In this document: in pieces, positions 1 through 64,000 of the stretch
Layout: every line of letters starts with the position of its first letter
How positions within the stretch are numbered: position 1 is the first letter of the stretch
The notes under the pieces: generated by a model
Told to the model about the DNA's origin: nothing
Seen by the model: the letters and a program-made list of their open reading frames with translations, nothing else
Databases searched by the model: none
From: Halosimplex rubrum
GTDB taxonomy: Archaea; Halobacteriota; Halobacteria; Halobacteriales; Haloarculaceae
DNA: 64,000 bases
Direction: 5' to 3'
NCBI RefSeq assembly: GCF_013415885.1
Contig: NZ_CP058910.1
Location: 3,844,001 to 3,908,000, forward strand
Made by a program: the position numbers and the translations under genes

Positions 1-460
1 CACCGACGGCGCCGCCGACGTGGCCGTCGGCTCCCGTCGCCATCCCGACTCGACGATCACCAGCCACCAGACGTTCGCCCGCCGGTTCCTCGGCGACGGC
101 TTCGCCTGGCTCGCCCGCCGGATGTTAGACGCCGACCTCTACGACTACCAGTGCGGCGCGAAGGCGATCACCGCCGAGTCGTGGGAGGCCGTCCGCCAGC
201 ACCTCTACGAACCGGGGTTCGCCTGGGACGTGGAACTGGTCGCGATGGCCGGCGCGCTGGAGATGGACGTGGCCGAGGTCCCGATCACCTGGGAGGACAA
301 GCCGGGCTCGACCGTCTCGCCGGTCCGGACGTCGGTGCGACTCGCCCGCGCGTTGCTCTCCTCGCGCCACCGCGCGAAACAGATCCGGGACAGCCGCGTC
401 CACAACGCCATCGCGGCGACCCGCGAGGAGCCGACCGCACTGGTGGACAAGCATGACTGA
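1..460 (+). CDS. Glycosyltransferase family 2, dolichol-phosphate sugar synthase-like (C-terminal part)
   Basis: The gene enters from the left edge; the in-frame reading starts at base 2, so about 152 residues are visible and the nucleotide-sugar binding half with the DxD motif lies outside. What is seen is the typical second half of DPM1-type GT2 enzymes: GAADVAVGSR near the start, DYQCGAKAI in the middle, then FAWDVELV and the EVPITWEDKPGSTVS segment. These enzymes load a sugar from a nucleotide donor onto a dolichol phosphate on the cytoplasmic face of the membrane, for N-glycosylation or lipid glycans. The stop overlaps the start of the GtrA gene by 8 bases, so the two are co-translated and probably act in one pathway. 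The exact sugar is unknown. Confidence 0.85.
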   Translation, partial: TDGAADVAVGSRRHPDSTITSHQTFARRFLGDGFAWLARRMLDADLYDYQCGAKAITAESWEAVRQHLYEPGFAWDVELVAMAGALEMDVAEVPITWEDKPGSTVSPVRTSVRLARALLSSRHRAKQIRDSRVHNAIAATREEPTALVDKHD

Positions 461-980
461 CGGCGAGCGGTCGGCCAGGGGGCGCCTGTCGTCGCTCGTT
501 TCCGGGATCCGATTCGGCAAGTTCGTCTCCGTCGGGGTCGTCGGTGCGGCCTGCGACACGGCCGTGCTGGTCTTCCTCTCGGAGGTCGTCGGGGCGCACC
601 CGACCGTCGCCTGGGCGGCCGGCGTCGAGACCGCGATTCTGGTGATGTTCCTGGTCAACGAGAACTGGACGTTCGCCGACCACGGCGGCGGCGACCGGGA
701 GTCGTTACTCTCGCGTCTCAAACGTTCGCACGCCGTCCGCGCCGTCGGCGTGACGACGCAGTTCGTCATCTGGTGGAGTATCTACAACCCGCTGTTCGTC
801 GATCTGTCCTTCGGCGACGTGGCGGTGCTGTCGAGCGCGGCCGGCGTCGTCGGGCTCGCGTCGGTGCTCTCGGGACTCGACCTCTGGCTGCTCGTCGCGA
901 AGGGCTGTGGCATCGCCGTCGGGATGGTCGTCAACTACGTCTTCGAGAGCCTGTTCACCTGGCAGGTCCACGAGGCGTGA
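453..980 (+). CDS. GtrA family membrane protein
   Basis: The 175-residue protein has four predicted membrane segments (about residues 25-45, 50-75, 105-130 and 140-165) and the GtrA-type opening FGKFVSVGVVGAACD with VNENWTF after the second helix, close to the NF.F..NR.WTF pattern of the family. GtrA proteins are thought to help move lipid-linked sugars across the membrane; the direct neighbour upstream is a dolichol-phosphate sugar synthase-like enzyme, which fits. It starts with ATG inside the last codons of that gene. Role in the haloarchaeon is inferred from family and context only. Confidence 0.85.
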   Translation: MTDGERSARGRLSSLVSGIRFGKFVSVGVVGAACDTAVLVFLSEVVGAHPTVAWAAGVETAILVMFLVNENWTFADHGGGDRESLLSRLKRSHAVRAVGVTTQFVIWWSIYNPLFVDLSFGDVAVLSSAAGVVGLASVLSGLDLWLLVAKGCGIAVGMVVNYVFESLFTWQVHEA

Positions 981-1016
981 CCGCGAGGGTAATTCACGGA
1001 CGGCGAACGAATCACA

Positions 1017-1029
1017 ACCCTTAATGGGT
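1017..1029 (+). promoter_or_regulatory. TATA-like promoter of the initiator tRNA
   Basis: The 13-base palindrome ACCCTTAATGGGT is centred 27 bases before the first base of the tRNA, the normal distance of an archaeal TATA box from the start of transcription. Confidence 0.55.
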
Positions 1030-1049
1030 GGTCGCCGGTACAAACTGGT

Positions 1050-1124
1050 AGCGGGATGGGATAGCCAGGAGATTCCGGCGGGCTCATAACCCGCAGATCG
1101 GTAGTTCAAATCTACCTCCCGCTA
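1050..1124 (+). tRNA. Initiator tRNA-Met (CAU anticodon)
   Basis: The 75-base cloverleaf has acceptor stem AGCGGGA/TCCCGCT, anticodon loop CTCATAA with anticodon CAT, and a T arm GGTAG-TTCAAAT-CTACC. The A1-U72 end pair and the run of three G-C pairs at the base of the anticodon loop (GGG...CCC) are marks of an archaeal initiator rather than an elongator tRNA. CCA is not encoded. No intron is present. It is followed by a displaced copy of its 3' end at 1253-1276. Confidence 0.97.
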
Positions 1125-1128
1125 TTTC

Positions 1129-1186
1129 TCGTGACCTCACACACCCAGCGAGGCGTTTCATCGCCGAGCGCGTCATGAGGTCACGA
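1129..1186. repeat. 11-bp perfect inverted repeat next to the tRNA
   Basis: TCGTGACCTCA at 1129-1139 is repeated inverted as TGAGGTCACGA at 1176-1186, separated by 36 bases. Just beyond it, 1194-1209 carries a near-copy of the tRNA T arm in opposite orientation. Seen directly; function unknown. It may be a remnant of an integration or inversion event at the tRNA. Confidence 0.6.
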
Positions 1187-1252
1187 AATCGTCAGTAGAT
1201 TTGAAGTAGGCAAGTCGCGCGCAGCGGGTGCAACGAGCGAGCACGTCTTGAC

Positions 1253-1276
1253 GTAGTTCAAATCTCCCTCCCGCTA
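1253..1276 (+). repeat. Direct repeat of the tRNA-Met 3' end (att-like)
   Basis: These 24 bases match the last 24 bases of the tRNA (1101-1124) with one mismatch (A to C in the T-arm stem). Copies of a tRNA 3' end downstream of the gene are what site-specific integration leaves behind. The intervening 128 bases hold no coding sequence, so this is at most an emptied site or scar. The remainder up to 1439 shows no gene. Confidence 0.75.
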
Positions 1277-1439
1277 CGATTTTGCCGCGAACCACACGAC
1301 GAGCACCGTCTCGCGTGTGCTCGCCACCGCGATCCGGAGACACCCATCAATGACCGAACACGTCTCTGAGCGAGGGCTTCACGGCCGACCGACGACAAGC
1401 GGAGGGTTCTTGAGGCGTCGGGACGGGAACACGTCACGT

Positions 1440-2264
1440 ATGCGTCACCCGAGTCTCACCGCGCGGATGGCGGTCGTGGGGTCGATCCTGTTCGCGTTCT
1501 ACGCCGTCGCCGCGGTCGTGGCGATGGGCGCGTTCAGCGTCCCGCTGTGGCTGGTACTGGTCGGCAGCGTCCTGTTCGTGGGCGTCCAGTACAAGGTCGG
1601 CAAGTGGGCGGCGATCCGGAGCGTCGGGGCCGAAGACATGCCCGAGGAGCAGTACCGGGAGATCCACCGCCAGGTCAAGACGCTCTCCGAGGAGATGGGC
1701 ATCGACAAGCCCCGACTCATGATCGCCCGGATGGGCGTGCCCAACGCCTTCGCGGTCGGGCGGAAGGGCGCCGGGACGGTCGTCGTCTCGCGTGAGCTGC
1801 TCGCGACGCTCGACGCCGACGAGGTCGAGGGCGTCCTCGCTCACGAACTGGCCCACATCGCGAACCGCGACGTGGTGATGATGGTGCTCGGGCAGGGGAT
1901 CGCCTCGATCGTCGCCATCGTCGCCCAGTGGGTCGTCCTACTGACCGGCGACAACGAGATCGCCGACCTCTTTCTGGCCATCGTCGTCGGTCAGATCGTC
2001 CAGATGCTCGTGATGCTGTTCGTGATGGCGATCTCGCGGTACCGCGAGTACGTCGCCGACAGCGACGCCGCGGGCGCCATCGGGTCGGGGGAACCGCTCG
2101 CACGCGCGCTGGAGAAGATCAGCAGCGGCAACGAGCGGGCGAGCGACTCGGCGATCGACGAGCAGGTCAACGCGCTGTGTATCTTCGGCGAGGAACGCGG
2201 GCTCGCGCGGCTGTTCGCGACGCACCCGCCGATGGAGAAACGCATCGAGAAGCTGCGGAGCTGA
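1440..2264 (+). CDS. htpX: Zinc metalloprotease HtpX (M48B family)
   Basis: The 274-residue membrane protease has two N-terminal helices (about residues 10-50), the zinc motif HELAHIANRD near residue 140, two more helices, and the third zinc ligand in RYREYVADSDAA. Length and order match HtpX, which degrades misfolded membrane proteins from the cytoplasmic side. The frame is open further upstream to 1317, but that part is arginine-rich and unlike coding sequence; ATG at 1440 begins directly at the family-typical hydrophobic N-terminus. A small membrane-protein gene follows after one base, so the two form an operon. A second M48 peptidase lies at 25227. Confidence 0.93.
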   Translation: MRHPSLTARMAVVGSILFAFYAVAAVVAMGAFSVPLWLVLVGSVLFVGVQYKVGKWAAIRSVGAEDMPEEQYREIHRQVKTLSEEMGIDKPRLMIARMGVPNAFAVGRKGAGTVVVSRELLATLDADEVEGVLAHELAHIANRDVVMMVLGQGIASIVAIVAQWVVLLTGDNEIADLFLAIVVGQIVQMLVMLFVMAISRYREYVADSDAAGAIGSGEPLARALEKISSGNERASDSAIDEQVNALCIFGEERGLARLFATHPPMEKRIEKLRS

Positions 2265-2265
2265 G

Positions 2266-2505
2266 ATGGACTACCGAACGCTGCTGGCCGCGGTCCTCGG
2301 CGTCGGCCTCGGCGCGGTACTGATCGCGGCGCCGGAAGCGGTCGTCCGCACGCACACGGTCGGGCACGTCCCGGGCGACCGCGGTGGCGACTACGGGAGC
2401 GACGGCGGGCCGGACGACCGGATCCGACGGCTCGTGCAGGTCGTCGGCGCGGCGCTGATACTCGCGGGGCTGTACTTCGGTGCGGTCGCGGTCGGAGCGG
2501 TGTAG
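2266..2505 (+). CDS. Small two-helix membrane protein, hypothetical
   Basis: Not recognised beyond its topology. The 79 residues contain a hydrophobic N-terminal helix (about 5-25), a polar, glycine- and aspartate-rich loop, and a second helix (about 57-78). ATG lies one base after the htpX stop codon, so it is translated from the same messenger and may assist the protease, but this is inferred from position only. It ends 37 bases before the converging hpt gene. Confidence 0.75.
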   Translation: MDYRTLLAAVLGVGLGAVLIAAPEAVVRTHTVGHVPGDRGGDYGSDGGPDDRIRRLVQVVGAALILAGLYFGAVAVGAV

Positions 2506-2542
2506 AACGGAGCTGGAGCCGTGGAAGGGTGCGAGAACCGGC

Positions 2543-3112
2543 TCAGTCGTCACCCTGGTCGTCCGTGATGACGACCTCGCCGTCCTCGACGACGACGTTG
2601 ATGAGCGTCTTGGCGTCGTAGCCGGCGTCGGCGAGCTTGTTCGGGCCGTCGTCTTTCTTGATGACGCAGACGATGTCGACGATGTCGGCGCCGATCTCCT
2701 CGAGCGCGCCGGTGATGCCCGAGAGGGTGCCCCCCGTCGAAAGCACGTCGTCGAGCACGAGCACGCGGTCGCCCTCGTAGACGTCGTTGACGTACATCTC
2801 CGACTCGGAGTAGCCGGTCACCTGCGAGAGGGCGACCTCGCCGTCGAGGCCGTACTGGCGCTTGCGGACGACGACGATGGGGATGTCGGTCATCAGGGAG
2901 ACGGCGGTGGAGATGTGGATGCCCATCGCGGCGGGCGTGACGATCTTGTCGACGTTCTCCAGTTCGGCCTTTCGGATGATCTTGATGACGATCTCCCGGA
3001 GCAGCTCCGGGTGGAGCATCGGCACGCCGTCGCTGATCGGGTGGACGAAGTAGTGGTACCCCTCCTTTTCGACGATCGGGGCGTCGAGCAGCGACTGCTT
3101 GAGGCGGTTCAT
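2543..3112 (-). CDS. hpt: HGPRTase-like purine phosphoribosyltransferase
   Basis: The 189-residue protein carries the PRPP-binding loop [13 protein letters not shown] at about residues 118-130, and the archaeal-type N-terminus ending in [10 protein letters not shown]. Members of this archaeal adenine/hypoxanthine PRTase-like family join a purine base to PRPP in nucleotide salvage, although several haloarchaeal relatives have uncertain base specificity. The start ATG is preceded on the minus strand by a T-rich box (3134-3142) at about 26 bases, consistent with a leaderless transcript. It is transcribed alone and converges on the htpX operon. Confidence 0.85.
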
Positions 3113-3151
3113 GCCCGTGGAATGACCACGGGGGGCAAAAAGCCTGACTAG

Positions 3152-5113
3152 CTACGCCGACGCCAGCAGGTCGGCGAGCCAGTCGGCGGCGGGCAGGACG
3201 TACGGGCCGTACCGGAAGTACACGAACGCCGAGAGGACCGCGAGGTTCGTCCCGAGCGCGGCGGCGAGCCCGCCGGCGACCGCCGTCACCGAGTCGAACC
3301 GCTCGTCGAGGGCGCTCCCGACCGCCGATACGCCGAACGCGGCGCCGACGGCCAGACCGACGACGGCGTGCAGCTGGAACGCGCCGCCGCGGCCGAACGA
3401 CCCGGCCGTGACGACGACGAAGACGAGCTGCGCGCCCAGCAGCACGCCGCCGAGGTAGCTCCACAGGGCCGCACGACCGTGTTCGGCGACGACGCGCCGG
3501 GCCCACCCCTGACGCGCCAGCGCGTAGACGGCCAGGACGTAGACCGGCAGGAGGTACCGGACGGTCACCTGGGCGAACAGCGGCAGGCGCGGGACGTAGA
3601 CGAGCGTGAACAGCACGGCGACGAGGGCGACGAACGCGTCCGTCGCGGTGGCCGGCGACGCGCGGACCGCGCGGACCGACCGACGGACGCGCGCGCCGAA
3701 CGCGGGACCGGCCCCGCGTCCGCGGACCGCGGCGGCCGCTCGACGGCCCCCGGTCGCGACGAGCGCGGCGACGCCCGCGAGGACCGGCGCCGATTCGAGG
3801 ACCGAGAGGTTGATCGCCTGGTCGTTGTCGCGCTGGCCGATGTACCCGTCGTAGCCGGCGCGGACGAAGGTTCGGTACAGCGACTCGGGGTCGGAGACCG
3901 CGGACTTCGCGCCGGCGACGAACGGACCGAAGAGGAGCCCGAGCCGCTCGGCCGCCGTCGCGACGGCGATCCGAACGGGCGCCGGCAGGAGCGGCGCCGA
4001 GCCGCCACCGCTCGCGGCGCCACCGCTCGCGCCGCTACCACCGAACGCCCCGCGGTCGGTCGGGACGGCGAACTCCGAGAGCATCCGCGGCGGCCGGACC
4101 GGGTCGCCGGAGATGAGCGCGTTAGTCACGAAGAAGGGGACGAGCGACGCGGCGAAGGCGGCGCCGACGACGGCGAGGGTCCGTCGGTCGTTCGACGGCG
4201 CCGTCGGCAGGTCGACGGCGACGAGCGCGAGGAAGACGACGAACCCCTCGCCCGCGTGGACCCAGGTGCAGAGCCCGACGAGGACGTACGCCAGCGCGCG
4301 GAAGCCGGTCGGCGAGAGCAGCGCGTCTCCCCCGTCGGCGCTCCCGGTGGCCGACCGGCTGCGGTAGAACGCGTAGACGACGGTCACGAGGAGCGCCGTG
4401 ACGGTGAGGTGGCGTTTGGGGATCGCCGCCCAGAAGGCGACGGGCGTTGCGAGGACCGACACCACGGCCGCGGCGACACCGACCCGCCGGTCGTGCATGC
4501 GGGCGAGCAGTCGGTAGACCGTGGTCGAGACGACGGTCGTCGCGAGAACCGTCCCGAGCTGGAGCGCCACCAGCGGCAGCAGACGCGCTGGGATCGGTTC
4601 CGCCAACGCGGCGTTGGTCCCGAACGTCGCGAGCGCGAGGACGGCGCCGGCCGTCGCACAGGGCGACTCCCGACCGGTGAGTCGTCCGACCTGGACGGCG
4701 AACGCGAGCAGGAGGAGCGACCACGCGGCCGCGAAGACGAGTCCGAGGTCGGCGACCGCCGTCGCGGCGCGCAGCGCCCACAGCAGCGGGACCGCGAGGG
4801 CCACCTGACCGTAGTTGCGACCGTAGAGTCGGCCGTCGTACACTTGGACGCCGGGCACTTCGAGCGAGCCGTACGCCGCCTCGTCGACGACGAGGCTCCC
4901 GTCGACGAGCGCGACCAGCGCGTTGGCCAGCGTGTAGTTGTCGTTGATGAACACGCCGACCCGCCAGGAGACACCGACCGCGAGGAGCGTGCCGAGACAG
5001 ACCACGAGACCGAGGCGGTCGCCGACGAGCGCCCGGACGAGCGCCCTTCGCGCCGCCGCCAGGCGCTCGCGAACGTCGGCCGGGGCGAGCGTCCGGGCGC
5101 GTTCGGTGCTCAT
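3152..5113 (-). CDS. Large multipass membrane protein, GT-C-like topology, function unknown
   Basis: The 653-residue protein has a polar N-terminus, a first helix near residue 40, then an outside loop with NDNYTLANALVAL and YGRNYGQVALAVP, and at least ten further hydrophobic segments. A glycine/serine-rich spacer sits near residue 360. The acidic first loop and many-helix layout resemble lipid-linked-sugar glycosyltransferases of the GT-C fold, but no decisive motif was recognised. Its ATG overlaps the stop of the upstream gene by 4 bases (ATGA), so the two are co-translated. Glycan transfer is only a guess. Confidence 0.7.
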   Translation of the reverse strand: MSTERARTLAPADVRERLAAARRALVRALVGDRLGLVVCLGTLLAVGVSWRVGVFINDNYTLANALVALVDGSLVVDEAAYGSLEVPGVQVYDGRLYGRNYGQVALAVPLLWALRAATAVADLGLVFAAAWSLLLLAFAVQVGRLTGRESPCATAGAVLALATFGTNAALAEPIPARLLPLVALQLGTVLATTVVSTTVYRLLARMHDRRVGVAAAVVSVLATPVAFWAAIPKRHLTVTALLVTVVYAFYRSRSATGSADGGDALLSPTGFRALAYVLVGLCTWVHAGEGFVVFLALVAVDLPTAPSNDRRTLAVVGAAFAASLVPFFVTNALISGDPVRPPRMLSEFAVPTDRGAFGGSGASGGAASGGGSAPLLPAPVRIAVATAAERLGLLFGPFVAGAKSAVSDPESLYRTFVRAGYDGYIGQRDNDQAINLSVLESAPVLAGVAALVATGGRRAAAAVRGRGAGPAFGARVRRSVRAVRASPATATDAFVALVAVLFTLVYVPRLPLFAQVTVRYLLPVYVLAVYALARQGWARRVVAEHGRAALWSYLGGVLLGAQLVFVVVTAGSFGRGGAFQLHAVVGLAVGAAFGVSAVGSALDERFDSVTAVAGGLAAALGTNLAVLSAFVYFRYGPYVLPAADWLADLLASA

Positions 5114-5598
5114 TCGCTCACCTCCACGGGGACCGTCCGGTTCGCGAGGACGGTCTTCCCGTCGCTATCGCGCAACACGAGCGACAGGGTCCCCTCGTAC
5201 CCGTCGGCGACGACCGCGTCGTCGGCGAGCGTGTCCTCGCGCAGCGACAGCGAGGCCCAACCGGTGTCGCCGTCGCTCAGGAAGTGCGTCGTCGAGCGGG
5301 AGTACCCCAGCGCGGGGATGTCGATCCCGTAGGCCACGGTCGGTTTACCGTCGATAGCGGCGATGCGGATCCGCGCGTCCGGGACGGTGAGATAGTACGA
5401 CTGGGACCGATACCCGCGGTCGATCGCGACCGACGACGGCAGTTCGATCTCGTCGACGGTCACGTCGCCCTCGCCGAGGCCGGACATGTCGTAGCGCGGC
5501 GTCGTCAGGTCGACGAGACCGATAGCGGGGCCGCTGATGACGGTCACGCCGACGATGACCGCGGCGGCGGCGTAGACGAGCGCCCGACCCCGATCCAT
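5110..5598 (-). CDS. Membrane-anchored extracellular protein, hypothetical
   Basis: The 162-residue protein has one N-terminal hydrophobic helix (about residues 8-28) followed by a mostly beta-type, polar region that would lie outside the cell. No known domain was recognised. It is the first gene of a two-gene unit with the multipass protein (4-base overlap), suggesting that the pair work together at the membrane. The 228 bases upstream (5599-5826) show no gene and no clear signal. Confidence 0.7.
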   Translation of the reverse strand: MDRGRALVYAAAAVIVGVTVISGPAIGLVDLTTPRYDMSGLGEGDVTVDEIELPSSVAIDRGYRSQSYYLTVPDARIRIAAIDGKPTVAYGIDIPALGYSRSTTHFLSDGDTGWASLSLREDTLADDAVVADGYEGTLSLVLRDSDGKTVLANRTVPVEVSE

Positions 5599-5826
5599 TG
5601 GCGGATGACTGCGCCCGACCGAAATAAAGCCGACGGCCGCGGCTCCCGGTCGTTGAGCCCGCGAAACGGGACGAACGTGACGCGACTTCGGCGTCGGGTC
5701 CGTCCTGCTCGTCGTCCGCGAAGAGCCACACGCTGAGAGGTGCGTTCGGGATAGAAGTGACGGGGACTGTCCGACCCCTGCCGGCCGTGTCGCCGTCAGT
5801 CGAACCCGGTCGGGGGCGTGTCGCCG

Positions 5827-6411
5827 TTACCGGTCGAACTCGTCGGGGACGTACTCGTCGTCGCCGAGCTGCATGTCGGCGCCGCTGTAGGTGTGGTAGG
5901 CCGCGGAGACGGTGAACGTCGCGGCGATGACCGTCGCCCATTCGAGCGGCGTCAGGAGCGTGAGGGGGAAGAGCCCGGTCCACAGCGCGGCGACGACGGC
6001 GCAGCTGATCGACCCGAGCGAGAGGTAGAACTCCCGCCAGGGGAACTCCGATCCGGGGACGATCTCCAGATACACCGTCAGCTCCTCGGTGTAGGGCGTC
6101 CGCGCGACCGTGTTGTCCTCGGTGTCGTACTCGACGATGCCGGCCTCCTCCATCTTGCAGAGGTGGGTCTGCTGGAGGGTCGTGTAGACGCGTTTCTTCT
6201 GGTCGGTGGTCACGTCCTCGACCGGCGTCTGGTACTCCCAGGCGGCGACCTGCGTGGCCAGGTCGCTCAGCCCCACCGGTTCGTCGTAGCGCTTGAGATA
6301 CTCGAGTACGTACCGACGACGCTGGTTCTGCAACACGTCGAATATCTCCCCTTTCGACAGCTCCTCCTCCCCGTCCGCGCCAGCCGGAAACCGTCTCGTC
6401 TCGTTGCTCAT
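5827..6411 (-). CDS. Winged-helix membrane protein (DUF7344-type)
   Basis: The 194 residues combine a cytoplasmic winged-helix part (about residues 18-105, beginning LSKGEIFDVLQNQRRRYVLE) with two membrane helices near residues 128-172. This layout, with the sequence RRRYVLEYL and the later HLCKMEEAGIVEYD, is a common haloarchaeal family of putative membrane-bound DNA-binding regulators. No ligand is known. It lies downstream of the pilin gene on the same strand, 215 bases away; the gap holds no other gene. Regulation of the pilin is possible but unproven. Confidence 0.8.
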   Translation of the reverse strand: MSNETRRFPAGADGEEELSKGEIFDVLQNQRRRYVLEYLKRYDEPVGLSDLATQVAAWEYQTPVEDVTTDQKKRVYTTLQQTHLCKMEEAGIVEYDTEDNTVARTPYTEELTVYLEIVPGSEFPWREFYLSLGSISCAVVAALWTGLFPLTLLTPLEWATVIAATFTVSAAYHTYSGADMQLGDDEYVPDEFDR

Positions 6412-6626
6412 GATGTAGGACCCGTGTTCGCGAAGGGCGATCGGCCCGCCCGGTCGATGATATGTGATTCTATGGGCATGTGCTAAGAGCGTTTCGGAGC
6501 CGTCGAGTGCGACGGCGGGATCGATCCGTTGATTTCAGAATTCACGATCGAGATCTATCGATCGATATCAAAATCGAGGTCGAGAGGCCGTCCGTCAGAA
6601 AGACCGAACGGGGACAGCGCGACCGG

Positions 6627-7103
6627 TCAGGCCGTGGGGCCGGTCCACGTTTTCAGCGTGGTGGAACTCTCGCCGGTCGAGCTCTGCCAGACGAGACTGA
6701 TCTCGCCGTCGGAGCCGACCTTGTCGATGTCGATGTTCATCCCTGCCTGAATCTCGGATGTCGCTCCGACGCCGCCGCCGTAATCGCTACTGTCCCAGGT
6801 CTGTCCGAGGTTCGCGTCGTCCGCCCCCCCGACGCTCCCGTCGCTCCCGCGGACATAGAGGTTCTGTGCCTGGATCGTATCGCCGCCATCGTGCGTGATG
6901 GTCAACGTGCCTTCCTCGCCGGAAGCGCCGTCCCACTCGAAGCTGAACGATGCCTGCGGGGAGGTGTTACTGACCTGGTCGCCGAGTCCGAGGACGAACG
7001 TCGCGATGACCGCCGCGAGGATGACCGTGATCGCGACCATCAGGATGACGCCGATCACCGGCGACACCGCGTCGTCGTCGTTGAGTAGTCGATTGAGTTT
7101 CAT
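6627..7103 (-). CDS. Type IV pilin (archaeal, haloarchaeal pilin N-terminal domain)
   Basis: The 158-residue protein begins with a short basic leader followed by DDDAVSPVIGVILMVAITV, the class III signal and H-domain of haloarchaeal adhesion pilins; the prepilin peptidase would cut just ahead of this hydrophobic stretch. The rest is a small acidic, glycine-rich beta domain with a possible N-glycosylation site (NTS). Such pilins assemble into surface fibres for attachment. No pilus assembly ATPase or membrane core lies beside it. A TATA-like box on the minus strand near 7219-7228 would give a leader of roughly 90 bases. Confidence 0.88.
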   Translation of the reverse strand: MKLNRLLNDDDAVSPVIGVILMVAITVILAAVIATFVLGLGDQVSNTSPQASFSFEWDGASGEEGTLTITHDGGDTIQAQNLYVRGSDGSVGGADDANLGQTWDSSDYGGGVGATSEIQAGMNIDIDKVGSDGEISLVWQSSTGESSTTLKTWTGPTA

Positions 7104-7514
7104 GGGTTATCGTCACGCCCGATGCGTGGGGGCGGTCCCCGAGGTCGCCACCGAGCCGAGCCATCCACGACGGGCCCGGCGGCGATCGGTGCGTGTCACC
7201 TGTGACTCGCCTAGCGCGGTACATAAGGGTCACTACCGTATTATCAAAATCGTAAATTCAATCTCTTCTTGCTACGTATCAAAAACTGATTTTGAACGGT
7301 CGGCCGGCTCGGTCGACCGGTCGCCGAGGCGGTGTCCGGGGCGGCGGGCCCGTCGAGAGTCGAGCGGCACGCCGGTGGCGGAGAACGAAAGAGATCGGCA
7401 CGCTGTCGCCGGAGAAAGAAATCCTTTAACGAGTTCCGGATAAGAACCAACCGAACGATTGATGACACCTATCTTCGTCCGAACGGCGCCCGGCGGACCA
7501 GGGGGGTCGACGCA
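7104..7514. other. Intergenic region between pilin and mrp operon
   Basis: These 411 bases separate two divergent genes. The middle (7220-7290) is AT-rich for this genome and contains promoter-like boxes for both directions; TTTAAC at 7425-7430 is a candidate for the mrp side. The frame of mrpE is open through part of it but translates into arginine-rich, non-conserved sequence. No RNA gene was recognised. Confidence 0.5.
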
Positions 7515-8555
7515 GTGAGCGGCTCCCGCCTGCTCGTGCCGGTTTCGGAGTCGCCGACGCTCCGGAACACCGTCGCGTACGCGGTCGGCGAGGCGCTCGA
7601 CAGTGCCGAGGAGACGGGCGAGCGTGCCGCGATCCGGTTCGTCTATCCGGTCTCCGAGCGGTCGACCGCCGGCGAGGGCTCCGGCGAGAGCGAACGGGCA
7701 CGGGACCTCCTGGAGAAGGTGGCGGTCTGGGCGGAGGAGGACCTCGGCGACGACCCCGACGCGGTGGCGGTCGGGACCGACCTGATCGGGACCCGCGAGT
7801 ACCTGTTCAGCCCGAGCGACTACGCCGACGTGCTGACCCGGTACGCCCGCGAGCACGACCTCGACCGCGCGGTGTTCGACCCCGAGTTCAACCCCATGGG
7901 AACGACGCCGCTGCTCCCGCCGCTGGAGAGCGAGGTCCGCCGGGCCGGGCTCGACGTCGAGGAGGCGCCGGTCCAGCGCCAGCGGCGGAGCCCGCTGCTG
8001 GTCAAACGCGGCACGGTCGCGCAGTTCCTCGCGCTGTTCGGTGTCTCCTATCTCTTCTATCTCCTGCTGGCCGGGTCGCTGGCGACGTTCGAACTCGCCA
8101 CCGGCGCGATCTCCGCCGGGATCGTCGCGGTCGCGCTGTGGGGCGTCTCGCTGACCGCGCCGGTCGAGCCCGTCCGGACGATCCAGCGGCTCGGGCGATT
8201 CCTGCTGTACGTGCCGTACCTGCTCTGGGAGATCGCCGTAGCGAACGTCAAGATCGCCTACGTCGTGCTCCACCCGGACCTGCCGATCGACCCGGAGATG
8301 GTCGAGTTCGACGCCGCGGTGTGGTCGCCGCTGTCGGTCACGACGCTGGCCAACAGCATCACGCTCACCCCGGGGACGCTGACCGTCGACGTGAACCGAC
8401 GGCATTTCACCGTCCACACGCTGACGGGCGACTCCCGCGAAGACCTGTTCGGCGGCTCGCTGGAGCGGGCGGTCCGGTTCGTCTTCTACGGGCGAGCCGG
8501 CGCGCGTATCCCCTCGCCGAGCGAGCGCGCGACCGAGGAGGGCGAGGAGTCGTGA
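7515..8555 (+). CDS. mrpE: Mrp antiporter subunit E fused to a universal-stress-protein-like domain
   Basis: GTG at 7515 is preceded by a G-rich stretch and starts the conserved part, giving 346 residues. The first ~155 residues resemble an UspA-type fold (opening SRLLVPVSESPTLRNTVAYA, with YAREHDLDRAVFDPE later). From about residue 165 follow the MrpE membrane helices and conserved tail with SITLTPGTLTVDV and FTVHTL. MrpE is a small subunit of the multi-protein Na+/H+ antiporter that exports sodium at the expense of the proton gradient. It is the first gene of the operon and overlaps mrpF by 4 bases. The N-terminal domain is an addition relative to bacterial MrpE and may sense stress or nucleotides. 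Confidence 0.9.
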   Translation: MSGSRLLVPVSESPTLRNTVAYAVGEALDSAEETGERAAIRFVYPVSERSTAGEGSGESERARDLLEKVAVWAEEDLGDDPDAVAVGTDLIGTREYLFSPSDYADVLTRYAREHDLDRAVFDPEFNPMGTTPLLPPLESEVRRAGLDVEEAPVQRQRRSPLLVKRGTVAQFLALFGVSYLFYLLLAGSLATFELATGAISAGIVAVALWGVSLTAPVEPVRTIQRLGRFLLYVPYLLWEIAVANVKIAYVVLHPDLPIDPEMVEFDAAVWSPLSVTTLANSITLTPGTLTVDVNRRHFTVHTLTGDSREDLFGGSLERAVRFVFYGRAGARIPSPSERATEEGEES

Positions 8556-8827
8556 CGTTCGTGGAGAACGTCCTGCTGGGTGCCGCCGCGGCGTTCGTCC
8601 TCACGTCGCTGGTCGCGCTCTACCGGATCGTCGACGGCCCCACGATGCCCGACCGCGTCATCGCGGTCAACGTCGTCGGTTCGAACGTCGTCATCGTCAT
8701 CGCGCTGCTCGCGGCGGCGATCGGCGAGCCCGGCGCGCTCGACATCGCGCTGGTGTACGCGCTGTTGAACTTCCTGCTGAGCATCGCCATCTCGAAGTTC
8801 ACCGTCGAGCGCGGGGGGGTGCTCTGA
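8552..8827 (+). CDS. mrpF: Mrp antiporter subunit F
   Basis: The 91-residue protein starts with GTG inside the mrpE stop (GTGA) and contains three membrane helices with the family segment YRIVDGPTMPDRVIAVN and a C-terminal helix ending NFLLSIAISKF. Length and motifs are those of MrpF/MnhF, a small structural subunit of the multi-subunit Na+/H+ antiporter. The next gene starts on the last base of its stop codon. Confidence 0.93.
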   Translation: MTFVENVLLGAAAAFVLTSLVALYRIVDGPTMPDRVIAVNVVGSNVVIVIALLAAAIGEPGALDIALVYALLNFLLSIAISKFTVERGGVL

Positions 8828-9138
8828 TGACGCCCCGCGAGATCGCCGTGCTGGTGCTGTCCCTCGGCGGCGTGTTCTTCGCGATCGTCGCCGCGGTCGG
8901 ACTGGTCCGCCTGCCGGACCTCTACACGCGCGCTCACAGCACCTCCAAGAGCGAGACGCTCGGCGCCGTGTTGACGCTCTCGGCCGTGGCGATCGCCTTC
9001 GGTACGAGCATGTCGACCGTGAAGGCCGTACTCCTGCTGGTATTCATGTTCCTGACGAACCCCACCGCCGCCCACGCCATCACGCGGGCGGCAGCCGAAC
9101 AGGGCATCGAACCGTGGACGACGGAGGACGAGTCGTGA
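8827..9138 (+). CDS. mrpG: Mrp antiporter subunit G
   Basis: The 103 residues have three membrane helices and the MrpG/PhaG signature GLVRLPDLYTRAHSTSKSET followed by FLTNPTAAHAITRAA. It belongs to the antiporter complex as a small membrane subunit. The ATG uses the last A of the mrpF stop (TGATG), and the next start lies within its own stop codon, so translation is coupled on both sides. Confidence 0.95.
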   Translation: MTPREIAVLVLSLGGVFFAIVAAVGLVRLPDLYTRAHSTSKSETLGAVLTLSAVAIAFGTSMSTVKAVLLLVFMFLTNPTAAHAITRAAAEQGIEPWTTEDES

Positions 9139-9671
9139 CGGGCGCGCTGGAAGTCGGGCTGGTGGTGTTCGTCCTGGCCTGCGCCGTCGCGACGGCCATG
9201 CTTCGGGACGTGCTCGGGTCGATCATCGCCTTCGGCGCCTACAGCCTCGGCATCGCCGTCATCTGGGTGTTCCTGCGGGCGCCCGACGTGGGCCTCACGG
9301 AGGCCGCGGTCGGCGCCGGGATCATGACGATCCTCCTCCTGTTGACCATCGCGAAGACCGTCCGGCCGGTCGACGAGGAGGTCCTCGAATCGGTCGATCT
9401 GCGCGCGTTGGCCGTCTCGGTCGCGCTCGTCGCGGTGCTGTCGACGACGCTCGTCGCGCTCCCGGCGGTCGGCGACGCCGACTCCGCGGTGGCGGACGAC
9501 AACGTGACCGACTACTACCTCGACAACGCCTACGAGGAGACCGAGGTGAAAAACGCGGTGACCGCCGTGCTCGCGGCCTACCGCGGGTTCGACACGCTCG
9601 GGGAGGCGGCGGTCGTCTACTCGGCGGGGATCGGTCTGCTGGTCGTCCTCGACAGGGAGGTGCTCGGATGA
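9135..9671 (+). CDS. Mrp antiporter DUF4040/MbhE-like subunit (MrpA C-terminal equivalent)
   Basis: Starting at GTG 9135 (4-base overlap with mrpG) the product has 178 residues. The first half is a DUF4040 (MbhD) domain with three helices and FLRAPDVGLTEAAVGAG; the second resembles MbhE, with YYLDNAYEETEVKNAVTAVL and YRGFDTLGEAAV. In bacteria these two domains form the C-terminus of the giant MrpA; here they stand alone, as in archaeal Mrp and membrane-bound hydrogenase operons. Probably lines the ion path beside the antiporter-like subunits. Confidence 0.88.
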   Translation: MTGALEVGLVVFVLACAVATAMLRDVLGSIIAFGAYSLGIAVIWVFLRAPDVGLTEAAVGAGIMTILLLLTIAKTVRPVDEEVLESVDLRALAVSVALVAVLSTTLVALPAVGDADSAVADDNVTDYYLDNAYEETEVKNAVTAVLAAYRGFDTLGEAAVVYSAGIGLLVVLDREVLG

Positions 9672-10162
9672 GCGACGCCGAAGAGACGCCCGTCGAGGAC
9701 GAGGGCGCGGTCGAGAACGGGGAGGGGCTCTACGTCGAGAGCCCGATCATCATGACCACCGTCCGGGTGATCACGCCGTTCGTCTTCACGCTCGGGCTGT
9801 TCGTGATGTTCCACGGCGCCGACTCCTCGGGCGGCGGGTTCCAGGGCGGCGTCATCGTCGGGACCGTCGTGCTGATGCTCGGGATCGCCTTCGGCATCGA
9901 GACGACCCGCGACTGGGTCGGCCCCCGCCTGGCCGTCGCGCTCGTCGGACTGGGCGTGCTCGCGTTCCTCGTGATCGGACTCGGGTCGGTCGCCCTCGGC
10001 GGGGACTTCCTGGAGTACGAGGTGTACGGCATCTACCACGCCACCAAGTACGGCATCGAGCTCGTCGAGCTGGCGATCGGGTTGGTCGTCTCCGGGATCG
10101 TAACCGGCCTCTTTTTCGTCATCGCCGCGGGAGTGGCCGACGACGGGAGTGATCTCGCGTGA
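9668..10162 (+). CDS. mrpB: Mrp antiporter subunit B
   Basis: The 164-residue protein has an acidic cytoplasmic head of about 27 residues and then four helices with the MnhB motifs RVITPFVFTLGLFVMFHGADSS broken here after HG, and GGGFQGGV. The HG..SSGGGFQGG pattern is the hallmark of the MnhB domain. It overlaps the previous gene by 4 bases and the next by 4 bases (GTGA). It is a structural subunit of the Na+/H+ antiporter in the cytoplasmic membrane. Confidence 0.92.
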   Translation: MSDAEETPVEDEGAVENGEGLYVESPIIMTTVRVITPFVFTLGLFVMFHGADSSGGGFQGGVIVGTVVLMLGIAFGIETTRDWVGPRLAVALVGLGVLAFLVIGLGSVALGGDFLEYEVYGIYHATKYGIELVELAIGLVVSGIVTGLFFVIAAGVADDGSDLA

Positions 10163-10515
10163 TAGACCTACTCGCCGACCGCCTCTACTACGTCGTCGCG
10201 TTCCTGCTGCTCGGCGTGGGGACCTACACCCTGATCGGCAGCTCGAACGTCGTCAAGAAGGTGATCGGGATGAACGTCTTCCAGACCGGCATCTTCCTGT
10301 TTTTCATCACGTCGGCGTTCGTGACCGGCGCGAGTCCGCCCCTGCTGACCGCGCCCGCGCCGCACGTGAGTCCGCTGCCCCACGTCCTGATCCTCACCGC
10401 CATCGTCGTCGGCGTGAGCCTCACGGCCGTCGCGCTCGGGCTCGTCGTCCGCGTCTACGAGGAGTACGGCACGCTCAACGAGGAAGCCATCAGGCGGGTG
10501 AGCCACGATGAATGA
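10159..10515 (+). CDS. mrpC: Mrp antiporter subunit C (NuoK-like)
   Basis: The 118 residues (GTG start within the mrpB stop) hold three membrane helices with the NuoK/MrpC segments GVGTYTLIGSSNVVKKVIGM, FQTGIFLFFI and HVLILTAIVVGVSLTAVALG. It is homologous to the NuoK subunit of complex I and connects the antiporter-like subunits. An 8-base overlap with the following mrpD gene supports coupled translation. Confidence 0.94.
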   Translation: MIDLLADRLYYVVAFLLLGVGTYTLIGSSNVVKKVIGMNVFQTGIFLFFITSAFVTGASPPLLTAPAPHVSPLPHVLILTAIVVGVSLTAVALGLVVRVYEEYGTLNEEAIRRVSHDE

Positions 10516-12052
10516 CCTTCCCGCCCTCGTCGTCGCGCTCCCGCTGCTTGGCTCGGTCGCGGTGTTGCTCGCCGGGCTCGTCCGTCCGCGGACCGGCTGG
10601 CCGATCACCGTCGCCACCGCCGTCACCCAGGTCGTCGCGGTCGGGGCGCTGGCGACCGGCGCGTTCGGCGACGAGCCGATCCGCTACGTCGTCGGCGGGT
10701 TCACCGCCCCCTTCGGGATCGAACTCGTCGTCGACGGCCTGTCGGCCTCGATGGCGCTGCTCGTCGCGGTCGTCTCGCTGGGCGTCCTCGCGTACGCGCG
10801 CACCGCGGGCCCGCGGTCGAACCCCTTCTACGCGACCTACCTCCTGCTGGTCGGCGGTCTGACCGGCATGAGCATCACCGGGGACGTATTCAACATGTAC
10901 GTCTTCCTGGAGATCACGGGGCTGACCGCCTACGCGCTGGTCGCCAGCGGCGAGGGCGGTCGCTCGGCCCTGGCGGCGCTGAAGTACCTGCTCGTCGGCA
11001 CGGTCGGCGCGTCGCTGTTCCTGCTCGGGATCGGTTACGCCTACGTCGCGACCGGGACGCTCAACATGGTCGACCTCTCCGCTCAACTGGCCGAGGTGGG
11101 CTACACGGACCCGCTCGTGCAGGCCGCCTTCGGCCTGCTCGTCGTCGGCCTGTTCGTCAAGGTCGCGGTCTTCCCGGTCCACACCTGGCAGCCGACCGCC
11201 TACGCCGGCGCGCCCGACTCCGTGAGCGCGTTCATCTCGGCGCTGGTCTCGACGGTCGCCGCCTACGCGCTGATCCGGATCGTCTTCACCGTCTTTACCG
11301 TCGACTTCCTGGCGGCGAACGGCGTCGCGCGGACGGTGCTGGTCGCGGCCGCCGTCGTCAGCATCGTCGTCGGCAGCGTCCTCGCGGTGACTCAGACGGA
11401 GATCAAGCGGATGCTCGCCTACTCGTCGGTGTCGCAGTTCGGGCTCGTCCTCGCCGCGATCGCCGTCGCCAACACCACCGCGTTGACCGGCGCGGCGATC
11501 CACCTCGTCGGCCACGCGATCATGAAGGGCGGCCTGTTCCTGACGAGCGGGCTGGTCGCGACCGAGACCGGCGCCCGCTCGATCGACGGCTACGACGGGC
11601 TGGCCGAGCGCCTGCCCGCCGGCGCGGGGGCCTTCGGCGTCCTCGCGCTCGCGATGGTGGGCGTCCCGCCCGCCGTCGGGTTCGTCGGCAAGTGGTACGT
11701 CGCGCTGGGCGCCGTCCGGGCCGAGGCCTGGCCGCTCGCGCTCGTCATCTTCGCGAGCACGCTCCTGACGCTCGCGTACTTCGCCCGGATCGTCGAGCGG
11801 ATGTACTTCCGCGAGGCGCCCGAGCCCGCCGCCAGCGTCGAGTCCGCCGACGCCGAGACCGACGCGACGACGGCCGTCGTCACCGACGGTAACGGACCGA
11901 CCGACGACGAGACCGCCGCCTCGGCCCCGCGCGTCTCTCTCGGGATGCGCGCGACGGTCGTCGGCGCGGCCGTCCTGGCTATCGTCCTCGGCGTCGCCGC
12001 CGTCCAGTACGGACAGCTCCTCGAACCCACCATCGAACGGCTCCTGTCATGA
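10508..12052 (+). CDS. mrpD: Mrp antiporter subunit D (first NuoN/L-like subunit)
   Basis: The 514-residue protein has about 14 membrane helices and all the landmarks of a proton-translocating antiporter-like subunit: the TM5 glutamate in NMYVFLEITGLTAYA, the TM7 lysine in GLFVKVAVFPVHTWQP, the EIKRMLAYSSVSQFG loop and HLVGHAIMKGG in TM8. An acidic, threonine-rich loop near residues 440-475 probably faces the cytoplasm and is typical of halophilic adaptation. It exchanges Na+ and H+ as part of the Mrp complex. Starts 8 bases before the mrpC stop. Confidence 0.93.
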   Translation: MNDLPALVVALPLLGSVAVLLAGLVRPRTGWPITVATAVTQVVAVGALATGAFGDEPIRYVVGGFTAPFGIELVVDGLSASMALLVAVVSLGVLAYARTAGPRSNPFYATYLLLVGGLTGMSITGDVFNMYVFLEITGLTAYALVASGEGGRSALAALKYLLVGTVGASLFLLGIGYAYVATGTLNMVDLSAQLAEVGYTDPLVQAAFGLLVVGLFVKVAVFPVHTWQPTAYAGAPDSVSAFISALVSTVAAYALIRIVFTVFTVDFLAANGVARTVLVAAAVVSIVVGSVLAVTQTEIKRMLAYSSVSQFGLVLAAIAVANTTALTGAAIHLVGHAIMKGGLFLTSGLVATETGARSIDGYDGLAERLPAGAGAFGVLALAMVGVPPAVGFVGKWYVALGAVRAEAWPLALVIFASTLLTLAYFARIVERMYFREAPEPAASVESADAETDATTAVVTDGNGPTDDETAASAPRVSLGMRATVVGAAVLAIVLGVAAVQYGQLLEPTIERLLS

Positions 12053-13770
12053 CGGAACTCACATCGCTCAGACCGGTCGCCGCAGTGCTCGTATCGGCCG
12101 TCGCCATCGTCCCGATCCTCGCCTCCCGCGGGCGGCCGAACTTTCGGGAGTTCTGGACGGTGCTGGCGGCGCTCGCCAAGCTGGGGATCGTCGCCAGCAT
12201 GGTCCCGGGCGTGCTCGCCGGCGACACCTACGTCACCGACTTCGGCACGTTCGTCCCCGGGATCCGGTTCGTCCTCCGAGCGGACTCGCTCGGGATCCTC
12301 TTCGCGTTGCTCGCGAGCCTGCTGTGGCTGGTGACCAGCTTCTACAGCATGGGCTACATGCGCGGGCTCGACGAGCACAGCCAGACCCGCTACTTCGCGG
12401 CGTTCGCCGGCAGCCTCGCGTCGGCGATCGGGATCGCCTTCGCCGGCAACCTGCTGGTGCTGTTCGTCTTCTACGAGCTGCTGACCGTCGCGACCTATCC
12501 CTTGGTCGCCCACGACGAGACCGACGAGGCCCGCGCCGCCGGCCGGAAGTACCTCACCTACACCTTCGGCGGCGGCGTCGCGGTGCTGGCCGGCACGGTG
12601 CTGGTCTACTGGCTGACCGGCACGACAGCCTTCGCCGCCGGCGGTATCGCCGACCTGGCGGCGGCCGACCCCCTCGTCGCCCGCGTCGCCTTCGCGCTGC
12701 TGATCACCGGCTTCGGCGTCAAGGCCGCGCTCATGCCGATCCACTCGTGGCTGCCCGACGCGATGGTCGCGCCGACGCCGGTCTCCGGCCTGTTGCACGC
12801 GGTCGCGGTCGTCAAGTCGGGCGTCTTCGGCATCGCCCGCGTCGTGCTGGACGTGTTCGGGCCCGACCTGATGACCGAGCTGGGGGTGGGGACGATACTG
12901 GCAGCCATCGCCGCGTTCACGCTCGTGACCTCCAGCGTCATCGCGCTCCGCCAGGACAACCTCAAGCGCCGGCTCGCCTACTCGACGGTGAGCCAGCTGT
13001 CGTACATCGTCCTCGGACTGGCGGTGTTGCACCCGTACTCGCTGGTCGGCGGACTCCTGCACATCCCCGCCCACGCGTTCATGAAGCTCACGCTGTTCTT
13101 CTGTGCGGGCGCGATCCACGTCGAGACCCACACCGACGACATCAGCAACATGGCGGGCATCGGCAAGCGTATGCCGCTGACGATGACCGCCTTCGGCGTC
13201 GCCGCGCTCGGGATGGCCGGGATCCCGCTGGTCGCCGGGTTCGTCAGCAAGTACTTCCTGCTCATCGGCACCGTCTCGGCCGGCGACGTGGTGTTCACGG
13301 GCGCGCTACTCGTCTCAGGTGTCCTCAACATCGCGTACTTCTGGCCGGTCGTCTACGCCGCCTTCTTCGAGTCGCCCGGCGAGGAGGACCCCAAACCACT
13401 CGTCGAGGCCGTCCTCGGCGGCCGCTTCGGCGAGAGTGACGTGGCCACCGACGGCGGGTCGCCGGACGATAGCCCCGAGGAAGCTCCCGACGACGGGGTC
13501 GACGACCACGGCTACGCGGACGACCACGAGGGCCAGGGATCGGTCGACGACGCCGAGGCCGCGGCCCACATCGAGCGCGACCATGGCCACGACGAGCGCC
13601 TCGCGTGGGAACACCGCCGGTGGACCGGCGAGGAGTCGACCTGGCTGATGCTCGGCCCCATCCTGTTCGCCGCGACCGGCTCCGTCGTGCTCGGGATCGT
13701 CCCCGACACCGCCGTCTTCCTGCGGATCGTGAGACTGATCGTCTCCGGCGTGACGGGGGTGAGCGTCTGA
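12049..13770 (+). CDS. Mrp antiporter, second NuoL/M-like subunit
   Basis: The 573-residue protein is a second antiporter-like subunit with an intact TM5 glutamate (VLFVFYELLTVATYPLVAH), a TM7 lysine (GFGVKAALMPIHSWLPDA), the loop LKRRLAYSTVSQLS and HIPAHAFMKLTLFF. A long loop of acidic and histidine residues lies near residues 455-530 before the last helix. By sequence it resembles MrpD/MrpA N-terminal modules; archaeal operons commonly split MrpA in this way. It overlaps its upstream neighbour by 4 bases and the next by one base. Confidence 0.9.
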   Translation: MTELTSLRPVAAVLVSAVAIVPILASRGRPNFREFWTVLAALAKLGIVASMVPGVLAGDTYVTDFGTFVPGIRFVLRADSLGILFALLASLLWLVTSFYSMGYMRGLDEHSQTRYFAAFAGSLASAIGIAFAGNLLVLFVFYELLTVATYPLVAHDETDEARAAGRKYLTYTFGGGVAVLAGTVLVYWLTGTTAFAAGGIADLAAADPLVARVAFALLITGFGVKAALMPIHSWLPDAMVAPTPVSGLLHAVAVVKSGVFGIARVVLDVFGPDLMTELGVGTILAAIAAFTLVTSSVIALRQDNLKRRLAYSTVSQLSYIVLGLAVLHPYSLVGGLLHIPAHAFMKLTLFFCAGAIHVETHTDDISNMAGIGKRMPLTMTAFGVAALGMAGIPLVAGFVSKYFLLIGTVSAGDVVFTGALLVSGVLNIAYFWPVVYAAFFESPGEEDPKPLVEAVLGGRFGESDVATDGGSPDDSPEEAPDDGVDDHGYADDHEGQGSVDDAEAAAHIERDHGHDERLAWEHRRWTGEESTWLMLGPILFAATGSVVLGIVPDTAVFLRIVRLIVSGVTGVSV

Positions 13771-15530
13771 TGGTCGACCCGCTCGTTCCGCCCTTCCTCC
13801 CGGTCGCGATCGCGGCGCTGTTGCTCCCGTTCCTCGGCCGCAGGGCCGGCCACGCGCTGGGCGCCCTCGCGTCGGCCGCCGTCGTCCCCTACGTCTGGCT
13901 GACCGACGCCGGGACCCATCTGGAGGTGCCGCTGTTCGGTTTCCGGACGGTGCTGTACAACGTCGACGGCTTCTCGACGCTGATGGGCCTGATCTTCGGG
14001 TTCATCGCCGCGGTGGCGGTGGTCTACTCCTACTACAGCGACGCCGACTCGATCCAGACGGCGTTCGCGCTGAGCTACGTCGCCGCCAGCCTCGGCGCCG
14101 TCTTCGGCGGCGACTGGCTCTCGCTCGTCTTCTTCTGGGAGCTGATGGCCGTCACCAGCACGCTGCTGGTCTGGTACTACGGCGGCCGGGCGGTCCGCGC
14201 GGGCTTCCGCTACGCCCTCCTGCACGGCGTCGGCGGGACGCTCCTGCTGGGCGCCGTCGTCTGGCACTACGACAAGGTCGGATCCTTCCTCTTCTCGGCC
14301 GCCGAGGCCGGGATGGCCGGCGAGGTCGCGCCCGTCCTCGCCGCGCTCGGCATCGGCGTCAACGTCGGGTTCGTCGGCCTGCACGCCTGGCTGCCCGACA
14401 CCTACCCGCGCCCGCATATCGCGGCGAGCGTCTTCCTCTGCGTGTTCACCACGAAGACCGGTGTCTACGGCATGTACCGCGCGTTCCCGGACGGCCACGT
14501 CGCCATCGCCTACATGGGCGGTATCATGGCCGTCTTCGGCGCGACGTTCGCGCTGTTCCAGAACGACATGCGCCGGCTGCTGTCCTACCACATCCAGTCC
14601 CAGGTCGGCTACATGGTCGCCGGCGTCGGCATCGGCACCGCGCTCGGCCAGGCCGGCGCGATGGCCCACGTGTTCAACCACATCCTCTACAAGGGACTCC
14701 TCTTCATGACCGCCGGCGTCGTCATCTACCGGACCGGCAAGGAGAGCCTGAAGAAGCTCGGCGGCCTCGGCCGCGAGATGCCGATCACCGCCGTCTCCTT
14801 CGCCGTCGCGGCGCTGTCGATCGCCGGGTTCCCCCTCTTCAACGGCTTCGTCAGCAAGGGGATCGTCATCTCCGCGAGCCACTACGAGTTCCCGGAGGGA
14901 CCGCTCGTCGTCGGCGACTTCCACACGCTGGAGCTGCTCCTCCTGATCGGTGGCGTCGGCACCTTCCTCTCCTTTATCAAATTCGGTTACTACGCGTTCC
15001 TCCACGGCGAGTACGACGGCAGCGTCGCCGACGCCAACCGCGGCCAGGCCGTCGCGATGGTCAGCGTCGCCGCGCTGTGTGTCTTCTACGGGATCGTCGA
15101 CGGCGCGCTGTTCGCGATCCTCCCCTTCGACGTGACCAGCGACGCCGCCGTCGGCCACGTCTACGAGACCTACACCGTCGACCACGTCGTCGAGGGCGTC
15201 GCGCTGGCCGTTATCGGCCTCGTCGGGTTCGTCCTTATCAAGAAGCCCCTGTCGAAGGTCGGGCGGGTCCCCGACGTCGACAGCCTGTACAACCCCCTGG
15301 CGCTGTACGGCACCCGCGCGCTCGTCGTCGGCGTCACGGAGCTGTACGCCGCGGCCGACCGCGCCGTCGTCGGCCTCGCCCGGCGCTCGACGAAGGCGGT
15401 CACGCAACCGCAGGCGACCGTCGCGGACGCCACCGGTTCGGAGCCCGACTCGATGCGGGCCGGTATCGGCACCAGCGTCGTGCTCGTCGCGCTCGTCGCC
15501 GTCGCCGTGCTGTTCGTCCTGCTGATCTGA
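13770..15530 (+). CDS. Mrp antiporter, third NuoL/M-like subunit (TM7 lysine missing)
   Basis: ATG shares its A with the preceding stop, giving 586 residues. Many helices, the TM5 glutamate (LVFFWELMAVTSTLL), MRRLLSYHIQSQVGYM and HVFNHILYKGLLFM identify the antiporter-like family. Where the two sister subunits have GxxVKxAxxPxHxW, this one reads GIGVNVGFVGLHAWLP, so the conserved TM7 lysine is replaced (asparagine or glycine by alignment). The channel may therefore be altered or non-pumping. Last gene of the nine-gene operon; a methyltransferase follows 99 bases later. Confidence 0.88.
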   Translation: MVDPLVPPFLPVAIAALLLPFLGRRAGHALGALASAAVVPYVWLTDAGTHLEVPLFGFRTVLYNVDGFSTLMGLIFGFIAAVAVVYSYYSDADSIQTAFALSYVAASLGAVFGGDWLSLVFFWELMAVTSTLLVWYYGGRAVRAGFRYALLHGVGGTLLLGAVVWHYDKVGSFLFSAAEAGMAGEVAPVLAALGIGVNVGFVGLHAWLPDTYPRPHIAASVFLCVFTTKTGVYGMYRAFPDGHVAIAYMGGIMAVFGATFALFQNDMRRLLSYHIQSQVGYMVAGVGIGTALGQAGAMAHVFNHILYKGLLFMTAGVVIYRTGKESLKKLGGLGREMPITAVSFAVAALSIAGFPLFNGFVSKGIVISASHYEFPEGPLVVGDFHTLELLLLIGGVGTFLSFIKFGYYAFLHGEYDGSVADANRGQAVAMVSVAALCVFYGIVDGALFAILPFDVTSDAAVGHVYETYTVDHVVEGVALAVIGLVGFVLIKKPLSKVGRVPDVDSLYNPLALYGTRALVVGVTELYAAADRAVVGLARRSTKAVTQPQATVADATGSEPDSMRAGIGTSVVLVALVAVAVLFVLLI

Positions 15531-15629
15531 CCGGGCGGGCTCCACCCCGGTCGCGGGCCAGTGCCGATCGCACGCGACCGGTTCGCACACCTCCGCGCCG
15601 CTTTTCACTCCGGCCGCCGACCCGCCGGT

Positions 15630-16397
15630 ATGGCCCACTGGACCGACGAGGCCTTCCGCGAGAACTCCGGGGTGTTCCGCCGCCACCTCGAAGACCGCGT
15701 CGACGCCGCCGCCGAGGAGACCGACGACCTGCTCGCCCTGCTGGGCGACCGCGGGATCGAACCGGCGTCGGCGCTGGACGTGGCCTGCGGCATCGGCCGC
15801 CACGCGGTCGAACTCGGCGACCGCGACATCGCGGTCCGGGGGATCGACATCTCCGAACCCTATCTCGACCGGGCGCGCGAACGGGTCGCCGACCGCGGCG
15901 TCGGCGACGCGGTGACGCTCGAACGCGCCGATATGCGCGACCTCGCCGGGCGCGACGGCGAGTACGACCTCGTCTACAATCTCTGGACCTCCTTCGGCTA
16001 CTACGATGAGGAGACCAACCGCGCAGTCCTCGCGGGGATGTACGAGCGGGTGGCCGACGGCGGCGCGCTGGTCCTCGAACTTGTCAACCGCGAGGGAGTA
16101 CTCGCGGAGTTCCGGCCGGCCGCCGTCCCCGAGGTCGCCGACGCCCTCGTCGTCGAATCCGTCGAGTACGACCCCGAGACAGCCCGCATGGAGACGACCC
16201 GCCGCGTCTTCGCGGAGACCGACGGGGGCTACGACTACGAGGGGGAGATGGTGTACGACGTGCGGCTGTACGCGCCCGCCGAACTCGCGGCGCTGTGTCG
16301 CCGTGCGGGCTTCGAGTCCGTCTCGCTGTACGCCGGCCTCGGCGGCGAACCGCTCGAACGGGAGTCGACGCGGCTGGTCGTCGTCGCCGAGCCCTGA
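15630..16397 (+). CDS. Class I SAM-dependent methyltransferase
   Basis: From ATG 15630 the product has 255 residues with the SAM-binding motif I ALDVACGIGRHAVELG (about residues 45-60), the acidic end of strand 2 in VRGIDISEPYLDRA, motif near ERADMRDL and a YDLVYNLWTSFGYYD segment. This is a generic Rossmann methyltransferase; the substrate is unknown. The upstream in-frame extension is arginine-rich and lacks conservation. It follows the mrp operon on the same strand with a 99-base gap and may have its own promoter. Confidence 0.88.
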   Translation: MAHWTDEAFRENSGVFRRHLEDRVDAAAEETDDLLALLGDRGIEPASALDVACGIGRHAVELGDRDIAVRGIDISEPYLDRARERVADRGVGDAVTLERADMRDLAGRDGEYDLVYNLWTSFGYYDEETNRAVLAGMYERVADGGALVLELVNREGVLAEFRPAAVPEVADALVVESVEYDPETARMETTRRVFAETDGGYDYEGEMVYDVRLYAPAELAALCRRAGFESVSLYAGLGGEPLERESTRLVVVAEP

Positions 16398-16519
16398 GCG
16401 CGGGCCGGTCCCCGACACCGACCGCCATTGGCGGCCGCCGAAACCGCCCGACTGCGGAGGATCAAAGAGCCATTTGATGGGTGAGAAGACACTCATACCG
16501 GCCGACAGTATCGGCGGAT

Positions 16520-17854
16520 ATGTCGCTGCTGACGCGGTTGTGGGCGCGCCGCCGCGAGCGCCCGGCGCTGGTCGCCGTCGCCGCCCTCCTGCTGGCGTCG
16601 CTGCTGGTCTACCCGGTCGTCGACTGGTGGCTGCGGGCGACGGTCGAGTTCGCGTCGGACTTCCGGTTCGGCGACTTCGGCGCCTACACCGGCGCCGTCG
16701 ACCGCTGGCAGGACGGGTCGTCGCTCTACCGGCGGACCGACGACGGCGGGTTCTGGGGCACGTACCTCTACCCGCCGGTGGTCGTCTTGCTGTTCTGGCC
16801 CTTCGAGGCGCTGCTGGCGTTCCGCGACGGAGCGATGGCCTGGCTGCTCGCGAGCGGCGTCTTCCTGTGGGCGGGCCTGCAGGCGCTGGTCGCCGCGCTG
16901 GGCTACGACCTGCGGTGGCACGAACGGCTCGGGCTGGCGGCGCTGCTCGCCGGCTTCCACCCCGCGCTCTTGACCGCGAAGCTCGGCCAGACCGCGCTGT
17001 TCATGGGCGGGCTGCTCTCGTTCGCCGCCGCGGCGCTGGTCCGGGACGGGCGCGGAGCCGGCGGCGGCTCCGAAATCGGCACCCGCGGTGACGACGGCTC
17101 CCTCCGCGGCTCGCCCTGGCCGCTGCTCGCCGGCGCCGCCACCGCGGTCGTCGGCGTCGTCAAGTTCGCATACGCCCCGATCGGCGCGCACCTGCTCCAC
17201 GACCGCCGGCGGCTGGTCGGCGCCCTGCTCGCGGTCCCGCCGGTCGTCTGGCTGTCGATACGCTTCTTCGGCGCCGAGGCGCACCTGACCTACCTCAACG
17301 TGCTCCGCTGGGGGGTCTCCCAGGGGAGCGGCGGCGCCCGCTCGCCGACGCTGTGGCTCGCGCCGTACTACAAACCGCTGGCGTGGCTCCCCGGGGCGCA
17401 GGCGTGCAGAGTCGCCGTCTCGTTCGGCGTCGCCGCCCTCGCCGTCCTCGCGCCGCCGCGGGCGCGGCGGACGGTGTTCGCGCTCGGCGTCGCGGCGTTC
17501 CCCCTCCTGACCCCCCAGACGTACACCTACTACTTCGTCGCGCTGCTGCCGGTCGCCGTCCTCTTGCTGGCCGAGGAACTCGACCGCGACGGCTACCCGG
17601 AACTGGTCCTGGTCGGCGTCCTCTGCCTCCACCTCCACGCCTACGGGCTGCGCTTCCTGGTCCTCACGGTCCCGAACACCGTCCCCGCGTTCGAGGCGCT
17701 CAGACCCGCGTATCTGCTCCTCCAGCCCGGGCTGTGGGGCAACGCCCTCCTCGTCGGCCTCGCGGCCGTCCGGGTGGTCCAGGCCGCGGACCCGTCGACG
17801 GACCTCCTCCCGGTCGGCGAGCCGTCGACCGCCGGAGCGACCGAGGGCGACTGA
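16520..17854 (+). CDS. GT87 family membrane glycosyltransferase-like protein (DUF2029)
   Basis: The 444-residue protein starts at ATG 16520; an earlier GTG at 16481 would add only a weak extension. It has about ten helices and the first-loop pattern DFGAYTGAVDRWQDGSSLY and TYLYPPVVVLLFWPFE, which fits the GT87/DUF2029 family whose members transfer mannose or arabinose from polyprenyl-phosphate sugars outside the membrane. A glycine-rich insertion lies near residues 180-200. It stands as a single gene, converging on coaBC. Donor and acceptor are unknown. Confidence 0.82.
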   Translation: MSLLTRLWARRRERPALVAVAALLLASLLVYPVVDWWLRATVEFASDFRFGDFGAYTGAVDRWQDGSSLYRRTDDGGFWGTYLYPPVVVLLFWPFEALLAFRDGAMAWLLASGVFLWAGLQALVAALGYDLRWHERLGLAALLAGFHPALLTAKLGQTALFMGGLLSFAAAALVRDGRGAGGGSEIGTRGDDGSLRGSPWPLLAGAATAVVGVVKFAYAPIGAHLLHDRRRLVGALLAVPPVVWLSIRFFGAEAHLTYLNVLRWGVSQGSGGARSPTLWLAPYYKPLAWLPGAQACRVAVSFGVAALAVLAPPRARRTVFALGVAAFPLLTPQTYTYYFVALLPVAVLLLAEELDRDGYPELVLVGVLCLHLHAYGLRFLVLTVPNTVPAFEALRPAYLLLQPGLWGNALLVGLAAVRVVQAADPSTDLLPVGEPSTAGATEGD

Positions 17855-17890
17855 CAACTGCGGTACGGAGACGAGCGGAGCCGGACCGCA

Positions 17891-19048
17891 TCAGCCGAGT
17901 TCGGCCGCGAGTTCGTCGGCGACCCGGGCGCCCAGACCGCTCTTCTCGCCCTCGTACTCGCGTACGTCGTCGGCGCGGACGAGCAGGGCTCGCGTGCGGT
18001 CGCCGGCCATCACGCTCGCGTCGTTGCCGACGACGAAGGCCATCCCCGCCCGCTCCAGCAGCGACCGAGCCTGCGAGATGATGGCGTCGTCCTCGCCGCC
18101 GGTCTCGGCCTTGAAGCCGACGATCGGCAGGTCGGGGTGGTCCTCGCGAACGGTGTCGACGAGCTTCGGCGTCGGTTCGAGTTCGAGCGTCAGCGACTCC
18201 GCCCCCGACCGGATCTTCGAGTCGCGACGCTCGACGGTGTAGTCGGAGACGGCCGCCGCCGAGACGAGCGCGTCGGCGTCGGCGACCGCCTCCCGGGTGG
18301 CGTCGAGCATTTCCGCCGCCGATTCGACCGACTCGACGGCGGCGTACGGCAGACCCTCACCGTCGTGGACGACGGTCACGTCCGCGCCGCGGACGTAACA
18401 GGCGCGGGCGACGGCGCGGCCGGTCTTGCCCGACGCGCGGTTCGAGAGCGTCCGGATCGGGTCGATCGACTCCGTGGTCGCGCCGCTCGTGACGACGACG
18501 CGGCGGCCCGCGAGCGGGTCCGGGGTGGCGGCCCGCGCCGCGGCGAGCGCGATGGCGTCCTCGGTCGCGATTTTGGCCTTGCCCTCCTCGACGCGGGGGT
18601 CGACGAAGTCGACGCCCCACGACTCGACGCGGTCGATGGCGTCGAGCACGCCGGGGTGGTCGTACATCGGCTCGTGCATCGCCGGCGCGACCACGACGGG
18701 GACGCCCGCGCCCAGCGCCGTCGTCGCGCACGTGGTGACCGGCGTGTCGTCGACCGCCGCCGCGACCTTGCCGACGGTGTTGGCCGTCGCGGGCGCGACC
18801 AGTAGCACGTCGGCCCAGCCCTCGCGGCCGCAGAGTTCGACGTGTTCGACGGCGCCGGTGATCTCGGTGACGACCGGGTTCTCGGTGGCGAACTCCAGCG
18901 CCCAGGGGTGGACGATCCCCTCGGCGGCGTCGGTGGTGACGGCCCTGACGCTCGCGCCGCGGCGGCGCAGCTCGTGGGCGAGTTCGACCGTCTTCACCGC
19001 GGCGATCGAGCCGGTGACCCCCAGCGCGACGTTGACGCCGTCCAGCAT
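17891..19048 (-). CDS. coaBC: Bifunctional phosphopantothenoylcysteine decarboxylase / phosphopantothenate-cysteine ligase
   Basis: The 385-residue enzyme makes 4'-phosphopantetheine, the precursor of coenzyme A, in two steps. The N-terminal CoaC part (to about residue 180) binds FMN: ALGVTGSIAAVKTVEL, LVAPATANTVGKVA and VVAPAMHEPMYDHP. The CoaB part follows with VVTSGATTESIDPIRTLSNR and VSAAAVSDYTV and the IVGFKAETG segment. ATG 19048 is preferred over GTG 19057 because a TATA-like box lies 26 bases upstream of it. The gene is monocistronic. Confidence 0.95.
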   Translation of the reverse strand: MLDGVNVALGVTGSIAAVKTVELAHELRRRGASVRAVTTDAAEGIVHPWALEFATENPVVTEITGAVEHVELCGREGWADVLLVAPATANTVGKVAAAVDDTPVTTCATTALGAGVPVVVAPAMHEPMYDHPGVLDAIDRVESWGVDFVDPRVEEGKAKIATEDAIALAAARAATPDPLAGRRVVVTSGATTESIDPIRTLSNRASGKTGRAVARACYVRGADVTVVHDGEGLPYAAVESVESAAEMLDATREAVADADALVSAAAVSDYTVERRDSKIRSGAESLTLELEPTPKLVDTVREDHPDLPIVGFKAETGGEDDAIISQARSLLERAGMAFVVGNDASVMAGDRTRALLVRADDVREYEGEKSGLGARVADELAAELG

Positions 19049-19073
19049 CGCCCGCACCTTCTCGCCGTCGCGA

Positions 19074-19081
19074 CTTATAAG
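19074..19081 (-). promoter_or_regulatory. TATA box of coaBC
   Basis: The palindrome CTTATAAG lies 26-33 bases upstream of the coaBC ATG at 19048, implying a leaderless transcript. This spacing decides between the two candidate starts of the gene. Confidence 0.65.
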
Positions 19082-19385
19082 GGGCGGCTCGCGGCGGCCG
19101 CGGCCGACGGGCGGTGAGACGGAGGGCGGGCTCGGCGAGCGAGCGCGTCGGACCGCGCCACCGCTGGCGGGGGCCGAGAGACGAGAAACGGGGACCGAGA
19201 GAGAGGGGAGAGCGGGTGTCCGATCCGATGGGGGATGCCTCTGACACCCATCGACTAGTCGTCGCGAGCGACCTATTCAGTGTTCCGTTCGTTCATCGGC
19301 CGCGCACGACCGTGATATCGTGCCACTCCGTCGATCCAGGGCTCCAGCGGCGGCAGATCGTCAGCCAGGTCCACTGCGGGCCGCG
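19082..19385. other. Intergenic stretch without recognisable gene
   Basis: About 300 bases between coaBC and the end of the FAD oxidoreductase gene. Open frames here are arginine- and serine-rich and resemble nothing known. No RNA structure was recognised. Confidence 0.5.
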
Positions 19386-20171
19386 TCACTCCTCGTCGGC
19401 GACGCTCGGGTGCATCGTCGGCCCGTCGGGGTGGGGGTCGGCGACCGACTCCCGAATCGCCGCCCGGGACTCGTCCTCGCGACGGCGGCGTTCGCTCTCG
19501 TCGATCTCCTCGCAGCCCGGCGGGACCGCCCGGTCGCGGCCGGTGAAGTAGCCCTCCGGGACGACCCAGTCGTGGTAGAACGGCCGGTCGGAGTCCTCCA
19601 GGAGCGTGATCGCCACCTGCGCGCCGTGGCCGGCGGCGACGACGGCCTGGTGGTACTGCTTGGCCAGGCGACCGGCGGCGTACAGCCCGTCCACCTCGGT
19701 TCGTCCCAGGTCGTCGACGCCGACGAACTGTTTCGACCCGCGCTGGACCATCGAGACGTCCAGGTCGTCGAGATACGAGGGGTCCGACCACGACGCCGCG
19801 ACGACGTAGGTGGCGGTCAGCGCGTCGCCGTCGTCGAGGGAGACGGCGAATCCCGACACCTCGTCGTCGGGACCGAGGTCGCCGTCCTCGGAGTACGGCG
19901 GGTCCTCGGGGTCGAGCGGGGCCACCCGCTCGACGCGGTCGTCGGTGAACTGTACCCCGTTGCGCTCGGCCTGCTCGCGGGTCGAGTCGAGCAGTAGCCT
20001 GGGGTTGACGCCGGCGGGGAACCCCGGGAAGTTCTCCAGGTGGGCGTTGCGCCGGAGGATCGGTTCGCCGGTCGAGACGACGCGGGTGTCGAGGTCGGCC
20101 CGGGCGGTGAACAGCGCCGCGGTCAATCCGGCCAGCCCGCCGCCGACCACGAGTACGTCTTCGTCGGTCAT
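19386..20171 (-). CDS. FAD-dependent oxidoreductase, thioredoxin-reductase-like without CxxC
   Basis: The 261-residue protein starts with VLVVGGGLAGLTAALFTARA, a dinucleotide-binding fold for FAD, and ends with the second FAD motif TEVDGLYAAGRLAKQYHQAVVAAGHGAQVA. It is shorter than thioredoxin reductase, lacks the CxxC redox centre and has little room for a separate NADPH domain. It is probably a flavoprotein of unknown electron partner. The long frame upstream of ATG 20171 runs antisense-like through the DUF7519-type gene and is not coding. It begins 45 bases after that gene on the same strand. Confidence 0.85.
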   Translation of the reverse strand: MTDEDVLVVGGGLAGLTAALFTARADLDTRVVSTGEPILRRNAHLENFPGFPAGVNPRLLLDSTREQAERNGVQFTDDRVERVAPLDPEDPPYSEDGDLGPDDEVSGFAVSLDDGDALTATYVVAASWSDPSYLDDLDVSMVQRGSKQFVGVDDLGRTEVDGLYAAGRLAKQYHQAVVAAGHGAQVAITLLEDSDRPFYHDWVVPEGYFTGRDRAVPPGCEEIDESERRRREDESRAAIRESVADPHPDGPTMHPSVADEE

Positions 20172-20215
20172 ATCGGTCGGTTCCCCGGGCGCCTCGATAA
20201 GCGATGCGGCCGCGG

Positions 20216-21670
20216 CTACTCGCGCAGCGCGACCGCGAAGGCGACGACCGACACCATCACCAGCGCGAGCGCGACCGTCGCCCGGTCGTCGGGAACGCGG
20301 ATCGGGACGGCGAAGTAGCCGACGAGGAGCGCGACGGCGACGGCGCCGGCCAGCACGGTCCCCGTCGCGGTCGCGTGGACGAGTTCGGTCCGCGTCGGCG
20401 GTCGGACGCCGCCCAGGTCCCGTTCGAACCCGACGGCGTGGACGCCCAGGTCCCAGACTGCGAGCGCGCCGGCCGCGGCCGTCACGACGACGAGCGTCGG
20501 GAGCGCGTCCGCGAGCAGCGCCGTCCCGACCAGCGCGAGGGCGGCGCCGACCGCGAAGCCCTCCGCCCGGCCGACGAACAGCTCCGTCACGCGGTACAGC
20601 GCGTGGACGAACGCCAACACTGCCAGAAGCCCACAGAGGGCGGCGACGAGCGCGGGCACGGCCACGGCGACCGGGGTCGGAATCGCGACGACGGTCGACA
20701 GGTCGAACGCGCGAGCGACCGTCGCGAGGGCGCCCCCGCCGAGGGCGACCGCCACCGCGACGAGCCCGCCCGCGCCGTAGGCGACCGTGTTCCCCGGCGA
20801 CGGGCCGGTCCAGAAGACGATGGCGCGGTGGACCGCCGGCGCGACGGCCACGCACAGCGACAGCGCGATGACGACGCCGAGCGCGGCGTGGGCGACGCCG
20901 GTGAGCACCACCGCATCGACGACGCGACCGACGAGCGGTCGCGCGGCGAGCGCCGAGCCGACGGCATCGCGGACGACCGCCGCCGACCCGAACAGCAGCG
21001 CGACGACCAGCGTCGCCAGATACCACCGGGGAACCTCGTCGAGCGTCAGCCTGAACGACGCGGCCAGTCCCGAGTCCGGCGCGCCGCGCCCGGGCACCAG
21101 CGCGTCGAGCGCGCGGCCCGCACGCTCGGCCGCGAGGCCGGCGGCGAGGGCGGCCACCTGAAGCCAGACCGCCGCGACGACGGGCGAAGCGGTCGCCCCC
21201 GCGAAGGCCCAGGCGACCAGCCCGGGGACGAACCCGGTCCCGACCAGCAGGAACCACGCGACCGCGGCCGCGAGCGCCACGAGCGCGACGAACCCGGACT
21301 CGGAGACGGCGCGGGTCAGCCGGTCGGTCGTCTCGTCGGAGACGCCCGCGAGCGCCGCGAGCGCGACGGCCGCTGCCCCCGCGAGTACCACCGCGTGACC
21401 GGCTCGCCCCGCCGTCGTGGCGAGCCAGCCCGCCGCCGCCGCGAGCGCCGCGGTGCCGACCGCGACGGAGACGCTCCCGGCGGCGAGCCGGCGGGTCCGC
21501 GACGGGTCGAGCGCCCCGACACCCCAGCCGAACACGAGGGTACCCGCGACGCCGAGCAGCCCGACGGCGCCCGCGCCGGAGAACGCGAACACCGCCGTCG
21601 CGACGCACGCCGCGACCGCGAGGGCGCCCCGCGCCGACACGACGCCGGCCCGCGGGTGGTCGGCGCTCAT
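20216..21670 (-). CDS. Multipass membrane protein of the DUF58 operon (DUF7519-type)
   Basis: The 484-residue protein consists almost entirely of membrane helices (about 12), rich in alanine and valine, with short loops; one loop carries FWTGPSPGNTVAYGAGG. No catalytic motif was found. ATG 21670 overlaps the DUF58 stop (ATGA), which rules for this start over one three codons upstream. It is the last gene of the four-gene operon; in related haloarchaea this membrane protein accompanies DUF58, DUF4129 and MoxR proteins. The family number is recalled, not searched. Confidence 0.75.
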   Translation of the reverse strand: MSADHPRAGVVSARGALAVAACVATAVFAFSGAGAVGLLGVAGTLVFGWGVGALDPSRTRRLAAGSVSVAVGTAALAAAAGWLATTAGRAGHAVVLAGAAAVALAALAGVSDETTDRLTRAVSESGFVALVALAAAVAWFLLVGTGFVPGLVAWAFAGATASPVVAAVWLQVAALAAGLAAERAGRALDALVPGRGAPDSGLAASFRLTLDEVPRWYLATLVVALLFGSAAVVRDAVGSALAARPLVGRVVDAVVLTGVAHAALGVVIALSLCVAVAPAVHRAIVFWTGPSPGNTVAYGAGGLVAVAVALGGGALATVARAFDLSTVVAIPTPVAVAVPALVAALCGLLAVLAFVHALYRVTELFVGRAEGFAVGAALALVGTALLADALPTLVVVTAAAGALAVWDLGVHAVGFERDLGGVRPPTRTELVHATATGTVLAGAVAVALLVGYFAVPIRVPDDRATVALALVMVSVVAFAVALRE

Positions 21671-23364
21671 CGCTCCCACCTCGCGGCCGCGCGGTCGACC
21701 GCGATCTGGAGCGGTTCGTCGGGCGACCAGTCGACGACGCGCGCCCGGCGGGCGCCGGTCACCGAGCGGACGCGAGCGGCTCGGCGGAGCCGGTCGACGA
21801 CCGCGCCGACCGACTCCCGGCCGGTCAGGTCGGGGCTGACGACGGTCGTCGCGTGTTCGTGTGCGACCAGCCGCTCGACCGCGCGGACCGCGCCGTCGTC
21901 CAGCAGCGGCGAGACGAAGACGACCTGCGCGCCGGCGGGGACCTCGTCGGTCAGTCGGTGCCGGCCGTCGAGCAGCCCCCGGCCACCGCCGGACCGGCCG
22001 GAGCGGCCGGCCGCCTCGGCGTCGCCGGTCGCCACCGCGAACGAGCGCCCGACCGCCGTGCCCAGGTCGTCGACCGTGACGCCGAGTTTCGTGCGCAACA
22101 GCGCTCGCAGCCGCAGCGACTGCTCGGTCCCGGTCGCGGGTTCGAGCGCCCCGCGCGTCTCGAAGTAGCCGGCGCCGGCCGTCGAGAGCACCGACGCCCC
22201 GACCTGGGTCCCCTGGTCGAGGAGGTCGTCCGCGAGCCTGACCGCGGCGTACCCACAGAGGTCCCGCGCGTCCGGCTCGCCCGGTGCGGCCCGGCGCTGG
22301 AGTCGGCCGTCGACGACGAACACGACGGTCGCGGCCTTGGACTCGCGGTAGGTGACCGTCGTCAGCTCGCCCGTCGACGCGTAGCGGTTCCAGTCGACGC
22401 GGCTGGCGGAGTCACCCGGCGCGTAGTCGCGAGTAGCGTAGAACTCTACCCCCTCGCCGCCCGAATCCGTCTCGACGCGGCCCGCGCCGATCCCCGTCTG
22501 GGCGGCCAGCGGCAGCGAGTCGACCGCCGCGTGACAGACCATCGACTGGCCGGCCTCGAAGGTCGTCCGCCTGACCGCCTCGCCGGCGGCGCTGCGCGCG
22601 ACGGCCGTCACGTCACCGAACTCGTGTTTGCCGCGGGAGGCGCCGAGTTCGTACTCGACCGCGAGATGGTCGCCGGGTTCGACCGTCCCCGCCCCACGGG
22701 CGTCGCCATCGACCACGTCGAGCTCCGCGGGCGGGTCGTCGGCGACGCGCACGTCCGCCAGCGGCACGTCCCCGGCGTTCTCGACCCGCACCGTCACCGC
22801 GACCCGGTCGCCCGGGGACGGGTCGGCCGGCTCGACGCGGCGCTTCGCGACCAGCGACGGCGACGGCGGCCGCGACAGCGACGCGTACGCCGCGTAGACG
22901 AGCCCGACGATCGATGCGAGGAAGAGACCGGTGTTCGACAGGAAGACCCCCAGCGCCACCGACGCCAGCGCGAAGACCACGCCGGCGACCCAGCGGTTCT
23001 CGACGCCCGTCGCGGTCGTCTCCGCGCCCGTCGTCGCCGCCAGCGTCACGCCCGACCCGTCGCCCGTGATCGACGGCTCCGTCTCCCCGTCGGCCTCGAC
23101 CGCCGTGTCGGCCGCCGGTTCCGAGTCGGCGTCGACCGGGTCGGCGTCCGCATCGTCGATCCCGCCGGCGCCCGCATCGCCGGGCTCGTCGACATCCTCG
23201 GTCTCCGCGGCCGGTCCGTCGGTGTCGACGGCCGCATCGGACGGTTCCTGGCCGTCGGTCGCCTCAGTCGGGTCCTGACCGTCGGTCGCCTCAGCCGGGT
23301 CCTGACCGTCGGTCGCCTCGGCCGGGTCCCGCTCGTCGGTCGTCCCGGGACGCGTGTCGCTCAC
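21667..23364 (-). CDS. DUF58 domain protein with acidic repeat N-terminus
   Basis: GTG at 23364 lies within the stop codon of the upstream gene and gives 565 residues. Residues ~1-130 are highly acidic and include three to four copies of a nine-residue unit ATDGQDPAE. Two membrane helices follow near residues 130-170, then an extracellular-type beta domain with DRVAVTVRVENAGDVPLADV and the DUF58 core with YATRDYAPGDSASRVDWNRY. DUF58 proteins resemble von Willebrand factor A domains and usually work with a MoxR AAA+ ATPase in assembling or stressing envelope complexes. No MoxR gene is in this operon. Confidence 0.88.
   Translation of the reverse strand: MSDTRPGTTDERDPAEATDGQDPAEATDGQDPTEATDGQEPSDAAVDTDGPAAETEDVDEPGDAGAGGIDDADADPVDADSEPAADTAVEADGETEPSITGDGSGVTLAATTGAETTATGVENRWVAGVVFALASVALGVFLSNTGLFLASIVGLVYAAYASLSRPPSPSLVAKRRVEPADPSPGDRVAVTVRVENAGDVPLADVRVADDPPAELDVVDGDARGAGTVEPGDHLAVEYELGASRGKHEFGDVTAVARSAAGEAVRRTTFEAGQSMVCHAAVDSLPLAAQTGIGAGRVETDSGGEGVEFYATRDYAPGDSASRVDWNRYASTGELTTVTYRESKAATVVFVVDGRLQRRAAPGEPDARDLCGYAAVRLADDLLDQGTQVGASVLSTAGAGYFETRGALEPATGTEQSLRLRALLRTKLGVTVDDLGTAVGRSFAVATGDAEAAGRSGRSGGGRGLLDGRHRLTDEVPAGAQVVFVSPLLDDGAVRAVERLVAHEHATTVVSPDLTGRESVGAVVDRLRRAARVRSVTGARRARVVDWSPDEPLQIAVDRAAARWER
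23249..23329. repeat. 27-bp tandem repeat inside the DUF58 gene
   Basis: Three near-identical 27-base units start at about 23249, 23276 and 23303 and encode the nine-residue acidic repeat. Differences are mostly single bases in degenerate positions. Copy number is likely to vary between strains. Confidence 0.75.
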
Positions 23365-24041
23365 GGCTCGCCCACCTCCGCCTCGACGCCGGCGACGGCG
23401 GACAGCTCCGCGACGGTCGCCTCGACCCGCCGACGGTAGGGAGCGCCGCTGGCCCAGTCGGCGACTCGCACCCGGACCGACAACGGCACGTCGTCGCCGA
23501 GGTAGGCCGCCGCGCGCGGGTCGTCCGTCCACTCGCCGGTCTCCAGCGCGGCCTCGGCGTCGTCGGTTCCGGTCTCACGGAGCACCTCGACCGCCAAGTC
23601 GCGGATCCGGGCCTCCACGTCGCTGCGCCGCCACCCGCTGTCGGTGGTCTCCGGGTCGCCGAGCGCGTCGAGCACCTCGTCCACGGCGTCGCCGACCAGC
23701 CGGTCTTCGGACCCGTCGGCGTCGCCCCGGGCGGGGAGCGAAACGTCGGCCCCGTCGTCGGTCGAGCGGCCGCGCCACAGCGACCAGGCGCCGAGGACGA
23801 GCGCGAAGTGGGCGACGAAGTACACGAGCGGGCGAGCCGGCCAGACGACCGCGTCGACCGCGTCGGCGAAGCGCTGCCCGCCGGCGCCCGCGACCAGCGC
23901 GAGCGCCGTCGCGAACGCGAGGGCGCCGACCGCGGCCGCGGCCAGCCGGACCCGCCGCCCGCCGAGCACGCGGTCGGAGTCGATGTCCAGACTCCTCGGG
24001 CGAGGGTCGCGGTCCGGTCCGACCGACGGCGGCGCGTTCAT
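23361..24041 (-). CDS. Membrane protein of the DUF58 operon (DUF7269-type)
   Basis: The 226-residue protein has two helices (about residues 32-52 and 65-90) and a long acidic cytoplasmic C-terminus with TDSGWRRSDVEARIRDLAVE and VLRETG. No enzyme motif is visible. Its ATG overlaps the DUF4129 gene stop by 4 bases and its own stop overlaps the DUF58 start, so it is firmly part of the operon. The family label is tentative. It probably forms a membrane complex with its neighbours. Confidence 0.78.
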   Translation of the reverse strand: MNAPPSVGPDRDPRPRSLDIDSDRVLGGRRVRLAAAAVGALAFATALALVAGAGGQRFADAVDAVVWPARPLVYFVAHFALVLGAWSLWRGRSTDDGADVSLPARGDADGSEDRLVGDAVDEVLDALGDPETTDSGWRRSDVEARIRDLAVEVLRETGTDDAEAALETGEWTDDPRAAAYLGDDVPLSVRVRVADWASGAPYRRRVEATVAELSAVAGVEAEVGEP

Positions 24042-25132
24042 TCCTCGTCCTCCCGCCGGGACAGCACTGTCCGTGCGGCCTCGACGGCGGCCCGCGTCCG
24101 GTCGTCGGTCGCCGGCGCGCCGCCGTAGCGTACGTCCCTGAACACGTCTCTGAGCCGCTCGACCGGGCCCGACGGGTCGCCCCGATCGATCGCCGTCCGC
24201 GCCAGCTCCCCGGGGGTCCGGGCCTCCGAGTCGCGGACCGGCAGCGGGTCGGCGAACGCCGCCCACGCCCCTTCGACCGTGCGGATCCGCGCTTCCCCCG
24301 GCTCCGGTTCCACGGGTGTGGCCGTCCGCGCGTCGGCGGTGGGCGCGCTCCCGCTCGAACCGCCCGACCCGCCGCTCGCCAGCCCGGACAGGATGCCCGT
24401 GACCGATAGCAACGATCCGCCCGACGAGAACAGCCCGCCGAGTCCGGAGAGCAGACCGCCCGTCGCCCGCGATCCCCCGACGACGACGGTCGCGAGCCCC
24501 GCGGCGGCGTCGCTCGCGACCGACCCCGCGGTCGACAGGACTCGGGCCGTCCCGGTCGACGCGCCGACGAGCGCGACCATGGTCGCCTGCGGGACCCGCT
24601 TGACCAGTCCCGCCGGCGAGACGCCGCCCCCGCCGAACGCCCAGCCGAACGAGAGCGGCCCGAGCGACGGCCCGTCGGGCGAGCCGCCGTCCCCCAGCCG
24701 CGACGACAGCCCGGCCAGCACTGAGACTGCGATCAGCAACGCCACTCCGCCGGCGAACAGCCAGATCAACGGCCCGATGGCGCCGCCACCGCCCGACGAA
24801 CCGCCGCCGTCGTCCGGAGCGGGCGTCGCGGTCGCCGTCGGTGTCGCCTCCGGCGTCGGCGACGGCGTCGACGCGTCGCCCTCGGCGATAGTCGAGACGG
24901 GTGTCGGTCCGTCGGCGTCGGCCGTCTCCGGTTCGTCGGTCCCCGCCGACCCGGCTCCTCGAGCGTCCGTGTCGAGCCGGTCGGCCGGTTCGGCGGACGC
25001 GTCGGTGCCGATGAGGTCGGTCTCGGCGGCCGGTACCGACCCGAATCCGGAGGCCGGGAGGAGGGTACCGCCGAACGCGACCGCCAGGACGGCCAGCGCG
25101 ACGAGCGTGACGCGGGGACCCGAACGCCTCAC
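24038..25132 (-). CDS. DUF4129 domain membrane protein
   Basis: GTG 25132 opens a 364-residue protein with an N-terminal signal-like helix (residues 8-28), a threonine/proline/acidic extracellular stretch, a membrane helix near residue 115-135, a glycine/serine-rich region, and a C-terminal DUF4129 segment with AWAAFADPLPVRDSEARTPG and FRDVRYGG. The DUF4129 region usually sits at the end of transglutaminase-like proteins partnered with DUF58; here the transglutaminase part is absent. GTG 25132 is chosen because a TATA box lies about 25 bases upstream. First gene of the operon. Confidence 0.85.
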   Translation of the reverse strand: MRRSGPRVTLVALAVLAVAFGGTLLPASGFGSVPAAETDLIGTDASAEPADRLDTDARGAGSAGTDEPETADADGPTPVSTIAEGDASTPSPTPEATPTATATPAPDDGGGSSGGGGAIGPLIWLFAGGVALLIAVSVLAGLSSRLGDGGSPDGPSLGPLSFGWAFGGGGVSPAGLVKRVPQATMVALVGASTGTARVLSTAGSVASDAAAGLATVVVGGSRATGGLLSGLGGLFSSGGSLLSVTGILSGLASGGSGGSSGSAPTADARTATPVEPEPGEARIRTVEGAWAAFADPLPVRDSEARTPGELARTAIDRGDPSGPVERLRDVFRDVRYGGAPATDDRTRAAVEAARTVLSRREDEE

Positions 25133-25153
25133 ACCGGACAGTAGACGCTTCGC

Positions 25154-25160
25154 GATAAAA
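25154..25160 (-). promoter_or_regulatory. TATA box of the DUF4129/DUF58 operon
   Basis: On the minus strand the box reads TTTTATC, 22-28 bases before GTG 25132, the expected position for a leaderless haloarchaeal transcript. It lies only ~70 bases from the divergent M48 peptidase gene. Confidence 0.6.
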
Positions 25161-25226
25161 CCTTTCTGCCCGAGACACAGTTCAGCGACCACACAGCTTT
25201 TCACCCGACGGGTAGTACGGGGGTCC

Positions 25227-26291
25227 GTGTCCCTCCGGAACGACCGCGGGCTCGCGGTTCGGATGGCGGCCGCGCTGGCCGTCGTCGTCGCCGCGAACGC
25301 GCTGTTCGTCGGCGTCCTCGTCACGCTGGCCGCGCCCCGGCTCGGTACCGCCGTCCGCCGAGCGGCCGATGCGGCGGGCGTCCCCGGGTCGGTCGCCGCG
25401 CTCTGGTGGCTCCCGCTCGCCGTCGCGCTCGTCGCCGTCAGCGTCTGGGCGCAGTTGCGCTACGTCCGCCGCGAGACGCTCGCGGCCGTCGACGCCGAGC
25501 CGGCCGACCCCGAGACCTACCCGGACCTCGACCGCCGCCTGACGCGGCTGGCCGCTCAGACCGCCGTCCCCACGCCCGACTGCTACGTCGTCGACAGCGA
25601 GACGCCCAACAGCTTCGCGCTCGACGGCGCCGGCCGACCGACCGTCGTCGTCAGCACCGGCCTGCTGGCTGCGCTCGACGGCGACCGACTGGACGCCGTC
25701 CTCGCCCACGAACTCGCCCACCTCCAGCACCGCGACGCCACCGTCATGACGCTGGCGTCGTTCCTCCCCGCCCTGACCGGCGACCGCTACTCCCTCCTCG
25801 ACCACCTGGGCCCGTGGGCGCGGCACCGCGCCGTCTGGAGCGGCGCCGTCGCCGCGCTCTACGTCGTCGGTGCCGTCGCGACCGCCACGAGCCCGTTCGA
25901 CCCCGGCTACGCGCTCGGGTTCGCCGGCGGGGCCCTCGCGGCGGTCGTCCTCGGCGGCGTCGCCCTGGGCGTCTTCGCGGTCGCGGCCACCGTCGCCGCC
26001 CGTCGGCTGTCCCAGTACCGCGAGTTCGCCGCCGACCGGGCCGCCGGCCGGCTCAGCGGCGACCCCGCCGCGCTCGCGGACGCGCTCGCGACGCTGGACG
26101 ACGAGACGACGGCGGCCCCGACCGTCGACAAACGGCTCGCCTACGACGAGGTGCGCGGCCTCTGTCTCCTCCCCGCGGGGTTCGGAACCGACGAGGCGGC
26201 CGACCCCGACGAGTTCCACGTCGAGACGCGGTCGCACCCGCCCACCGACGAGCGGGTCGCGCGGCTCCGCGAGCTGATCGACCGACAGTGA
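25227..26291 (+). CDS. M48 family metalloprotease (HtpX/Ste24-like)
   Basis: The product has 354 residues from GTG 25227, or 342 from ATG 25263. Two N-terminal helices are followed by CYVVDSETPNSFALDGAG, the zinc motif LAHELAHLQHRDATVM, two or more helices, and the third ligand region SQYREFAADRAAGRLSG. It is a paralogue of htpX in this window, longer and more divergent at the ends. Probably a membrane protease for quality control, with unknown substrates. It diverges from the DUF58 operon. Confidence 0.88.
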   Translation: MSLRNDRGLAVRMAAALAVVVAANALFVGVLVTLAAPRLGTAVRRAADAAGVPGSVAALWWLPLAVALVAVSVWAQLRYVRRETLAAVDAEPADPETYPDLDRRLTRLAAQTAVPTPDCYVVDSETPNSFALDGAGRPTVVVSTGLLAALDGDRLDAVLAHELAHLQHRDATVMTLASFLPALTGDRYSLLDHLGPWARHRAVWSGAVAALYVVGAVATATSPFDPGYALGFAGGALAAVVLGGVALGVFAVAATVAARRLSQYREFAADRAAGRLSGDPAALADALATLDDETTAAPTVDKRLAYDEVRGLCLLPAGFGTDEAADPDEFHVETRSHPPTDERVARLRELIDRQ

Positions 26292-26321
26292 GCGCGGCGG
26301 CCGGGAGCCCCGGTCGCGACG

Positions 26322-27479
26322 TCAGGAGAGGTCGAACTGCTCGGCGGCGGTCTCCATGTCCTTGTCGCCGCGGCCGCTGAGGTTGACGAGAATGGTCTCG
26401 TGGTCGGTCTCCTCGGCCACTCGCCTGGCCATCGCCAGCCCGTGCGCGGTCTCCAGCGCCGGGATGATCCCCTCCTCCTCGCTGAGCGCGCGGAACGCCG
26501 CCAGCGCCTCGTCGTCGGTGATCGCCCGGTACTCGGCGCGACCCATCTCGCGGAACATCGCGTGCTCGGGGCCGACGCCCGGGTAGTCAAGCCCCGCAGA
26601 GACGGAGTGGACCTCGGTGTCGTCGTCGATGACGCGGGTCTTCATGCCGTGGATCACGTCCTCGTGGCCGTCGTCGAGCGGCGCGGCGTGCCGATCGGAG
26701 TCCCCGCCGTCGCCGCCGCCCTCGCCGCCGTAGAAGGCCACGTCGTCGTCGCGGAACGCGTGGAAGAGTCCGATGGCGTTCGACCCGCCGCCGACGCAGG
26801 CGACCGCGGCGTCCGGGAGTTCGCCCGTCCGCTCGCGGAACTGCTCGCGGGCCTCGCGGCCGATGACCGACTGAAACTCCCGGACCATCCGCGGGAACGG
26901 GTCGGGTCCGACCACCGAACCGACGAGGTAGTGCGTGTCGTCGACGTTCTCGACGAAGTCCTCCAGCGCGGCGTCGACCGCCTCCGAGAGGCCCTGGCCC
27001 TCGCGTTCGACCTCGTTGACCTCCGCGCCCATCAGGCGCATCCGGAACACGTTCATCCGCTGGCGCTCGACGTCTTTGGCCCCCATGTAGATCTCGGTGT
27101 CCATGTCGAACAGCGCGCCGACCATCGCCGTCGCCGTGCCGTGCTGTCCGGCGCCGGTCTCGGCGATGAGCCGCGACTTGCCCGCCTTTTCGGCCAGCAG
27201 CGCCTGCCCGACGGCGTTGTTGATCTTGTGGGCGCCGCCGTGGAGCAGGTCCTCGCGCTTGAGGTAGATCTCCGCGCCGTAGCGCTCGCTGAGGTTCTGT
27301 GCGTGGTATATCGGCGTCGGCCGGCCGGCGAACTCCTCCAAGATCGCCCGCAGTTCCGCCCGGAACTCCTCGGTCTGAGCCACGGACTCGAACGCGTCGG
27401 CCAGCTGCGCGAGCGGTTCCTGCATCGGTTCCGGAACGTGTCGACCACCGAACTCACCGAACTCCTGGCTATCGCTCAT
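26322..27479 (-). CDS. trpB: Tryptophan synthase beta chain
   Basis: The 385-residue enzyme condenses indole with serine to tryptophan using pyridoxal phosphate. The PLP lysine is in LLHGGAHKINNAVGQAL, the catalytic glutamate in LIAETGAGQHGTATA, the phosphate loop is VGGGSNAIG, and the C-terminal serine lies in LVNLSGRGDKDM. All catalytic residues are present, and the length fits TrpB1. ATG 27479 is chosen because a TATA-like box lies 24-31 bases upstream. No trpA or trpC is adjacent, unlike the usual archaeal trpCBA order. Confidence 0.95.
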   Translation of the reverse strand: MSDSQEFGEFGGRHVPEPMQEPLAQLADAFESVAQTEEFRAELRAILEEFAGRPTPIYHAQNLSERYGAEIYLKREDLLHGGAHKINNAVGQALLAEKAGKSRLIAETGAGQHGTATAMVGALFDMDTEIYMGAKDVERQRMNVFRMRLMGAEVNEVEREGQGLSEAVDAALEDFVENVDDTHYLVGSVVGPDPFPRMVREFQSVIGREAREQFRERTGELPDAAVACVGGGSNAIGLFHAFRDDDVAFYGGEGGGDGGDSDRHAAPLDDGHEDVIHGMKTRVIDDDTEVHSVSAGLDYPGVGPEHAMFREMGRAEYRAITDDEALAAFRALSEEEGIIPALETAHGLAMARRVAEETDHETILVNLSGRGDKDMETAAEQFDLS

Positions 27480-27502
27480 GAACGCCCATGTCCGCACTCT
27501 CG

Positions 27503-27510
27503 ACTATAGG
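27503..27510 (-). promoter_or_regulatory. TATA box of trpB
   Basis: CCTATAGT on the minus strand, 24-31 bases before the trpB ATG. The transcript would be leaderless. Confidence 0.55.
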
Positions 27511-27573
27511 TCTATCGGGCCCGTCGTCGCGTCCCCCCGTCCCGTTCTCAGTGAGGGAGAACGCACGGGAGCG

Positions 27574-27580
27574 ATTATAC
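27574..27580 (+). promoter_or_regulatory. TATA box of the universal stress protein gene
   Basis: ATTATAC lies 23-29 bases upstream of ATG 27603, as expected for a leaderless haloarchaeal messenger. Confidence 0.6.
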
Positions 27581-27602
27581 CGTCGACCGCGAACCGTCGG
27601 GC

Positions 27603-28031
27603 ATGCGCTACCTCGTCGCGACCGACGGATCGACAGTGAGCGACGCCGCGGTCGAACACGCCGCCCGCGAAGCGAGCGTCTGGGGCGCGGATCTGGAGGT
27701 CGTCCACGTGCTGACGCCCGAGACGAAACTGGTCGACGGCGACATCGTCATGCCGGGCGAGGACAGCGCCGTCGACCACGCCGAGGAGATACTCGACGCG
27801 GCGGCCGACGCCGCCGCGAGCGCCGCCGCCGAGGCGGACAGCGACGTGAGCGTCGAGACGCAACTGCTGACCGGCCGACCGGCCGAGGCGATCACGACCT
27901 ACGCCGAGGACGCCGGCGTCGACGCGGTCTTCGTCGGCCACCGCGGCCGCTCCGAGCGCCGTCGCCGCGTCGGCAGCGTCGCCAAGACCGTCATCGACAA
28001 GGCGTCGGTCCCGGTGACCGTCACCCGGTGA
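27603..28031 (+). CDS. Universal stress protein (UspA family)
   Basis: The 142-residue protein is a single UspA domain: RYLVATDGSTVSDAAVEHA at the N-terminus and the ATP-binding loop VGHRGRSERRRRVGSVAKTV near the end, in place of the classical G-2x-G-9x-G(S/T). It is cytoplasmic and probably dimeric, binding a nucleotide under stress. Haloarchaea carry dozens of such paralogues, so a precise role cannot be assigned. It is transcribed alone, divergently from trpB. Confidence 0.92.
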   Translation: MRYLVATDGSTVSDAAVEHAAREASVWGADLEVVHVLTPETKLVDGDIVMPGEDSAVDHAEEILDAAADAAASAAAEADSDVSVETQLLTGRPAEAITTYAEDAGVDAVFVGHRGRSERRRRVGSVAKTVIDKASVPVTVTR

Positions 28032-28185
28032 GACCCGCGACACCGAACCGAGAGCCACGATATCCCGCCGGAGAGACGCTAGAGGAGGTAAAATAGTACA
28101 TAGTGTTATCGTGTGAGCGAGCGTATACGTCTCTATAGCTACGATATCCGACTCGTTCGTCGACCGCCGCGAGGGCGACTTCTGG

Positions 28186-28599
28186 GTGAACGCGCTGATC
28201 GGCGCGGTCGTGATGGTGGTGCTGTCGTGGATCCCCTTCGCGACGGTGCTGGGGGGCGGCGTCGCGGGCTACCTCCAGCAGGGGACCCGGATGGGCGGGG
28301 CGAAGGTCGGCGCGGTCTCCGGCCTCGTCGCCGCGGTCCCCGTCTTCGCGGTGCTGGGTCTCGTGTTCAGTATCTTCAGCTTCGGCGCGATCGTCAGCGG
28401 CGAGGCGCTCGGCACGGCCGTCCTGGTGGCGCTCGCGCTGTTCGCGCTCGCGGTCACCGCCGTCGTCGTCGCCGGCACCGGCGCGGTCGGCGGGTACCTC
28501 GGCGTCTACCTCCGGGAACGAACCGACGAAGACGAGTACGACCACGGACCGGCCGCGACCGACCCGACCGTCGAGGTCGACCCCGAGACGGCGCCCTGA
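28186..28599 (+). CDS. DUF5518-type small membrane protein
   Basis: From GTG 28186 the protein has 137 residues with three or four helices and the segment LGGGVAGYLQQGTRMGGAKVG, the mark of DUF5518 proteins. The conserved-looking peptide continues upstream (SDSFVDRREGDFW) to an ATA codon at 28144 without any ATG or GTG, so the true start may be the ATA or the GTG. The C-terminal tail is acidic. Function unknown. A T-tract at 28617-28622 could end the transcript. Confidence 0.75.
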   Translation: MNALIGAVVMVVLSWIPFATVLGGGVAGYLQQGTRMGGAKVGAVSGLVAAVPVFAVLGLVFSIFSFGAIVSGEALGTAVLVALALFALAVTAVVVAGTGAVGGYLGVYLRERTDEDEYDHGPAATDPTVEVDPETAP

Positions 28600-28616
28600 G
28601 CGGCGGTTCACGCCCG

Positions 28617-28622
28617 TTTTTT
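28617..28622 (+). terminator. T-tract after the DUF5518 gene
   Basis: Six T residues 17 bases after the stop codon. Oligo-T runs suffice for termination in archaea. Confidence 0.4.
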
Positions 28623-28691
28623 CGATTTCGTCGCCGGGACGGAGCGGTCCCGGCGGCGAGGCTATTAGTACCAGCGGGCCCCAGGGCGGGT

Positions 28692-29222
28692 GTGGACGAA
28701 GTCGAGGTCAGCACGGTCATCCACGTGCCGCCCGCGGAGGCGTACGACTTCATCGTCGACTTCCCGCGGTACGCCGACTACTCCGAGTACCTCCGGGAGG
28801 TCCGCCGCGACGGCGACGGCTCGCCCGGCACGCGCTACGCGCTGAAGTTCTCCTGGTGGAAACTCACCTACACCGCTCACACGAAAGTGGTCGACGCCGA
28901 CCCGCCCGAGCGCCTCGACTGGCGAGTCATCAGGAACATCGACGCCGACGGCCACTGGCGCGTCGAGGGGGCGGCCGACGAGGCGCCCGAAGACGTCGAG
29001 ACGGCCTCGCGCGTCTCGCTGCGCATCGAGTACGACCCCGGCTCGGTCAACGCCGGCAGCATCGACCTCCCGCGGTTCGTCTCGCTGTCGTGGGTCGTCG
29101 AGAAGGTCAAACCGCTGATCCAGAAGGAGGCCGAACGGGTCGTCGAGCGGATCGTCGCCGACATCGAGGGCCAGCCCCGCGAGGTGGACCTGACGGTCCA
29201 CACCCGTCCGGACGCCATCTGA
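28692..29222 (+). CDS. SRPBCC (START-like) family protein
   Basis: GTG 28692 gives 176 residues. The N-terminus VSTVIHVPPAEAYDFIVDFP and the following RYADYSEYLREVRR are typical of polyketide-cyclase/coenzyme-Q-binding START-like proteins, which form a helix-grip fold with a hydrophobic cavity. The central part has RLDWRVIRNIDADGHWRVEG. Such proteins bind lipids or isoprenoid quinones; the ligand is not known here. An AT-rich box (GCTATTAGTA, 28661-28670) lies about 25 bases upstream. It stands alone. Confidence 0.85.
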   Translation: MDEVEVSTVIHVPPAEAYDFIVDFPRYADYSEYLREVRRDGDGSPGTRYALKFSWWKLTYTAHTKVVDADPPERLDWRVIRNIDADGHWRVEGAADEAPEDVETASRVSLRIEYDPGSVNAGSIDLPRFVSLSWVVEKVKPLIQKEAERVVERIVADIEGQPREVDLTVHTRPDAI

Positions 29223-29252
29223 ACCGCCGTCGAGGAACGAGTGCCGCGACGC

Positions 29253-29912
29253 CTACTCGTCGTACTCGCCGTAGTCGCCGCCGTACTTGATGAAGAAGTA
29301 GCCGAGCCCGAGCGTCGCCGCCATGCCGAAGCCGGTTGCGATGCCGAGCGATTTCGCCGCGCCGGGAACCTCCGGACGGGAACCGCCGCCACCCGGGGTC
29401 TCGATATCTTCGGTTTCCACGTCGCCGCCGACGGCGATCGCGCCCTTCATGCCCTGGCCCTCGTGGGGCGCGCAGTTGTACGTGTACATGCCGCCGGTCT
29501 CCAGTGTGGCCTCGTAGGTCTTGCCCTGAGCGATAGTGGCGAACTCCCCGCCCTCCGACCCGCTCAAGCCGCCGCCGTCGGGCTGGCTCTCGGGCTTGAC
29601 GTTGTGCCCCGACGAGACGAACTCGAAGACGACCGTCGTCCCGGCGTCGATCCAGATGTTCGTGGGGGCGAACGCGAACCCGCCCGAGCCGGCGCCGACC
29701 TCCACGGTCACCTCGGAGCTACCGCGCATGTCCTGATAGCCGGGGCCGTTCGCGTCGCTGACGTAGGAGGGGAAGACCGGCTTGACGTTGCCGCCTCCCC
29801 CGCCGCCTTCTTCCTGGGCGGCCGCGGTGCCCGCACCGGCCGCGACTGCTGTGGCGCCTGCACCGGCGCGCAGGAACGCCCGCCGTGACACGTCCGCGCT
29901 CTGGTCGCTCAT
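29253..29912 (-). CDS. Halocyanin-type blue copper protein, membrane-anchored (copy 1)
   Basis: The 219-residue protein has a twin-arginine signal (SRRAFLRAG), a plastocyanin domain and a C-terminal membrane helix. Copper ligands are visible: the first histidine in SSGHNVKP and the Cys-His-Met set in YNCAPHEGQGM. It would carry single electrons outside the membrane, between the cytochrome b complex and a terminal oxidase. There is no lipobox cysteine; anchoring is by the C-terminal helix ending FFIKYGGDYGE. It is a close paralogue of the halocyanin at 36366. Confidence 0.92.
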   Translation of the reverse strand: MSDQSADVSRRAFLRAGAGATAVAAGAGTAAAQEEGGGGGGNVKPVFPSYVSDANGPGYQDMRGSSEVTVEVGAGSGGFAFAPTNIWIDAGTTVVFEFVSSGHNVKPESQPDGGGLSGSEGGEFATIAQGKTYEATLETGGMYTYNCAPHEGQGMKGAIAVGGDVETEDIETPGGGGSRPEVPGAAKSLGIATGFGMAATLGLGYFFIKYGGDYGEYDE

Positions 29913-30040
29913 GCTCGGCCGTATGGACCCGCCCGTAGTGAATCCACCGGAACGACGCCGGACTCACGGCGAAATCCTGCGGCCCCGTTGCACACCCCGC
30001 GACCGGGTGCTGCAGCCCGTCCTCGGACCGAAATCCCCCG

Positions 30041-30781
30041 TCAGGCCTCCTCGAACTCCCCGTAGTCGCCGCCGTACTTGATGAAGAGGTACGTCAGTCC
30101 GAGCGTCGCGGCCATCGCGACGCCCGTCGCGACCCCCAGCGTGCGCGCCGCGTCGGGCACTTGCGGGATCCCGGGACCGTCCCCACCGCCGCCGGTGTCG
30201 ACCGTCGGATAGTCCGTTCCCACGACGACCGCGCCTTTCATCCCGAGCTGCTCGTGGGGATCGCAGACGTACCGGTAGATACCGTCCTCCTCGAAGGTGT
30301 ACTCGAAGGGGCTCACCTCCTCGCAACCCGGCTCGCCGGAGTCGAACACCTCCTCCTGCTCGACGACGTTGTGGGGGCACCCCTCGCCGGTCCACGTCCA
30401 GGTGAGCGTCGCCCCGTTCTCGACGTGGACCGCCGGCGGGCCGAACCCGAAGGCCCCGCCGTTGGCTTCCGTACCGACCGAGACCGTGGGGTCCGACTCG
30501 CCCCGCAGGTCGACGACCTCGCCGTTGTAGTTGCCCACGCCCTCGAACCAGGTACCGAAATCCGGCTGGCCACCCCCGCCACCGCCGGCCGTCCCGCCGC
30601 CCGCGGTCCCGCCGTCACCGCCGGTGGCGGTTCCACCGCCCCCGGCCGTCCCTCCCCCGGTCGCCGTGCCGCCTCCGTCGGCCCCGGTCTGCTGTGCGGC
30701 CGCGGTCGCGTTCGCCGCGCCGGCCGCCCCGGCGCCGAAGAGGCCGGTCACGAAGCCGCGTCGCGTGGTCTCTCGGGTCAT
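30041..30781 (-). CDS. Halocyanin-type blue copper protein with Gly/Thr-rich linker (copy 2)
   Basis: The 246-residue protein starts with the twin-arginine signal TRRGFVTGLFG, followed by a low-complexity linker of glycine, threonine and alanine (about residues 30-75). The plastocyanin domain has the ligand histidine in GCPHNVVEQ and Cys-His-Met in YVCDPHEQLGM; two further cysteines (GCPHN and PGCEE) could form a disulfide. The C-terminus is a membrane helix ending FIKYGGDYGEFEEA, as in copy 1. The gene runs in the same direction as copy 1, 128 bases upstream of it. Confidence 0.9.
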   Translation of the reverse strand: MTRETTRRGFVTGLFGAGAAGAANATAAAQQTGADGGGTATGGGTAGGGGTATGGDGGTAGGGTAGGGGGGQPDFGTWFEGVGNYNGEVVDLRGESDPTVSVGTEANGGAFGFGPPAVHVENGATLTWTWTGEGCPHNVVEQEEVFDSGEPGCEEVSPFEYTFEEDGIYRYVCDPHEQLGMKGAVVVGTDYPTVDTGGGGDGPGIPQVPDAARTLGVATGVAMAATLGLTYLFIKYGGDYGEFEEA

Positions 30782-30940
30782 ACCTTCGATCGGTCGCCGA
30801 GGCGCGTGAGTCCCCGGCTTGCAACGCCAACCGCGCCGGTCGCACCCGGGTCTCGGTCCCGCCGGCGGCGGGAGCAGACCCGCGGGTCGGCGCGCCCGCG
30901 GTGCGGTGCCTTTTTGCCGAGTCACCGCCACGCTCCGGTG

Positions 30941-31684
30941 ATGAGCGACAGTCCGGTCGTCGGCGTCGTGGGCGCCGACGCCGACGCGGTGGTCGCCGCC
31001 GTCGAGTCCGCCGGCGGCCGGGCGACCGCGGGGACGGCGAAACGCGTCGTCGACGAGAGCGAGGCCGTCGTCGCCGTCGGCGAGCCCGCGCTGCTCGCGG
31101 TCGCGCGCACCGGCACGGACGACCCCGTCCTCCCCGTCGCCGCCGGCGCCAGCGTCCGCTCGGTGCCGCGCGAGGCGGTCGCCACCGGCGTCGCGGACCT
31201 CGTGGCCGGCGACTACGAACGCGCGCCCCACCCGCTGGTCGACGTGCGCGTCGGCGACCGGACCCGCGCCACGGCGCTGTTCGACCTGATGCTGGTCAGC
31301 GCCGAACCCGCACAGATATCGGAGTACGCGGTCGAACGCGCCGACGACCGCGTCGCGCGGTTCCGCGCCGACGGCGTCGTCGTCGCCACTCCCGCGGGCT
31401 CGTCCGGCTACGCGAGCGACGCCGGCGGACCGGTCCTCGCCCCGGAGACCGACGCCGTCGCCGTCGTCCCGGTGGCCCCCTTCGAGACCGACATCGACCA
31501 CTGGGTCCTCCCGCCCGAGGGCCTCAGCGTCTCCGTCGAGCGCGACGAGACCGCCGTCCACCTGCTGGCCGACGACAGGGTCGTCGGCCCGGTCGAACCC
31601 CACGAACCCGTCCGGGTGACGCCCGCGGGCTCGATCGCCGTCGCGGTGGTCGCGACCGGCCGGTCGCCGTTCCCACCCGCCTGA
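30941..31684 (+). CDS. NAD-kinase-like protein lacking the GGDG motif
   Basis: The 247-residue protein matches the C-terminal NAD-binding half of ATP-NAD kinases: DGVVVATPAGSSGYASDAGG and the later VVPVAPF segment. The N-terminal part should contain the catalytic GGDG(T/S) loop, but the corresponding place reads VAVGEPALLAVAR. It may therefore bind NAD without phosphorylating it. A T-rich box (30910-30915) lies about 28 bases before ATG. It sits between halocyanin and cytochrome b genes, a placement that suggests a link with respiration. Confidence 0.82.
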   Translation: MSDSPVVGVVGADADAVVAAVESAGGRATAGTAKRVVDESEAVVAVGEPALLAVARTGTDDPVLPVAAGASVRSVPREAVATGVADLVAGDYERAPHPLVDVRVGDRTRATALFDLMLVSAEPAQISEYAVERADDRVARFRADGVVVATPAGSSGYASDAGGPVLAPETDAVAVVPVAPFETDIDHWVLPPEGLSVSVERDETAVHLLADDRVVGPVEPHEPVRVTPAGSIAVAVVATGRSPFPPA

Positions 31685-31808
31685 CCGACCGCGGCCCCGG
31701 GTCCCCGGTAGCGCCACCGATCGCACGTGCCGATTCGACCGCGGAAACCGGGGCGAGACCGGGCCGGATTGGAAAAGCTCTAATGGGCGACGGACCGATC
31801 CATCGGGT

Positions 31809-32258
31809 ATGGTTGCATACGAGCTGTTCGGACCGGTCGACGCGGTCCTCGACAGCCACATCACCGAGGAAGTGCTCGTCATCGAGGCGGTGCTCCTCGG
31901 TCTCGTGGTCCTGAACATCGCGGCGCGGGCGCTGGCGCATCGACGCCACCGCTCCCAGGCCGAGAGCGGCGACGCCGACGAACTCTCGCGACACCCCTTC
32001 CACGTCCTCACCAACGTCGCGCTCGTGCTCGGGTCGTTCTACTTCCTCACCGTCCACCACCACGCCGGCATGGTCACCGCCGTCATCGCCATCTTCGTCC
32101 TCATGACTGACATCTTCGAGTTCGAGTCCCGCAAGGTCGAGGTCCGCCGGGAGATCGACCTCGAGCGTCCCAAGGCCGCCATCGGCGCCTCCGTCGTCGC
32201 GCTGCTGTACGTCGGCTACGTCACGTTCTTCTACGGCCCACTCGGCCAGTTCCTGTAG
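31809..32258 (+). CDS. Four-helix membrane protein (DUF7313-type)
   Basis: The 149-residue protein has helices near residues 20-42, 62-80, 85-100 and 123-145. Between them are a basic, histidine-containing loop (ALAHRRHRSQ) and TVHHHAGMV. It belongs to a set of small haloarchaeal membrane proteins found around the cytochrome b/Rieske operon; the family number is recalled and unsearched. An accessory role in that complex is inferred from position only. ATG follows an AT-richer box (CTCTAATG) by about 25 bases. Confidence 0.75.
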   Translation: MVAYELFGPVDAVLDSHITEEVLVIEAVLLGLVVLNIAARALAHRRHRSQAESGDADELSRHPFHVLTNVALVLGSFYFLTVHHHAGMVTAVIAIFVLMTDIFEFESRKVEVRREIDLERPKAAIGASVVALLYVGYVTFFYGPLGQFL

Positions 32259-32309
32259 GTCCGCTCCTGTGCGGGCCGGTCTTTCACAGCTCTCGGGCTC
32301 CCGGTCGGA

Positions 32310-32855
32310 GCCGGCCGGCGGCTCCGGATCGGTGGGAGTGCGGACGACGCGTGGCCGCCAGCTATCGCGGGAAGCGAGCCGCCGCTCTCGTTCTGCGAAA
32401 CGTCGACGCTGACACTGGAAGCGAGTGACGGCGCCGGGTTGCCCGTCACGCTCCCCGACACGGAGTTCACCGCGTTCCGATTCCGGAACGCCGAGTGGTC
32501 GCCGACCCCGACGAACCGTTCGGACTCGTACCCGCCCCGGCGGACCCGCCCTCCGAACCGCTCCGTCGCGGGCGACGTTCCGATTCAGGTAGGCGATCGC
32601 GCGGAGCCACGGGAGGACAGGTGCGGAATCGAGGTCTTCGACGACAGCGGTCCCGACGCCAAGTCGTCGGTAGAGACCGTTTCGACCACGATCGACGGTT
32701 GGTTGTTCACCGCTCGGACGGTATACGCGCGGTGCGTCGACGCGGGAACCGCGGGAGCCACATCGCCAGGTCGACGAGACGCGGGCGACACAGGGTTCCG
32801 GCGCCGGCGCGGCCGCTACGCGGCGAGGAACGTACCGAGGGAGAAACCGGCGGCG
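32310..32855 (+). pseudogene. Possible remnant of a coding sequence, otherwise no gene
   Basis: The ~600 bases from 32259 to 32856 hold no convincing gene. One plus-strand frame stays open from about 32310 and translates into protein-like sequence (SFCETSTLTLEASDGAG, then TLPDTEFTAFRFRNAEW) without any start codon. After about 32490 the protein-like character moves to another frame (VVADPDEPFGLVPAPADPP) and later back (GIEVFDDSGPDAKSSVETV). This looks like a decayed gene with frameshifts, but chance open frames in GC-rich DNA cannot be excluded. Confidence 0.3.
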
Positions 32856-32856
32856 G

Positions 32857-33129
32857 TCAGTTCGAGCGGTCCGCGTAGGCCGTCCGGAGTTCTTCGACGG
32901 CGGGGATGATCACCCAGAACGTCAGCGCGCCGAAGACCGCGAACCACGCCATCACGTCCATGATCGCGACGCCGAGCTCGCCGTAGACGGTGTTGACGCC
33001 CTCGACCGGGGCGACCAGCTGGACGCCGCTCCCCTCGAAGCTGGGCGTGCGGTACCAGCCGGCGAGAGTCAGCCACGCCAGCCCCGCGGCCGAGAAGACC
33101 GCCATCCCTTTCGCGAATTCGTCAGCCAT
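32857..33129 (-). CDS. Small subunit-like membrane protein of the cytochrome b operon (DUF7314-type)
   Basis: The 90-residue protein starts at ATG 33129, overlapping the preceding gene by 8 bases. It has two helices (about residues 8-25 and 50-75) and the segment VAIMDVMAWFAVFGALTFWV. No catalytic motif is present. Last gene of the operon; it is probably a small structural subunit of the quinol-oxidising complex, inferred from context. Confidence 0.78.
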   Translation of the reverse strand: MADEFAKGMAVFSAAGLAWLTLAGWYRTPSFEGSGVQLVAPVEGVNTVYGELGVAIMDVMAWFAVFGALTFWVIIPAVEELRTAYADRSN

Positions 33130-33520
33130 TATCTGATATTTCGTCGGTTTCGTCTTTAGCGTTTCCCATTCCGTCGGCCCGAAAGCGCGTCGAGAACGCG
33201 TAGGTGACCGCACCGACGACGATCAGCCCCAGGCCCGCCAGCGCGACGAGCGGCTGGACCTCCGACAGCTCCGCCGTCGCCCTGTCGGTCGCCACGTCGA
33301 GCAACAGGAAGCCGCCGACGACCGCCGCCACGGCGAACAGCGTCGAGAAGACCGTCACCCGCTTGTAGACCGCGTCAGGGACGACCACGTCGCGTCCGCG
33401 CGCGCCCGTCGCCTCGCGCTCGCTATCGGAACGATCGGTATCGGCGTCGGGAGAACCGGCGTCGTCCGTCCCGTCGGCGGTCGCGTCGGCCGGGTCGCCC
33501 GAGCGGGACGGATCCGTCAT
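33122..33520 (-). CDS. Two-helix membrane protein of the cytochrome b operon (DUF7315-type)
   Basis: The 132-residue protein has a very acidic N-terminal tail of ~45 residues (aspartate, serine, threonine), then two helices near residues 58-76 and 90-110. It starts on the base immediately after the cytochrome b C-terminal gene, and overlaps the next gene by 8 bases. It looks like an accessory membrane subunit; function is inferred only from the operon. Confidence 0.78.
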   Translation of the reverse strand: MTDPSRSGDPADATADGTDDAGSPDADTDRSDSEREATGARGRDVVVPDAVYKRVTVFSTLFAVAAVVGGFLLLDVATDRATAELSEVQPLVALAGLGLIVVGAVTYAFSTRFRADGMGNAKDETDEISDNG

Positions 33521-34282
33521 CTACTTCGGTGGCCGCAGGCGGTAGTACCGGCGGTTGAGGTTGAACATGTACCCCTCCCGCATCGTCCGGAGGACGGCGT
33601 AGCTGAGGAACGCCGCCAGGATCGGGAGGATGAAGGTCAGGTCGAAGATGAGGTGAGAGTCCATCGGGATGAGGTTCTTGACCGACAGCGCGGCGATCGT
33701 GAAGGCGAAGACGACGCCGCTGACCCCGACGGCCGACCAGAACGGCTGTTCGACCGGGCGGCGGGCGCTCCCCTTGTTGAGGAACGGGACGATGGCGACG
33801 AAGCCGACGACGACGAGGTTCGCGATGACGCCGTAGGTGCGGTCGGCCATCAGCTTCTGGCTGCCGAGCAGGCTGATCTCGGGGTTGAGCGGGCCGAGCT
33901 TCAGCAGGCCGAACGACCAGTAGAGATACCAGTCGGGCAGGATGATCGCCGGCGTCGACGAGGAGTCGGCCGGCGGGCCGATGTGGGGCGGCAGCGCCGC
34001 CGAGAGGAAGATGATCATGCCGACGAAGAAGCTCGTCAGCGCGAGGTTGCGGATCATCTCGTGGGGCCACGTCGGGAACGCGAGCACGTCGCGTTCGACG
34101 TAGGAGGACTGCTGGCGCAGGTCCTGGTCCTCGCGGCGCGACCGCTCGAAGTACTCGTAGGTCAGCCGGGCGAGCCCCTGCTTGCGCGCCTTGCGCTCGC
34201 TCCACGTCGGGGTCTCGTCGTCCGGCGGGACGATACCCGTGCCGTCGGTGCGAACTTCCTCGGAGTTGTCGTTGTCGCTCAT
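33521..34282 (-). CDS. Cytochrome b C-terminal subunit (subunit IV-like)
   Basis: The 253-residue protein has an unusually long acidic and charged cytoplasmic N-terminus (~70 residues) and then helices carrying PDWYLYWSFGLLKL, the Qo-site motif corresponding to PEWY, in PDWY form as common in Gram-positives and archaea. More helices follow, giving six to seven in total, more than the three of chloroplast subunit IV. Together with the gene upstream it makes a split b6-type cytochrome b that oxidises quinol. Spacing of 4 bases to its partner shows co-translation. Confidence 0.92.
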   Translation of the reverse strand: MSDNDNSEEVRTDGTGIVPPDDETPTWSERKARKQGLARLTYEYFERSRREDQDLRQQSSYVERDVLAFPTWPHEMIRNLALTSFFVGMIIFLSAALPPHIGPPADSSSTPAIILPDWYLYWSFGLLKLGPLNPEISLLGSQKLMADRTYGVIANLVVVGFVAIVPFLNKGSARRPVEQPFWSAVGVSGVVFAFTIAALSVKNLIPMDSHLIFDLTFILPILAAFLSYAVLRTMREGYMFNLNRRYYRLRPPK

Positions 34283-34286
34283 TGTA

Positions 34287-35090
34287 TCAGTGGGGTTCGG
34301 CGATGCCCTGCATCCAGACGATACCGATGTGGACGGCGATGATCCCGGTCGTGACGAACGGGAGCACGAACACGTGCAAGATGTACATCCGCTGGACCGT
34401 CGACTGGCTCAGGGTGAACCCGCCGAACAGTAGCTGGGCCACCCACTCGCCGATGAGTGGTATCGACAGGCTCATCTCGACGCCGATCTGGCCGGCCCAG
34501 AAGGCCAGCTGGTCCCACGGGAGCAGGTACCCCGTGTACCCGAAGACCATCGTCAGCGAGATGAGCACGATGCCGATGATCCAGTTGAGTTCTCGGGGCT
34601 CCTTGTACGCGCCCGTGAAGTACACACGCAGCATGTGCAGGAACACGGCCGCGACCATCACCTGCGCCGACCACCGGTGTAGTGACCGGAGGAAGAAGCC
34701 GAAGTTCAACTCGGTCATGATGAAGGTGATGGAGTTGTACGCGAGATCCGGCGTCCCGTTGGAGGCCCCTGCGCCCGGCGCGTAGTAGAATCCCAGCAAC
34801 GCGCCGGATATCGCCGCGACGACGTACGCGATCGTCGAGAACGACCCCAGCGCGTAGAGGGGATACCAGTACCAGAACTTGTTGTCCAGGTTGTACTGCT
34901 CGGTGTGGCTCTTGGGCATCTGGAAGTTGACCTTGTAGTACATGTTCTCAAGGATCTCCAGATAGTCGACGATTCGCAGGCGCCTGTCGAGCCACAGCAA
35001 CACCGTGAGGTAAATCTCCTCGATAGCCGTGAGATCACGGCTCTCCATCCAGCCGTCGTGGTCGTGTTCGTCTTTGCGTTCGAGACTCAT
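34287..35090 (-). CDS. Cytochrome b6-type N-terminal subunit
   Basis: The 267-residue protein contains four helices and both haem-ligand histidine pairs: HRWSAQVMVAAVFLH (13 residues between) and HVFVLPFVTTGIIAVH (14 between). The 14-residue spacing in the second pair is the b6 type. The highly conserved GYTGYLLPWDQLAFW follows. It carries the two b haems for quinol oxidation in the cytoplasmic membrane. It lies between the Rieske gene and the C-terminal cytochrome b gene, each separated by 2-4 bases. Confidence 0.95.
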   Translation of the reverse strand: MSLERKDEHDHDGWMESRDLTAIEEIYLTVLLWLDRRLRIVDYLEILENMYYKVNFQMPKSHTEQYNLDNKFWYWYPLYALGSFSTIAYVVAAISGALLGFYYAPGAGASNGTPDLAYNSITFIMTELNFGFFLRSLHRWSAQVMVAAVFLHMLRVYFTGAYKEPRELNWIIGIVLISLTMVFGYTGYLLPWDQLAFWAGQIGVEMSLSIPLIGEWVAQLLFGGFTLSQSTVQRMYILHVFVLPFVTTGIIAVHIGIVWMQGIAEPH

Positions 35091-35092
35091 TG

Positions 35093-35974
35093 TTAGCTAT
35101 CCGGTCGCGGGCGCGCGACGAATTGTACTTGTGTCGGGCTGAACGGGTCGTAGATCGACTGGTGGCACTGGCAGTACACGGCGTTCGACCCGCCGAAGTT
35201 CGCGCTCCCCGCCAACTGCTTGTACCCGGGGACACAGCAGAAGTGGGTACACTTGTTGATCCAGGCCATGAAGTCTTGGTCGGTCGCGGCGTCGATGAAG
35301 CTCCGGACGTTGCTCGGCAGGTTGCTGTACTCGCCCTCGCCGTTGGCCATCTTCGTAACCTCCGGCGAGCGCAGCACCTGCACCGGGAGCGTCTTCGCGC
35401 CCTCTGCCTGCGAGCGCCACGTGGCACTCGCGGGCTTGCCGAGGCCTGCCTGCCCGATCCCGTTGCCCCACTCCTCGTAGTCGTCGAACATGTCGACGGT
35501 GAAGATGGTGTCGCCATCGACATCCTGCTGCCACTCGTAGGCGGGCGGCGGGCTCTCCGACGCGCGCATGTAGTTGTCCGCTTCGGCCCCTGGCGTGACG
35601 CCCTGGTAGCCTTCGAGCCCGCAGTACTGGAACCACTGCGAGGAGTAGGTCGTCCCGCCCAGATCCATCTCCGCGACGGTCCGCTGGACGCCCTGAACCG
35701 TCTCGGTGCTGGCCTCGGGGAAGATCCCTTTGAGTTCGCCCGCGTCGTTCACTTCGACCGGGACGATCGGCATCCCCCGCGGCGCGGGGCCGTCCGTGTT
35801 CTCGATGGCCATGTACTGTGTCGGGCCACCGCCGCCGCCCGCCGCCGAGGTGACCGTGTTCACGGCGGCCGCGCCGCCGGTGCCCACGCTCGCCAGCGCG
35901 GCGCTGCCGACGACGCCTTTCACGAAGCGGCGTCGACCCGTCTCGCCCGGATACTTGTCTTCGTCGAGTGGCAT
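35093..35974 (-). CDS. Rieske iron-sulfur protein
   Basis: The 293-residue protein starts with a twin-arginine motif (GRRRFVKGVVG) and an N-terminal helix that probably remains as anchor. Near the C-terminus are the two halves of the 2Fe-2S site, CTHFCC and YCQCHQS, with ligands Cys-His and Cys-His and the disulfide cysteines in place. It moves electrons from quinol to halocyanin outside the membrane. An insertion of ~100 residues between the anchor and the cluster is acidic. ATG 35974 is 2 bases after the preceding gene. Confidence 0.95.
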   Translation of the reverse strand: MPLDEDKYPGETGRRRFVKGVVGSAALASVGTGGAAAVNTVTSAAGGGGGPTQYMAIENTDGPAPRGMPIVPVEVNDAGELKGIFPEASTETVQGVQRTVAEMDLGGTTYSSQWFQYCGLEGYQGVTPGAEADNYMRASESPPPAYEWQQDVDGDTIFTVDMFDDYEEWGNGIGQAGLGKPASATWRSQAEGAKTLPVQVLRSPEVTKMANGEGEYSNLPSNVRSFIDAATDQDFMAWINKCTHFCCVPGYKQLAGSANFGGSNAVYCQCHQSIYDPFSPTQVQFVARPRPDS

Positions 35975-35976
35975 TG

Positions 35977-36366
35977 TTATCGTTTGTAGTAGGGGTAGAC
36001 AGCTCGTTTCACGCTCTCCAGCGGGTCGCCCTCCGCGAACGCCGTCCCGTCGACGTCCTCCTCGCGGATGTACAGGTCTTCCCACTTGCGGCGCCGTTTC
36101 TTGACGATCATCACGTCCGGCAGGAACTCCTTGCGGTAGACCATCAGGACGAACGCCAGGTCGACGAAGATGATAGCGAGGATACCGCCCAGATACATGT
36201 TCCCGAGCGGACTGTACCCCCAGCCGTTCACGAGACCGAACGTGAACAGGCCGACGAAGACGACCTCGACGATCGTCAACAGGACGATCGCGACCGCGGC
36301 CGCCGTGCTCTCGCGGGCCGGCTCGTATCGGTGGATGTCGCCGTAGGTGGATCCGGAGGAGGACAT
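35977..36366 (-). CDS. Two-helix membrane protein of the cytochrome b operon (DUF7318-type)
   Basis: The 129-residue protein has helices at about residues 22-45 and 58-78 and a basic loop (IVKKRRRKWEDLYI) followed by an acidic region. The C-terminus ends YPYYKR. Its ATG shares one base with the halocyanin stop, so it belongs to the operon. No known domain; accessory subunit by position. Confidence 0.8.
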   Translation of the reverse strand: MSSSGSTYGDIHRYEPARESTAAAVAIVLLTIVEVVFVGLFTFGLVNGWGYSPLGNMYLGGILAIIFVDLAFVLMVYRKEFLPDVMIVKKRRRKWEDLYIREEDVDGTAFAEGDPLESVKRAVYPYYKR

Positions 36367-37028
36367 CAGTTGTTTCCTCCCTTGGCGTTGGGCGATTCAC
36401 CGTACTTCAGCAGGAAGAACGTGAACAACAGCGAGACGACCATCATCACGATCGTCGAGATTCCGACGTAGTGCGGATGGAAGGGCACGCCCATGTGCTC
36501 GGGGTTGAGCGGCGTCTGCCCCCCGCCGCCGACCTCCTCGGTCTCGACGTCGCCGCCGACGGCGATCGCGCCTTTCATCCCCTGGCCCTCGTGGGGACCG
36601 CAGTAGTACGTGTACATCCCGTTGGTCTCCAGGGTGACCTCGTAGGTCTCGCCCGCGGCTATCGTCGCGAACTCGCCACCCTCGGTGCCGGCGAGACTGC
36701 CCCCGTCGGGCTGGCTGTTGGGCTTGACGTTGTGGCTCGATTCGACGAACTCGAAAATGACCGTCGTTCCGGGGTCGATCCAGGTCGTCGTCGGACCGTA
36801 TCCGAAGCCGCTCGAACCGACGCCGACCTCGATAGTCACCTCAGAGTTCCCACGCAGGTCCTCGTATCCCGGGCCGTTCGCGTCGCTGACGTACGACGGC
36901 CACACGGGCTGGACGCTCCCGCCCCCGCCACCGCCCTCCTGTGCAGCGGCCGTTCCGGCCCCCGCGGCGACGGCGGACGCACCGCCCGCGGCACCGCCGG
37001 CGGTCCGCAGAAAGTCCCGTCTATTCAT
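36366..37028 (-). CDS. Halocyanin, first gene of the cytochrome b operon (copy 3)
   Basis: The 220-residue protein has a twin-arginine signal (NRRDFLRTAGG), a plastocyanin domain with ligands in SSHNVKPNSQ and YYCGPHEGQGM, and a C-terminal helix near residues 185-207. It is very close to copy 1 at 29253 (both share SYVSDANGPGY and EGGEFATIA), but the C-terminal tail differs. Its position at the head of the operon makes it the likely electron acceptor of the Rieske protein. ATG 37028 is fixed by the TATA box 26-32 bases upstream. Confidence 0.93.
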   Translation of the reverse strand: MNRRDFLRTAGGAAGGASAVAAGAGTAAAQEGGGGGGSVQPVWPSYVSDANGPGYEDLRGNSEVTIEVGVGSSGFGYGPTTTWIDPGTTVIFEFVESSHNVKPNSQPDGGSLAGTEGGEFATIAAGETYEVTLETNGMYTYYCGPHEGQGMKGAIAVGGDVETEEVGGGGQTPLNPEHMGVPFHPHYVGISTIVMMVVSLLFTFFLLKYGESPNAKGGNN

Positions 37029-37053
37029 ACAAACGATGGTCGGTACCGAATTT

Positions 37054-37060
37054 GTATAAA
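37054..37060 (-). promoter_or_regulatory. TATA box of the halocyanin-Rieske-cytochrome b operon
   Basis: TTTATAC on the minus strand, 26-32 bases before ATG 37028; consistent with a leaderless transcript of seven genes down to 32857. Confidence 0.65.
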
Positions 37061-37211
37061 CCCACCGAATACGCACGCAGGCGCGCGATTAGCCCGCCAC
37101 AGCCGGGGATATTCGGGTCGTCGTCGTACCGACGCGCCCTGTCCGCGACCGTCCCCCTCGTCCGGCAGACGTTCGCCCGACGCGGTCGGCACGGGCGACG
37201 AGCGGTACCGC

Positions 37212-38111
37212 TCAGGAACCGTCGGTTCCGCCGTCGGCGCTCTCGGACGACCGCTCGTCCGGCCCATCGCCCGGGAGCCCGTCCGAGGCCTCGTCGGGGA
37301 TCCCCGTCGCTCCCTCGGGAGTCGCTTCGTCGTCGGGGAGGAACTCCGGCCGCTCGCCCGGTTCGAGTTCCACCGCGCGGAGGCGGTTGCGGTACTCCTC
37401 GGCGCGGAACTTGTCCGACAGGCGGGCGTTGGCCACGACGCCGAACAGCAACACGCCGACCGCGAGGAAGACGACGCCGCCGAGCAGCATGGCGATGACG
37501 TTCAGCGAGCGCACCGACCCGCCCCCGGGCGGGGCGACCACGCCCAGACTGATCACGAGCCACCCGCCGATCAGCAGGAGGCCCGCGAGCACCTGGATCC
37601 CCGCGACGACCTGCAGCATCGTGTTGCCGAGTTCGCCGCTGCCCTCGGGCACCTCCTGCGGTTCGGGGAGCAGGTCCTCCGGCGGGGTCTCGGGCACGTC
37701 GTACGACTCCATCGACGCCAGCGCGACCGTCGGCTTCACGTCCCGGAGGACGGTGCCGTGGCCCTCGACGGACCCGTCGGCGTAGACGGTGGCGTACCCC
37801 TCGTCGGAGTAGGCGACCAGGCGGTCGTCCCGGCGCTCGACGCGGGCGAACACCTCGCGCTCGGCGACCCGCCGCTTGAGGTCGGCCTCGACGCGGTCGA
37901 GCAGCTCCCCGCCCGTGATCCACGACTCGTGGTCGAAGACCGCCTCCCACTCCTCGGAGGACATCGAGGCCATCTCGGCCGGGCCGAAGTCGTCGAAGTC
38001 GTACTCGGCTTCGACCCGCTCGCGCAGCGCCTCGATGGACTCGGCGTCCTCGCCGTCGGCACCCGACGCCTCGTCGGACCCGTCGACCCGTTCGTCGGCG
38101 GCGTCGCTCAT
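37212..38111 (-). CDS. Acidic membrane protein with N-terminal cytoplasmic domain (DUF7319-type)
   Basis: The 299-residue protein starts at ATG 38111 after a T-rich box at 38136-38142. Residues ~20-165 form a charged cytoplasmic domain with EYDFDDFGPAEMASMSSEEW and ITGGELLDRVEADLKRR; two helices follow (about residues 165-190 and 205-230), then a proline- and acid-rich tail. It is not recognised outside haloarchaea and lies upstream of the cytochrome b operon on the same strand, 183 bases away. Function unknown. Confidence 0.72.
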   Translation of the reverse strand: MSDAADERVDGSDEASGADGEDAESIEALRERVEAEYDFDDFGPAEMASMSSEEWEAVFDHESWITGGELLDRVEADLKRRVAEREVFARVERRDDRLVAYSDEGYATVYADGSVEGHGTVLRDVKPTVALASMESYDVPETPPEDLLPEPQEVPEGSGELGNTMLQVVAGIQVLAGLLLIGGWLVISLGVVAPPGGGSVRSLNVIAMLLGGVVFLAVGVLLFGVVANARLSDKFRAEEYRNRLRAVELEPGERPEFLPDDEATPEGATGIPDEASDGLPGDGPDERSSESADGGTDGS

Positions 38112-38318
38112 TGCCGGAACTCGGTCCCCGAGGGGTAAAAGCGCCCCGACCCGCGGCCCGAGACGGTCTCGCAACCCCTCGTCGAACCGTCCGACCGTCA
38201 TCGGGACCGTGTACGCCCGCACGTGCGAGAGACTCCGACGGTCACGGACGAACCGCGCAGCCCAGCTCCGAGAACGGGGGGACGAGGACCGGGCCGACCG
38301 CCCAATACAGTTGATTTT

Positions 38319-38329
38319 CTATTCAATAG
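38319..38329. promoter_or_regulatory. Palindromic operator candidate upstream of arsR
   Basis: The palindrome CTATTCAATAG lies 114-124 bases before the arsR start, and a related half, TTTTGTTCAAT (38423-38433), is next to the start. The region 38310-38442 is clearly AT-rich compared with the surroundings. ArsR-type repressors bind such imperfect palindromes. Candidate only. Confidence 0.35.
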
Positions 38330-38410
38330 TGTTTCTTCCGAGTGGCACGTCGCGAACTAGCATACTCATTAGAGACACCAAATCTGGACTATACACATCT
38401 CGACCGGAAC

Positions 38411-38420
38411 AGTTAATTTA
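38411..38420 (+). promoter_or_regulatory. TATA-like box of the arsR operon
   Basis: AGTTAATTTA lies 23-32 bases before ATG 38443, as expected for a leaderless transcript. Confidence 0.5.
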
Positions 38421-38442
38421 CGTTTTGTTCAATCGACTAGCG

Positions 38443-38841
38443 ATGGCACAAGCGACCGAACGGCTTCGCCGATACCTCGACGACGAGCTCGGCGAGTGCC
38501 GGAGCGAAGACGTCGAGCGGCGCCTCGACGAGCTCGGGACGCTCGAAGCGGCGCTCGGGACGGAACGGGTCGACGCCGAACTCGACGTGCTCTCGGCGCT
38601 CGCGAACGAGACGCGCTACACGCTCGTCCGCGTGCTCGTCGCCGCGGGCGAGGAGTTGTGCGTCTGCGAACTGAACGCGGTCGTCGACGTGAGCGAGAGC
38701 GGGCTCAGCCACGCCCTGTCGGCGCTGGTCGACGCGGGGCTCGTCGACGGCCGGAAGGACGGTCGCTGGAAGAAGTACCGCGCGACCAACCGCGCGGTCA
38801 CGCTGGTCACGGTGCTGGAGGGGAGCGTGAGCGATGAGTAA
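38443..38841 (+). CDS. arsR: ArsR family metal(loid)-responsive repressor
   Basis: The 132-residue regulator has the winged-helix core LDVLSALANETRYTLVRVLV, the metal-binding ELCVCELNAVV (Cys-Val-Cys at the start of helix 3, as in ArsR proteins binding arsenite) and the recognition helix SESGLSHALSALVDAGLV, ending with the wing around RKDGRWKKYR. Arsenite binding should release it from DNA. It overlaps the acr3 gene by 8 bases, so the operon is auto-regulated. The start matches the TATA box. Confidence 0.93.
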   Translation: MAQATERLRRYLDDELGECRSEDVERRLDELGTLEAALGTERVDAELDVLSALANETRYTLVRVLVAAGEELCVCELNAVVDVSESGLSHALSALVDAGLVDGRKDGRWKKYRATNRAVTLVTVLEGSVSDE

Positions 38842-39997
38842 CGCCGAGGCCCACGCCCACGGCCCGGACTGCGACTGCGAGTCCTGTGGGGACCCGCGGT
38901 CGATGGACTTCCTCGACAAGTACCTCACCGTCTGGATCTTCGGCGCGATGGCCGTCGGCGTCGGACTGGGCTACGTCGCCCCGTCCGTGACCGGGCCGAT
39001 CCAGGACCTGCACCTGGTCGAGATCGGGCTCGTCGCGATGATGTACCCGCCGCTGGCGAAGGCGGACTACTCGCGGCTCCCGACGGTGTTCCGCAACTGG
39101 CGGGTGCTGAGCCTGAGCCTCGTCCAGAACTGGCTGATCGGCCCGACGCTGATGTTCGGGCTCGCGGTCGTCTTCTTCGGCGGGCTCGTGCCGGGCCTGC
39201 CCGCGCGTCCGGACTTTTTCCTCGGGCTCGTGTTCATCGGGATGGCCCGCTGCATCGCGATGGTGCTCGTCTGGAACGAGCTCGCCGAGGGCTCGACCGA
39301 GTACGTCACCGGGCTGGTGGCGTTCAACAGCCTCTTCCAGATCGTCACCTACGGCGTGTACGTCTGGTTCTTCGCCCTGTTCCTGCCGCCGCTTTTGGGT
39401 ATGGAGACGCTCGTCACCGGCATCTCGGCGTTCGACGTGACGCCGATGCAGGTGTTCGAGGCGATCGTCGTCTTCCTCGGGATCCCCTTCGCCGCCGGCT
39501 TCTGCACCCGATACGTCGGCACCCGAGCGAAGAGCGAGGCGTGGTACGAGGACCGCCTCGTCCCGCTGATCGACCCGTTGACGCTGATCGCGCTACTGTT
39601 CACCGTCGTCGTGATGTTCGCGACCCAGGGTGAGAACATCGTCGCCGCGCCCGCCGACGTGCTCCTCATCGCCGTCCCGCTGACGATCTACTTCGTCGTG
39701 ATGTTCCTCGTCAGTTTCGCGATGGGCAAAGGGATCGGCGCCGACTACTCGACGACGACGGCGATCGGCTTCACCGCCGCGAGCAACAACTTCGAGCTGG
39801 CCATCGCGGTCGCCGTCGCCGTCTTCGGCGTCGGCTCCGGCGTGGCTTTCACGACAGTCGTGGGCCCGCTCATCGAAGTCCCGGTCCTGCTCGCCCTGGT
39901 CAACGTCGCACTGTACTTCCAGCGACGCCTCGACTGGGGAGCCGCCGCGACGGGAAGCACCGAACCGACCGACGACCGACCCGCGGCCAACGACTGA
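38834..39997 (+). CDS. acr3: Arsenite efflux transporter Acr3
   Basis: The 387-residue protein has ten predicted membrane helices. Family marks are GLVFIGMARCIAMVLVWNEL with the essential cysteine and FTAASNNFELAIAVAVAVFG near residue 310. It exports arsenite, driven by the proton or membrane potential. The N-terminus carries HAHGPDCDCESCGDP, a histidine/cysteine cluster that could bind As(III) or a metal before transport. It overlaps arsR at its start; arsC begins 4 bases after its stop. Confidence 0.95.
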   Translation: MSNAEAHAHGPDCDCESCGDPRSMDFLDKYLTVWIFGAMAVGVGLGYVAPSVTGPIQDLHLVEIGLVAMMYPPLAKADYSRLPTVFRNWRVLSLSLVQNWLIGPTLMFGLAVVFFGGLVPGLPARPDFFLGLVFIGMARCIAMVLVWNELAEGSTEYVTGLVAFNSLFQIVTYGVYVWFFALFLPPLLGMETLVTGISAFDVTPMQVFEAIVVFLGIPFAAGFCTRYVGTRAKSEAWYEDRLVPLIDPLTLIALLFTVVVMFATQGENIVAAPADVLLIAVPLTIYFVVMFLVSFAMGKGIGADYSTTTAIGFTAASNNFELAIAVAVAVFGVGSGVAFTTVVGPLIEVPVLLALVNVALYFQRRLDWGAAATGSTEPTDDRPAAND

Positions 39998-40000
39998 CCG

Positions 40001-40447
40001 ATGTCCACCGAACCAGACTCCACCGACCCGACCCGTATCGCATTCATGTGTGTCCAGAACGCCGGCCGCTCGCAGATGTCGACCGCGTTCGCCGAACGCG
40101 AGCGCGAGCGCCGCGGCCTCGACGACCGCGTCGAGATCCTGACCGGCGGCACCCACCCCGCCGAGCGCGTCCACGACGAAGTCGTCGACGTGATGGCCGA
40201 GGTCGGCTTTGACCTCTCCGACCGGACGCCACGGGAGATCACGACCGAGGAACTGCGCTCCTGTGACTACGTCGCCACCATGGGCTGTTCCACGCTCGAC
40301 CTCGGCGACGCCGAGGACGACGTCGACGTGCGCGACTGGGCGCTCGACGACCCCGACGGCGAGGATCCAGAGCGCGTGCGGGAGATCCGCGACGAGATCG
40401 ACGAGCGAGTCCGCGCGCTGTTCGACGAGGTCGACGCGAGCGAGTGA
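40001..40447 (+). CDS. arsC: Arsenate reductase, low-molecular-weight phosphatase type
   Basis: The 148-residue protein shows the P-loop CVQNAGRSQMS (C-x5-R) at about residues 17-27 and the general-acid region DWALDDPDGED. It resembles the ArsC/LMW-PTP family that reduces arsenate to arsenite for export by Acr3. A second cysteine in MGCSTLDL is the probable resolving residue. Last gene of the arsenic operon, 4 bases downstream of acr3. Confidence 0.9.
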   Translation: MSTEPDSTDPTRIAFMCVQNAGRSQMSTAFAERERERRGLDDRVEILTGGTHPAERVHDEVVDVMAEVGFDLSDRTPREITTEELRSCDYVATMGCSTLDLGDAEDDVDVRDWALDDPDGEDPERVREIRDEIDERVRALFDEVDASE

Positions 40448-40491
40448 CGGGTTTCGGCACGTTTTAGCGCGACTGGCCGAAAGCACCGATC

Positions 40492-40992
40492 ATGGTCACG
40501 GACAGGGTGGTCGCGACGGTCGTACTGGTGGCCGTGACGGCGAGTTTCCCCTGTTTTTTCTACGGCGCCTGGTACATCATCGAGACCGAGCCGGTCACCT
40601 GGTCGGTGCTGATGCACCATCTGAAGTTCGTGGTGACGGGGCTGGTGTTGACGACGGTACCGATGCTGTTCTGGATGGCCCCGCGGCTGCTCGACCAGTT
40701 CGGGAGCTTCGCGATGGTCCACGCCTTCCTCGGTGCCCAGGCCTACGCCCTGCTCGCGTTCGGCTTCACGGGGATCGTCCGGATCTTCACCGCCAAGCGG
40801 CGCCACGACCTGTACAACGACTACGACGAGGACGTGCTGCTCGACGAGATCGGCGGCGACCGGATGAGCCACTGGCGCAGCCGCCTGCGGATCGGCGTGT
40901 TCGGCTACGTCATCTTCTGGGTGCTCGCCTACGGCGCCGGGCTCGCCCGCTACGTCCTCCGCTACGACGTGCTCGAACTCGTCGGGCTCTGA
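40492..40992 (+). CDS. Four-helix membrane protein (DUF7321-type)
   Basis: The 166 residues contain helices at about 5-25, 45-62, 72-95 and 130-155; conserved-looking histidines lie in LMHHLKFVV and in MVHAF, which could coordinate haem. The central loop is basic and acidic (AKRRHDLYNDYDED). Family number recalled, not searched. It belongs to the group of membrane proteins commonly near the haloarchaeal cytochrome b region, but is separated from it here by the ars operon. Function unknown. Confidence 0.72.
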   Translation: MVTDRVVATVVLVAVTASFPCFFYGAWYIIETEPVTWSVLMHHLKFVVTGLVLTTVPMLFWMAPRLLDQFGSFAMVHAFLGAQAYALLAFGFTGIVRIFTAKRRHDLYNDYDEDVLLDEIGGDRMSHWRSRLRIGVFGYVIFWVLAYGAGLARYVLRYDVLELVGL

Positions 40993-41035
40993 GACGGCAG
41001 CCGGTTTTTTGCCCGCAGCGGTCGATAGGGCGGAC

Positions 41036-42010
41036 ATGACAGCCGAGTCCACTCCCGACGCCCCCGAAGTGCTGGTGTTGCGACAGAACATCCACGGCAT
41101 CCCGCCGAGCGAGTACGTCGACGCGCTGGCCGAGCGCCTGCCCGACCGCGAGGTGGGCTACGCCGCGACGCCCGACGAGGAGCGCGAACTGCTCCCGGGC
41201 GCCCGCGTCGTCGCCGGCTTCTCGATCGACGAGGCGGACCTCGACCGCGCGGAGAACCTGGAGCTGTTCGCCTGCTCGTTCGCCGGCGTCGACCACCTCC
41301 CCCTCGACGCCTTCCGCGAGCACGGCGTCGCCGTCACGAACGCCTCTGGCGTCCACGGCCCCAACATCGGCGAGTACGCCGTCGGCGCGATCCTCACGTT
41401 CACCCGCGAGTTCCTCGAATCGCGCCGGCGCCAGCGCCGGCGGGAGTGGCGCTCGCACCGAACGGGCGAACTCGCCGGGAGCACCGTCGCCGTCGTCGGG
41501 ATGGGGCCCATCGGCGAGTCGGTCGTCCAGCGCCTCGGCGGGTTCGACGTCGACACCGTCGGCGTCCGATACACCCCCGAGAAGGGCGGGCCGACCGACG
41601 AGGTGTACGGCTACGAAGACATCGCCGAGGCGGTCGCCGACGCGGCCTACGTCGTGCTGGCCTGCCCGCTGACCGACGCGACCGAACACCTGATCGACGA
41701 GGCGGTGTTCGAGACGATGCCGACTGACGCCGTCCTCGTCAACGCCGCCCGCGGCGGCGTCGTCCACACCGGCGACCTGGTGGACGCGCTCCGGTCGAAC
41801 TCGATCCGCGGCGCCGCGCTGGACGTGACCGACCCCGAGCCCCTCCCCGAGGACCACGAGCTGTGGACCTTCGAGAACGTCCTGATCACCCCGCACAACG
41901 CCGGCCACACCCCGAAGTACTTCCAGCGGCTGGCCGACATCGTCGCCGAGGCCGTGGCGAGCGCGGAGGAGCGCGGCGAGTGGAAAGGCCTGCCGAATCA
42001 GGTCGTCTGA
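41036..42010 (+). CDS. D-2-hydroxyacid dehydrogenase (NAD-dependent)
   Basis: The 324-residue enzyme has the Rossmann loop VAVVGMGPIGESVVQRLG, the catalytic arginine in NAARGGVVHTGDLVDAL, the glutamate region DVTDPEPLPEDHELW and the histidine in ITPHNAGHTP. It reduces 2-oxoacids to D-2-hydroxyacids, reversibly, in the cytoplasm; the substrate is unknown. A run of six T (41004-41010) lies ~28 bases upstream of ATG 41036 and may act as TATA-like box or as terminator of the preceding gene. Confidence 0.9.
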   Translation: MTAESTPDAPEVLVLRQNIHGIPPSEYVDALAERLPDREVGYAATPDEERELLPGARVVAGFSIDEADLDRAENLELFACSFAGVDHLPLDAFREHGVAVTNASGVHGPNIGEYAVGAILTFTREFLESRRRQRRREWRSHRTGELAGSTVAVVGMGPIGESVVQRLGGFDVDTVGVRYTPEKGGPTDEVYGYEDIAEAVADAAYVVLACPLTDATEHLIDEAVFETMPTDAVLVNAARGGVVHTGDLVDALRSNSIRGAALDVTDPEPLPEDHELWTFENVLITPHNAGHTPKYFQRLADIVAEAVASAEERGEWKGLPNQVV

Positions 42011-42027
42011 TCGGCTGTTTGGGCGAG

Positions 42028-42417
42028 CTAGAGGCCGTTTTCGGCCGTCGACTCGAGATAGCCGTCACGCGCTTCGACGACCAGATAGCCGAGCGCCACG
42101 GCGGCGGCGCCACCACGCAACACCGCGTCGGAGGTGACCGACCCGATCGATACCGGGTCGGTGAAGAAGGCGAGGGCGGCCAGCGACAGGACGGCCGCGA
42201 CGGCGGCGACGAACCGCCACCGCGAGGCGACGGGGACCAGCCCGTCCTCGCCGCGCCAGGCGAGATACAGGTGCGCGCCCGCGAAGATAGCACCGTTGTA
42301 GGCGGCGAACGCGACGGCCATCACTGCAGGGTCGGCGGGCAGCCACAGCACCGCCGTCAGGCCGACCATCGCGAGGGCGACGACCGTCAGATGGACGGTC
42401 GTGTCTCTGGAGACCAT
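42028..42417 (-). CDS. Four-helix membrane protein, hypothetical
   Basis: The 129-residue protein has four hydrophobic segments (about residues 10-25, 30-52, 68-88 and 100-115) with short loops such as YLAWRGEDGLVPVASRW. No domain was recognised. ATG 42417 is preceded on the minus strand by TTTATT at about 42443-42448, a TATA-like box at 26 bases. It ends 17 bases from the converging dehydrogenase gene. Confidence 0.72.
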   Translation of the reverse strand: MVSRDTTVHLTVVALAMVGLTAVLWLPADPAVMAVAFAAYNGAIFAGAHLYLAWRGEDGLVPVASRWRFVAAVAAVLSLAALAFFTDPVSIGSVTSDAVLRGGAAAVALGYLVVEARDGYLESTAENGL

Positions 42418-42495
42418 ACTCGCCCCTCGTTCGGCGGTCGAATAAACCTTGAGGGGATCGCGCGGCGTCGCCGACAGCGGGTCTCGGTCCCGCGA

Positions 42496-43647
42496 CTACT
42501 CCCGTTCCTCGACCGGTTCGGACCTGCTGGCCCGCGCGTCGTCCCCTTCCTTGATGGCTCGCGCCTCCTCCTCCATCGCGTCGATATCGACCTGCGCTTC
42601 CTCGTCGATCTCCCCGATGATCTCGGCGATGTTGTCGAGACCGATAAGCTCGCGCGTCTCGGCGTCGAAGTCGAGGCTGTCGAGCGACCCGTCGCCGTCG
42701 ACCGCGGTCGTCCCGCTCACGTCGCTGCCCGAGAGGTGCTTGCCGTACCGGCCGACGAGCGAAGTGAGCTCCTGGGGCATGACGAACGTCGTCGACTCGC
42801 CCTGGCCGATGTTCTCCAGGGTCTCCATCCCCTTGTCGACGATGGCGCGTTCGCCCATCGACTCGGCGGATTTCGCGCGCAGCACCGTCGAGATGGCGTC
42901 ACCCTGCGCTTCGAGGATCTGCGACTGCTTGGCCCCCTGTGCGCGGACGATGTCGGACTGTTTCGCGCCCTGTGCCTGCTCGATGGCCGAGCGCCGCTCG
43001 CCCTGCGCTTCGAGGATCATCGCCCGGCGCTTGCGCTCGGCGGAGGTCTGCTGTTCCATCGCCTGTTTGACCCCCGCGGCGGGGTTGACCTCGCGGACCT
43101 CGACGCTCTCGACGCGGATCCCCCACTCGTCGGTGGGTTCGTCCAGTTCCTCGCGGATGCGCTCGTTTATCATCTCCCGCCGGGAGAGCGTGTCGTCCAG
43201 TTCCATGTCGCCCAGCACCGCCCGCAGCGTCGTCTGGGCGAGGTTCGAGACGGCCCGCTTGTACTCCTCGACCTCCAGAAATGCCTTCTTGGCGTCCATG
43301 ACGCGGACGTAGATGACCGCGTCGGCGGTCACCGGCGAGTTGTCGCGGGTGATGGCCTCCTGCTGGGGTACGTCGATGGTCTGGGTCCGCAGATCGAAGG
43401 GGTACGTGCGGCTGACGAACGGCGGGATGACGTGGATCCCGGGCTCCAGCAGCTCCCGGAACTCGCCGAAGACCGTCAGCGCCTCCTTCTCGTAGGCCTC
43501 GACGATCTCGACCGCCGAGTACACCGCGGCGATGGCGATCAGGAGGAGCAGTCCGCCGACTATCGTCAGCGGCGAGAGGCCCGGCAGCGACTGGAGGGGC
43601 GGTGTGGACGAGCCCGCGAGGGCGGCCACCACGGACAGGATGCTCAT
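42496..43647 (-). CDS. SPFH/Band 7 (stomatin/prohibitin-like) membrane protein
   Basis: The 383-residue protein has a hydrophobic N-terminal anchor (residues ~25-45), an SPFH domain starting YEKEALTVFGEFRELLEPG and with FDLRTQTIDVPQQEAITRDN, and a coiled-coil stretch with repeats of AQGxxxxxI (EAQGERRSAIEQAQGAKQSD and after). The C-terminus is acidic. Such proteins organise membrane microdomains and protease activity. Typically stomatin forms an operon with NfeD, which is absent here. A GATAAGG box at 43672-43678 lies 25-31 bases upstream. Confidence 0.9.
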   Translation of the reverse strand: MSILSVVAALAGSSTPPLQSLPGLSPLTIVGGLLLLIAIAAVYSAVEIVEAYEKEALTVFGEFRELLEPGIHVIPPFVSRTYPFDLRTQTIDVPQQEAITRDNSPVTADAVIYVRVMDAKKAFLEVEEYKRAVSNLAQTTLRAVLGDMELDDTLSRREMINERIREELDEPTDEWGIRVESVEVREVNPAAGVKQAMEQQTSAERKRRAMILEAQGERRSAIEQAQGAKQSDIVRAQGAKQSQILEAQGDAISTVLRAKSAESMGERAIVDKGMETLENIGQGESTTFVMPQELTSLVGRYGKHLSGSDVSGTTAVDGDGSLDSLDFDAETRELIGLDNIAEIIGEIDEEAQVDIDAMEEEARAIKEGDDARASRSEPVEERE

Positions 43648-43730
43648 ACGCGTGCTAGGGCGTTGCAGACTGATAAGGTATCGCACCGGCGGGCGCTCGC
43701 GGCCCGCGCGCTCGCGCTCCACTCGGTCGC

Positions 43731-44321
43731 TCAGACCAGCGGTTCGTCGGGGCGGTCGCGCTCGTAGGTCTCCCGCATCGTCTCGGCGAAGCGCCCGGCC
43801 TTCGAGAGGGTGATCGTGACGACGGTGAACGCGCCGTCGACGGGGTCGAGGACGAACACCTCCCGCGATTCGGGCTCGTCCGGACCGTCGTTGACCCGGT
43901 CGACCAGCGGTTCGACCGGCCGAGCGCCGGTGCGGAACTCGTCGAATATCGAGGGCTGGCCCGAGTCGGCGAAGACGTAACAGACGCCGTTGACCGCGTT
44001 GTCGGTGTTGTAGGTCTGGGTGGCGTTCATGCCGTCGCCGGCCGCGCGCGTCTCCTCCCAGAGGCTCTCCGCGACCTCGAAGACGGGGTCGGCGTCGGCG
44101 ACGTAGGTGTACAGCGTCGGCCGCTGGACCGAGAGCGTCCGGACCGCGGGCTCCTCGGATCCCCAGTCCAGCCCGGCGTCGACGAGGTAGCCGGGGTGCA
44201 GGTCCGCGACGGGCGCGTCGTGACCGTCGCGGCGGACGGCGACCGTCTCGTAGGTCTCGCGGTCGAGAAAGCGCCACGTCTCCTCGTCGCCGGGCAACAC
44301 GCGGTAGGTCCCCTCGTCCAT
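43731..44321 (-). CDS. Conserved haloarchaeal protein (DUF6663-type)
   Basis: The 196-residue cytoplasmic protein begins YRVLPGDEETWRFLDRETYE and ends with a charged helix. It is acidic, with VSVQRPTLYTYVADADPVFE-like central segments (LSVQRPTLYTYVADADPV). No catalytic motif was recognised. It is transcribed alone, 83 bases from the SPFH gene. The family label is tentative and not searched; function unknown. Confidence 0.7.
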   Translation of the reverse strand: MDEGTYRVLPGDEETWRFLDRETYETVAVRRDGHDAPVADLHPGYLVDAGLDWGSEEPAVRTLSVQRPTLYTYVADADPVFEVAESLWEETRAAGDGMNATQTYNTDNAVNGVCYVFADSGQPSIFDEFRTGARPVEPLVDRVNDGPDEPESREVFVLDPVDGAFTVVTITLSKAGRFAETMRETYERDRPDEPLV

Positions 44322-44393
44322 ACAGACGATAGGTGAACGGACGGGAAAACGTCGTCTATCTTCGGCGGAGCGACGCCGGACGGAACCGGCGCC

Positions 44394-45431
44394 TTACAGG
44401 TAGCCGCTGTCGACCAGCAGTTCGCCGTTCAGCACGCTGGCGCCGGCGGCGCCGCGCAGGGTGTTGTGGGCGAGGCAGTTGAACTGCAGGCCGTGGGTGG
44501 TCTCCTGGACGCCGCCGACGGAGACGGTCATGCCGTCGCCGAGGTTGCGGTCCATGCGGGGCTGGGGTCGGTCGGGCTCGTCGAACACCTCGATGAGCTG
44601 GTCGGGCGAACTCGGGAGGTCGAGCGAGGGGTACGCTTCCAGGGCCTCCTCGGCTTCCGAGGGCGACAGCTCCTCCTCGGTGTCGGCCCAGACGTTCTCC
44701 AGGTGGCCGTCGATGGTCGGGATGCGGTTACAGGAGGCGGCCACGTCGGCGTCGTGCCAGTGGACCTCGGCGCCGTCGAACTCGCCGAGCAGCTTCCGGG
44801 ACTCGGTCTCCATCTTCTTCTCCTCCTTGCCGATGTGGGGGATGGCGTTGTCGATGATCTCCATCGAGGAGACGCCGGAGTAGCCGGCGCCCGAGACCGC
44901 CTGCAGCGTGGCGACCTCGATGCGTTCGAGCGTGGCGGCCTCGTCGAGGGCGGCCAGCGGCGGCACCATCGTGATCGTCGAGCAGTTGGGGTTCTTGATG
45001 AGCGCGCCGTCCCAGCCGCGCTCGTCGCGCTGGACCTCGATGAGGTCCATGTGGTCGGCGTTGACCTCCGGGATGACCAGCGGCACGTCGTCGTCCGACC
45101 GGGCGTTCGAGGAGTTCGAGGAGACGATATAGCCCGCCTCGCAGAAGTCGGGTTCGACCGCCTCGCCGACGCTGGAGGGCAGCGACGAGAAGATCAGGTC
45201 CACGTCGTCCGGGACCACGTCGGGCTCGGTCGCGAGGACCTCCGTCTCGGCCACATCGTCGGGGATCGGCATGTCGATGCGCCACTTGCTCGCATCGCGG
45301 TAGCTCTTGCCGACGCTGGACTCGCTTGCGGTGAGCGCTTCGATCTCGAAGTCGGGGTTCGGGTCGATGAGCTGGATGAGTCGCTGTCCCACCGCGCCGG
45401 TCGCACCGAGGATGCCTACGCTGACAGTCAT
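44394..45431 (-). CDS. asd: Aspartate-semialdehyde dehydrogenase
   Basis: The 345-residue enzyme reduces aspartyl phosphate to the semialdehyde for lysine, threonine and methionine synthesis. It shows the NADP fold VGILGATGAVGQRLIQL, the catalytic cysteine in KNPNCSTITMV and the substrate loop QAVSGAGYSGVSSMEI. The catalytic histidine region is near CNRIPTIDGHLENV. Length is typical of the archaeal/fungal type. A T-rich box at 45456-45464 lies about 27 bases upstream. It is a single gene. Confidence 0.95.
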   Translation of the reverse strand: MTVSVGILGATGAVGQRLIQLIDPNPDFEIEALTASESSVGKSYRDASKWRIDMPIPDDVAETEVLATEPDVVPDDVDLIFSSLPSSVGEAVEPDFCEAGYIVSSNSSNARSDDDVPLVIPEVNADHMDLIEVQRDERGWDGALIKNPNCSTITMVPPLAALDEAATLERIEVATLQAVSGAGYSGVSSMEIIDNAIPHIGKEEKKMETESRKLLGEFDGAEVHWHDADVAASCNRIPTIDGHLENVWADTEEELSPSEAEEALEAYPSLDLPSSPDQLIEVFDEPDRPQPRMDRNLGDGMTVSVGGVQETTHGLQFNCLAHNTLRGAAGASVLNGELLVDSGYL

Positions 45432-45570
45432 TGTTCCGGGATAGAGTCACGCCCATTCAAAACTGTTTGGATACGACTACCACGGTCAGGGTCTATCATC
45501 CGCAATCCCGGAGACGGCGCGGCCGTCGCTCGGGGACGTCGAAGACAGAACAGAGAGAACGGAGCGCCGC

Positions 45571-45762
45571 TTACGCCTCGACGGGCTGGCCCTGCTTGCG
45601 GGTGACGTAGCCGGCGATGCGGTTCCGGACGCCCTTCGACTCGACGTTCGTGAGTTCGGCGACGACTTCCTTGTTGTGCTCGAAGTCCTGGCCGAAGGCG
45701 TTCGGATACCGCTCCATCAGCAGCGTCCCGGTCTTCTTGACGTAGGCGGGTTTGATAGCCAT
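45571..45762 (-). CDS. rps17e: 30S ribosomal protein S17e
   Basis: The 63-residue protein is a textbook archaeal S17e: [19 protein letters not shown] at the start and [12 protein letters not shown] near the end. It binds 16S rRNA in the small subunit. In halophiles it is shortened compared with the eukaryotic protein. A TATA-like box CCTAAAAGG at 45786-45794 is centred 28 bases upstream. Confidence 0.97.
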
Positions 45763-45840
45763 ACCGACCCGTTGTCCGGTCGCGCCCTAAAAGGATTCGA
45801 ATCGTGGCGCTCCGGAACCGCCGGCAGGGCCGAAGTCGGA

Positions 45841-46557
45841 TCAGCCGCCGACTTCGACTTCTTCGAGCACCGCGGGCGTGTCGTTGGCGGGGTCGTTGAC
45901 CGCCGTCGAGACGGGATAGGTTCGCATGGCCTCGGCGGGATAGGGGTCCAGCAGGGCCTCGGCCGCGTCGGCGTCGCCGGTGAGCCATCGCTCCTCCTCG
46001 TCCAGGTCTAGGATCACCGCCATCCGGTGGTGCAGGTCGGCGATCGTCTCGTTCGGTTCGGTGGTGATCACGGTGAACGTCTCCACCGGGTCGGGGTCGC
46101 TGTCGGGCTCGGACCCGCCGCCGAAGTCGGCGAGTCCGGTCTGGGTCTGGGGCGGCGTCCAGCGCTCGTATAGCCCCGCCATCGCGAACAGTTCGTCGTC
46201 GCCGACGGTGACGCGGTACGGTTGCTTGCCGCTCGCCCCGCCCAGATCGGTCCACTCGTAGAACCCGTCGGCGGGGACGAGGCATCTGCGGGACTCGTAG
46301 GCGTCGGCGAAGCTGCGTTTCTCTCGTACTGTCTCCGCGCGTGCGTTGATGAACTCGAACTCCGAGCGGTCGTCGGCCCACGAGGGGACGAGTCCCCACT
46401 CCATGCGCTGGACGGTCTCGGGCTCGTCGCCCGTGATAACCGGGAGCGACTGGCTCGGCGCGGCGTTGTACCGCGGTTCGAACTCGAAGTCGAACGTCGC
46501 GCCGAAGCGTTCCTCGACGTCGTCGGGCGGCGCGAAGAGACTGTAGCGGCCACACAT
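45841..46557 (-). CDS. SOS response-associated peptidase (SRAP/YedK/HMCES family)
   Basis: ATG 46557 places the essential cysteine at residue 2 (MCGRYSLF), needed after removal of the methionine for a thiazolidine link to abasic DNA; a TATA-like GATAAAA box at 46580-46586 supports this start, 23-29 bases upstream. Other catalytic residues are in YNAAPSQSLPV, the WGLVPSWADD segment, PADGFYEW and LHHRMAVIL. It shields abasic sites in single-stranded DNA. The 238-residue length is normal. It is a single gene. Confidence 0.95.
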   Translation of the reverse strand: MCGRYSLFAPPDDVEERFGATFDFEFEPRYNAAPSQSLPVITGDEPETVQRMEWGLVPSWADDRSEFEFINARAETVREKRSFADAYESRRCLVPADGFYEWTDLGGASGKQPYRVTVGDDELFAMAGLYERWTPPQTQTGLADFGGGSEPDSDPDPVETFTVITTEPNETIADLHHRMAVILDLDEEERWLTGDADAAEALLDPYPAEAMRTYPVSTAVNDPANDTPAVLEEVEVGG

Positions 46558-46608
46558 GGCACCCGCTACGAGCGCCACCGATAAAACGGCACAGTCACGC
46601 GGGTCCGG

Positions 46609-46917
46609 TCAGTCCTCGAACAGCGCTGCGGCGAGGATGTTGGCGTCGGCGACGACCTTGAACGCCGCGCCGACGACGCCGCCGAAGAAGAACGTCGCGC
46701 CGACGAGGACGATCCCCAGCCCGATGATCTGGCGGACGATCTCCGCGAGCCCGCCGATGAACTGCGGATTGACGAACATCGAGAGGCCGATCGGCAGCAG
46801 CAGCGTCCCGACGAGATAGAGGATGATGAGCCGACGCATCTCCGGGTGGAGCGCGTAGGCCACCGCGGAGTCGAAGTCGACGGGCGAGCGCGCGAGCGTG
46901 TCTTCCGGTTCTGCCAT
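46609..46917 (-). CDS. Two-helix membrane protein, hypothetical
   Basis: The 102-residue protein has a charged N-terminus (about 25 residues), helices near residues 29-52 and 58-92 that include FFFGGVVGAAFKV, and an acidic C-terminus. It was not recognised. It lies 51 bases upstream of the SRAP gene on the same strand. ATG 46917 begins directly before a repeat-rich non-coding region. Confidence 0.68.
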   Translation of the reverse strand: MAEPEDTLARSPVDFDSAVAYALHPEMRRLIILYLVGTLLLPIGLSMFVNPQFIGGLAEIVRQIIGLGIVLVGATFFFGGVVGAAFKVVADANILAAALFED

Positions 46918-46965
46918 GGGCGGTCGTCGACTGGGTGCCGGATAGTTGTAGGGGGCCGTTCAGGG

Positions 46966-47050
46966 CGGTCGCGGTGCGGTGACGGTCGCGGTGCGGTGGC
47001 GGTCGCGGTGCGGTGGCGGTCGCGGTGCGGTGGCGGTCGCGGTGCAGGGC
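46966..47050. repeat. 17-bp tandem repeat (five units)
   Basis: The unit CGGTCGCGGTGCGGTGG starts at 46966, 46983, 47000, 47017 and 47034, the first to fourth nearly perfect and the last degenerate after 12 bases. It lies outside genes. There are no spacers, so this is not a CRISPR; it is a minisatellite-like array likely to vary in copy number. Confidence 0.85.
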
Positions 47051-47197
47051 GGTGGCCGGGAGGCCGTCTCGTCGGCCGACCCGGGGACAGGCAGGTTCGC
47101 CACCGAGCATCCGCGCCGCAGGCGCGGTTCACCGGACGCGAGGGAGCGCAGCGACCGAGTCGTCCGGCCTGTCTCGTGAGCGGAGCGAACGAGACCT

Positions 47198-47217
47198 CGT
47201 CAGAGCTTGCTCTGACG
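47198..47217. other. Hairpin with T-tract in the repeat region
   Basis: CGTCAGAGC and GCTCTGACG are separated by two bases, and TTTT follows on the plus strand at 47220-47224. A smaller hairpin with 7-bp arms lies at 47111-47127. Similar mosaic sequences (GAGCGGAGCGAACGAG) occur beside it. Seen directly; possibly dispersed haloarchaeal repeats. Confidence 0.55.
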
Positions 47218-47231
47218 GTGTTTTCCCCAAG

Positions 47232-47294
47232 TTTTTTCGGCGGAGGATCCCCGCAGCGCGCCTCCGGCGCGCGAGGAGCTCTCCGCCGAAAAAA
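47232..47294 (-). terminator. Terminator candidate of the archaellum operon (bidirectional hairpin)
   Basis: TTTTTTCGGCGGAG at 47232-47245 is matched perfectly by its inverse CTCCGCCGAAAAAA at 47281-47294, with an inner hairpin (GCGCGCC / GGCGCGC) between. On the minus strand a run of six T follows the arlJ stop at 47303 by 8 bases, which suits archaeal termination at T-tracts. On the plus strand the other T run would end transcription coming from the left. Confidence 0.6.
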
Positions 47295-47302
47295 GTGGGT
47301 CT

Positions 47303-49057
47303 CTAGATGGCGAGGAACTGCGTCACCAGCCACTTCGTCATGACGGCGGTGATCGAGCCGAGCCAGGTCAGGGCGACGAAGTGGACGTAAGTGTTGATCT
47401 TGTGGCCGCCGTCGACGGTGCGGACCATCAGCGCCGACAGCATGGCGCCGAACATGATGATGACGATCAGCAGGAACTCGATGAGCGGGATGTTGTACAC
47501 CTCGGTGTTGATGAGGCTGCCCACGTCGAAGTTCTCGGTCCCGCTCTGGAGGTCGAGGCTCATCGAGGCGAGGATGTTGACGACCTGGAGGCCGATGAAG
47601 AAGGCGAACGTCGAGGCGGCGGTGATCCCGTAGAGGAGGCCGACGAGGGTGGTCGTGGCCTGGGTGCGACGCTGGCGGAGCTGCTGGACCTCCATCATGT
47701 TCTCGGAGATGAGCTCGCCCAACAGTTTGGGGTCGCCGCCCATCTCGCGGCCGATGAGGTACATCTCGGAGAACTTCTGGATGAGCGAGGAGCGACACTC
47801 GGCGGTGAAGTGGCGCCAGGCCTGGGTCGTCTCGATGCGCATGTTCAGCCGCTTGTAGAGGTTGTCCACGTCGTCGGTCAACGGCCCGAAGTCCTTCTTG
47901 CGGAGCGACTCCAGGACCGTCGAGGTGGTCGACTGCTTTGCGCCCTCGGTCGCGCCGAGCGCGCGGATGAAGCTGGGGTATTCCTCGTCTCTGGCCTTGA
48001 TCTTCTTCTCCTCGGCGTTGACGACGAGGCCGGGGATCAGGAGAGGGAGGATCGGGATGGCGGCGTAGAACGGCAGCGGCAGCGGGTCCACGAAGAAGAC
48101 CACGTCGTCCAGCGTGACCGGGGAGATGCCGAGCATGCCGACCAGCGAGAACGCCAGCAGGCCGCCAGAGAGGGCCGTACCGGCGATCGTGGCGTTGCGG
48201 ATCTTGCCCTCGACGGGGGAGGGTTTGTCCTCGGGGTGGTACCACAGCGGGTCGTGGGGCGCCATCGAGCGGATGGCGAGGTAGAAGCCCGACTGGACGA
48301 ACACGTAGAGGACGATGACGGCGCTGACGGTCATCGTCGGGTTGGTGCCGGTGAGCACCGGGAGGACGACGGCGAACACCAGCGCGAAGGTCATCGAGAG
48401 GATCATCGAGAGGTACAGGTCCTTCATGACCTCCAGGTTGTCGAGCGTCCCCTGGTAGACGGTCTTGTAGTTGGCGATGATCTGGTCCTGTTCGGAGACG
48501 AGGTAGTCGTCTAACGCCTGGCCGGCCCCGAGGGTGTAGCTGAGGCGGTCGAAGAAGTCGGAGACGGCGTCGCTGGGGACCTGTTTGGCGCGGCGGCGGC
48601 AGGCGTCGTCTAAGCTCAGGTTCCACGTGTCGACGAGTTCGACGACGCGGCCGATCTCGGCGGCCATCTCGCCGTACTGGTCCTGTTTCGCCAGCTGGCG
48701 GAACACCTCGATCCGGTCGATGTTCGTCGTCGCCAGCACCGTCATGTGGGTGACGACGAGGTGGAACTGGTTGTTGAGCTCGCTCTTGCGCTGGGAGAGC
48801 AGGATCTTCGGATAGAAGACGGCCGACGCGAGCATCAGGAAGCCCAGCAGCGGGATCGGCGCACGGATCATCAGCGCGACGTCGAGCAGGAGCGCGACGC
48901 CGACGGTGGCGACGAAGAAGACGGCCGACGGGGCGAGGATGACGCCGAGGTACCGGTTCAGCGGCATCGGCATCTGCTCGTAGGCGTCGACGAGCCCTGC
49001 GAGGGCGGAGGTGAGCGTGAGTTCGACGGTCCCGGCGGATTCGTCTGCCGACGCCAT
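47303..49057 (-). CDS. arlJ: Archaellum membrane platform protein ArlJ (FlaJ)
   Basis: The 584-residue protein has at least nine membrane helices in groups separated by two large cytoplasmic parts, with EVFRQLAKQDQYGEMAAEIG in the first and MRIETTQAWRHFTAEC and the conserved MYLIGREMGGDPKLLGELIS in the second. It is the membrane core on which ArlI works. The start lies in the arlI stop (overlap of 3 bases, TGATG). Last gene of the operon. Confidence 0.94.
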   Translation of the reverse strand: MASADESAGTVELTLTSALAGLVDAYEQMPMPLNRYLGVILAPSAVFFVATVGVALLLDVALMIRAPIPLLGFLMLASAVFYPKILLSQRKSELNNQFHLVVTHMTVLATTNIDRIEVFRQLAKQDQYGEMAAEIGRVVELVDTWNLSLDDACRRRAKQVPSDAVSDFFDRLSYTLGAGQALDDYLVSEQDQIIANYKTVYQGTLDNLEVMKDLYLSMILSMTFALVFAVVLPVLTGTNPTMTVSAVIVLYVFVQSGFYLAIRSMAPHDPLWYHPEDKPSPVEGKIRNATIAGTALSGGLLAFSLVGMLGISPVTLDDVVFFVDPLPLPFYAAIPILPLLIPGLVVNAEEKKIKARDEEYPSFIRALGATEGAKQSTTSTVLESLRKKDFGPLTDDVDNLYKRLNMRIETTQAWRHFTAECRSSLIQKFSEMYLIGREMGGDPKLLGELISENMMEVQQLRQRRTQATTTLVGLLYGITAASTFAFFIGLQVVNILASMSLDLQSGTENFDVGSLINTEVYNIPLIEFLLIVIIMFGAMLSALMVRTVDGGHKINTYVHFVALTWLGSITAVMTKWLVTQFLAI

Positions 49058-50733
49058 CACTCGGTCCTGTGGATGTCGAAGGGGAGGCCTTCCACGCCGT
49101 CGCGCTGGAAGTCCTCGATCAGCTCGTTGACCTCGTGGTACCCCAGGATACCCTCCTGGATGGCGCGCTCGATGACGCTCGCCCGGAAGTTGAGGTCGTC
49201 GTAGATGTCCCGGGTGTCCTCGTACCCCAGCAGGGTCGCGATCTGCTCCTCGAGGACGAACGAGTTGTTCATGCCCTGGAAGACGATATCGTCCTCGACG
49301 GGGTCCCAGTAGAAGCTCTGGCGGGTGACGACACCGTCCATCTCCTTGGAGTAGCCCTCGATCTCCTGGACCGAGGTGACCCGACGCAAGACATCGTCAC
49401 CCTGCTTGACGCGGTTCTGGAACAGCGCCACGTCGGCCACGTCCATGAACGTCTCCGGGACGTTGATCGGTTCGCCGGTGAACCGCTGGATCATCGAGAC
49501 GATGTCGCTCGCGTGGAAGGTCAGCATCACCGGGTGGCCGGTCTGGGCGGCCTGGAAGGCCATCCGCCCCTCCTCGCCGCGGACCTCACCGACGATGATG
49601 TAGTCGGGGCGCGAACGGAGCGCGGCCGCGACGAGGTCGAACATGTCGACGCTGGAGGCCTCGTCCTCGCCCTCTCTGGTCAGGAGCTTCTGCCAGGTGT
49701 CGTGGGGCGGCAGGACCTCGGCGGTGTCCTCCGCGGTGTAGATCTTGGCGTCGCGGGGGATGAACGCCATGATGGAATTGAGGGTGGTGGTCTTCCCCGA
49801 CGCCGTCTCCCCGACGACGAAGACGGTCTGCTCGTTCTCCAGGCAGAGCCAGAGATAGGCGGCGAGCTGCGGGGAAAGCGTCCCCCACTTCGTAATCTGG
49901 AAGATCGACAGGGGTACGTCGTCGCCCTGACGGATGGTCAGCGAGGGGCCCTTGACGGACACGTCGTCGGAGTAGATGAGGTTCAGACGCGAGCCGTCCG
50001 GAAGCGTGGAGTCGACGATGGGGTCGCTGTCGGAGACGGGGTCGCCGATGCGCTCGCCCATGTTCTTGAGCCACTGGTCGTACTCCTCGGGGGTGCCGAA
50101 GTCGACGGTCGTCGAGAGCATCCCGTAGACGGAGTGGTCGACGTGGCACTCGTGGGGGCCGATGACGTGGATGTCCTCGTTGGCGGGGTCGCGCATCACC
50201 GGTTCGAGCGGGCCGAGCCCGACGATGTCCCGGTTCAGTCGGTAGAGGATGTTCTCGTAGGTCGACTCGGTGACCTCGACCTTCCCGAGGTTCGAGAGCT
50301 TGTTGAACCGCGAGAGGACGCCGCTCTCGTCGCTGGCGCCGCCCGTGACGTTGGTGGACTCCTGGAGCAGTTCCTCGATGCGGTCGTCGTACTCCGTGTC
50401 GCTGGTGGGGGCGGGCTTGTTGACGGACTTCTGGAGGAGCTTGTTGCGCACCTGCTCGAAGACGACCGACTCCTCGTCGTCGAGTTCCGGCTCGATGGCG
50501 TAGTACTTCATGTCCTGGCCGATGTCGCCGTAGATGTGACAGAAGATCGGCCCGCCGACGGGGTAGAGGACGTTCGGCCGATTGGACTCGTAGTCGTCGT
50601 CGGCCTCTTCGATGAACGTGGGGAACTCCCCCGTGATCTGCTTGAACTTCTTCAGGTGGTCCATCAGGTGCGGACGGCGCGATGCCACCTGTCTGAGTTC
50701 GTCCGAGGGCTTGGGTCGTCCGTGGTCTGTCAT
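49057..50733 (-). CDS. arlI: Archaellum motor ATPase ArlI (FlaI)
   Basis: The 558-residue protein is a type II/IV secretion ATPase. Walker A is GETASGKTTTLNSIM (about residues 310-325), the Asp box is YTAEDTAEVLPP, the Walker B region IIVGEVRGEEGRMAFQAAQTGHP is seen to GEVRGEEGR, and the His box follows in MLTFHASD. The acidic N-terminal ~120 residues are typical of haloarchaeal forms. It powers assembly and rotation of the archaellum, hexameric below ArlJ. It starts 25 bases after the arlH gene. Confidence 0.96.
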   Translation of the reverse strand: MTDHGRPKPSDELRQVASRRPHLMDHLKKFKQITGEFPTFIEEADDDYESNRPNVLYPVGGPIFCHIYGDIGQDMKYYAIEPELDDEESVVFEQVRNKLLQKSVNKPAPTSDTEYDDRIEELLQESTNVTGGASDESGVLSRFNKLSNLGKVEVTESTYENILYRLNRDIVGLGPLEPVMRDPANEDIHVIGPHECHVDHSVYGMLSTTVDFGTPEEYDQWLKNMGERIGDPVSDSDPIVDSTLPDGSRLNLIYSDDVSVKGPSLTIRQGDDVPLSIFQITKWGTLSPQLAAYLWLCLENEQTVFVVGETASGKTTTLNSIMAFIPRDAKIYTAEDTAEVLPPHDTWQKLLTREGEDEASSVDMFDLVAAALRSRPDYIIVGEVRGEEGRMAFQAAQTGHPVMLTFHASDIVSMIQRFTGEPINVPETFMDVADVALFQNRVKQGDDVLRRVTSVQEIEGYSKEMDGVVTRQSFYWDPVEDDIVFQGMNNSFVLEEQIATLLGYEDTRDIYDDLNFRASVIERAIQEGILGYHEVNELIEDFQRDGVEGLPFDIHRTE

Positions 50734-50757
50734 GGCTGTGCTTGTCTCCGTGGTGGG

Positions 50758-51519
50758 TCAGGCGACGCTGCGCGATTCGACCACGATGCCGGTACCCGAC
50801 CGCACCGAGTACCCGATGGTGTCCCCGACCTGCTCGCCCATACCGGCGAACCGGAGGACGCTGATCTGGCGGCGCACGTCGTTGCCGACCTCGATCATCT
50901 CCAGTTCGAGGAACACGTCGGCGATGGCCCGGAAGGGGCCGATCGCCTCCTCGTCGAGCGTCGAGGGGTCGACGGTCAGCATGATGACCTTCCCCTGGGA
51001 GATGATGTCCCGGAAGAAGGAGATGATCTCCAGAGCGGCCTGGCGCTCGTCGTTCTGGCGGACCAGCGCCTCGAACTTTGGGTCGTTGCGGAGGATGGCG
51101 TCGAAGGTGTCGATGATGACGACTTCCGAGTCCCACATCACCTCGGCCTCCATCAGCCGCTTGAGCAGCTCCTTGCGGTCGCCCTCCTCCTCCTGGCCGG
51201 AGAAGGTGTTCCCGTCGCCGATGTCGGCGTGGAGGAACAGCATGTCCTCGTCGAGGAGGTGCTCGACCATGCCGTAGTCCAGCGAGTGCATCTGGTCGAG
51301 GAAGCTCCCGACCGTGAGCTCGGTCGAGAGCATCGTCACCGAGTGGTCCTCCTCGCAGAGGCCGTAGGCGAAGCGCTGGCTGATCGCGGACTTGCCTGCG
51401 CCGTAGTCGCCCTCGACGAGGACGATGCTGCCGGGCGGGATACCGCCGCCCAGCTCCTTGTTGATCCGGTCGCGCTCCTTCAGTCCCAGTGAGAACAGAT
51501 CGTTGGTCGCGATGCTCAT
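50758..51519 (-). CDS. arlH: Archaellum regulatory ATPase ArlH (FlaH)
   Basis: The 253-residue RecA/KaiC-like protein has Walker [20 protein letters not shown] to GKSA, and the Walker B aspartate in [13 protein letters not shown]. It binds ATP, usually without hydrolysis, and regulates ArlI in the motor complex. It is conserved in length. The start overlaps the arlG stop by 4 bases. Confidence 0.95.
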
Positions 51520-51977
51520 GTGCGGAACTCGAACACCTCCTCGTCGCCGTTGACGACCACCTTCACGCGGTGGTCGGTGTTCAGGTCGAGCGGGTCGTCG
51601 GTCCGGTCGATCACGACTTTCAGGACCGACCCGGGCCGCCAGTTGGGCCCCTCGCCGTACAGCGACACGTTCACGTCCGTCTCGAACTGCCCGTTGACGA
51701 AGACGTTGACCGCGCTCGGCTCGGCCGGTAACGTCTCCGAGCCCGTGTTCTTGACGTGAAGCGTGACGTTGTCCGTGACATCGTCGTAGACGTTCGCCGA
51801 CCCGCTGTCGCTGATGATCTCCACGTCGGTGCGCACGTCCTGGCTCACCTGCAGTCCCTGGTCGTCGATGGCGTTGCTCAGCTGACCGACCGTGTCGGTG
51901 AACACGCCGGCGACGCTGGCGGCGACCAGCATCGACGCGATGAACAGGATCATGTGCGACACCGAGACGCTAGCCAC
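51516..51977 (-). CDS. arlG: Archaellum stator protein ArlG (FlaG)
   Basis: The 153-residue protein has a hydrophobic N-terminal helix ([20 protein letters not shown]) and an outside beta-sandwich domain with [18 protein letters not shown]. In characterised archaella, ArlG makes filaments capped by ArlF that anchor the motor to the S-layer. It begins 66 bases after the second arlF gene. Confidence 0.92.
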
Positions 51978-52043
51978 GGTGGACCACCTCCGCGCGGGCG
52001 GCGCGGGTCGCCAGGCGGGCGCGGCCGGCCACGAGTGAATCGC

Positions 52044-52514
52044 TCACGAACACGCGGCGGTCACCCCCCGCGTGGCGGCGACGCCGGGGCCGGAGACGAC
52101 CTTGACCGACCGCGGCGCCGCGTCGAGGCCGGACTCCTCGACGGTGAGCCGCTCGCCGGGGAGCCACAGGTCCGTCCCCGGTTCCGACCCGTTGGCCGCG
52201 CCGTCGACGACGGCTCCCTCGGCCCAGCCGGTCCGGTAGCCGTTCCCCAGCAGCAGGTCGGTGTCGCTCAACAGCAGCTTCGTCGACCCGGTGTTGTTGA
52301 TCTCGACTCGGACGCCGCAGGACGGGGTCGAGAACACGCTCAGTCCCGTGATCTCGATGTCGGAGTCGGCGATCCGGTCGGCGCGGTCCTGGGCGGCGCT
52401 GCGCGCGTCGTGGAGGCGCTCGCCGGCGTTGGAGACGCTGCCGTAGTACGCCGACAGGGCGATGAACAGCCCCAGCAGGATCACGACCAGCGACCCGCTG
52501 ACGGAGAAGCCCAT
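52044..52514 (-). CDS. arlF: Archaellum stator protein ArlF (FlaF), second copy
   Basis: The 156-residue protein begins GFSVSGSLVVILLGLFIALS, the ArlF-type archaellin-like anchor helix, followed by a beta-rich outside domain with VEINNTGSTKLLLSDTDLLL and WLPGERLTVEE. Two cysteines are seen (SCGVRVE and the C-terminal TAACS). The copy upstream is homologous over the same layout (NTGSTALSLNETDLLV, WLPGERLAIEV). The start uses the last base of the upstream stop. Confidence 0.88.
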   Translation of the reverse strand: MGFSVSGSLVVILLGLFIALSAYYGSVSNAGERLHDARSAAQDRADRIADSDIEITGLSVFSTPSCGVRVEINNTGSTKLLLSDTDLLLGNGYRTGWAEGAVVDGAANGSEPGTDLWLPGERLTVEESGLDAAPRSVKVVSGPGVAATRGVTAACS

Positions 52515-52945
52515 CAGACGACCACCTCCGTGTCGGAGACGCCGGCCTCGGTCGCGAGTTTGACGCGACCGGGCGTTCCTTCCGGGGGGACCTCGATAGC
52601 GAGTCGCTCACCGGGGAGCCACAGGTACGTCCCCGCGTCGCCGTCGACGGTGGCGTTCGCTCGCCAGCCGGTCCGGTACTCGTTGTCGACCAGCAGATCC
52701 GTCTCGTTGAGCGACAGCGCCGTCGACCCGGTGTTGGTCGCCTCGACGGTCAGATCGCCCTCCGCGGTGGACGCCGAATCGATGTCGACCGCCGTGTTCT
52801 TCTGGTCGAGCAGTCCGTCCGACCGGTCGCTCTGGGCCTCCGAGACCCGTTCGAAGCTGTTGGCGGCGGCGGAGTGCCACATGCCGAACGCGATGAGCAG
52901 GCCGGCGAAGATCAACGCCGCGGACCCGCTAACGCTGAAGCCCAT
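52514..52945 (-). CDS. arlF: Archaellum stator protein ArlF (FlaF), first copy
   Basis: From ATG 52945 the protein has 143 residues; three more codons up to 52954 are possible. It starts GFSVSGSAALIFAGLLIAFG, as its twin downstream, and has the same outside domain with NTGSTALSLNETDLLVDNEYR and WLPGERLAIE. No cysteine is present. Its start lies inside the last codons of the arlCDE-like gene. Together the two copies suggest a gene duplication with later divergence. Confidence 0.87.
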   Translation of the reverse strand: MGFSVSGSAALIFAGLLIAFGMWHSAAANSFERVSEAQSDRSDGLLDQKNTAVDIDSASTAEGDLTVEATNTGSTALSLNETDLLVDNEYRTGWRANATVDGDAGTYLWLPGERLAIEVPPEGTPGRVKLATEAGVSDTEVVV

Positions 52946-54599
52946 CGGCTCCACCTCCCCGAGATCCCGCGAGTTTCGAGAGCGCGACGGCCTCGGCGGC
53001 GTCGCCGTCGAGCTGGCTGATGTATCGCAGGCTCTGGGTGTGGTGGTCGATCGTCAGTCCGCCCTCCTCACCCGAGCCGTCGAACCCGCGCAGGTACGCC
53101 TGCAGGTCCTCGGCGACCGGCTCGGCCACCCAGTCGATCCGCTCGTAGTAGTCGATGGCCCGCGCCGTCTCGCGGACGCCCACCCGGTCGACGAGGTACT
53201 CCAGCCACTCGACGACCACGAGTTCGCTCGCGATCCCCTCCGGCATCGTCGTCAGGTACGGCTTGCCGTCGGTGTCCGCTCCGTCGGTCGAAGCGTCGGC
53301 CGCCGACCGGGCAGCCGCGTCGGCCGCCCCGTCCGCGGCGTCGGCCGCCGGCTCGGACTCGGGCTCCGGGTCCGGCCCGGTCGCGTCGTCCGCGGTCGGC
53401 TCCGGCTCCGCGTCGGGTTCGGTGTCCGTCTCGACCTCGTCACCGATCCCGTCCATCTCGTCGTCGATCCCGTCGTCCTCGATGACCTCGTCGAAGAGGT
53501 CGTCGTCGGCCATGTCGCCGCCGTCCTCGCTGTCGTCGAGGAGGTCGTCGTCGGCCATGTCGCCGCCGTCCTCGCTGTCGTCGAGGAGGTCGTCGGCGTC
53601 TCCCAGGTCGTCCTCGAGCGAGTCCTCGCCCGGATCGTCTCCGGGTTCGCCCTCCAGTTCGTCGGCCCACTCGGCGTCGCCGGACTCGTACTCGTCTTTC
53701 AGTTCCGCGAAGGACTTGCCGCCCTCCCCGTCGGATGCGTCGCTCATGTCGTCGTTTCCTCCGTCGTCCGCGTCGTCGAAGTCGTCGTCCAGGCCGTCCG
53801 TCTCGTCGTCGAGGTCGTCCATCCCGCCGAACTCGTCGTCGTCCAGCGCGTCGTCGTCGAACGTCCCGCCGTCGTCCTCGAACGGGTCCAGGTCGTCGCC
53901 GTCACCGCCCATCACGTCGTCGACGCCGTCATCGGAGGGGCCCTCGTCCTCGACGAGGTCTTCGTCGAAGAAGCCCTCCGCGTCGGCGTTGGCGATCTCG
54001 TCGTCCAGGTCCTCGTCGTCGTCGTCGCCGTCGTCGCCGTCGTCGAAGAGGCCGAAGTTCCCGCCGCCGCCGGCGCCGCCCATCCCGCCGGGCTCCATGT
54101 CGTCGGCGAAGGGGTTGACGCCGCGGGTGACCATCTCGTAGATGTCCAGCAGCTTCCGGACGTTCTCCTCGACATCGTCGACGGTCTCGGCGATCTGCTC
54201 GTTCTCGTTGCGGACGGTGTTGACCGTCGAGGAGAGGCTCCCGACCTCGGTCTCCAGCTCGTCGAGGCGGTGTTCGAGTTCGTCCGTGTCCGCGCCGCCG
54301 CCGCCGTCGTCCATGTCGCCGAACTCGTCGCCGCCGAACTCGCCGAACTCGTCGCCGCCGTCGTCGTCGTCGAGGCCGCCGAAGCCGCCCAGCTCGTCGT
54401 CGTCACCGTCCTCGGCCATCAGCCCGCCGTCGGCCATGCTCTCGTCGTCCTCGCCGTCCCCGTCGTCGTCGCCGAAGATGTCGATCATCTGTCGGATACT
54501 CATCCCGAGGACGCCGCTGGTCAACACGACCAACAGCGCGGGGAGCGCATCCGACGCGCCCGGCGCGACCGGGCCCAACGACTGAGCGACGGGACTCAT
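52929..54599 (-). CDS. Archaellum switch-ring fusion protein (ArlC/D/E-like)
   Basis: The 556-residue protein has an N-terminal helix (residues ~15-38), an acidic linker, a coiled coil of the FlaC type (DELEHRLDELETEVGSLSS, about residues 103-155), a ~250-residue extremely acidic region of Asp, Glu and Gly, and a C-terminal FlaD/E domain with LTTMPEGIASELVVVEWLEY to EWLEY and TARAIDYYERIDWV. ArlCDE forms the cytoplasmic ring that receives CheF/CheY signals for switching. A perfect 45-base repeat occurs within the acidic part. Confidence 0.88.
   Translation of the reverse strand: MSPVAQSLGPVAPGASDALPALLVVLTSGVLGMSIRQMIDIFGDDDGDGEDDESMADGGLMAEDGDDDELGGFGGLDDDDGGDEFGEFGGDEFGDMDDGGGGADTDELEHRLDELETEVGSLSSTVNTVRNENEQIAETVDDVEENVRKLLDIYEMVTRGVNPFADDMEPGGMGGAGGGGNFGLFDDGDDGDDDDEDLDDEIANADAEGFFDEDLVEDEGPSDDGVDDVMGGDGDDLDPFEDDGGTFDDDALDDDEFGGMDDLDDETDGLDDDFDDADDGGNDDMSDASDGEGGKSFAELKDEYESGDAEWADELEGEPGDDPGEDSLEDDLGDADDLLDDSEDGGDMADDDLLDDSEDGGDMADDDLFDEVIEDDGIDDEMDGIGDEVETDTEPDAEPEPTADDATGPDPEPESEPAADAADGAADAAARSAADASTDGADTDGKPYLTTMPEGIASELVVVEWLEYLVDRVGVRETARAIDYYERIDWVAEPVAEDLQAYLRGFDGSGEEGGLTIDHHTQSLRYISQLDGDAAEAVALSKLAGSRGGGADGLQR
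53496..53585. repeat. 45-bp perfect tandem duplication in the arlCDE-like gene
   Basis: The 45-base unit beginning at 53496 is repeated exactly at 53541 and starts a third time at 53586 before diverging. It encodes the 15-residue acidic unit DDLLDDSEDGGDMAD. Exact identity points to a recent duplication. Confidence 0.85.
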
Positions 54600-54827
54600 T
54601 ACGTCGGTAAGTCCGCTCTAACACCCTTCAATGTATCGTTTCTAGTATCATTACTGATAATAGATGGGTTAATTCGAGGCTACCGACGTTGAACTAACGA
54701 CGAGCGAGCGGAAAGAAACGTCGGACGTAAATTTCGTCTCGAAAACGGTGAAATAAACGTATTCCCTGGAGACCCGACCGCGCGCCCGTCGGACGCGCGT
54801 CGGACGGACCGCTCCCTGTCCTGACAG

Positions 54828-55349
54828 CTACAGCGTGACCGGATCGCGATTCGCGCTCTTGACGATGAGATCGCCGGAGGTCGCTTCGAGGCGAAGCGAG
54901 CGGCCGTGGTCGCCGCCGACATCCTCGCCGACGACGGGGATGTCGAACTCGGCGAGCGTTCGGCGTCCCATCTCGACGTTGCGCACGCCGATCCCCGAGC
55001 CGTTCTCGGAGAAGTCGAGCATGTCGCTGCCGCCCGCGATCTTCGCCTCCATGCGCTCGCGGTCGGCGCCTCGCCGTTCCATGTCGGCGACGAGCGCCCG
55101 GATCCCCGAGTCGGCGAACTTCGCGTCGTTGCCGCCCTCCATCTCGTCGATCGAAGGGAGCATGACGTGGACGAGACCCGCGACCGACGCCGACCGGTCG
55201 TACACCGCCACGCCCAGACACGACCCGAGCCCGCTTGTCGTGAGCAGCGCGTCCTCGTCCGCGACCTTCGATTCGGCGATCCCGACTTTTACCCGCTCGG
55301 GCTGGCTCGCGGGCTCGCTCTCGGTCGTCGTCCCGTCGTAGACTTTCAT
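54828..55349 (-). CDS. cheD: Chemoreceptor glutamine deamidase CheD
   Basis: The 173-residue protein has the CheD cysteine and histidine in TTSGLGSCLGVAVYD and AGLVHVMLPS, followed by the threonine/serine-containing ends GGSDMLDF and IGVRNVE. It deamidates receptor glutamines and binds CheC in taxis adaptation. ATG 55349 is 2 bases after the cheC stop. The 228 bases downstream (54600-54827) hold no gene but carry an AT-rich segment that probably contains the promoter of the archaellum genes. Confidence 0.95.
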   Translation of the reverse strand: MKVYDGTTTESEPASQPERVKVGIAESKVADEDALLTTSGLGSCLGVAVYDRSASVAGLVHVMLPSIDEMEGGNDAKFADSGIRALVADMERRGADRERMEAKIAGGSDMLDFSENGSGIGVRNVEMGRRTLAEFDIPVVGEDVGGDHGRSLRLEATSGDLIVKSANRDPVTL

Positions 55350-55351
55350 GG

Positions 55352-56566
55352 TCAGAAGATCGTTTCCACGTCGGCCTCGGTCTGGTCGGCCCGTTCGACG
55401 AGCAACTCGTCGAGCGCCTGACGTAACTCCTTTTCGTTCGGCAGGGCGTGGATCTCGGCGCCGAACTGGATGTCGTCGGTCCGCATCTCCGAGTCGATGA
55501 TGAAGGCGTGTTCCTGGTGTTGCCCGACCTGGGCGGCCAGCGGGTCGACGACCGCCCGACCCATGTCGTGGACCAGCCGCGGCGGCGTGTGTTCGACGGA
55601 GGTCTGGAGCACGTTCGCCCAGCCGTCGACGAACCCCGAGGTCATGATGTTGCCCAGCTCCTCGATAGCGGCCTTGTGCTGGTCGGTCAGCTCGTCGGCG
55701 TCCATCTCGACCGGCATCATCGCCTCGGCGATGTGGACCGCCGAGGCCTCGTCGAACAACACGAGCAGGAACCCGCTCGGGACGCCCGTGAACTCGACGA
55801 CGGTCCCGACGTAGGTGTCGGTCCCGACCTGCTTGGGCACGTCCTCGATCGGCGCGAAACTGAGCCGGGTGACCTCCGCCTCGGTCTCGATCCCGGTCAT
55901 CATCTCGACGTTGGCGGCGGCCTGCTGGGTGCCGTCCTTGGTCATCTCGTTGAAGACCTCGAGCTTGTCGATCGGGATGGCGTCGTCCTCGGTGTCGCCG
56001 GTCCGGGCCATCACGTCCGCGAGCGGGTCGTACTCGGGGAACATGTAGATGTAGAAGCTCACCGACTCGCCGATCCACTCGATCTCGCTCTTGAAGACGA
56101 ACACCTGGTCGCGCTCGGCGTCCTCGGGGGGGTCCGGGAGCATCGCCGAGCCGTCGCCCGCCACGTACTCCGGCGGGGAGTGCTCGATGGTCGTCTCCAG
56201 GAAGTCCGCCCAGCCGTCGATGAACCCGCTCATCATGATGTTGCCGATCTCCTCGACGCTGGATCGAGCCATCGCCTCGTCGTCCGACCCGCCGGGGACC
56301 AGCGACTCGACGATCGTCTCGCTACCGGCCCGGTCGAACACGAGCACCGTGTCGCCCGCGAGCTCGCCGTCGAAGGCGAACTGGACGCCGACGTACTCCC
56401 CGTCGGTCAGCTGCTCGCCCACGTCCGCGCGGTCGACCAGCGTGATCTTCGTCACGTCGACGACGGCGTCCAGCCCGGTCATCTGGCACAGCGACTGGGT
56501 CGCCTGCTTGGCCCCCTCGTGAGCCAGACGGTTGAACGTCCCGAGCGACTGGACGTCGACTTTCAT
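55352..56566 (-). CDS. cheC: CheC-type phosphatase with two CheC domains
   Basis: The 404-residue protein is twice as long as the usual CheC of ~200 residues. Each half shows the phosphatase signature E-x2-N: SVEEIGNIMMSGFIDGWAD and AIEELGNIMTSGFVDGWAN, seen at about residues 105 and 305, both with intact glutamate and asparagine. CheC removes the phosphate from CheY-P and works with CheD. The gene starts 4 bases inside the cheY stop, and cheD follows, so the three are co-translated. Confidence 0.92.
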   Translation of the reverse strand: MKVDVQSLGTFNRLAHEGAKQATQSLCQMTGLDAVVDVTKITLVDRADVGEQLTDGEYVGVQFAFDGELAGDTVLVFDRAGSETIVESLVPGGSDDEAMARSSVEEIGNIMMSGFIDGWADFLETTIEHSPPEYVAGDGSAMLPDPPEDAERDQVFVFKSEIEWIGESVSFYIYMFPEYDPLADVMARTGDTEDDAIPIDKLEVFNEMTKDGTQQAAANVEMMTGIETEAEVTRLSFAPIEDVPKQVGTDTYVGTVVEFTGVPSGFLLVLFDEASAVHIAEAMMPVEMDADELTDQHKAAIEELGNIMTSGFVDGWANVLQTSVEHTPPRLVHDMGRAVVDPLAAQVGQHQEHAFIIDSEMRTDDIQFGAEIHALPNEKELRQALDELLVERADQTEADVETIF

Positions 56567-56922
56567 GACGGGACGACGTCCTCGATGGCTTCCATGACGC
56601 TCGGTTTCTGGAACGGTTTCGTGATGTAGCCGTCCGCGCCGGCCTTGACCGCCTCCTTCATCTTCTCCTCCTGGCCGACGCTGGTACACATGATGACGTT
56701 CGCCTCCGGATTGGAGGTCTTGATCTCGTCGGTCGCCTCGATCCCGTCGCGGATGGGCATCACGATGTCCATCATCACCAGGTCCGGCTCCGATTCCTTG
56801 TACGTCTCGACCGCCTCGACGCCGTTCTCCACCTCACCCACGATGTTGTGATCCTCCTCGAGGATCTCGCGTAGCAGGTTTCGCATGAACTCCGAGTCGT
56901 CGGCTATCAATACGTCTGACAT
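56563..56922 (-). CDS. cheY: Chemotaxis response regulator CheY
   Basis: The 119-residue receiver domain has the acidic pocket LIADDSEFM (Asp 8 and 9), the phosphorylation site Asp52 in LVMMDIVMP, the threonine/serine in CTSVGQEEK and the lysine in YITKPFQKP. It is phosphorylated by CheA and regulates motor switching through CheF and ArlCDE. The start is fixed by a strong ribosome binding site: GAGGTGAT at 56929-56936. Overlaps cheC by 4 bases. Confidence 0.97.
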   Translation of the reverse strand: MSDVLIADDSEFMRNLLREILEEDHNIVGEVENGVEAVETYKESEPDLVMMDIVMPIRDGIEATDEIKTSNPEANVIMCTSVGQEEKMKEAVKAGADGYITKPFQKPSVMEAIEDVVPS

Positions 56923-56928
56923 GGGCCT

Positions 56929-56936
56929 ATCACCTC
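56929..56936 (-). promoter_or_regulatory. Shine-Dalgarno site of cheY
   Basis: GAGGTGAT on the minus strand is fully complementary to the 16S 3' end and lies 6 bases before ATG. This is unlike most genes here, which look leaderless. A TATA-like TTTATC is at 56956-56961. Confidence 0.65.
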
Positions 56937-57049
56937 TCACGTACTGTGAAAACCCAGATAAAGCCTTCCCGTAAATTATCGGGATTGATAGCACCCGACG
57001 GCGTTCGAACGGGCCGCGGGCGGGCGGTTCGGGGATCGACTCGACCCCG

Positions 57050-57637
57050 TCAGATCCGGAACCCGTCCTCGTCGCCGACGGCGGCGATGAGGTCGGCGAT
57101 CGAGTCCTCGGGGGACAGCTCGGTCGATTCGAGCAGGCGTCGGAGGCTCGCCGGCGGGTAGCGGACCGGGACGTTGGCCTCCATCAGCAGGATACCCAGT
57201 ACCTCCTCGACGGGCGTCTTGCCGTCGATCTGCTGGGCGTACCAGAGCACGAGGCTCTCGAAGATCGTCACCACGTCGTTCGAGACCATCTGTCGCTGCC
57301 GGATCGACCCGTCGAACGTCGCCGTGATGTCGAAGCCGTATCGCGAGCCCGAATCGGAGAACTGCGTCGCGAGGAACTCGTGGACGTCCGCCTCCGTCAG
57401 CTCCGGGGGCTCCGCCGCCGGTTCGGCGGCCGGTTCCGGCGGCGTCTCGGGGGGCCGGTCGGCCGCCGACGTGTGGTCGTCGACCGCCGGCGTGTCCCCG
57501 ATGGGTTCGCCCGGCGAGACGACGTAGCGCCCGTCGTCGATCTCGGCGACGTGCTCGTCCTGCGTGATGTCGAGCTCGTCGGGCGAGAGGATGGGGCCGT
57601 CGTCTCCCTCGGTCGGCTCGTCGTCGCCTGTCACCAT
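57050..57637 (-). CDS. Acidic protein of the taxis/archaellum cluster, unknown (DUF7500-type)
   Basis: The 195-residue protein is acidic, with a proline-rich linker at about residues 60-82. The C-terminal half (about residues 85-195) is a folded domain with SNDVVTIFESLVLWYAQQI and VRYPPASLRRLLESTELSPE. No membrane helix or known motif. It lies between the archaellin and cheY genes on the same strand, so a role in archaellum regulation or taxis is plausible but unproven. The family name is recalled and not searched. Confidence 0.72.
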   Translation of the reverse strand: MVTGDDEPTEGDDGPILSPDELDITQDEHVAEIDDGRYVVSPGEPIGDTPAVDDHTSAADRPPETPPEPAAEPAAEPPELTEADVHEFLATQFSDSGSRYGFDITATFDGSIRQRQMVSNDVVTIFESLVLWYAQQIDGKTPVEEVLGILLMEANVPVRYPPASLRRLLESTELSPEDSIADLIAAVGDEDGFRI

Positions 57638-57695
57638 ACGCTGTTGTCCGCGATAAAAGGGTTTAGTTCCGTCGAATAAAAGGAATCCGACAGGT

Positions 57696-58373
57696 TTAGA
57701 GCTGGACCGCGTTGGCGCCCGAGATCGTTTCGGGGACGGTCAGCTGTTCGTTCGTGGTCGCACCGGACTTGGTGGTGATCTGGACGTTGATGGACGCGCC
57801 TTCGGGGATCTGGTCGCCGAAGTAGGTCTGCCCGTCACCACTGCCGTCACCGGTCTGCCGGCCCGTCCGCGTATCGAGCGACATCTTGTCGTCGGAGACC
57901 ACGTCGTCACGACCGAGGTCGAAGACCATCACCATACGGTCGTCGGGGTCGTTGAGTACCGGGTGGGAACCGTCGGAGTCCTTGAACGGCACGATACCGA
58001 AGTGCCCGTCCGAGCCGGACGCTTGGACGGTCGCGTTGACCAGGTTGTAGGTGCCCGAGGGGCCGACCCATTGGACAGTCGCGTTCTCGAGGTCGATATT
58101 ACTCGCCCCCGGGGACTTCTTCAACGTGAGGTTCACGACGCCGACCGAGGACTCACTGAGGTTCGTCCCCGTCGCCGCCGAAACTTGCAGCCGGTTGGTG
58201 ACCTGCTGTCCCGACTGTTGGCCCGTCTCTTCGGACTTCGTCTGCAGGAAGCCCGCCGTGTTGATTAGCACGCCTGCCGCGATCGCCGCCACCAGGACCA
58301 TCGCGATGAACACGATGAGGGTCCCGATACCGACCTGCCCGCGGTCTCGTTCGTTGCGTTCGTTGTGTAGCAT
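57696..58373 (-). CDS. Archaellin (archaellum filament protein)
   Basis: The 225-residue preprotein carries a short leader ending RDRG, the preflagellin peptidase site, then the filament helix [20 protein letters not shown]. The outer beta domain has at least four N-glycosylation sequons (NLS, NLT and two NAT), and the sequence is acidic with many Thr and Ser. It polymerises into the rotating archaellum filament. Only one archaellin is present here. A TATA-like CTTAATACG on the minus strand at 58434-58442 would give a leader of about 35 bases with GGAG before the ATG. Confidence 0.94.
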
Positions 58374-58621
58374 GGGATTCTCCGCCCGGGAACTTACGGT
58401 GCGCCCGGACTCTACTCCCAGAGTTCTACGCTTACGTATTAAGGGTGATCCCCCAATTATCGATATTAAAATCACACCATACCGGCACGTATCCCGTTCT
58501 CAGAGAGGAAAACAAGCGGTAGATAGTTTAAAACAGGTGTTTGTGTGGCGATAGCCAACAGAGACCGATCGACGAGGGCCCTAGTATTAATTGAAAGTAT
58601 GAGAATAGAGTTCGGTCCGAG

Positions 58622-58906
58622 TCACTCGTAGGTGACGAGACTGTACATGACGAAGAGGTAGCCGAAGGTCGTCAGCCCGCTGTTGACCAGCAACAGCGAC
58701 CGCGCCCCGGCGAACCCCGTCAGGAACGCACTGATCATCGTCGCGGCGGCGCCGGCGACCGCCAGCGAGAACCCCAGCGAGAGGTGAAGCATCGCCTGTC
58801 GGGACGTCTGCACGTACGCGCGCATGGCCATGCCGACCATCGTCAGTCCGGCGACGACGAAGACGAGCGTCGATACGGCGTAGAGTAGTTCGATCACTGT
58901 GACCAC
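58622..58906 (-). CDS. Small three-helix membrane protein (DUF7521-type)
   Basis: With GTG 58906 the product has 94 residues and three helices (about residues 7-25, 42-63 and 70-90); the ELLYAVSTLVFVVAGLTMVG start fits the haloarchaeal DUF7521-type. A frame-internal start at 58978 is less likely because a TATA-like ATTTAATAC box at 58932-58940 lies 26-34 bases before 58906. Its helices with LHLSLGF and many small residues suggest no transport motif. It lies between the archaellin gene and a winged-helix gene; function unknown. Confidence 0.72.
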   Translation of the reverse strand: MVTVIELLYAVSTLVFVVAGLTMVGMAMRAYVQTSRQAMLHLSLGFSLAVAGAAATMISAFLTGFAGARSLLLVNSGLTTFGYLFVMYSLVTYE

Positions 58907-59101
58907 GTTGGCTCGGCCTTCTCGACACCCCGTATTAAATCCACCCTCGAAAATATCTCTCGTGATAACAATCGACAAACCGGCAGAACGAGACCTGAGG
59001 CGGTCGGTTCGGGTACTTACCGTTCGGAGTGCGACGACGGCAGCGAAACGACGACCGACCGCCGCGGTCGGCGGTGCGCCGAGAACACGCGTGCGCGCGG
59101 T

Positions 59102-59437
59102 CTAGCCTTCCGAGAGTGTCCGCCAGGCTTCGTCGAGCTTGTTCGTGACCTCCGTCCGTTCCTCGACTTCCACGGTGAGCGACTCCTCGAAGTCGATGTG
59201 GACCGTATCGACGTTTCGTCGGTACACCTTGATGCGCCGCCGGTCGTCCGAGAGGATGTTGTCGTGGAGTTCGAGCAGGTCGTGTTCGGTCAACTCGTCG
59301 ATCCGGCGATAACAGGTGGCGATCGGGATCCCGAGTTCGTCGCTCAGTTCCTGGGCCGATTGGGGCTCGTCGGTCGCGTCCAGGATCTCTGCGCTGTATT
59401 TGTTCCCCAGGGTCTGGAGAATCTCGGCTGAAGCCAT
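59102..59437 (-). CDS. Winged-helix transcription regulator
   Basis: The 111-residue protein is a winged-helix DNA-binding protein: EILQTLGNKYSAEILDATDE then SAQELSDELGIPIATCYRRI as recognition helix and a wing around DDRRRIKVYRRNV. The C-terminus is a helical tail (EVEERTEVTNKLDEAW) probably for dimer formation. It lies between the archaellin and chemotaxis genes, so it may control the cluster, as such regulators do in other archaea. A GTATAAAT box at 59465-59472 is 28-35 bases upstream. Confidence 0.85.
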   Translation of the reverse strand: MASAEILQTLGNKYSAEILDATDEPQSAQELSDELGIPIATCYRRIDELTEHDLLELHDNILSDDRRRIKVYRRNVDTVHIDFEESLTVEVEERTEVTNKLDEAWRTLSEG

Positions 59438-59464
59438 CCGTTATCAAAACGTATATTTACCACA

Positions 59465-59472
59465 GTATAAAT
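59465..59472 (-). promoter_or_regulatory. TATA box of the winged-helix regulator
   Basis: ATTTATAC on the minus strand, 28-35 bases upstream of ATG 59437, consistent with a leaderless or nearly leaderless transcript. Confidence 0.6.
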
Positions 59473-59609
59473 CTATCGCTGCCAGTACTGCCAGGTTACC
59501 GAGGCGGCGACGGGAGCGGGGGATCCGTCTAAATCGCCCTTGAGAAAGTTCGAAACCCCTGTTTTACGAAGTAATAACCGGTTACAATCGTGAGAACGGG
59601 GCGGGTCGA

Positions 59610-60335
59610 CTACAGCGGGTTGTCGTCTTCGCTCATCATCGAGAACGCGCTGGCGTTCTGGTGGACGCGGATCCCGCCGTGGGAGATCTCCATCGGGAAG
59701 ATGTCGGTTTCGATGTCCTGTTTGCGCATCTTCGCGACCCAGACGTACCGGTTGACGCCCGACTCGGTCGGTGTCTGGATCAGGTAGATGTTCCCGTCGG
59801 TGAGGTAGTTCTCCAGCCCGATCTCCGTCTCGGGGAAGACGGCGCCCTGTTCGTTGGTCATCAGCGTCGTCAGGTCGTTCTGACTGAGGATGTCCGTGAA
59901 CTTCAGGAGGTACGTGCGTTTCTCCTGTTCGTTCTCGAAAAAGAGCTCGAACATCGCCAGCGAGTCGAGGACGACCCGGTCGTAGTCGTTGTCCTCGAAG
60001 TCGTCCAGCAGGAGTTCGAGCGACGAGGAGAAGTCGTTCTCCCGCAGCAGGACCTTCTTGTCGTAGACCTTGATGTCGCCGTTGTCGACGTACTCGCCCC
60101 ACTTGTCGAAGCCGATCGATTCGGCCGCCTCACGCAGGTCCTCCTCGTCCTCCTCGAAGGTCAGGTAGATTCCCTTTTCGTCGAACTGCTCGACGCCGTT
60201 GTAGATGAACTGCAGACAGAGGATGCTCTTGCCCGCCCCGGGATTCCCGCTCACCAGGGTGGTCGAATTTTTGACAATACCACCGTTCAGGATCTCGTCC
60301 AACCCGTCGATGCCGGTTTTCGTTAGTTCGATCAT
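59610..60335 (-). CDS. KaiC/RAD55-type ATPase (HTR-like protein)
   Basis: The 241-residue RecA-superfamily protein begins TKTGIDGLDEILNGGIVKN and has Walker A SGNPGAGKSILCLQFIY, a paired glutamate in LTFEEDEEDLRE and the Walker B aspartate in RVVLDSLAMFELFF. It is related to KaiC and to ArlH, both regulators of motility complexes. In haloarchaeal taxis clusters a gene of this kind is labelled HTR-like. Whether it acts on receptors or the motor is unknown. A TATA-like T-rich box (60391-60398) lies ~55 bases upstream. Confidence 0.85.
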   Translation of the reverse strand: MIELTKTGIDGLDEILNGGIVKNSTTLVSGNPGAGKSILCLQFIYNGVEQFDEKGIYLTFEEDEEDLREAAESIGFDKWGEYVDNGDIKVYDKKVLLRENDFSSSLELLLDDFEDNDYDRVVLDSLAMFELFFENEQEKRTYLLKFTDILSQNDLTTLMTNEQGAVFPETEIGLENYLTDGNIYLIQTPTESGVNRYVWVAKMRKQDIETDIFPMEISHGGIRVHQNASAFSMMSEDDNPL

Positions 60336-60494
60336 GTCTTCCGTGGATCCTCGCGGAGTTCGGCTGGTGGAGCATCCGGTGTCTGTGGTAAAAAGTCTTG
60401 TTCATGCGATCACTTCGCGATCGCACGCGCGGGAGGAGTCCGGCGGCGCCGGTACGGTCCGATTACCGGCCGTAGCGCCGGTGCCGTGGAACGG

Positions 60495-60944
60495 TTACCC
60501 GGAGTGGACGGCCTTCGGGTCGACCCAGATGACGAACCCGTCGTCGCGCTTGACGACGCCGTGGATGGCGTCCTGGTCCCGCGAGGGGGAGTCGTCGACC
60601 TCCGACCCGTCGACGTGGACGACCTGGTACACCTCGTCGACCAGCCAGCCGGCGGCGCCCTGGTCGTCGACGATCGCCGGGTCGAAGACGATGATCCGCC
60701 GCTCGGCGCCGTCGCCGTCGATGCCGAAGACGACCTTCGGGTCGACGATCGATGTCGTGCGCCCGCGCAGGTCCATCACGCCCCGGACGTGCGGCGGCGA
60801 GTTGGGAACGGTCGTCACCTCGCCGGCGTCGACGATCTCTGTCACGTAGTCGATGCTCACGCAGTAGGTCTCTTCGCCCAGCGAGAACTCCAGGACCTGT
60901 CCGTCCGTCGCCGTCGGCGCCGCGTTCTGAGTACCTGATGCCAT
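60495..60944 (-). CDS. cheW: Chemotaxis coupling protein CheW
   Basis: The 149-residue protein is a CheW domain: VLEFSLGEETYCVSIDYVTE, VTTVPNSPPHVRGVMDLRGR to GVMDLRGR, and VDPKVVFGID. It bridges receptors and CheA. Its gene lies head to head with cheB, 188 bases apart. A CTTAAG box at 60980-60986 is about 38 bases upstream. Confidence 0.95.
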   Translation of the reverse strand: MASGTQNAAPTATDGQVLEFSLGEETYCVSIDYVTEIVDAGEVTTVPNSPPHVRGVMDLRGRTTSIVDPKVVFGIDGDGAERRIIVFDPAIVDDQGAAGWLVDEVYQVVHVDGSEVDDSPSRDQDAIHGVVKRDDGFVIWVDPKAVHSG

Positions 60945-61027
60945 GGGTGGCCGTTGCCCGAAAGAGCCCGCGACGGCGACTTAAGCGTGTCTCCCGGGTT
61001 ATCAACGCTGATACGGCGGGCGGAGTC

Positions 61028-61034
61028 TTTATCC
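61028..61034 (+). promoter_or_regulatory. TATA-like box of the cheB-cheA transcript
   Basis: TTTATCC lies 28-34 bases upstream of ATG 61062, the start of the short leader ORF, and about 100 bases before cheB. Transcription would begin near 61058-61062. Confidence 0.5.
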
Positions 61035-61061
61035 CGGCGCTACCGCCACACGTGAGTAGGT

Positions 61062-61142
61062 ATGGTGCCGGCTCCGGCTGGGTTCCGGCGACACCGCTCG
61101 GGCTTCGCCCGAGCCGTCACCGGGAGTCCGATATGGCAGTAG
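61062..61142 (+). CDS. Short leader ORF overlapping the cheB start
   Basis: A 26-codon frame begins with ATG GTG CCG at 61062 and ends at TAG 61140-61142, ten bases into cheB, whose ATG is at 61133. It contains an 8-base perfect hairpin. The peptide is Arg- and Pro-rich without similarity to anything known. It may couple or tune translation of cheB. It could also be a chance frame. Confidence 0.35.
   Translation: MVPAPAGFRRHRSGFARAVTGSPIWQ
61096..61114 (+). promoter_or_regulatory. Hairpin in the cheB leader
   Basis: GCTCGGGC at 61096-61103 pairs with GCCCGAGC at 61107-61114 around a TTC loop. It lies 19 bases upstream of the cheB ATG, within the leader ORF. Position suggests control of translation; no known riboswitch fold was recognised. 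Confidence 0.5.
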
Positions 61143-62254
61143 GCTCGTCGCCGCGAGCGGTCGTCGCCGACGATTCGCACTTCATGCGGAGCGTCATCTC
61201 CGACATCCTGGAGGAGGGCGGCATCGACGTGGTCGCCGCGGCCAAGAACGGCCGGGAGGCCGTCGACGCGGTCGCCGAGACCGACCCCGACGTGGTGACC
61301 ATGGACGTCGAGATGCCGGAGATGAACGGCATCGAGGCGACCGACCGGATCATGTCGACCCGGCCGACCCCGATCCTGATGCTCAGCGCCCACACCGACG
61401 AGAACGCGGACGTGACGTTCCAGGCCCTCGAGAAGGGCGCCGTCGACTTCTTCCGCAAACCCGGCGGCGAGGTGTCGATGGAGATGTCCCGGATGCAGGA
61501 CCAGCTCGTCGACATCGTCGCCTCCGTCGCGGCGGTCGACCCGACCGACTCCTCGGACGTGGCCTCGGCCCGGACCGCCGGGTCGGGTGTCGACGCCGCC
61601 GGCGTCGGGACCGACGGGACGACCGGGACGGAGACGACCGGACCCGACGCGGGGGCCGCGACGACGGAGTACGTCGACGACCCGACGGTCGTCATCGGTT
61701 CCTCGACGGGCGGCCCGACCGTCGTCGAGCAGGTCCTCTCGGACCTGCCGCTGGCGGCGGACCTGCGAGTGCTGGTGATCCAGCACATGCCCAGCGGGTT
61801 CACCGGCCGGTTCGCCGAGCGACTGGACGCCCGCAGCGAGTACAGCGTCCGCGAGGCGGCCGACGGCGACCGCATCGGCGGCGGCGAGGCGCTGATCGCC
61901 GCGGGCGACTACCACATGGAAGTGACCGGCTACCGGCGGGGCCGCCTGCGGGTCGGGCTCACGCAGGACCCGCCGGTCAACAACGTCAGGCCCGCGGTCG
62001 ACGTGACGATGGAGACGGCCGCCGAGCGGGTCACCGACCCCCTCGCCGGCGTCATCCTGACGGGGATGGGCGAGGACGGCGCGGTCGGCATCCGGGCCAT
62101 CCACGAGGCCGGCGGCTACACGGTCGCACAGGACGAGGCCACGTCCGCGGTCTTCGGGATGCCCAAACGAGCCATCGAGACCGGCTGCGTCGACGGCGTG
62201 GCGCCGGTCAACGACGTGGCGGCGGCGATACTCGACGCATTCGAGGTGACCTAA
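61133..62254 (+). CDS. cheB: Chemotaxis methylesterase/response regulator CheB
   Basis: The 373-residue protein has a receiver domain with VVADDSHFM and Asp58 in VVTMDVEMPEM, a ~50-residue acidic, glycine/threonine-rich linker (about residues 145-180) and the methylesterase domain with Ser in IGSSTGGPTVVEQ, His in IQHMPSGFTGRF and Asp in LTGMGEDGAVG. It removes methyl groups from chemoreceptors, activated by CheA. cheA starts one base after its stop. ATG 61133 begins the receiver domain directly. Confidence 0.96.
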   Translation: MAVGSSPRAVVADDSHFMRSVISDILEEGGIDVVAAAKNGREAVDAVAETDPDVVTMDVEMPEMNGIEATDRIMSTRPTPILMLSAHTDENADVTFQALEKGAVDFFRKPGGEVSMEMSRMQDQLVDIVASVAAVDPTDSSDVASARTAGSGVDAAGVGTDGTTGTETTGPDAGAATTEYVDDPTVVIGSSTGGPTVVEQVLSDLPLAADLRVLVIQHMPSGFTGRFAERLDARSEYSVREAADGDRIGGGEALIAAGDYHMEVTGYRRGRLRVGLTQDPPVNNVRPAVDVTMETAAERVTDPLAGVILTGMGEDGAVGIRAIHEAGGYTVAQDEATSAVFGMPKRAIETGCVDGVAPVNDVAAAILDAFEVT

Positions 62255-64000
62255 ATGGACGACCAGTATCTAGACGCGTTTATCCGAGAGAGTGAGGAAG
62301 CGATCACCGACCTGAACAACTCGCTGCTCGACCTGGAGAGCGACCCCGACGACCAGGCCGCGATGGACCAGATCTTCCGGACGGCCCACACGCTGAAGGG
62401 CAACTTCGGCGCGATGGGGTTCGAGGACGCCAGCGACCTGGCCCACGCCATCGAGGACCTGCTCGACGCGATGCGCCAGAACGAGATGGCGGTCACCCCC
62501 GAGCGGATGGACCTCATCTTCGCTGGCGTGGACATGATCGAAGTCATCGTCCGCGAGATCGAATCCGAGGGCGAGTCGACCACCGACACCGCCGAGATGG
62601 TCGCGCAGTTGCGCGCCGTCATGGAGGAGAGCGACGCCGATTCCGAGTCCGGCGAGGCGCCCGACACGGCCGCCGATGCCGACGCAGGTAACGACGGCGC
62701 GAGCGTCGACAGCGAGGCCGCCGACGGGAGCGCCGCGGACGGTGTCGACGCCGCCGCGGTCGAGGCCTTCGACGTGTCGGCCGGCGACGCCGAGGGACGG
62801 GTCGTCCGCGCGGACGTGTCGGTCGGCGAGGGCGACATGCTGGGCGTCGACGCGATGCTCGCGCTCGACCGGATCACCGACGCCTTCGACCTGCTCGACG
62901 CCGACCCCGACCGCGAAGCGATCGAGGACGGCGAGTTCGAGGAGACCTTCGCGCTCGCGCTCGACGCGCCCGGCGCCGACGCCGCCGCGGCGGAACTCGA
63001 CGCGATCGGCGCCGTCGAGGACGCGGACGTGGTCGACGTGACCGGCGCGCTGGGCAGCGGGGACGGAGGCGACGCGGACGACGACGGAACTATCGCGGAC
63101 GCGACCGGAGACCCCGACCCCGCGGACGACGCGCCCCAGGCGGCTTCCGGCGGCGACGACGGCGCCTCCGTCGACGAGATCAAGTCCGTCCGCGTCGACG
63201 TCGACCAGCTCGACGACCTGCACGGGCTGGTCGAGCAGCTGGTCACGAGCCGCATCAAGCTCCGTCGAGCCGTCGAGACCGACGACCTGTCCGGCGCCTC
63301 GGAGAACCTGAACGAGCTCGACAAGATCACGGCGAACCTCCAGAACACGGTGATGGACATGCGGCTCATCCCGCTGAAGAAGGTCGTCGGCAAGTTCCCG
63401 CGGATGGTCCGGGACCTCTCGCGCGAACTCGACAAGGACGTCGAGTTCACCATCGAGGGCGAGGACATCGAGCTCGACCGCACCATTCTGACGGAGATCT
63501 CGGACCCGCTGATGCACATCATCCGCAACGCGCTCGACCACGGGATCGAGGCGCCCGCCGAGCGCGAGGCCGCCGGGAAGGACCCGACCGGTCACGTCGA
63601 ACTGCGCGCCTCCCGCGAACGCGACCACGTCATCATCGAGGTCGAGGACGACGGCGCCGGCCTCGACGTGGAGGGGATCAAGCGCAAGGCCATCGAGAAG
63701 GGCGTCCGCTCCTCGGACGAGATCGAGGCGATGAGCGACTCGGCGGTCTACGACCTGGTCTTCCACCCCGGCTTCTCGACGGCCGACGAGGTGACCGACA
63801 CCAGCGGCCGCGGCGTCGGCATGGACGTGGTCCACGACACCGTCACGCAACTGGACGGCTCCGTCAGCGTCGACTCCACCCCCGGCGAGGGCACGACCGT
63901 CTCGCTGCGCCTCCCGGTGACGATGGCCATCGTCAAGGTGCTGTTCGTCGAGGTCGGCGACGAGGAGTACGGCGTCCCGCTGAAGAACGTCGACGAGATC
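62255..64000 (+). CDS. cheA: Chemotaxis histidine kinase CheA (partial, runs off the window)
   Basis: The visible 582 residues begin one base after the cheB stop. P1 has the phosphorylated histidine, His45, in FRTAHTLKGNFGAMG. An acidic linker of ~170 residues contains a weakly conserved P2-like part; the dimerisation helices start near VRVDVDQLDDLHGLVEQLV, the catalytic domain shows HIIRNALDHGIE (N box), VEDDGAGLDVEG and TSGRGVGMDVVH, and the CheW-like domain begins at the right edge (GDEEYGVPLKNVDEI). It phosphorylates CheY and CheB. Confidence 0.95.
   Translation, partial: MDDQYLDAFIRESEEAITDLNNSLLDLESDPDDQAAMDQIFRTAHTLKGNFGAMGFEDASDLAHAIEDLLDAMRQNEMAVTPERMDLIFAGVDMIEVIVREIESEGESTTDTAEMVAQLRAVMEESDADSESGEAPDTAADADAGNDGASVDSEAADGSAADGVDAAAVEAFDVSAGDAEGRVVRADVSVGEGDMLGVDAMLALDRITDAFDLLDADPDREAIEDGEFEETFALALDAPGADAAAAELDAIGAVEDADVVDVTGALGSGDGGDADDDGTIADATGDPDPADDAPQAASGGDDGASVDEIKSVRVDVDQLDDLHGLVEQLVTSRIKLRRAVETDDLSGASENLNELDKITANLQNTVMDMRLIPLKKVVGKFPRMVRDLSRELDKDVEFTIEGEDIELDRTILTEISDPLMHIIRNALDHGIEAPAEREAAGKDPTGHVELRASRERDHVIIEVEDDGAGLDVEGIKRKAIEKGVRSSDEIEAMSDSAVYDLVFHPGFSTADEVTDTSGRGVGMDVVHDTVTQLDGSVSVDSTPGEGTTVSLRLPVTMAIVKVLFVEVGDEEYGVPLKNVDEI

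Follow-up and report, generated by a model that had tools for sequence, protein, structure and literature searches.

A probable CsmR/CirA regulatory locus with a candidate membrane partner in Halosimplex rubrum

In Haloferax volcanii, CsmR and CirA control the archaellum, chemotaxis and cell shape, according to reports from 2025-2026 (PMC13286277, PMC12240190). CsmR (HVO_1209) is a small winged-helix protein encoded near the archaellin genes; it is required for motility, binds arl and che promoters in vivo and has the motif TATCA-N4-TGATA beside the TATA box of its arl and che targets (PMC13286277). Deletion of csmR raises arl and che transcripts, yet motility is lost (PMC13286277), so that the direction of CsmR control is contradictory in the Haloferax data. 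Both csmR and cirA affect cell shape (PMC13286277). CirA, first reported in 2024, has a single KaiC domain, and its gene adjoins csmR (PMC13286277, PMC12240190). EarA of methanogens and Pyrococcus is likewise a winged-helix regulator of archaellum genes; no similarity between it and CsmR is reported (PMC13286277). The LytTR regulatory systems HdrRM and BrsRM resemble the locus described here in logic only: in them a DNA-binding regulator is encoded with a membrane partner and expression is operator-controlled (PMC6193735).

We analysed a stretch of 64,000 nucleotides of the Halosimplex rubrum genome (“the window”). The preliminary description of this DNA had proposed that four unassigned genes between archaellin and cheW might form a switch linking archaellum synthesis with taxis. 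The region is likely to represent the regulatory locus of CsmR and CirA in a haloarchaeon of the Halosimplex type.

csmR and cirA beside the archaellin gene

The four proteins are real; their genes all lie on the minus strand, close to the positions given before (Table 1). The protein at 57050-57637 is indeed acidic (44 D+E vs 10 K+R), but its gene lies downstream of archaellin rather than between archaellin and cheW, and the range 57050-60335 also includes the archaellin gene. For two of the four, 'unassigned' does not hold, since the winged-helix and KaiC-like proteins are orthologues of published regulators, CsmR and CirA respectively.

Table 1. Genes and predicted CsmR operators of the locus, in window coordinates (operator scores are those of the 36-bp model).
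Feature	Position	Strand	Details
ArlH (true)	50758-51519		NF052589 325.2 bits
arlCE	52929-54599		predicted CsmR operator upstream
Predicted operator upstream of arlCE	54646..54659	-	exact match; 36.8
cheY	56563..56922	-	PF00072 111.3 bits
Predicted operator upstream of cheY	56977..56990	-	1 mismatch; 38.3
DUF7500, acidic archaellum-associated protein	57050..57637	-	195 aa; PF24332 229 bits (cut-off 27), E 5.8e-68
Archaellin (arlA)	57696..58373	-	PF01917 120.9 bits
Degenerate predicted operator upstream of archaellin	58458..58471	-	3 mismatches; 14 bp before CTTAATA; 24.6, sixth in window
DUF7521, three-helix membrane protein, proposed CsmR partner	~58622..58906	-	PF24365 31.7 bits (cut-off 27), E 1.9e-7
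Predicted operator upstream of DUF7521	58954..58967	-	1 mismatch; TATA 14 bp on; 43.2, window maximum
csmR orthologue, winged-helix regulator	59102..59437	-	111 aa; HTH_20 49 bits (cut-off 27)
cirA orthologue, single-domain KaiC-like ATPase	59610..60335	-	241 aa; PF06745 171.6 bits, residues 6-227
cheW	60495..60944	-	PF01584 91.6 bits
Predicted operator common to the divergent cheW (-) and cheB (+) promoters	61000..61013	.	exact; 32.8 on -, 27.6 on +

The csmR product is 58-60% identical to the copies in two Haloferax-type loci (L104 and L126). Its gene is syntenic with archaellins and cirA, and csmR lies close to archaellin genes in many loci of several families. The protein has the length and the HTH_20 winged helix expected of a CsmR of about 13 kDa encoded beside archaellins. 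The filing of CsmR under Lrp/AsnC rests on structure models (PMC13286277); in our Pfam search of the window CsmR, the HTH_AsnC-type family scored 16.8 bits vs a cut-off of 27 and the AsnC ligand domain gave no match at E ≤1. Nor did the LytTR DNA-binding family match at E ≤1, a winged helix being present instead.

CirA is predicted from its sequence to be a KaiC-like ATPase with one KaiC domain, a Walker A motif (GNPGAGKS) and paired glutamates (FEED). It is about 65% identical to the Haloferax-type copy of genome G078, which served as the comparison sequence in place of H. volcanii, and its best PDB match is KaiC (E 2.5e-43). The relationship to ArlH suggested earlier extends to membership of the KaiC superfamily and no further, as the ArlH profile NF052589 scored 48.3 bits vs a cut-off of 215, and a second ArlH is thereby ruled out. 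As a single-domain protein scoring 87.6 bits vs 546 with TIGR02655, it is not a circadian KaiC either.

Two sets of loci were compared: 60 regions chosen by hand (L070-L129), mostly around csmR, DUF7500 or ArlH matches and not random, one of which (L110) comes from elsewhere in the genome that contains the window; and L130-L209, found with cirA as the best 80 of 158 relatives, in which other Haloferax species stand in for H. volcanii itself. Because species overlap between the sets, the csmR-proximity counts are kept apart. csmR is present in all 39 hand-chosen loci that have a full-length cirA (at ≤500 bp in 33) and in 79 of the 80 cirA-found loci (at ≤500 bp in 59). In Halosimplex, csmR is directly downstream of cirA in tandem and is followed by DUF7521, whereas in the Haloferax loci examined no DUF7521 adjoins csmR and cirA lies in the opposite direction about 1.8 kb away.

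Predicted CsmR operators at archaellum and taxis promoters

Sites resembling TATCA-N4-TGATA occur near the TATA boxes of arl and che promoters in the window, where they are putative CsmR operators. The window was scored with a 36-bp model that covers the operator together with the TATA box and was trained on the five target promoter classes from other genera; the six top-ranked places were the six expected promoters, those of DUF7521, cheY, arlCE, cheW, cheB and archaellin. The archaellin promoter named in the preliminary description as a candidate target of the winged-helix protein (58374-58480) does contain a site of the regulator's type, in degenerate form.

The hand-chosen and cirA-found loci were then pooled, repeats included, and genes above fixed score cut-offs with at least 150 bases upstream were counted. 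Matches with ≤1 mismatch were found upstream of cheY in 101 of 115 cases, cheW in 37 of 52 and DUF7521 in 55 of 71, and in about half of the loci upstream of the first archaellin (55/118) and arlCE (64/136). As a control, 29 permuted palindromes gave a mean of ≤1.3 and a maximum of 7 per class. No operator with ≤1 mismatch was found upstream of CheC, CheD, ArlF, ArlG or ArlH. Counted on distinct 40-mers after the same filtering by score and upstream length, the distance from operator to TATA box is fixed in all five target classes. Elsewhere in the genome, four genes with chemoreceptor signalling domains lie under predicted sites.

We propose that at the receptor promoters of Halosimplex, and at those of archaellin, arlCE, cheY and cheW/cheB, CsmR would bind a TATCA-N4-TGATA site that precedes the TATA box by 14 bp and would thereby control archaellum and taxis genes jointly; any sign given to this control would be provisional. 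CirA may tune CsmR output with growth state, as is supported in Haloferax. For csmR and cirA, then, which are orthologues of published regulators and accompany predicted operators at archaellin, arlCE, cheY, cheW and cheB, the idea of an archaellum-taxis switch stands; DUF7500 probably falls outside it and follows the archaellum itself.

Co-occurrence with the archaellum and the place of DUF7500

The proposed switch hinged on co-occurrence with archaellum genes, and across a panel of 145 genomes (113 with ArlH, 32 without) both regulators are commoner with ArlH at strict E values. CsmR matches at E ≤1e-27 occur in 82/113 genomes with ArlH and 3/32 without, and CirA matches at E ≤1e-40 in 67/113 and 4/32; these were counted by hand, partly by subtraction, and because the genomes are related, exact tests overstate significance. 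The control stretches partly overlap. At a laxer 1e-20 the CsmR contrast is weak (100/113 vs 22/32) because one family keeps a more distant copy even without an archaellum. By hand count, a CirA match at 1e-40 is missing from 46 of the 113 genomes with an archaellum, and a CsmR match at 1e-20 from 13; CsmR and CirA are therefore not the sole way to run an archaellum.

It could be argued that CsmR and CirA act mainly on cell shape or on something else and merely neighbour the arl/che cluster, since three genomes (G017, G074 and G090) keep csmR and cirA with ArlH below the cut-off, since distant CsmR-like matches reach 22 genomes without ArlH, and since both genes affect cell shape in Haloferax. 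We consider this very unlikely given that six arl, che and DUF7521 promoters of the window carry predicted operators, as do chemoreceptor genes outside it.

DUF7500 is present in 112 of the 113 genomes with arlH and in 1 of the 32 without. This pattern makes an accessory role in the archaellum probable, and judging by gene order its gene is probably hvo_1208 in H. volcanii. The Pfam search gave no DNA-binding family, and no feature of the protein marks it as a regulator. A Foldseek search with its model (mean pLDDT 78.8, 35 sequences) gave no match at E ≤0.001 and a second look no Z above 3.9, which does not count as evidence of a new fold. We dropped the idea that DUF7500 belongs to the CsmR regulon through its own operator, as one was found upstream in 3 of 110 regions, within the control maximum of 7.

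Alternatively, DUF7500 could serve the switch as a regulator or taxis adaptor instead of being an archaellum accessory part. It adjoins cheY or csmR in many loci, and its tail follows the taxis adaptor CheF: of the 21 archaellated genomes that lack CheF, 18 have a DUF7500 match that ends early (profile position ≤167), whereas the best copies extend to position 185-187 where CheF is present (counted by hand, partly by subtraction). CheF was used for this comparison instead of CheD, which was dropped as a marker of archaellum-linked taxis on account of its presence in 122/145 genomes, many of them without ArlH. However, each of the 21 archaellated genomes lacking CheF has a DUF7500 above the cut-off, and with no DNA-binding family and so few operators of its own a regulatory role seems unlikely. 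We therefore favour an archaellum accessory protein, which would lie outside the regulatory loop.

A membrane protein linked to csmR

The AlphaFold2 model of DUF7521 consists of three helices (mean pLDDT 88.8) and gave no Foldseek match at E ≤0.001; a GTG start was assumed for the gene, which could also begin further upstream with a TTG at 58978. Keyword searches gave no literature under the family names DUF7521 or DUF7500, and none that combined most of the terms on membrane-anchored regulators and the archaellum.

DUF7521 lies within 300 bp of csmR, in tandem or divergently, in 32 of 52 hand-chosen csmR loci; it does not in the other 20, nor in 41 of 79 cirA-found loci. No Haloferax, Halogeometricum or Halobellus locus in which csmR was in view has it there, so CsmR is able to function in its absence. 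A profile of the csmR-linked DUF7521 proteins scored ≤36 bits in 16 of 17 genomes without a csmR-adjacent DUF7521 and 94 bits in the other (G129), a gap that arises partly by construction because the profile was built from that group.

The family as a whole is widespread, with 1 to 12 matches per genome in 144 of 145 genomes. We examined loci from the 8 best matches and from 36 rows in six genomes (30 with loci, 2 of these already among the 8; 6 rows outside the count); among the 11 rows of genome G000, one was dropped as a fragment of another gene. A CsmR-type winged-helix gene lies in the same 3 kb for 41 of 46 DUF7521 genes examined, and for 39 of the 44 not linked to csmR. When genes were taken to begin at the in-frame start codon closest to the stop upstream, 19 of the 41 pairs overlapped by 4 nt. 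Pair distances correlate (r 0.758; as high in 0 of 999 permutations), in a test that left out 6 of the 41 pairs: L216, L235 and L237 (tandem clusters already in), L219 and L246 (csmR pairs) and L244 (contig edge).

That DUF7521 adjoins csmR and carries a predicted CsmR operator is new, and on these sequence comparisons it suggests a recurring module of regulator and membrane partner. DUF7521 would be the cognate partner, binding CsmR and restraining or gating it at the membrane, and the strongest predicted operator of the window at its own promoter would close a feedback loop. The LytTR systems belong to unrelated families, and membrane-protein inhibition, which PMC6193735 reports for them, is only proposed for DUF7521. 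The membrane protein's place in the switch of the preliminary description is thus borne out as far as its link to CsmR goes, and its role there is presumptive.

DUF7521 could instead be just another CsmR target, a motility-related membrane protein with no action on CsmR. Its promoter has the same operator-TATA layout as the arl and che promoters, and csmR works without it in Haloferax-type loci. A mere motility target, however, leaves unexplained the winged helices accompanying those 39 csmR-unlinked genes, many of which overlap or nearly overlap, and we regard this as rather unlikely. Our preferred reading remains that of a membrane partner. More broadly, CsmR could belong to an extensive and so far undescribed class of haloarchaeal signalling systems, in which a CsmR-type winged helix is produced along with a three-helix DUF7521 protein that senses a membrane or external cue and by which it is held or released; we put this forward tentatively.

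These data have several implications. The operator that ChIP revealed for CsmR in a single species is found again at orthologous promoters in numerous haloarchaeal genera and also at chemoreceptor genes, so that parts of the regulon are legible from sequence. DUF7500 is flagged as a neglected protein whose presence tracks that of the archaellum. DUF7521 is a candidate membrane partner for an archaellum regulator, and its pairing with a winged helix is recurrent. If the proposal is true, the archaellum switch would be membrane-gated in many lineages, and Haloferax, the one under study, would be a lineage without the gate.

Two published regulators beside the archaellin gene

All four minus-strand reading frames that a preliminary description had placed between archaellin and cheW are present, and three of them lie there; the DUF7500 gene is instead downstream of archaellin. 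Family scans assigned the four products to DUF7500, DUF7521, the winged-helix family HTH_20 and the single-domain KaiC-like ATPases. The same description had called the group unassigned regulators, which does not hold for the winged-helix and KaiC-like genes, as these are orthologues of the published regulators CsmR and CirA. The name CsmR was given to the winged-helix gene hvo_1209 of Haloferax in a June 2026 paper (PMC13286277), which shows that motility requires CsmR, that TATCA-N4-TGATA is its binding site at arl and che promoters, and that it has a common regulon with the KaiC-like CirA. CirA was assigned to the density response in a 2025 paper (PMC12240190).

The window csmR is 58-60% identical to the copies from two Haloferax-type loci (L104 and L126), and the window cirA is 65% identical to that of a Haloferax-type genome (G078). 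Among nine loci compared by DNA, the nearest to the window was that of Halosimplex pelagicum (93.1% over 13,470 summed aligned bases). Named Haloferax loci group the same genes in another order: DUF7500 is divergent from csmR, archaellins lie downstream, and cirA is opposite, about 1.8 kb away. We consider csmR and cirA confirmed as known regulators, and operator sequences extend this assignment to Halosimplex.

Occurrence of csmR, cirA and DUF7500 with the archaellum

CsmR and CirA were counted by hand against ArlH in 145 genomes of the class, 113 with ArlH over its cut-off and 32 without. At E <=1e-27, CsmR occurred in 82 of the 113 genomes as compared to 3 of the 32; at E <=1e-20 the contrast was weak (100/113 versus 22/32) because genomes of one family, f3, carry a more distant copy even in the absence of ArlH. 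CirA at 1e-40 was found in 67/113 versus 4/32. Neither gene is therefore universal where an archaellum is encoded, and the more distant copies of CsmR do not follow it; the proposed link to the archaellum stands at the strict CsmR and CirA thresholds but not for these distant copies.

The expected conservation of gene neighbors was borne out for cirA: csmR was present in all 39 loci with full-length cirA among 60 chosen, non-random regions (L070-L129), within 500 bp in 33. It was also present in 79 of 80 named cirA loci (the best 80 of 158 relatives), within 500 bp in 59. The two genes are in tandem in family f1, while f4 loci mostly show them tail to tail or with archaellins in between. According to PMC13286277, csmR in Halobacteria always co-occurs with archaellin genes. 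Judged by the ArlH cut-off, the pair may serve a role beyond the archaellum, because G017, G074 and G090 keep close copies of both genes without ArlH over it. Conversely, 13 genomes with ArlH over the cut-off (G019, G020, G022, G036, G037, G049, G057, G082, G087, G099, G100, G130 and G132) lacked a CsmR match at 1e-20 or below, and another or a diverged regulator may therefore act in them.

DUF7500 is an archaellum-tied protein: it exceeded its family cut-off in 112/113 genomes with ArlH as compared to 1/32 without. The exceptions are G021, where the match falls below the cut-off, and G060, which has DUF7500 without ArlH over the cut-off. The arl/che cluster of G060 (L086) looks decayed, with a stop splitting the csmR match; archaellin, ArlF and ArlG are still present.

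CheF was found in 92 genomes, every one with ArlH, and all 21 archaellated genomes without CheF have DUF7500. By hand count, the match stops at profile position 167 or earlier in 18 of these 21, while the best copies in the 91 CheF genomes with a match over the cut-off reach 185-187; the alignment rows of L083 and L084 also stop before the tail. The DUF7500 body thus tracks the archaellum and the tail mostly CheF, although the genomes are related and the independent events therefore few. Second DUF7500 matches are present in G026, G063, G088, G109, G122, G124 and G139. In several CheF genomes the second match ends early, as DUF7500 does in the majority of genomes lacking CheF, a hint of another type of archaellum that is not coupled to taxis. 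An AlphaFold2 model of the conserved part consists of a helix, two strands and then helices, and its comparison with the PDB gave no clear match.

CsmR operators and the sign of control

The exact motif occurs at three places in the 4.48-Mb Halosimplex genome (table). With one mismatch or fewer there are 43 places versus 16 for the reversed pattern; with two or fewer, the window has 7 versus 1.88 expected, a number reached in 0 of 100 shuffles. We also used a 36-base operator model, for which the training set was 240 sites from other genera, all belonging to the five main target classes. Its six top-ranked places in the window were DUF7521 (43.2), cheY (38.3), arlCE (36.8), cheW (32.8), cheB (27.6) and archaellin (24.6), and the seventh scored 15.8. 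Genome-wide scoring covered the 43 sites and the two-mismatch window sites. The CsmR regulon likely reaches receptors, since CsmR-type sites with high scores precede four genes encoding MCP signalling domains, of which three also encode HAMP domains. The genome list is not clean, as high scores also fall at genes without a Pfam family, at other families (histidine kinase, DUF7289) and at unlikely frames.

Window genes, CsmR motif sites in the Halosimplex genome and motif counts upstream of genes in fetched loci
Feature	Position	Count
DUF7500 gene, minus strand	57050-57637	
DUF7521 gene, minus strand	58622-58906	
csmR, minus strand	59102-59437	
cirA, minus strand	59610-60335	
Exact motif 1	upstream of arlCE	
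Exact motif 2	between cheW and cheB	
Exact motif 3	upstream of chemoreceptor gene ~114 kb from arlCE site	
Sites upstream of MCP-signalling-domain genes	G000:C1:1886830, 3784302, 3734576, 2994605	
Motif, <=1 mismatch	upstream of cheY	101/115
Motif, <=1 mismatch	upstream of cheW	37/52
Motif, <=1 mismatch	upstream of DUF7521	55/71
Motif, <=1 mismatch	upstream of first archaellin	55/118
Motif, <=1 mismatch	upstream of arlCE	64/136
Motif, <=1 mismatch	upstream of csmR	52/132
Motif, <=1 mismatch	upstream of cirA	24/118
Motif, <=1 mismatch	upstream of cheB	22/31
Motif, <=1 mismatch	upstream of DUF7500	3/110
Motif, <=1 mismatch	upstream of ArlI	3/69

Across the fetched loci, no such motif preceded CheC, CheD, ArlF, ArlG or ArlH, and for 29 permuted palindromes the class mean never exceeded 1.3 and the largest count was 7. 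At distinct sites of the five main target classes a TATA box starts about 15 bases past the motif, with A or T at +16, +18 and +19 in 94-100% of each class; distinct csmR and cirA sites lack a TATA-box peak at that spacing. In several Haloarcula-type csmR promoters (L091, L112, L173) a TATA-like stretch starts about 2 bases past the motif, as compared to a spacing of 14 bp for the targets; this would fit repression of csmR by its own product in these loci. With 14 bases between operator and TATA at the targets, the TATA box stays uncovered, an arrangement that would fit activation in archaeal promoters. Transcripts of arl and che were higher in Haloferax without csmR, as stated in PMC13286277.

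DUF7521 and its winged-helix neighbors

A DUF7521 gene lies within 300 bp of csmR, either downstream in tandem or divergent, in 32 of 52 csmR loci among the chosen regions and in 38 of 79 named csmR loci (from the best 80 of 158 relatives). These copies form one group, scoring 103-151 bits with their own profile versus 40 or less for other copies, a gap that partly follows from building the profile on the group itself. Invariant positions in 28 sequences include E6, Y9, Y31, N75 and S89. No DUF7521 gene adjoins csmR in those loci of Haloferax, Halogeometricum, Halobellus and Salinigranum that include csmR (L130-L148 except L145). When the group profile was run on 17 genomes that lack DUF7521 next to csmR, no match in 16 of them exceeded 36 bits; the other, G129, gave 94 and 69 bits.

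The copies away from csmR suggest a function for the DUF7521 family. A CsmR-type winged-helix gene (E <=2e-11) lies in the same 3 kb, upstream and on the same strand, for 41 of the 46 DUF7521 genes examined (39/44 when two csmR cases are excluded). With the DUF7521 start set at the in-frame codon closest to the stop of the upstream gene, the two genes come no more than 20 nt apart in 30 of the 41 pairs, and the overlap is exactly 4 nt in 19. At least four of these DUF7521 genes (L214, L235, L237, L242) are second copies belonging to a tandem pair. The five without such a neighbor in the 3 kb, L213 (G000:C1:1676076), L225, L226, L227 and L247, may be orphans of the pair. Control DNA totalling about 200 kb, in 41 partly overlapping stretches, held a single CsmR-type winged-helix gene, and the stretch with it also contains the DUF7521 gene at 2482357.

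For the winged-helix and DUF7521 neighbors, pair distances were correlated (r 0.758, 35 pairs, 0 of 999 permutations as high), although linked genes duplicating together would give the same result. The simplest reading of the pair is a regulator with its cognate membrane partner, which may inhibit, anchor or sense. The logic is similar to that of LytTR regulatory systems as described in PMC6193735, although the proteins are unrelated. DUF7521 is thus a new candidate partner of CsmR.
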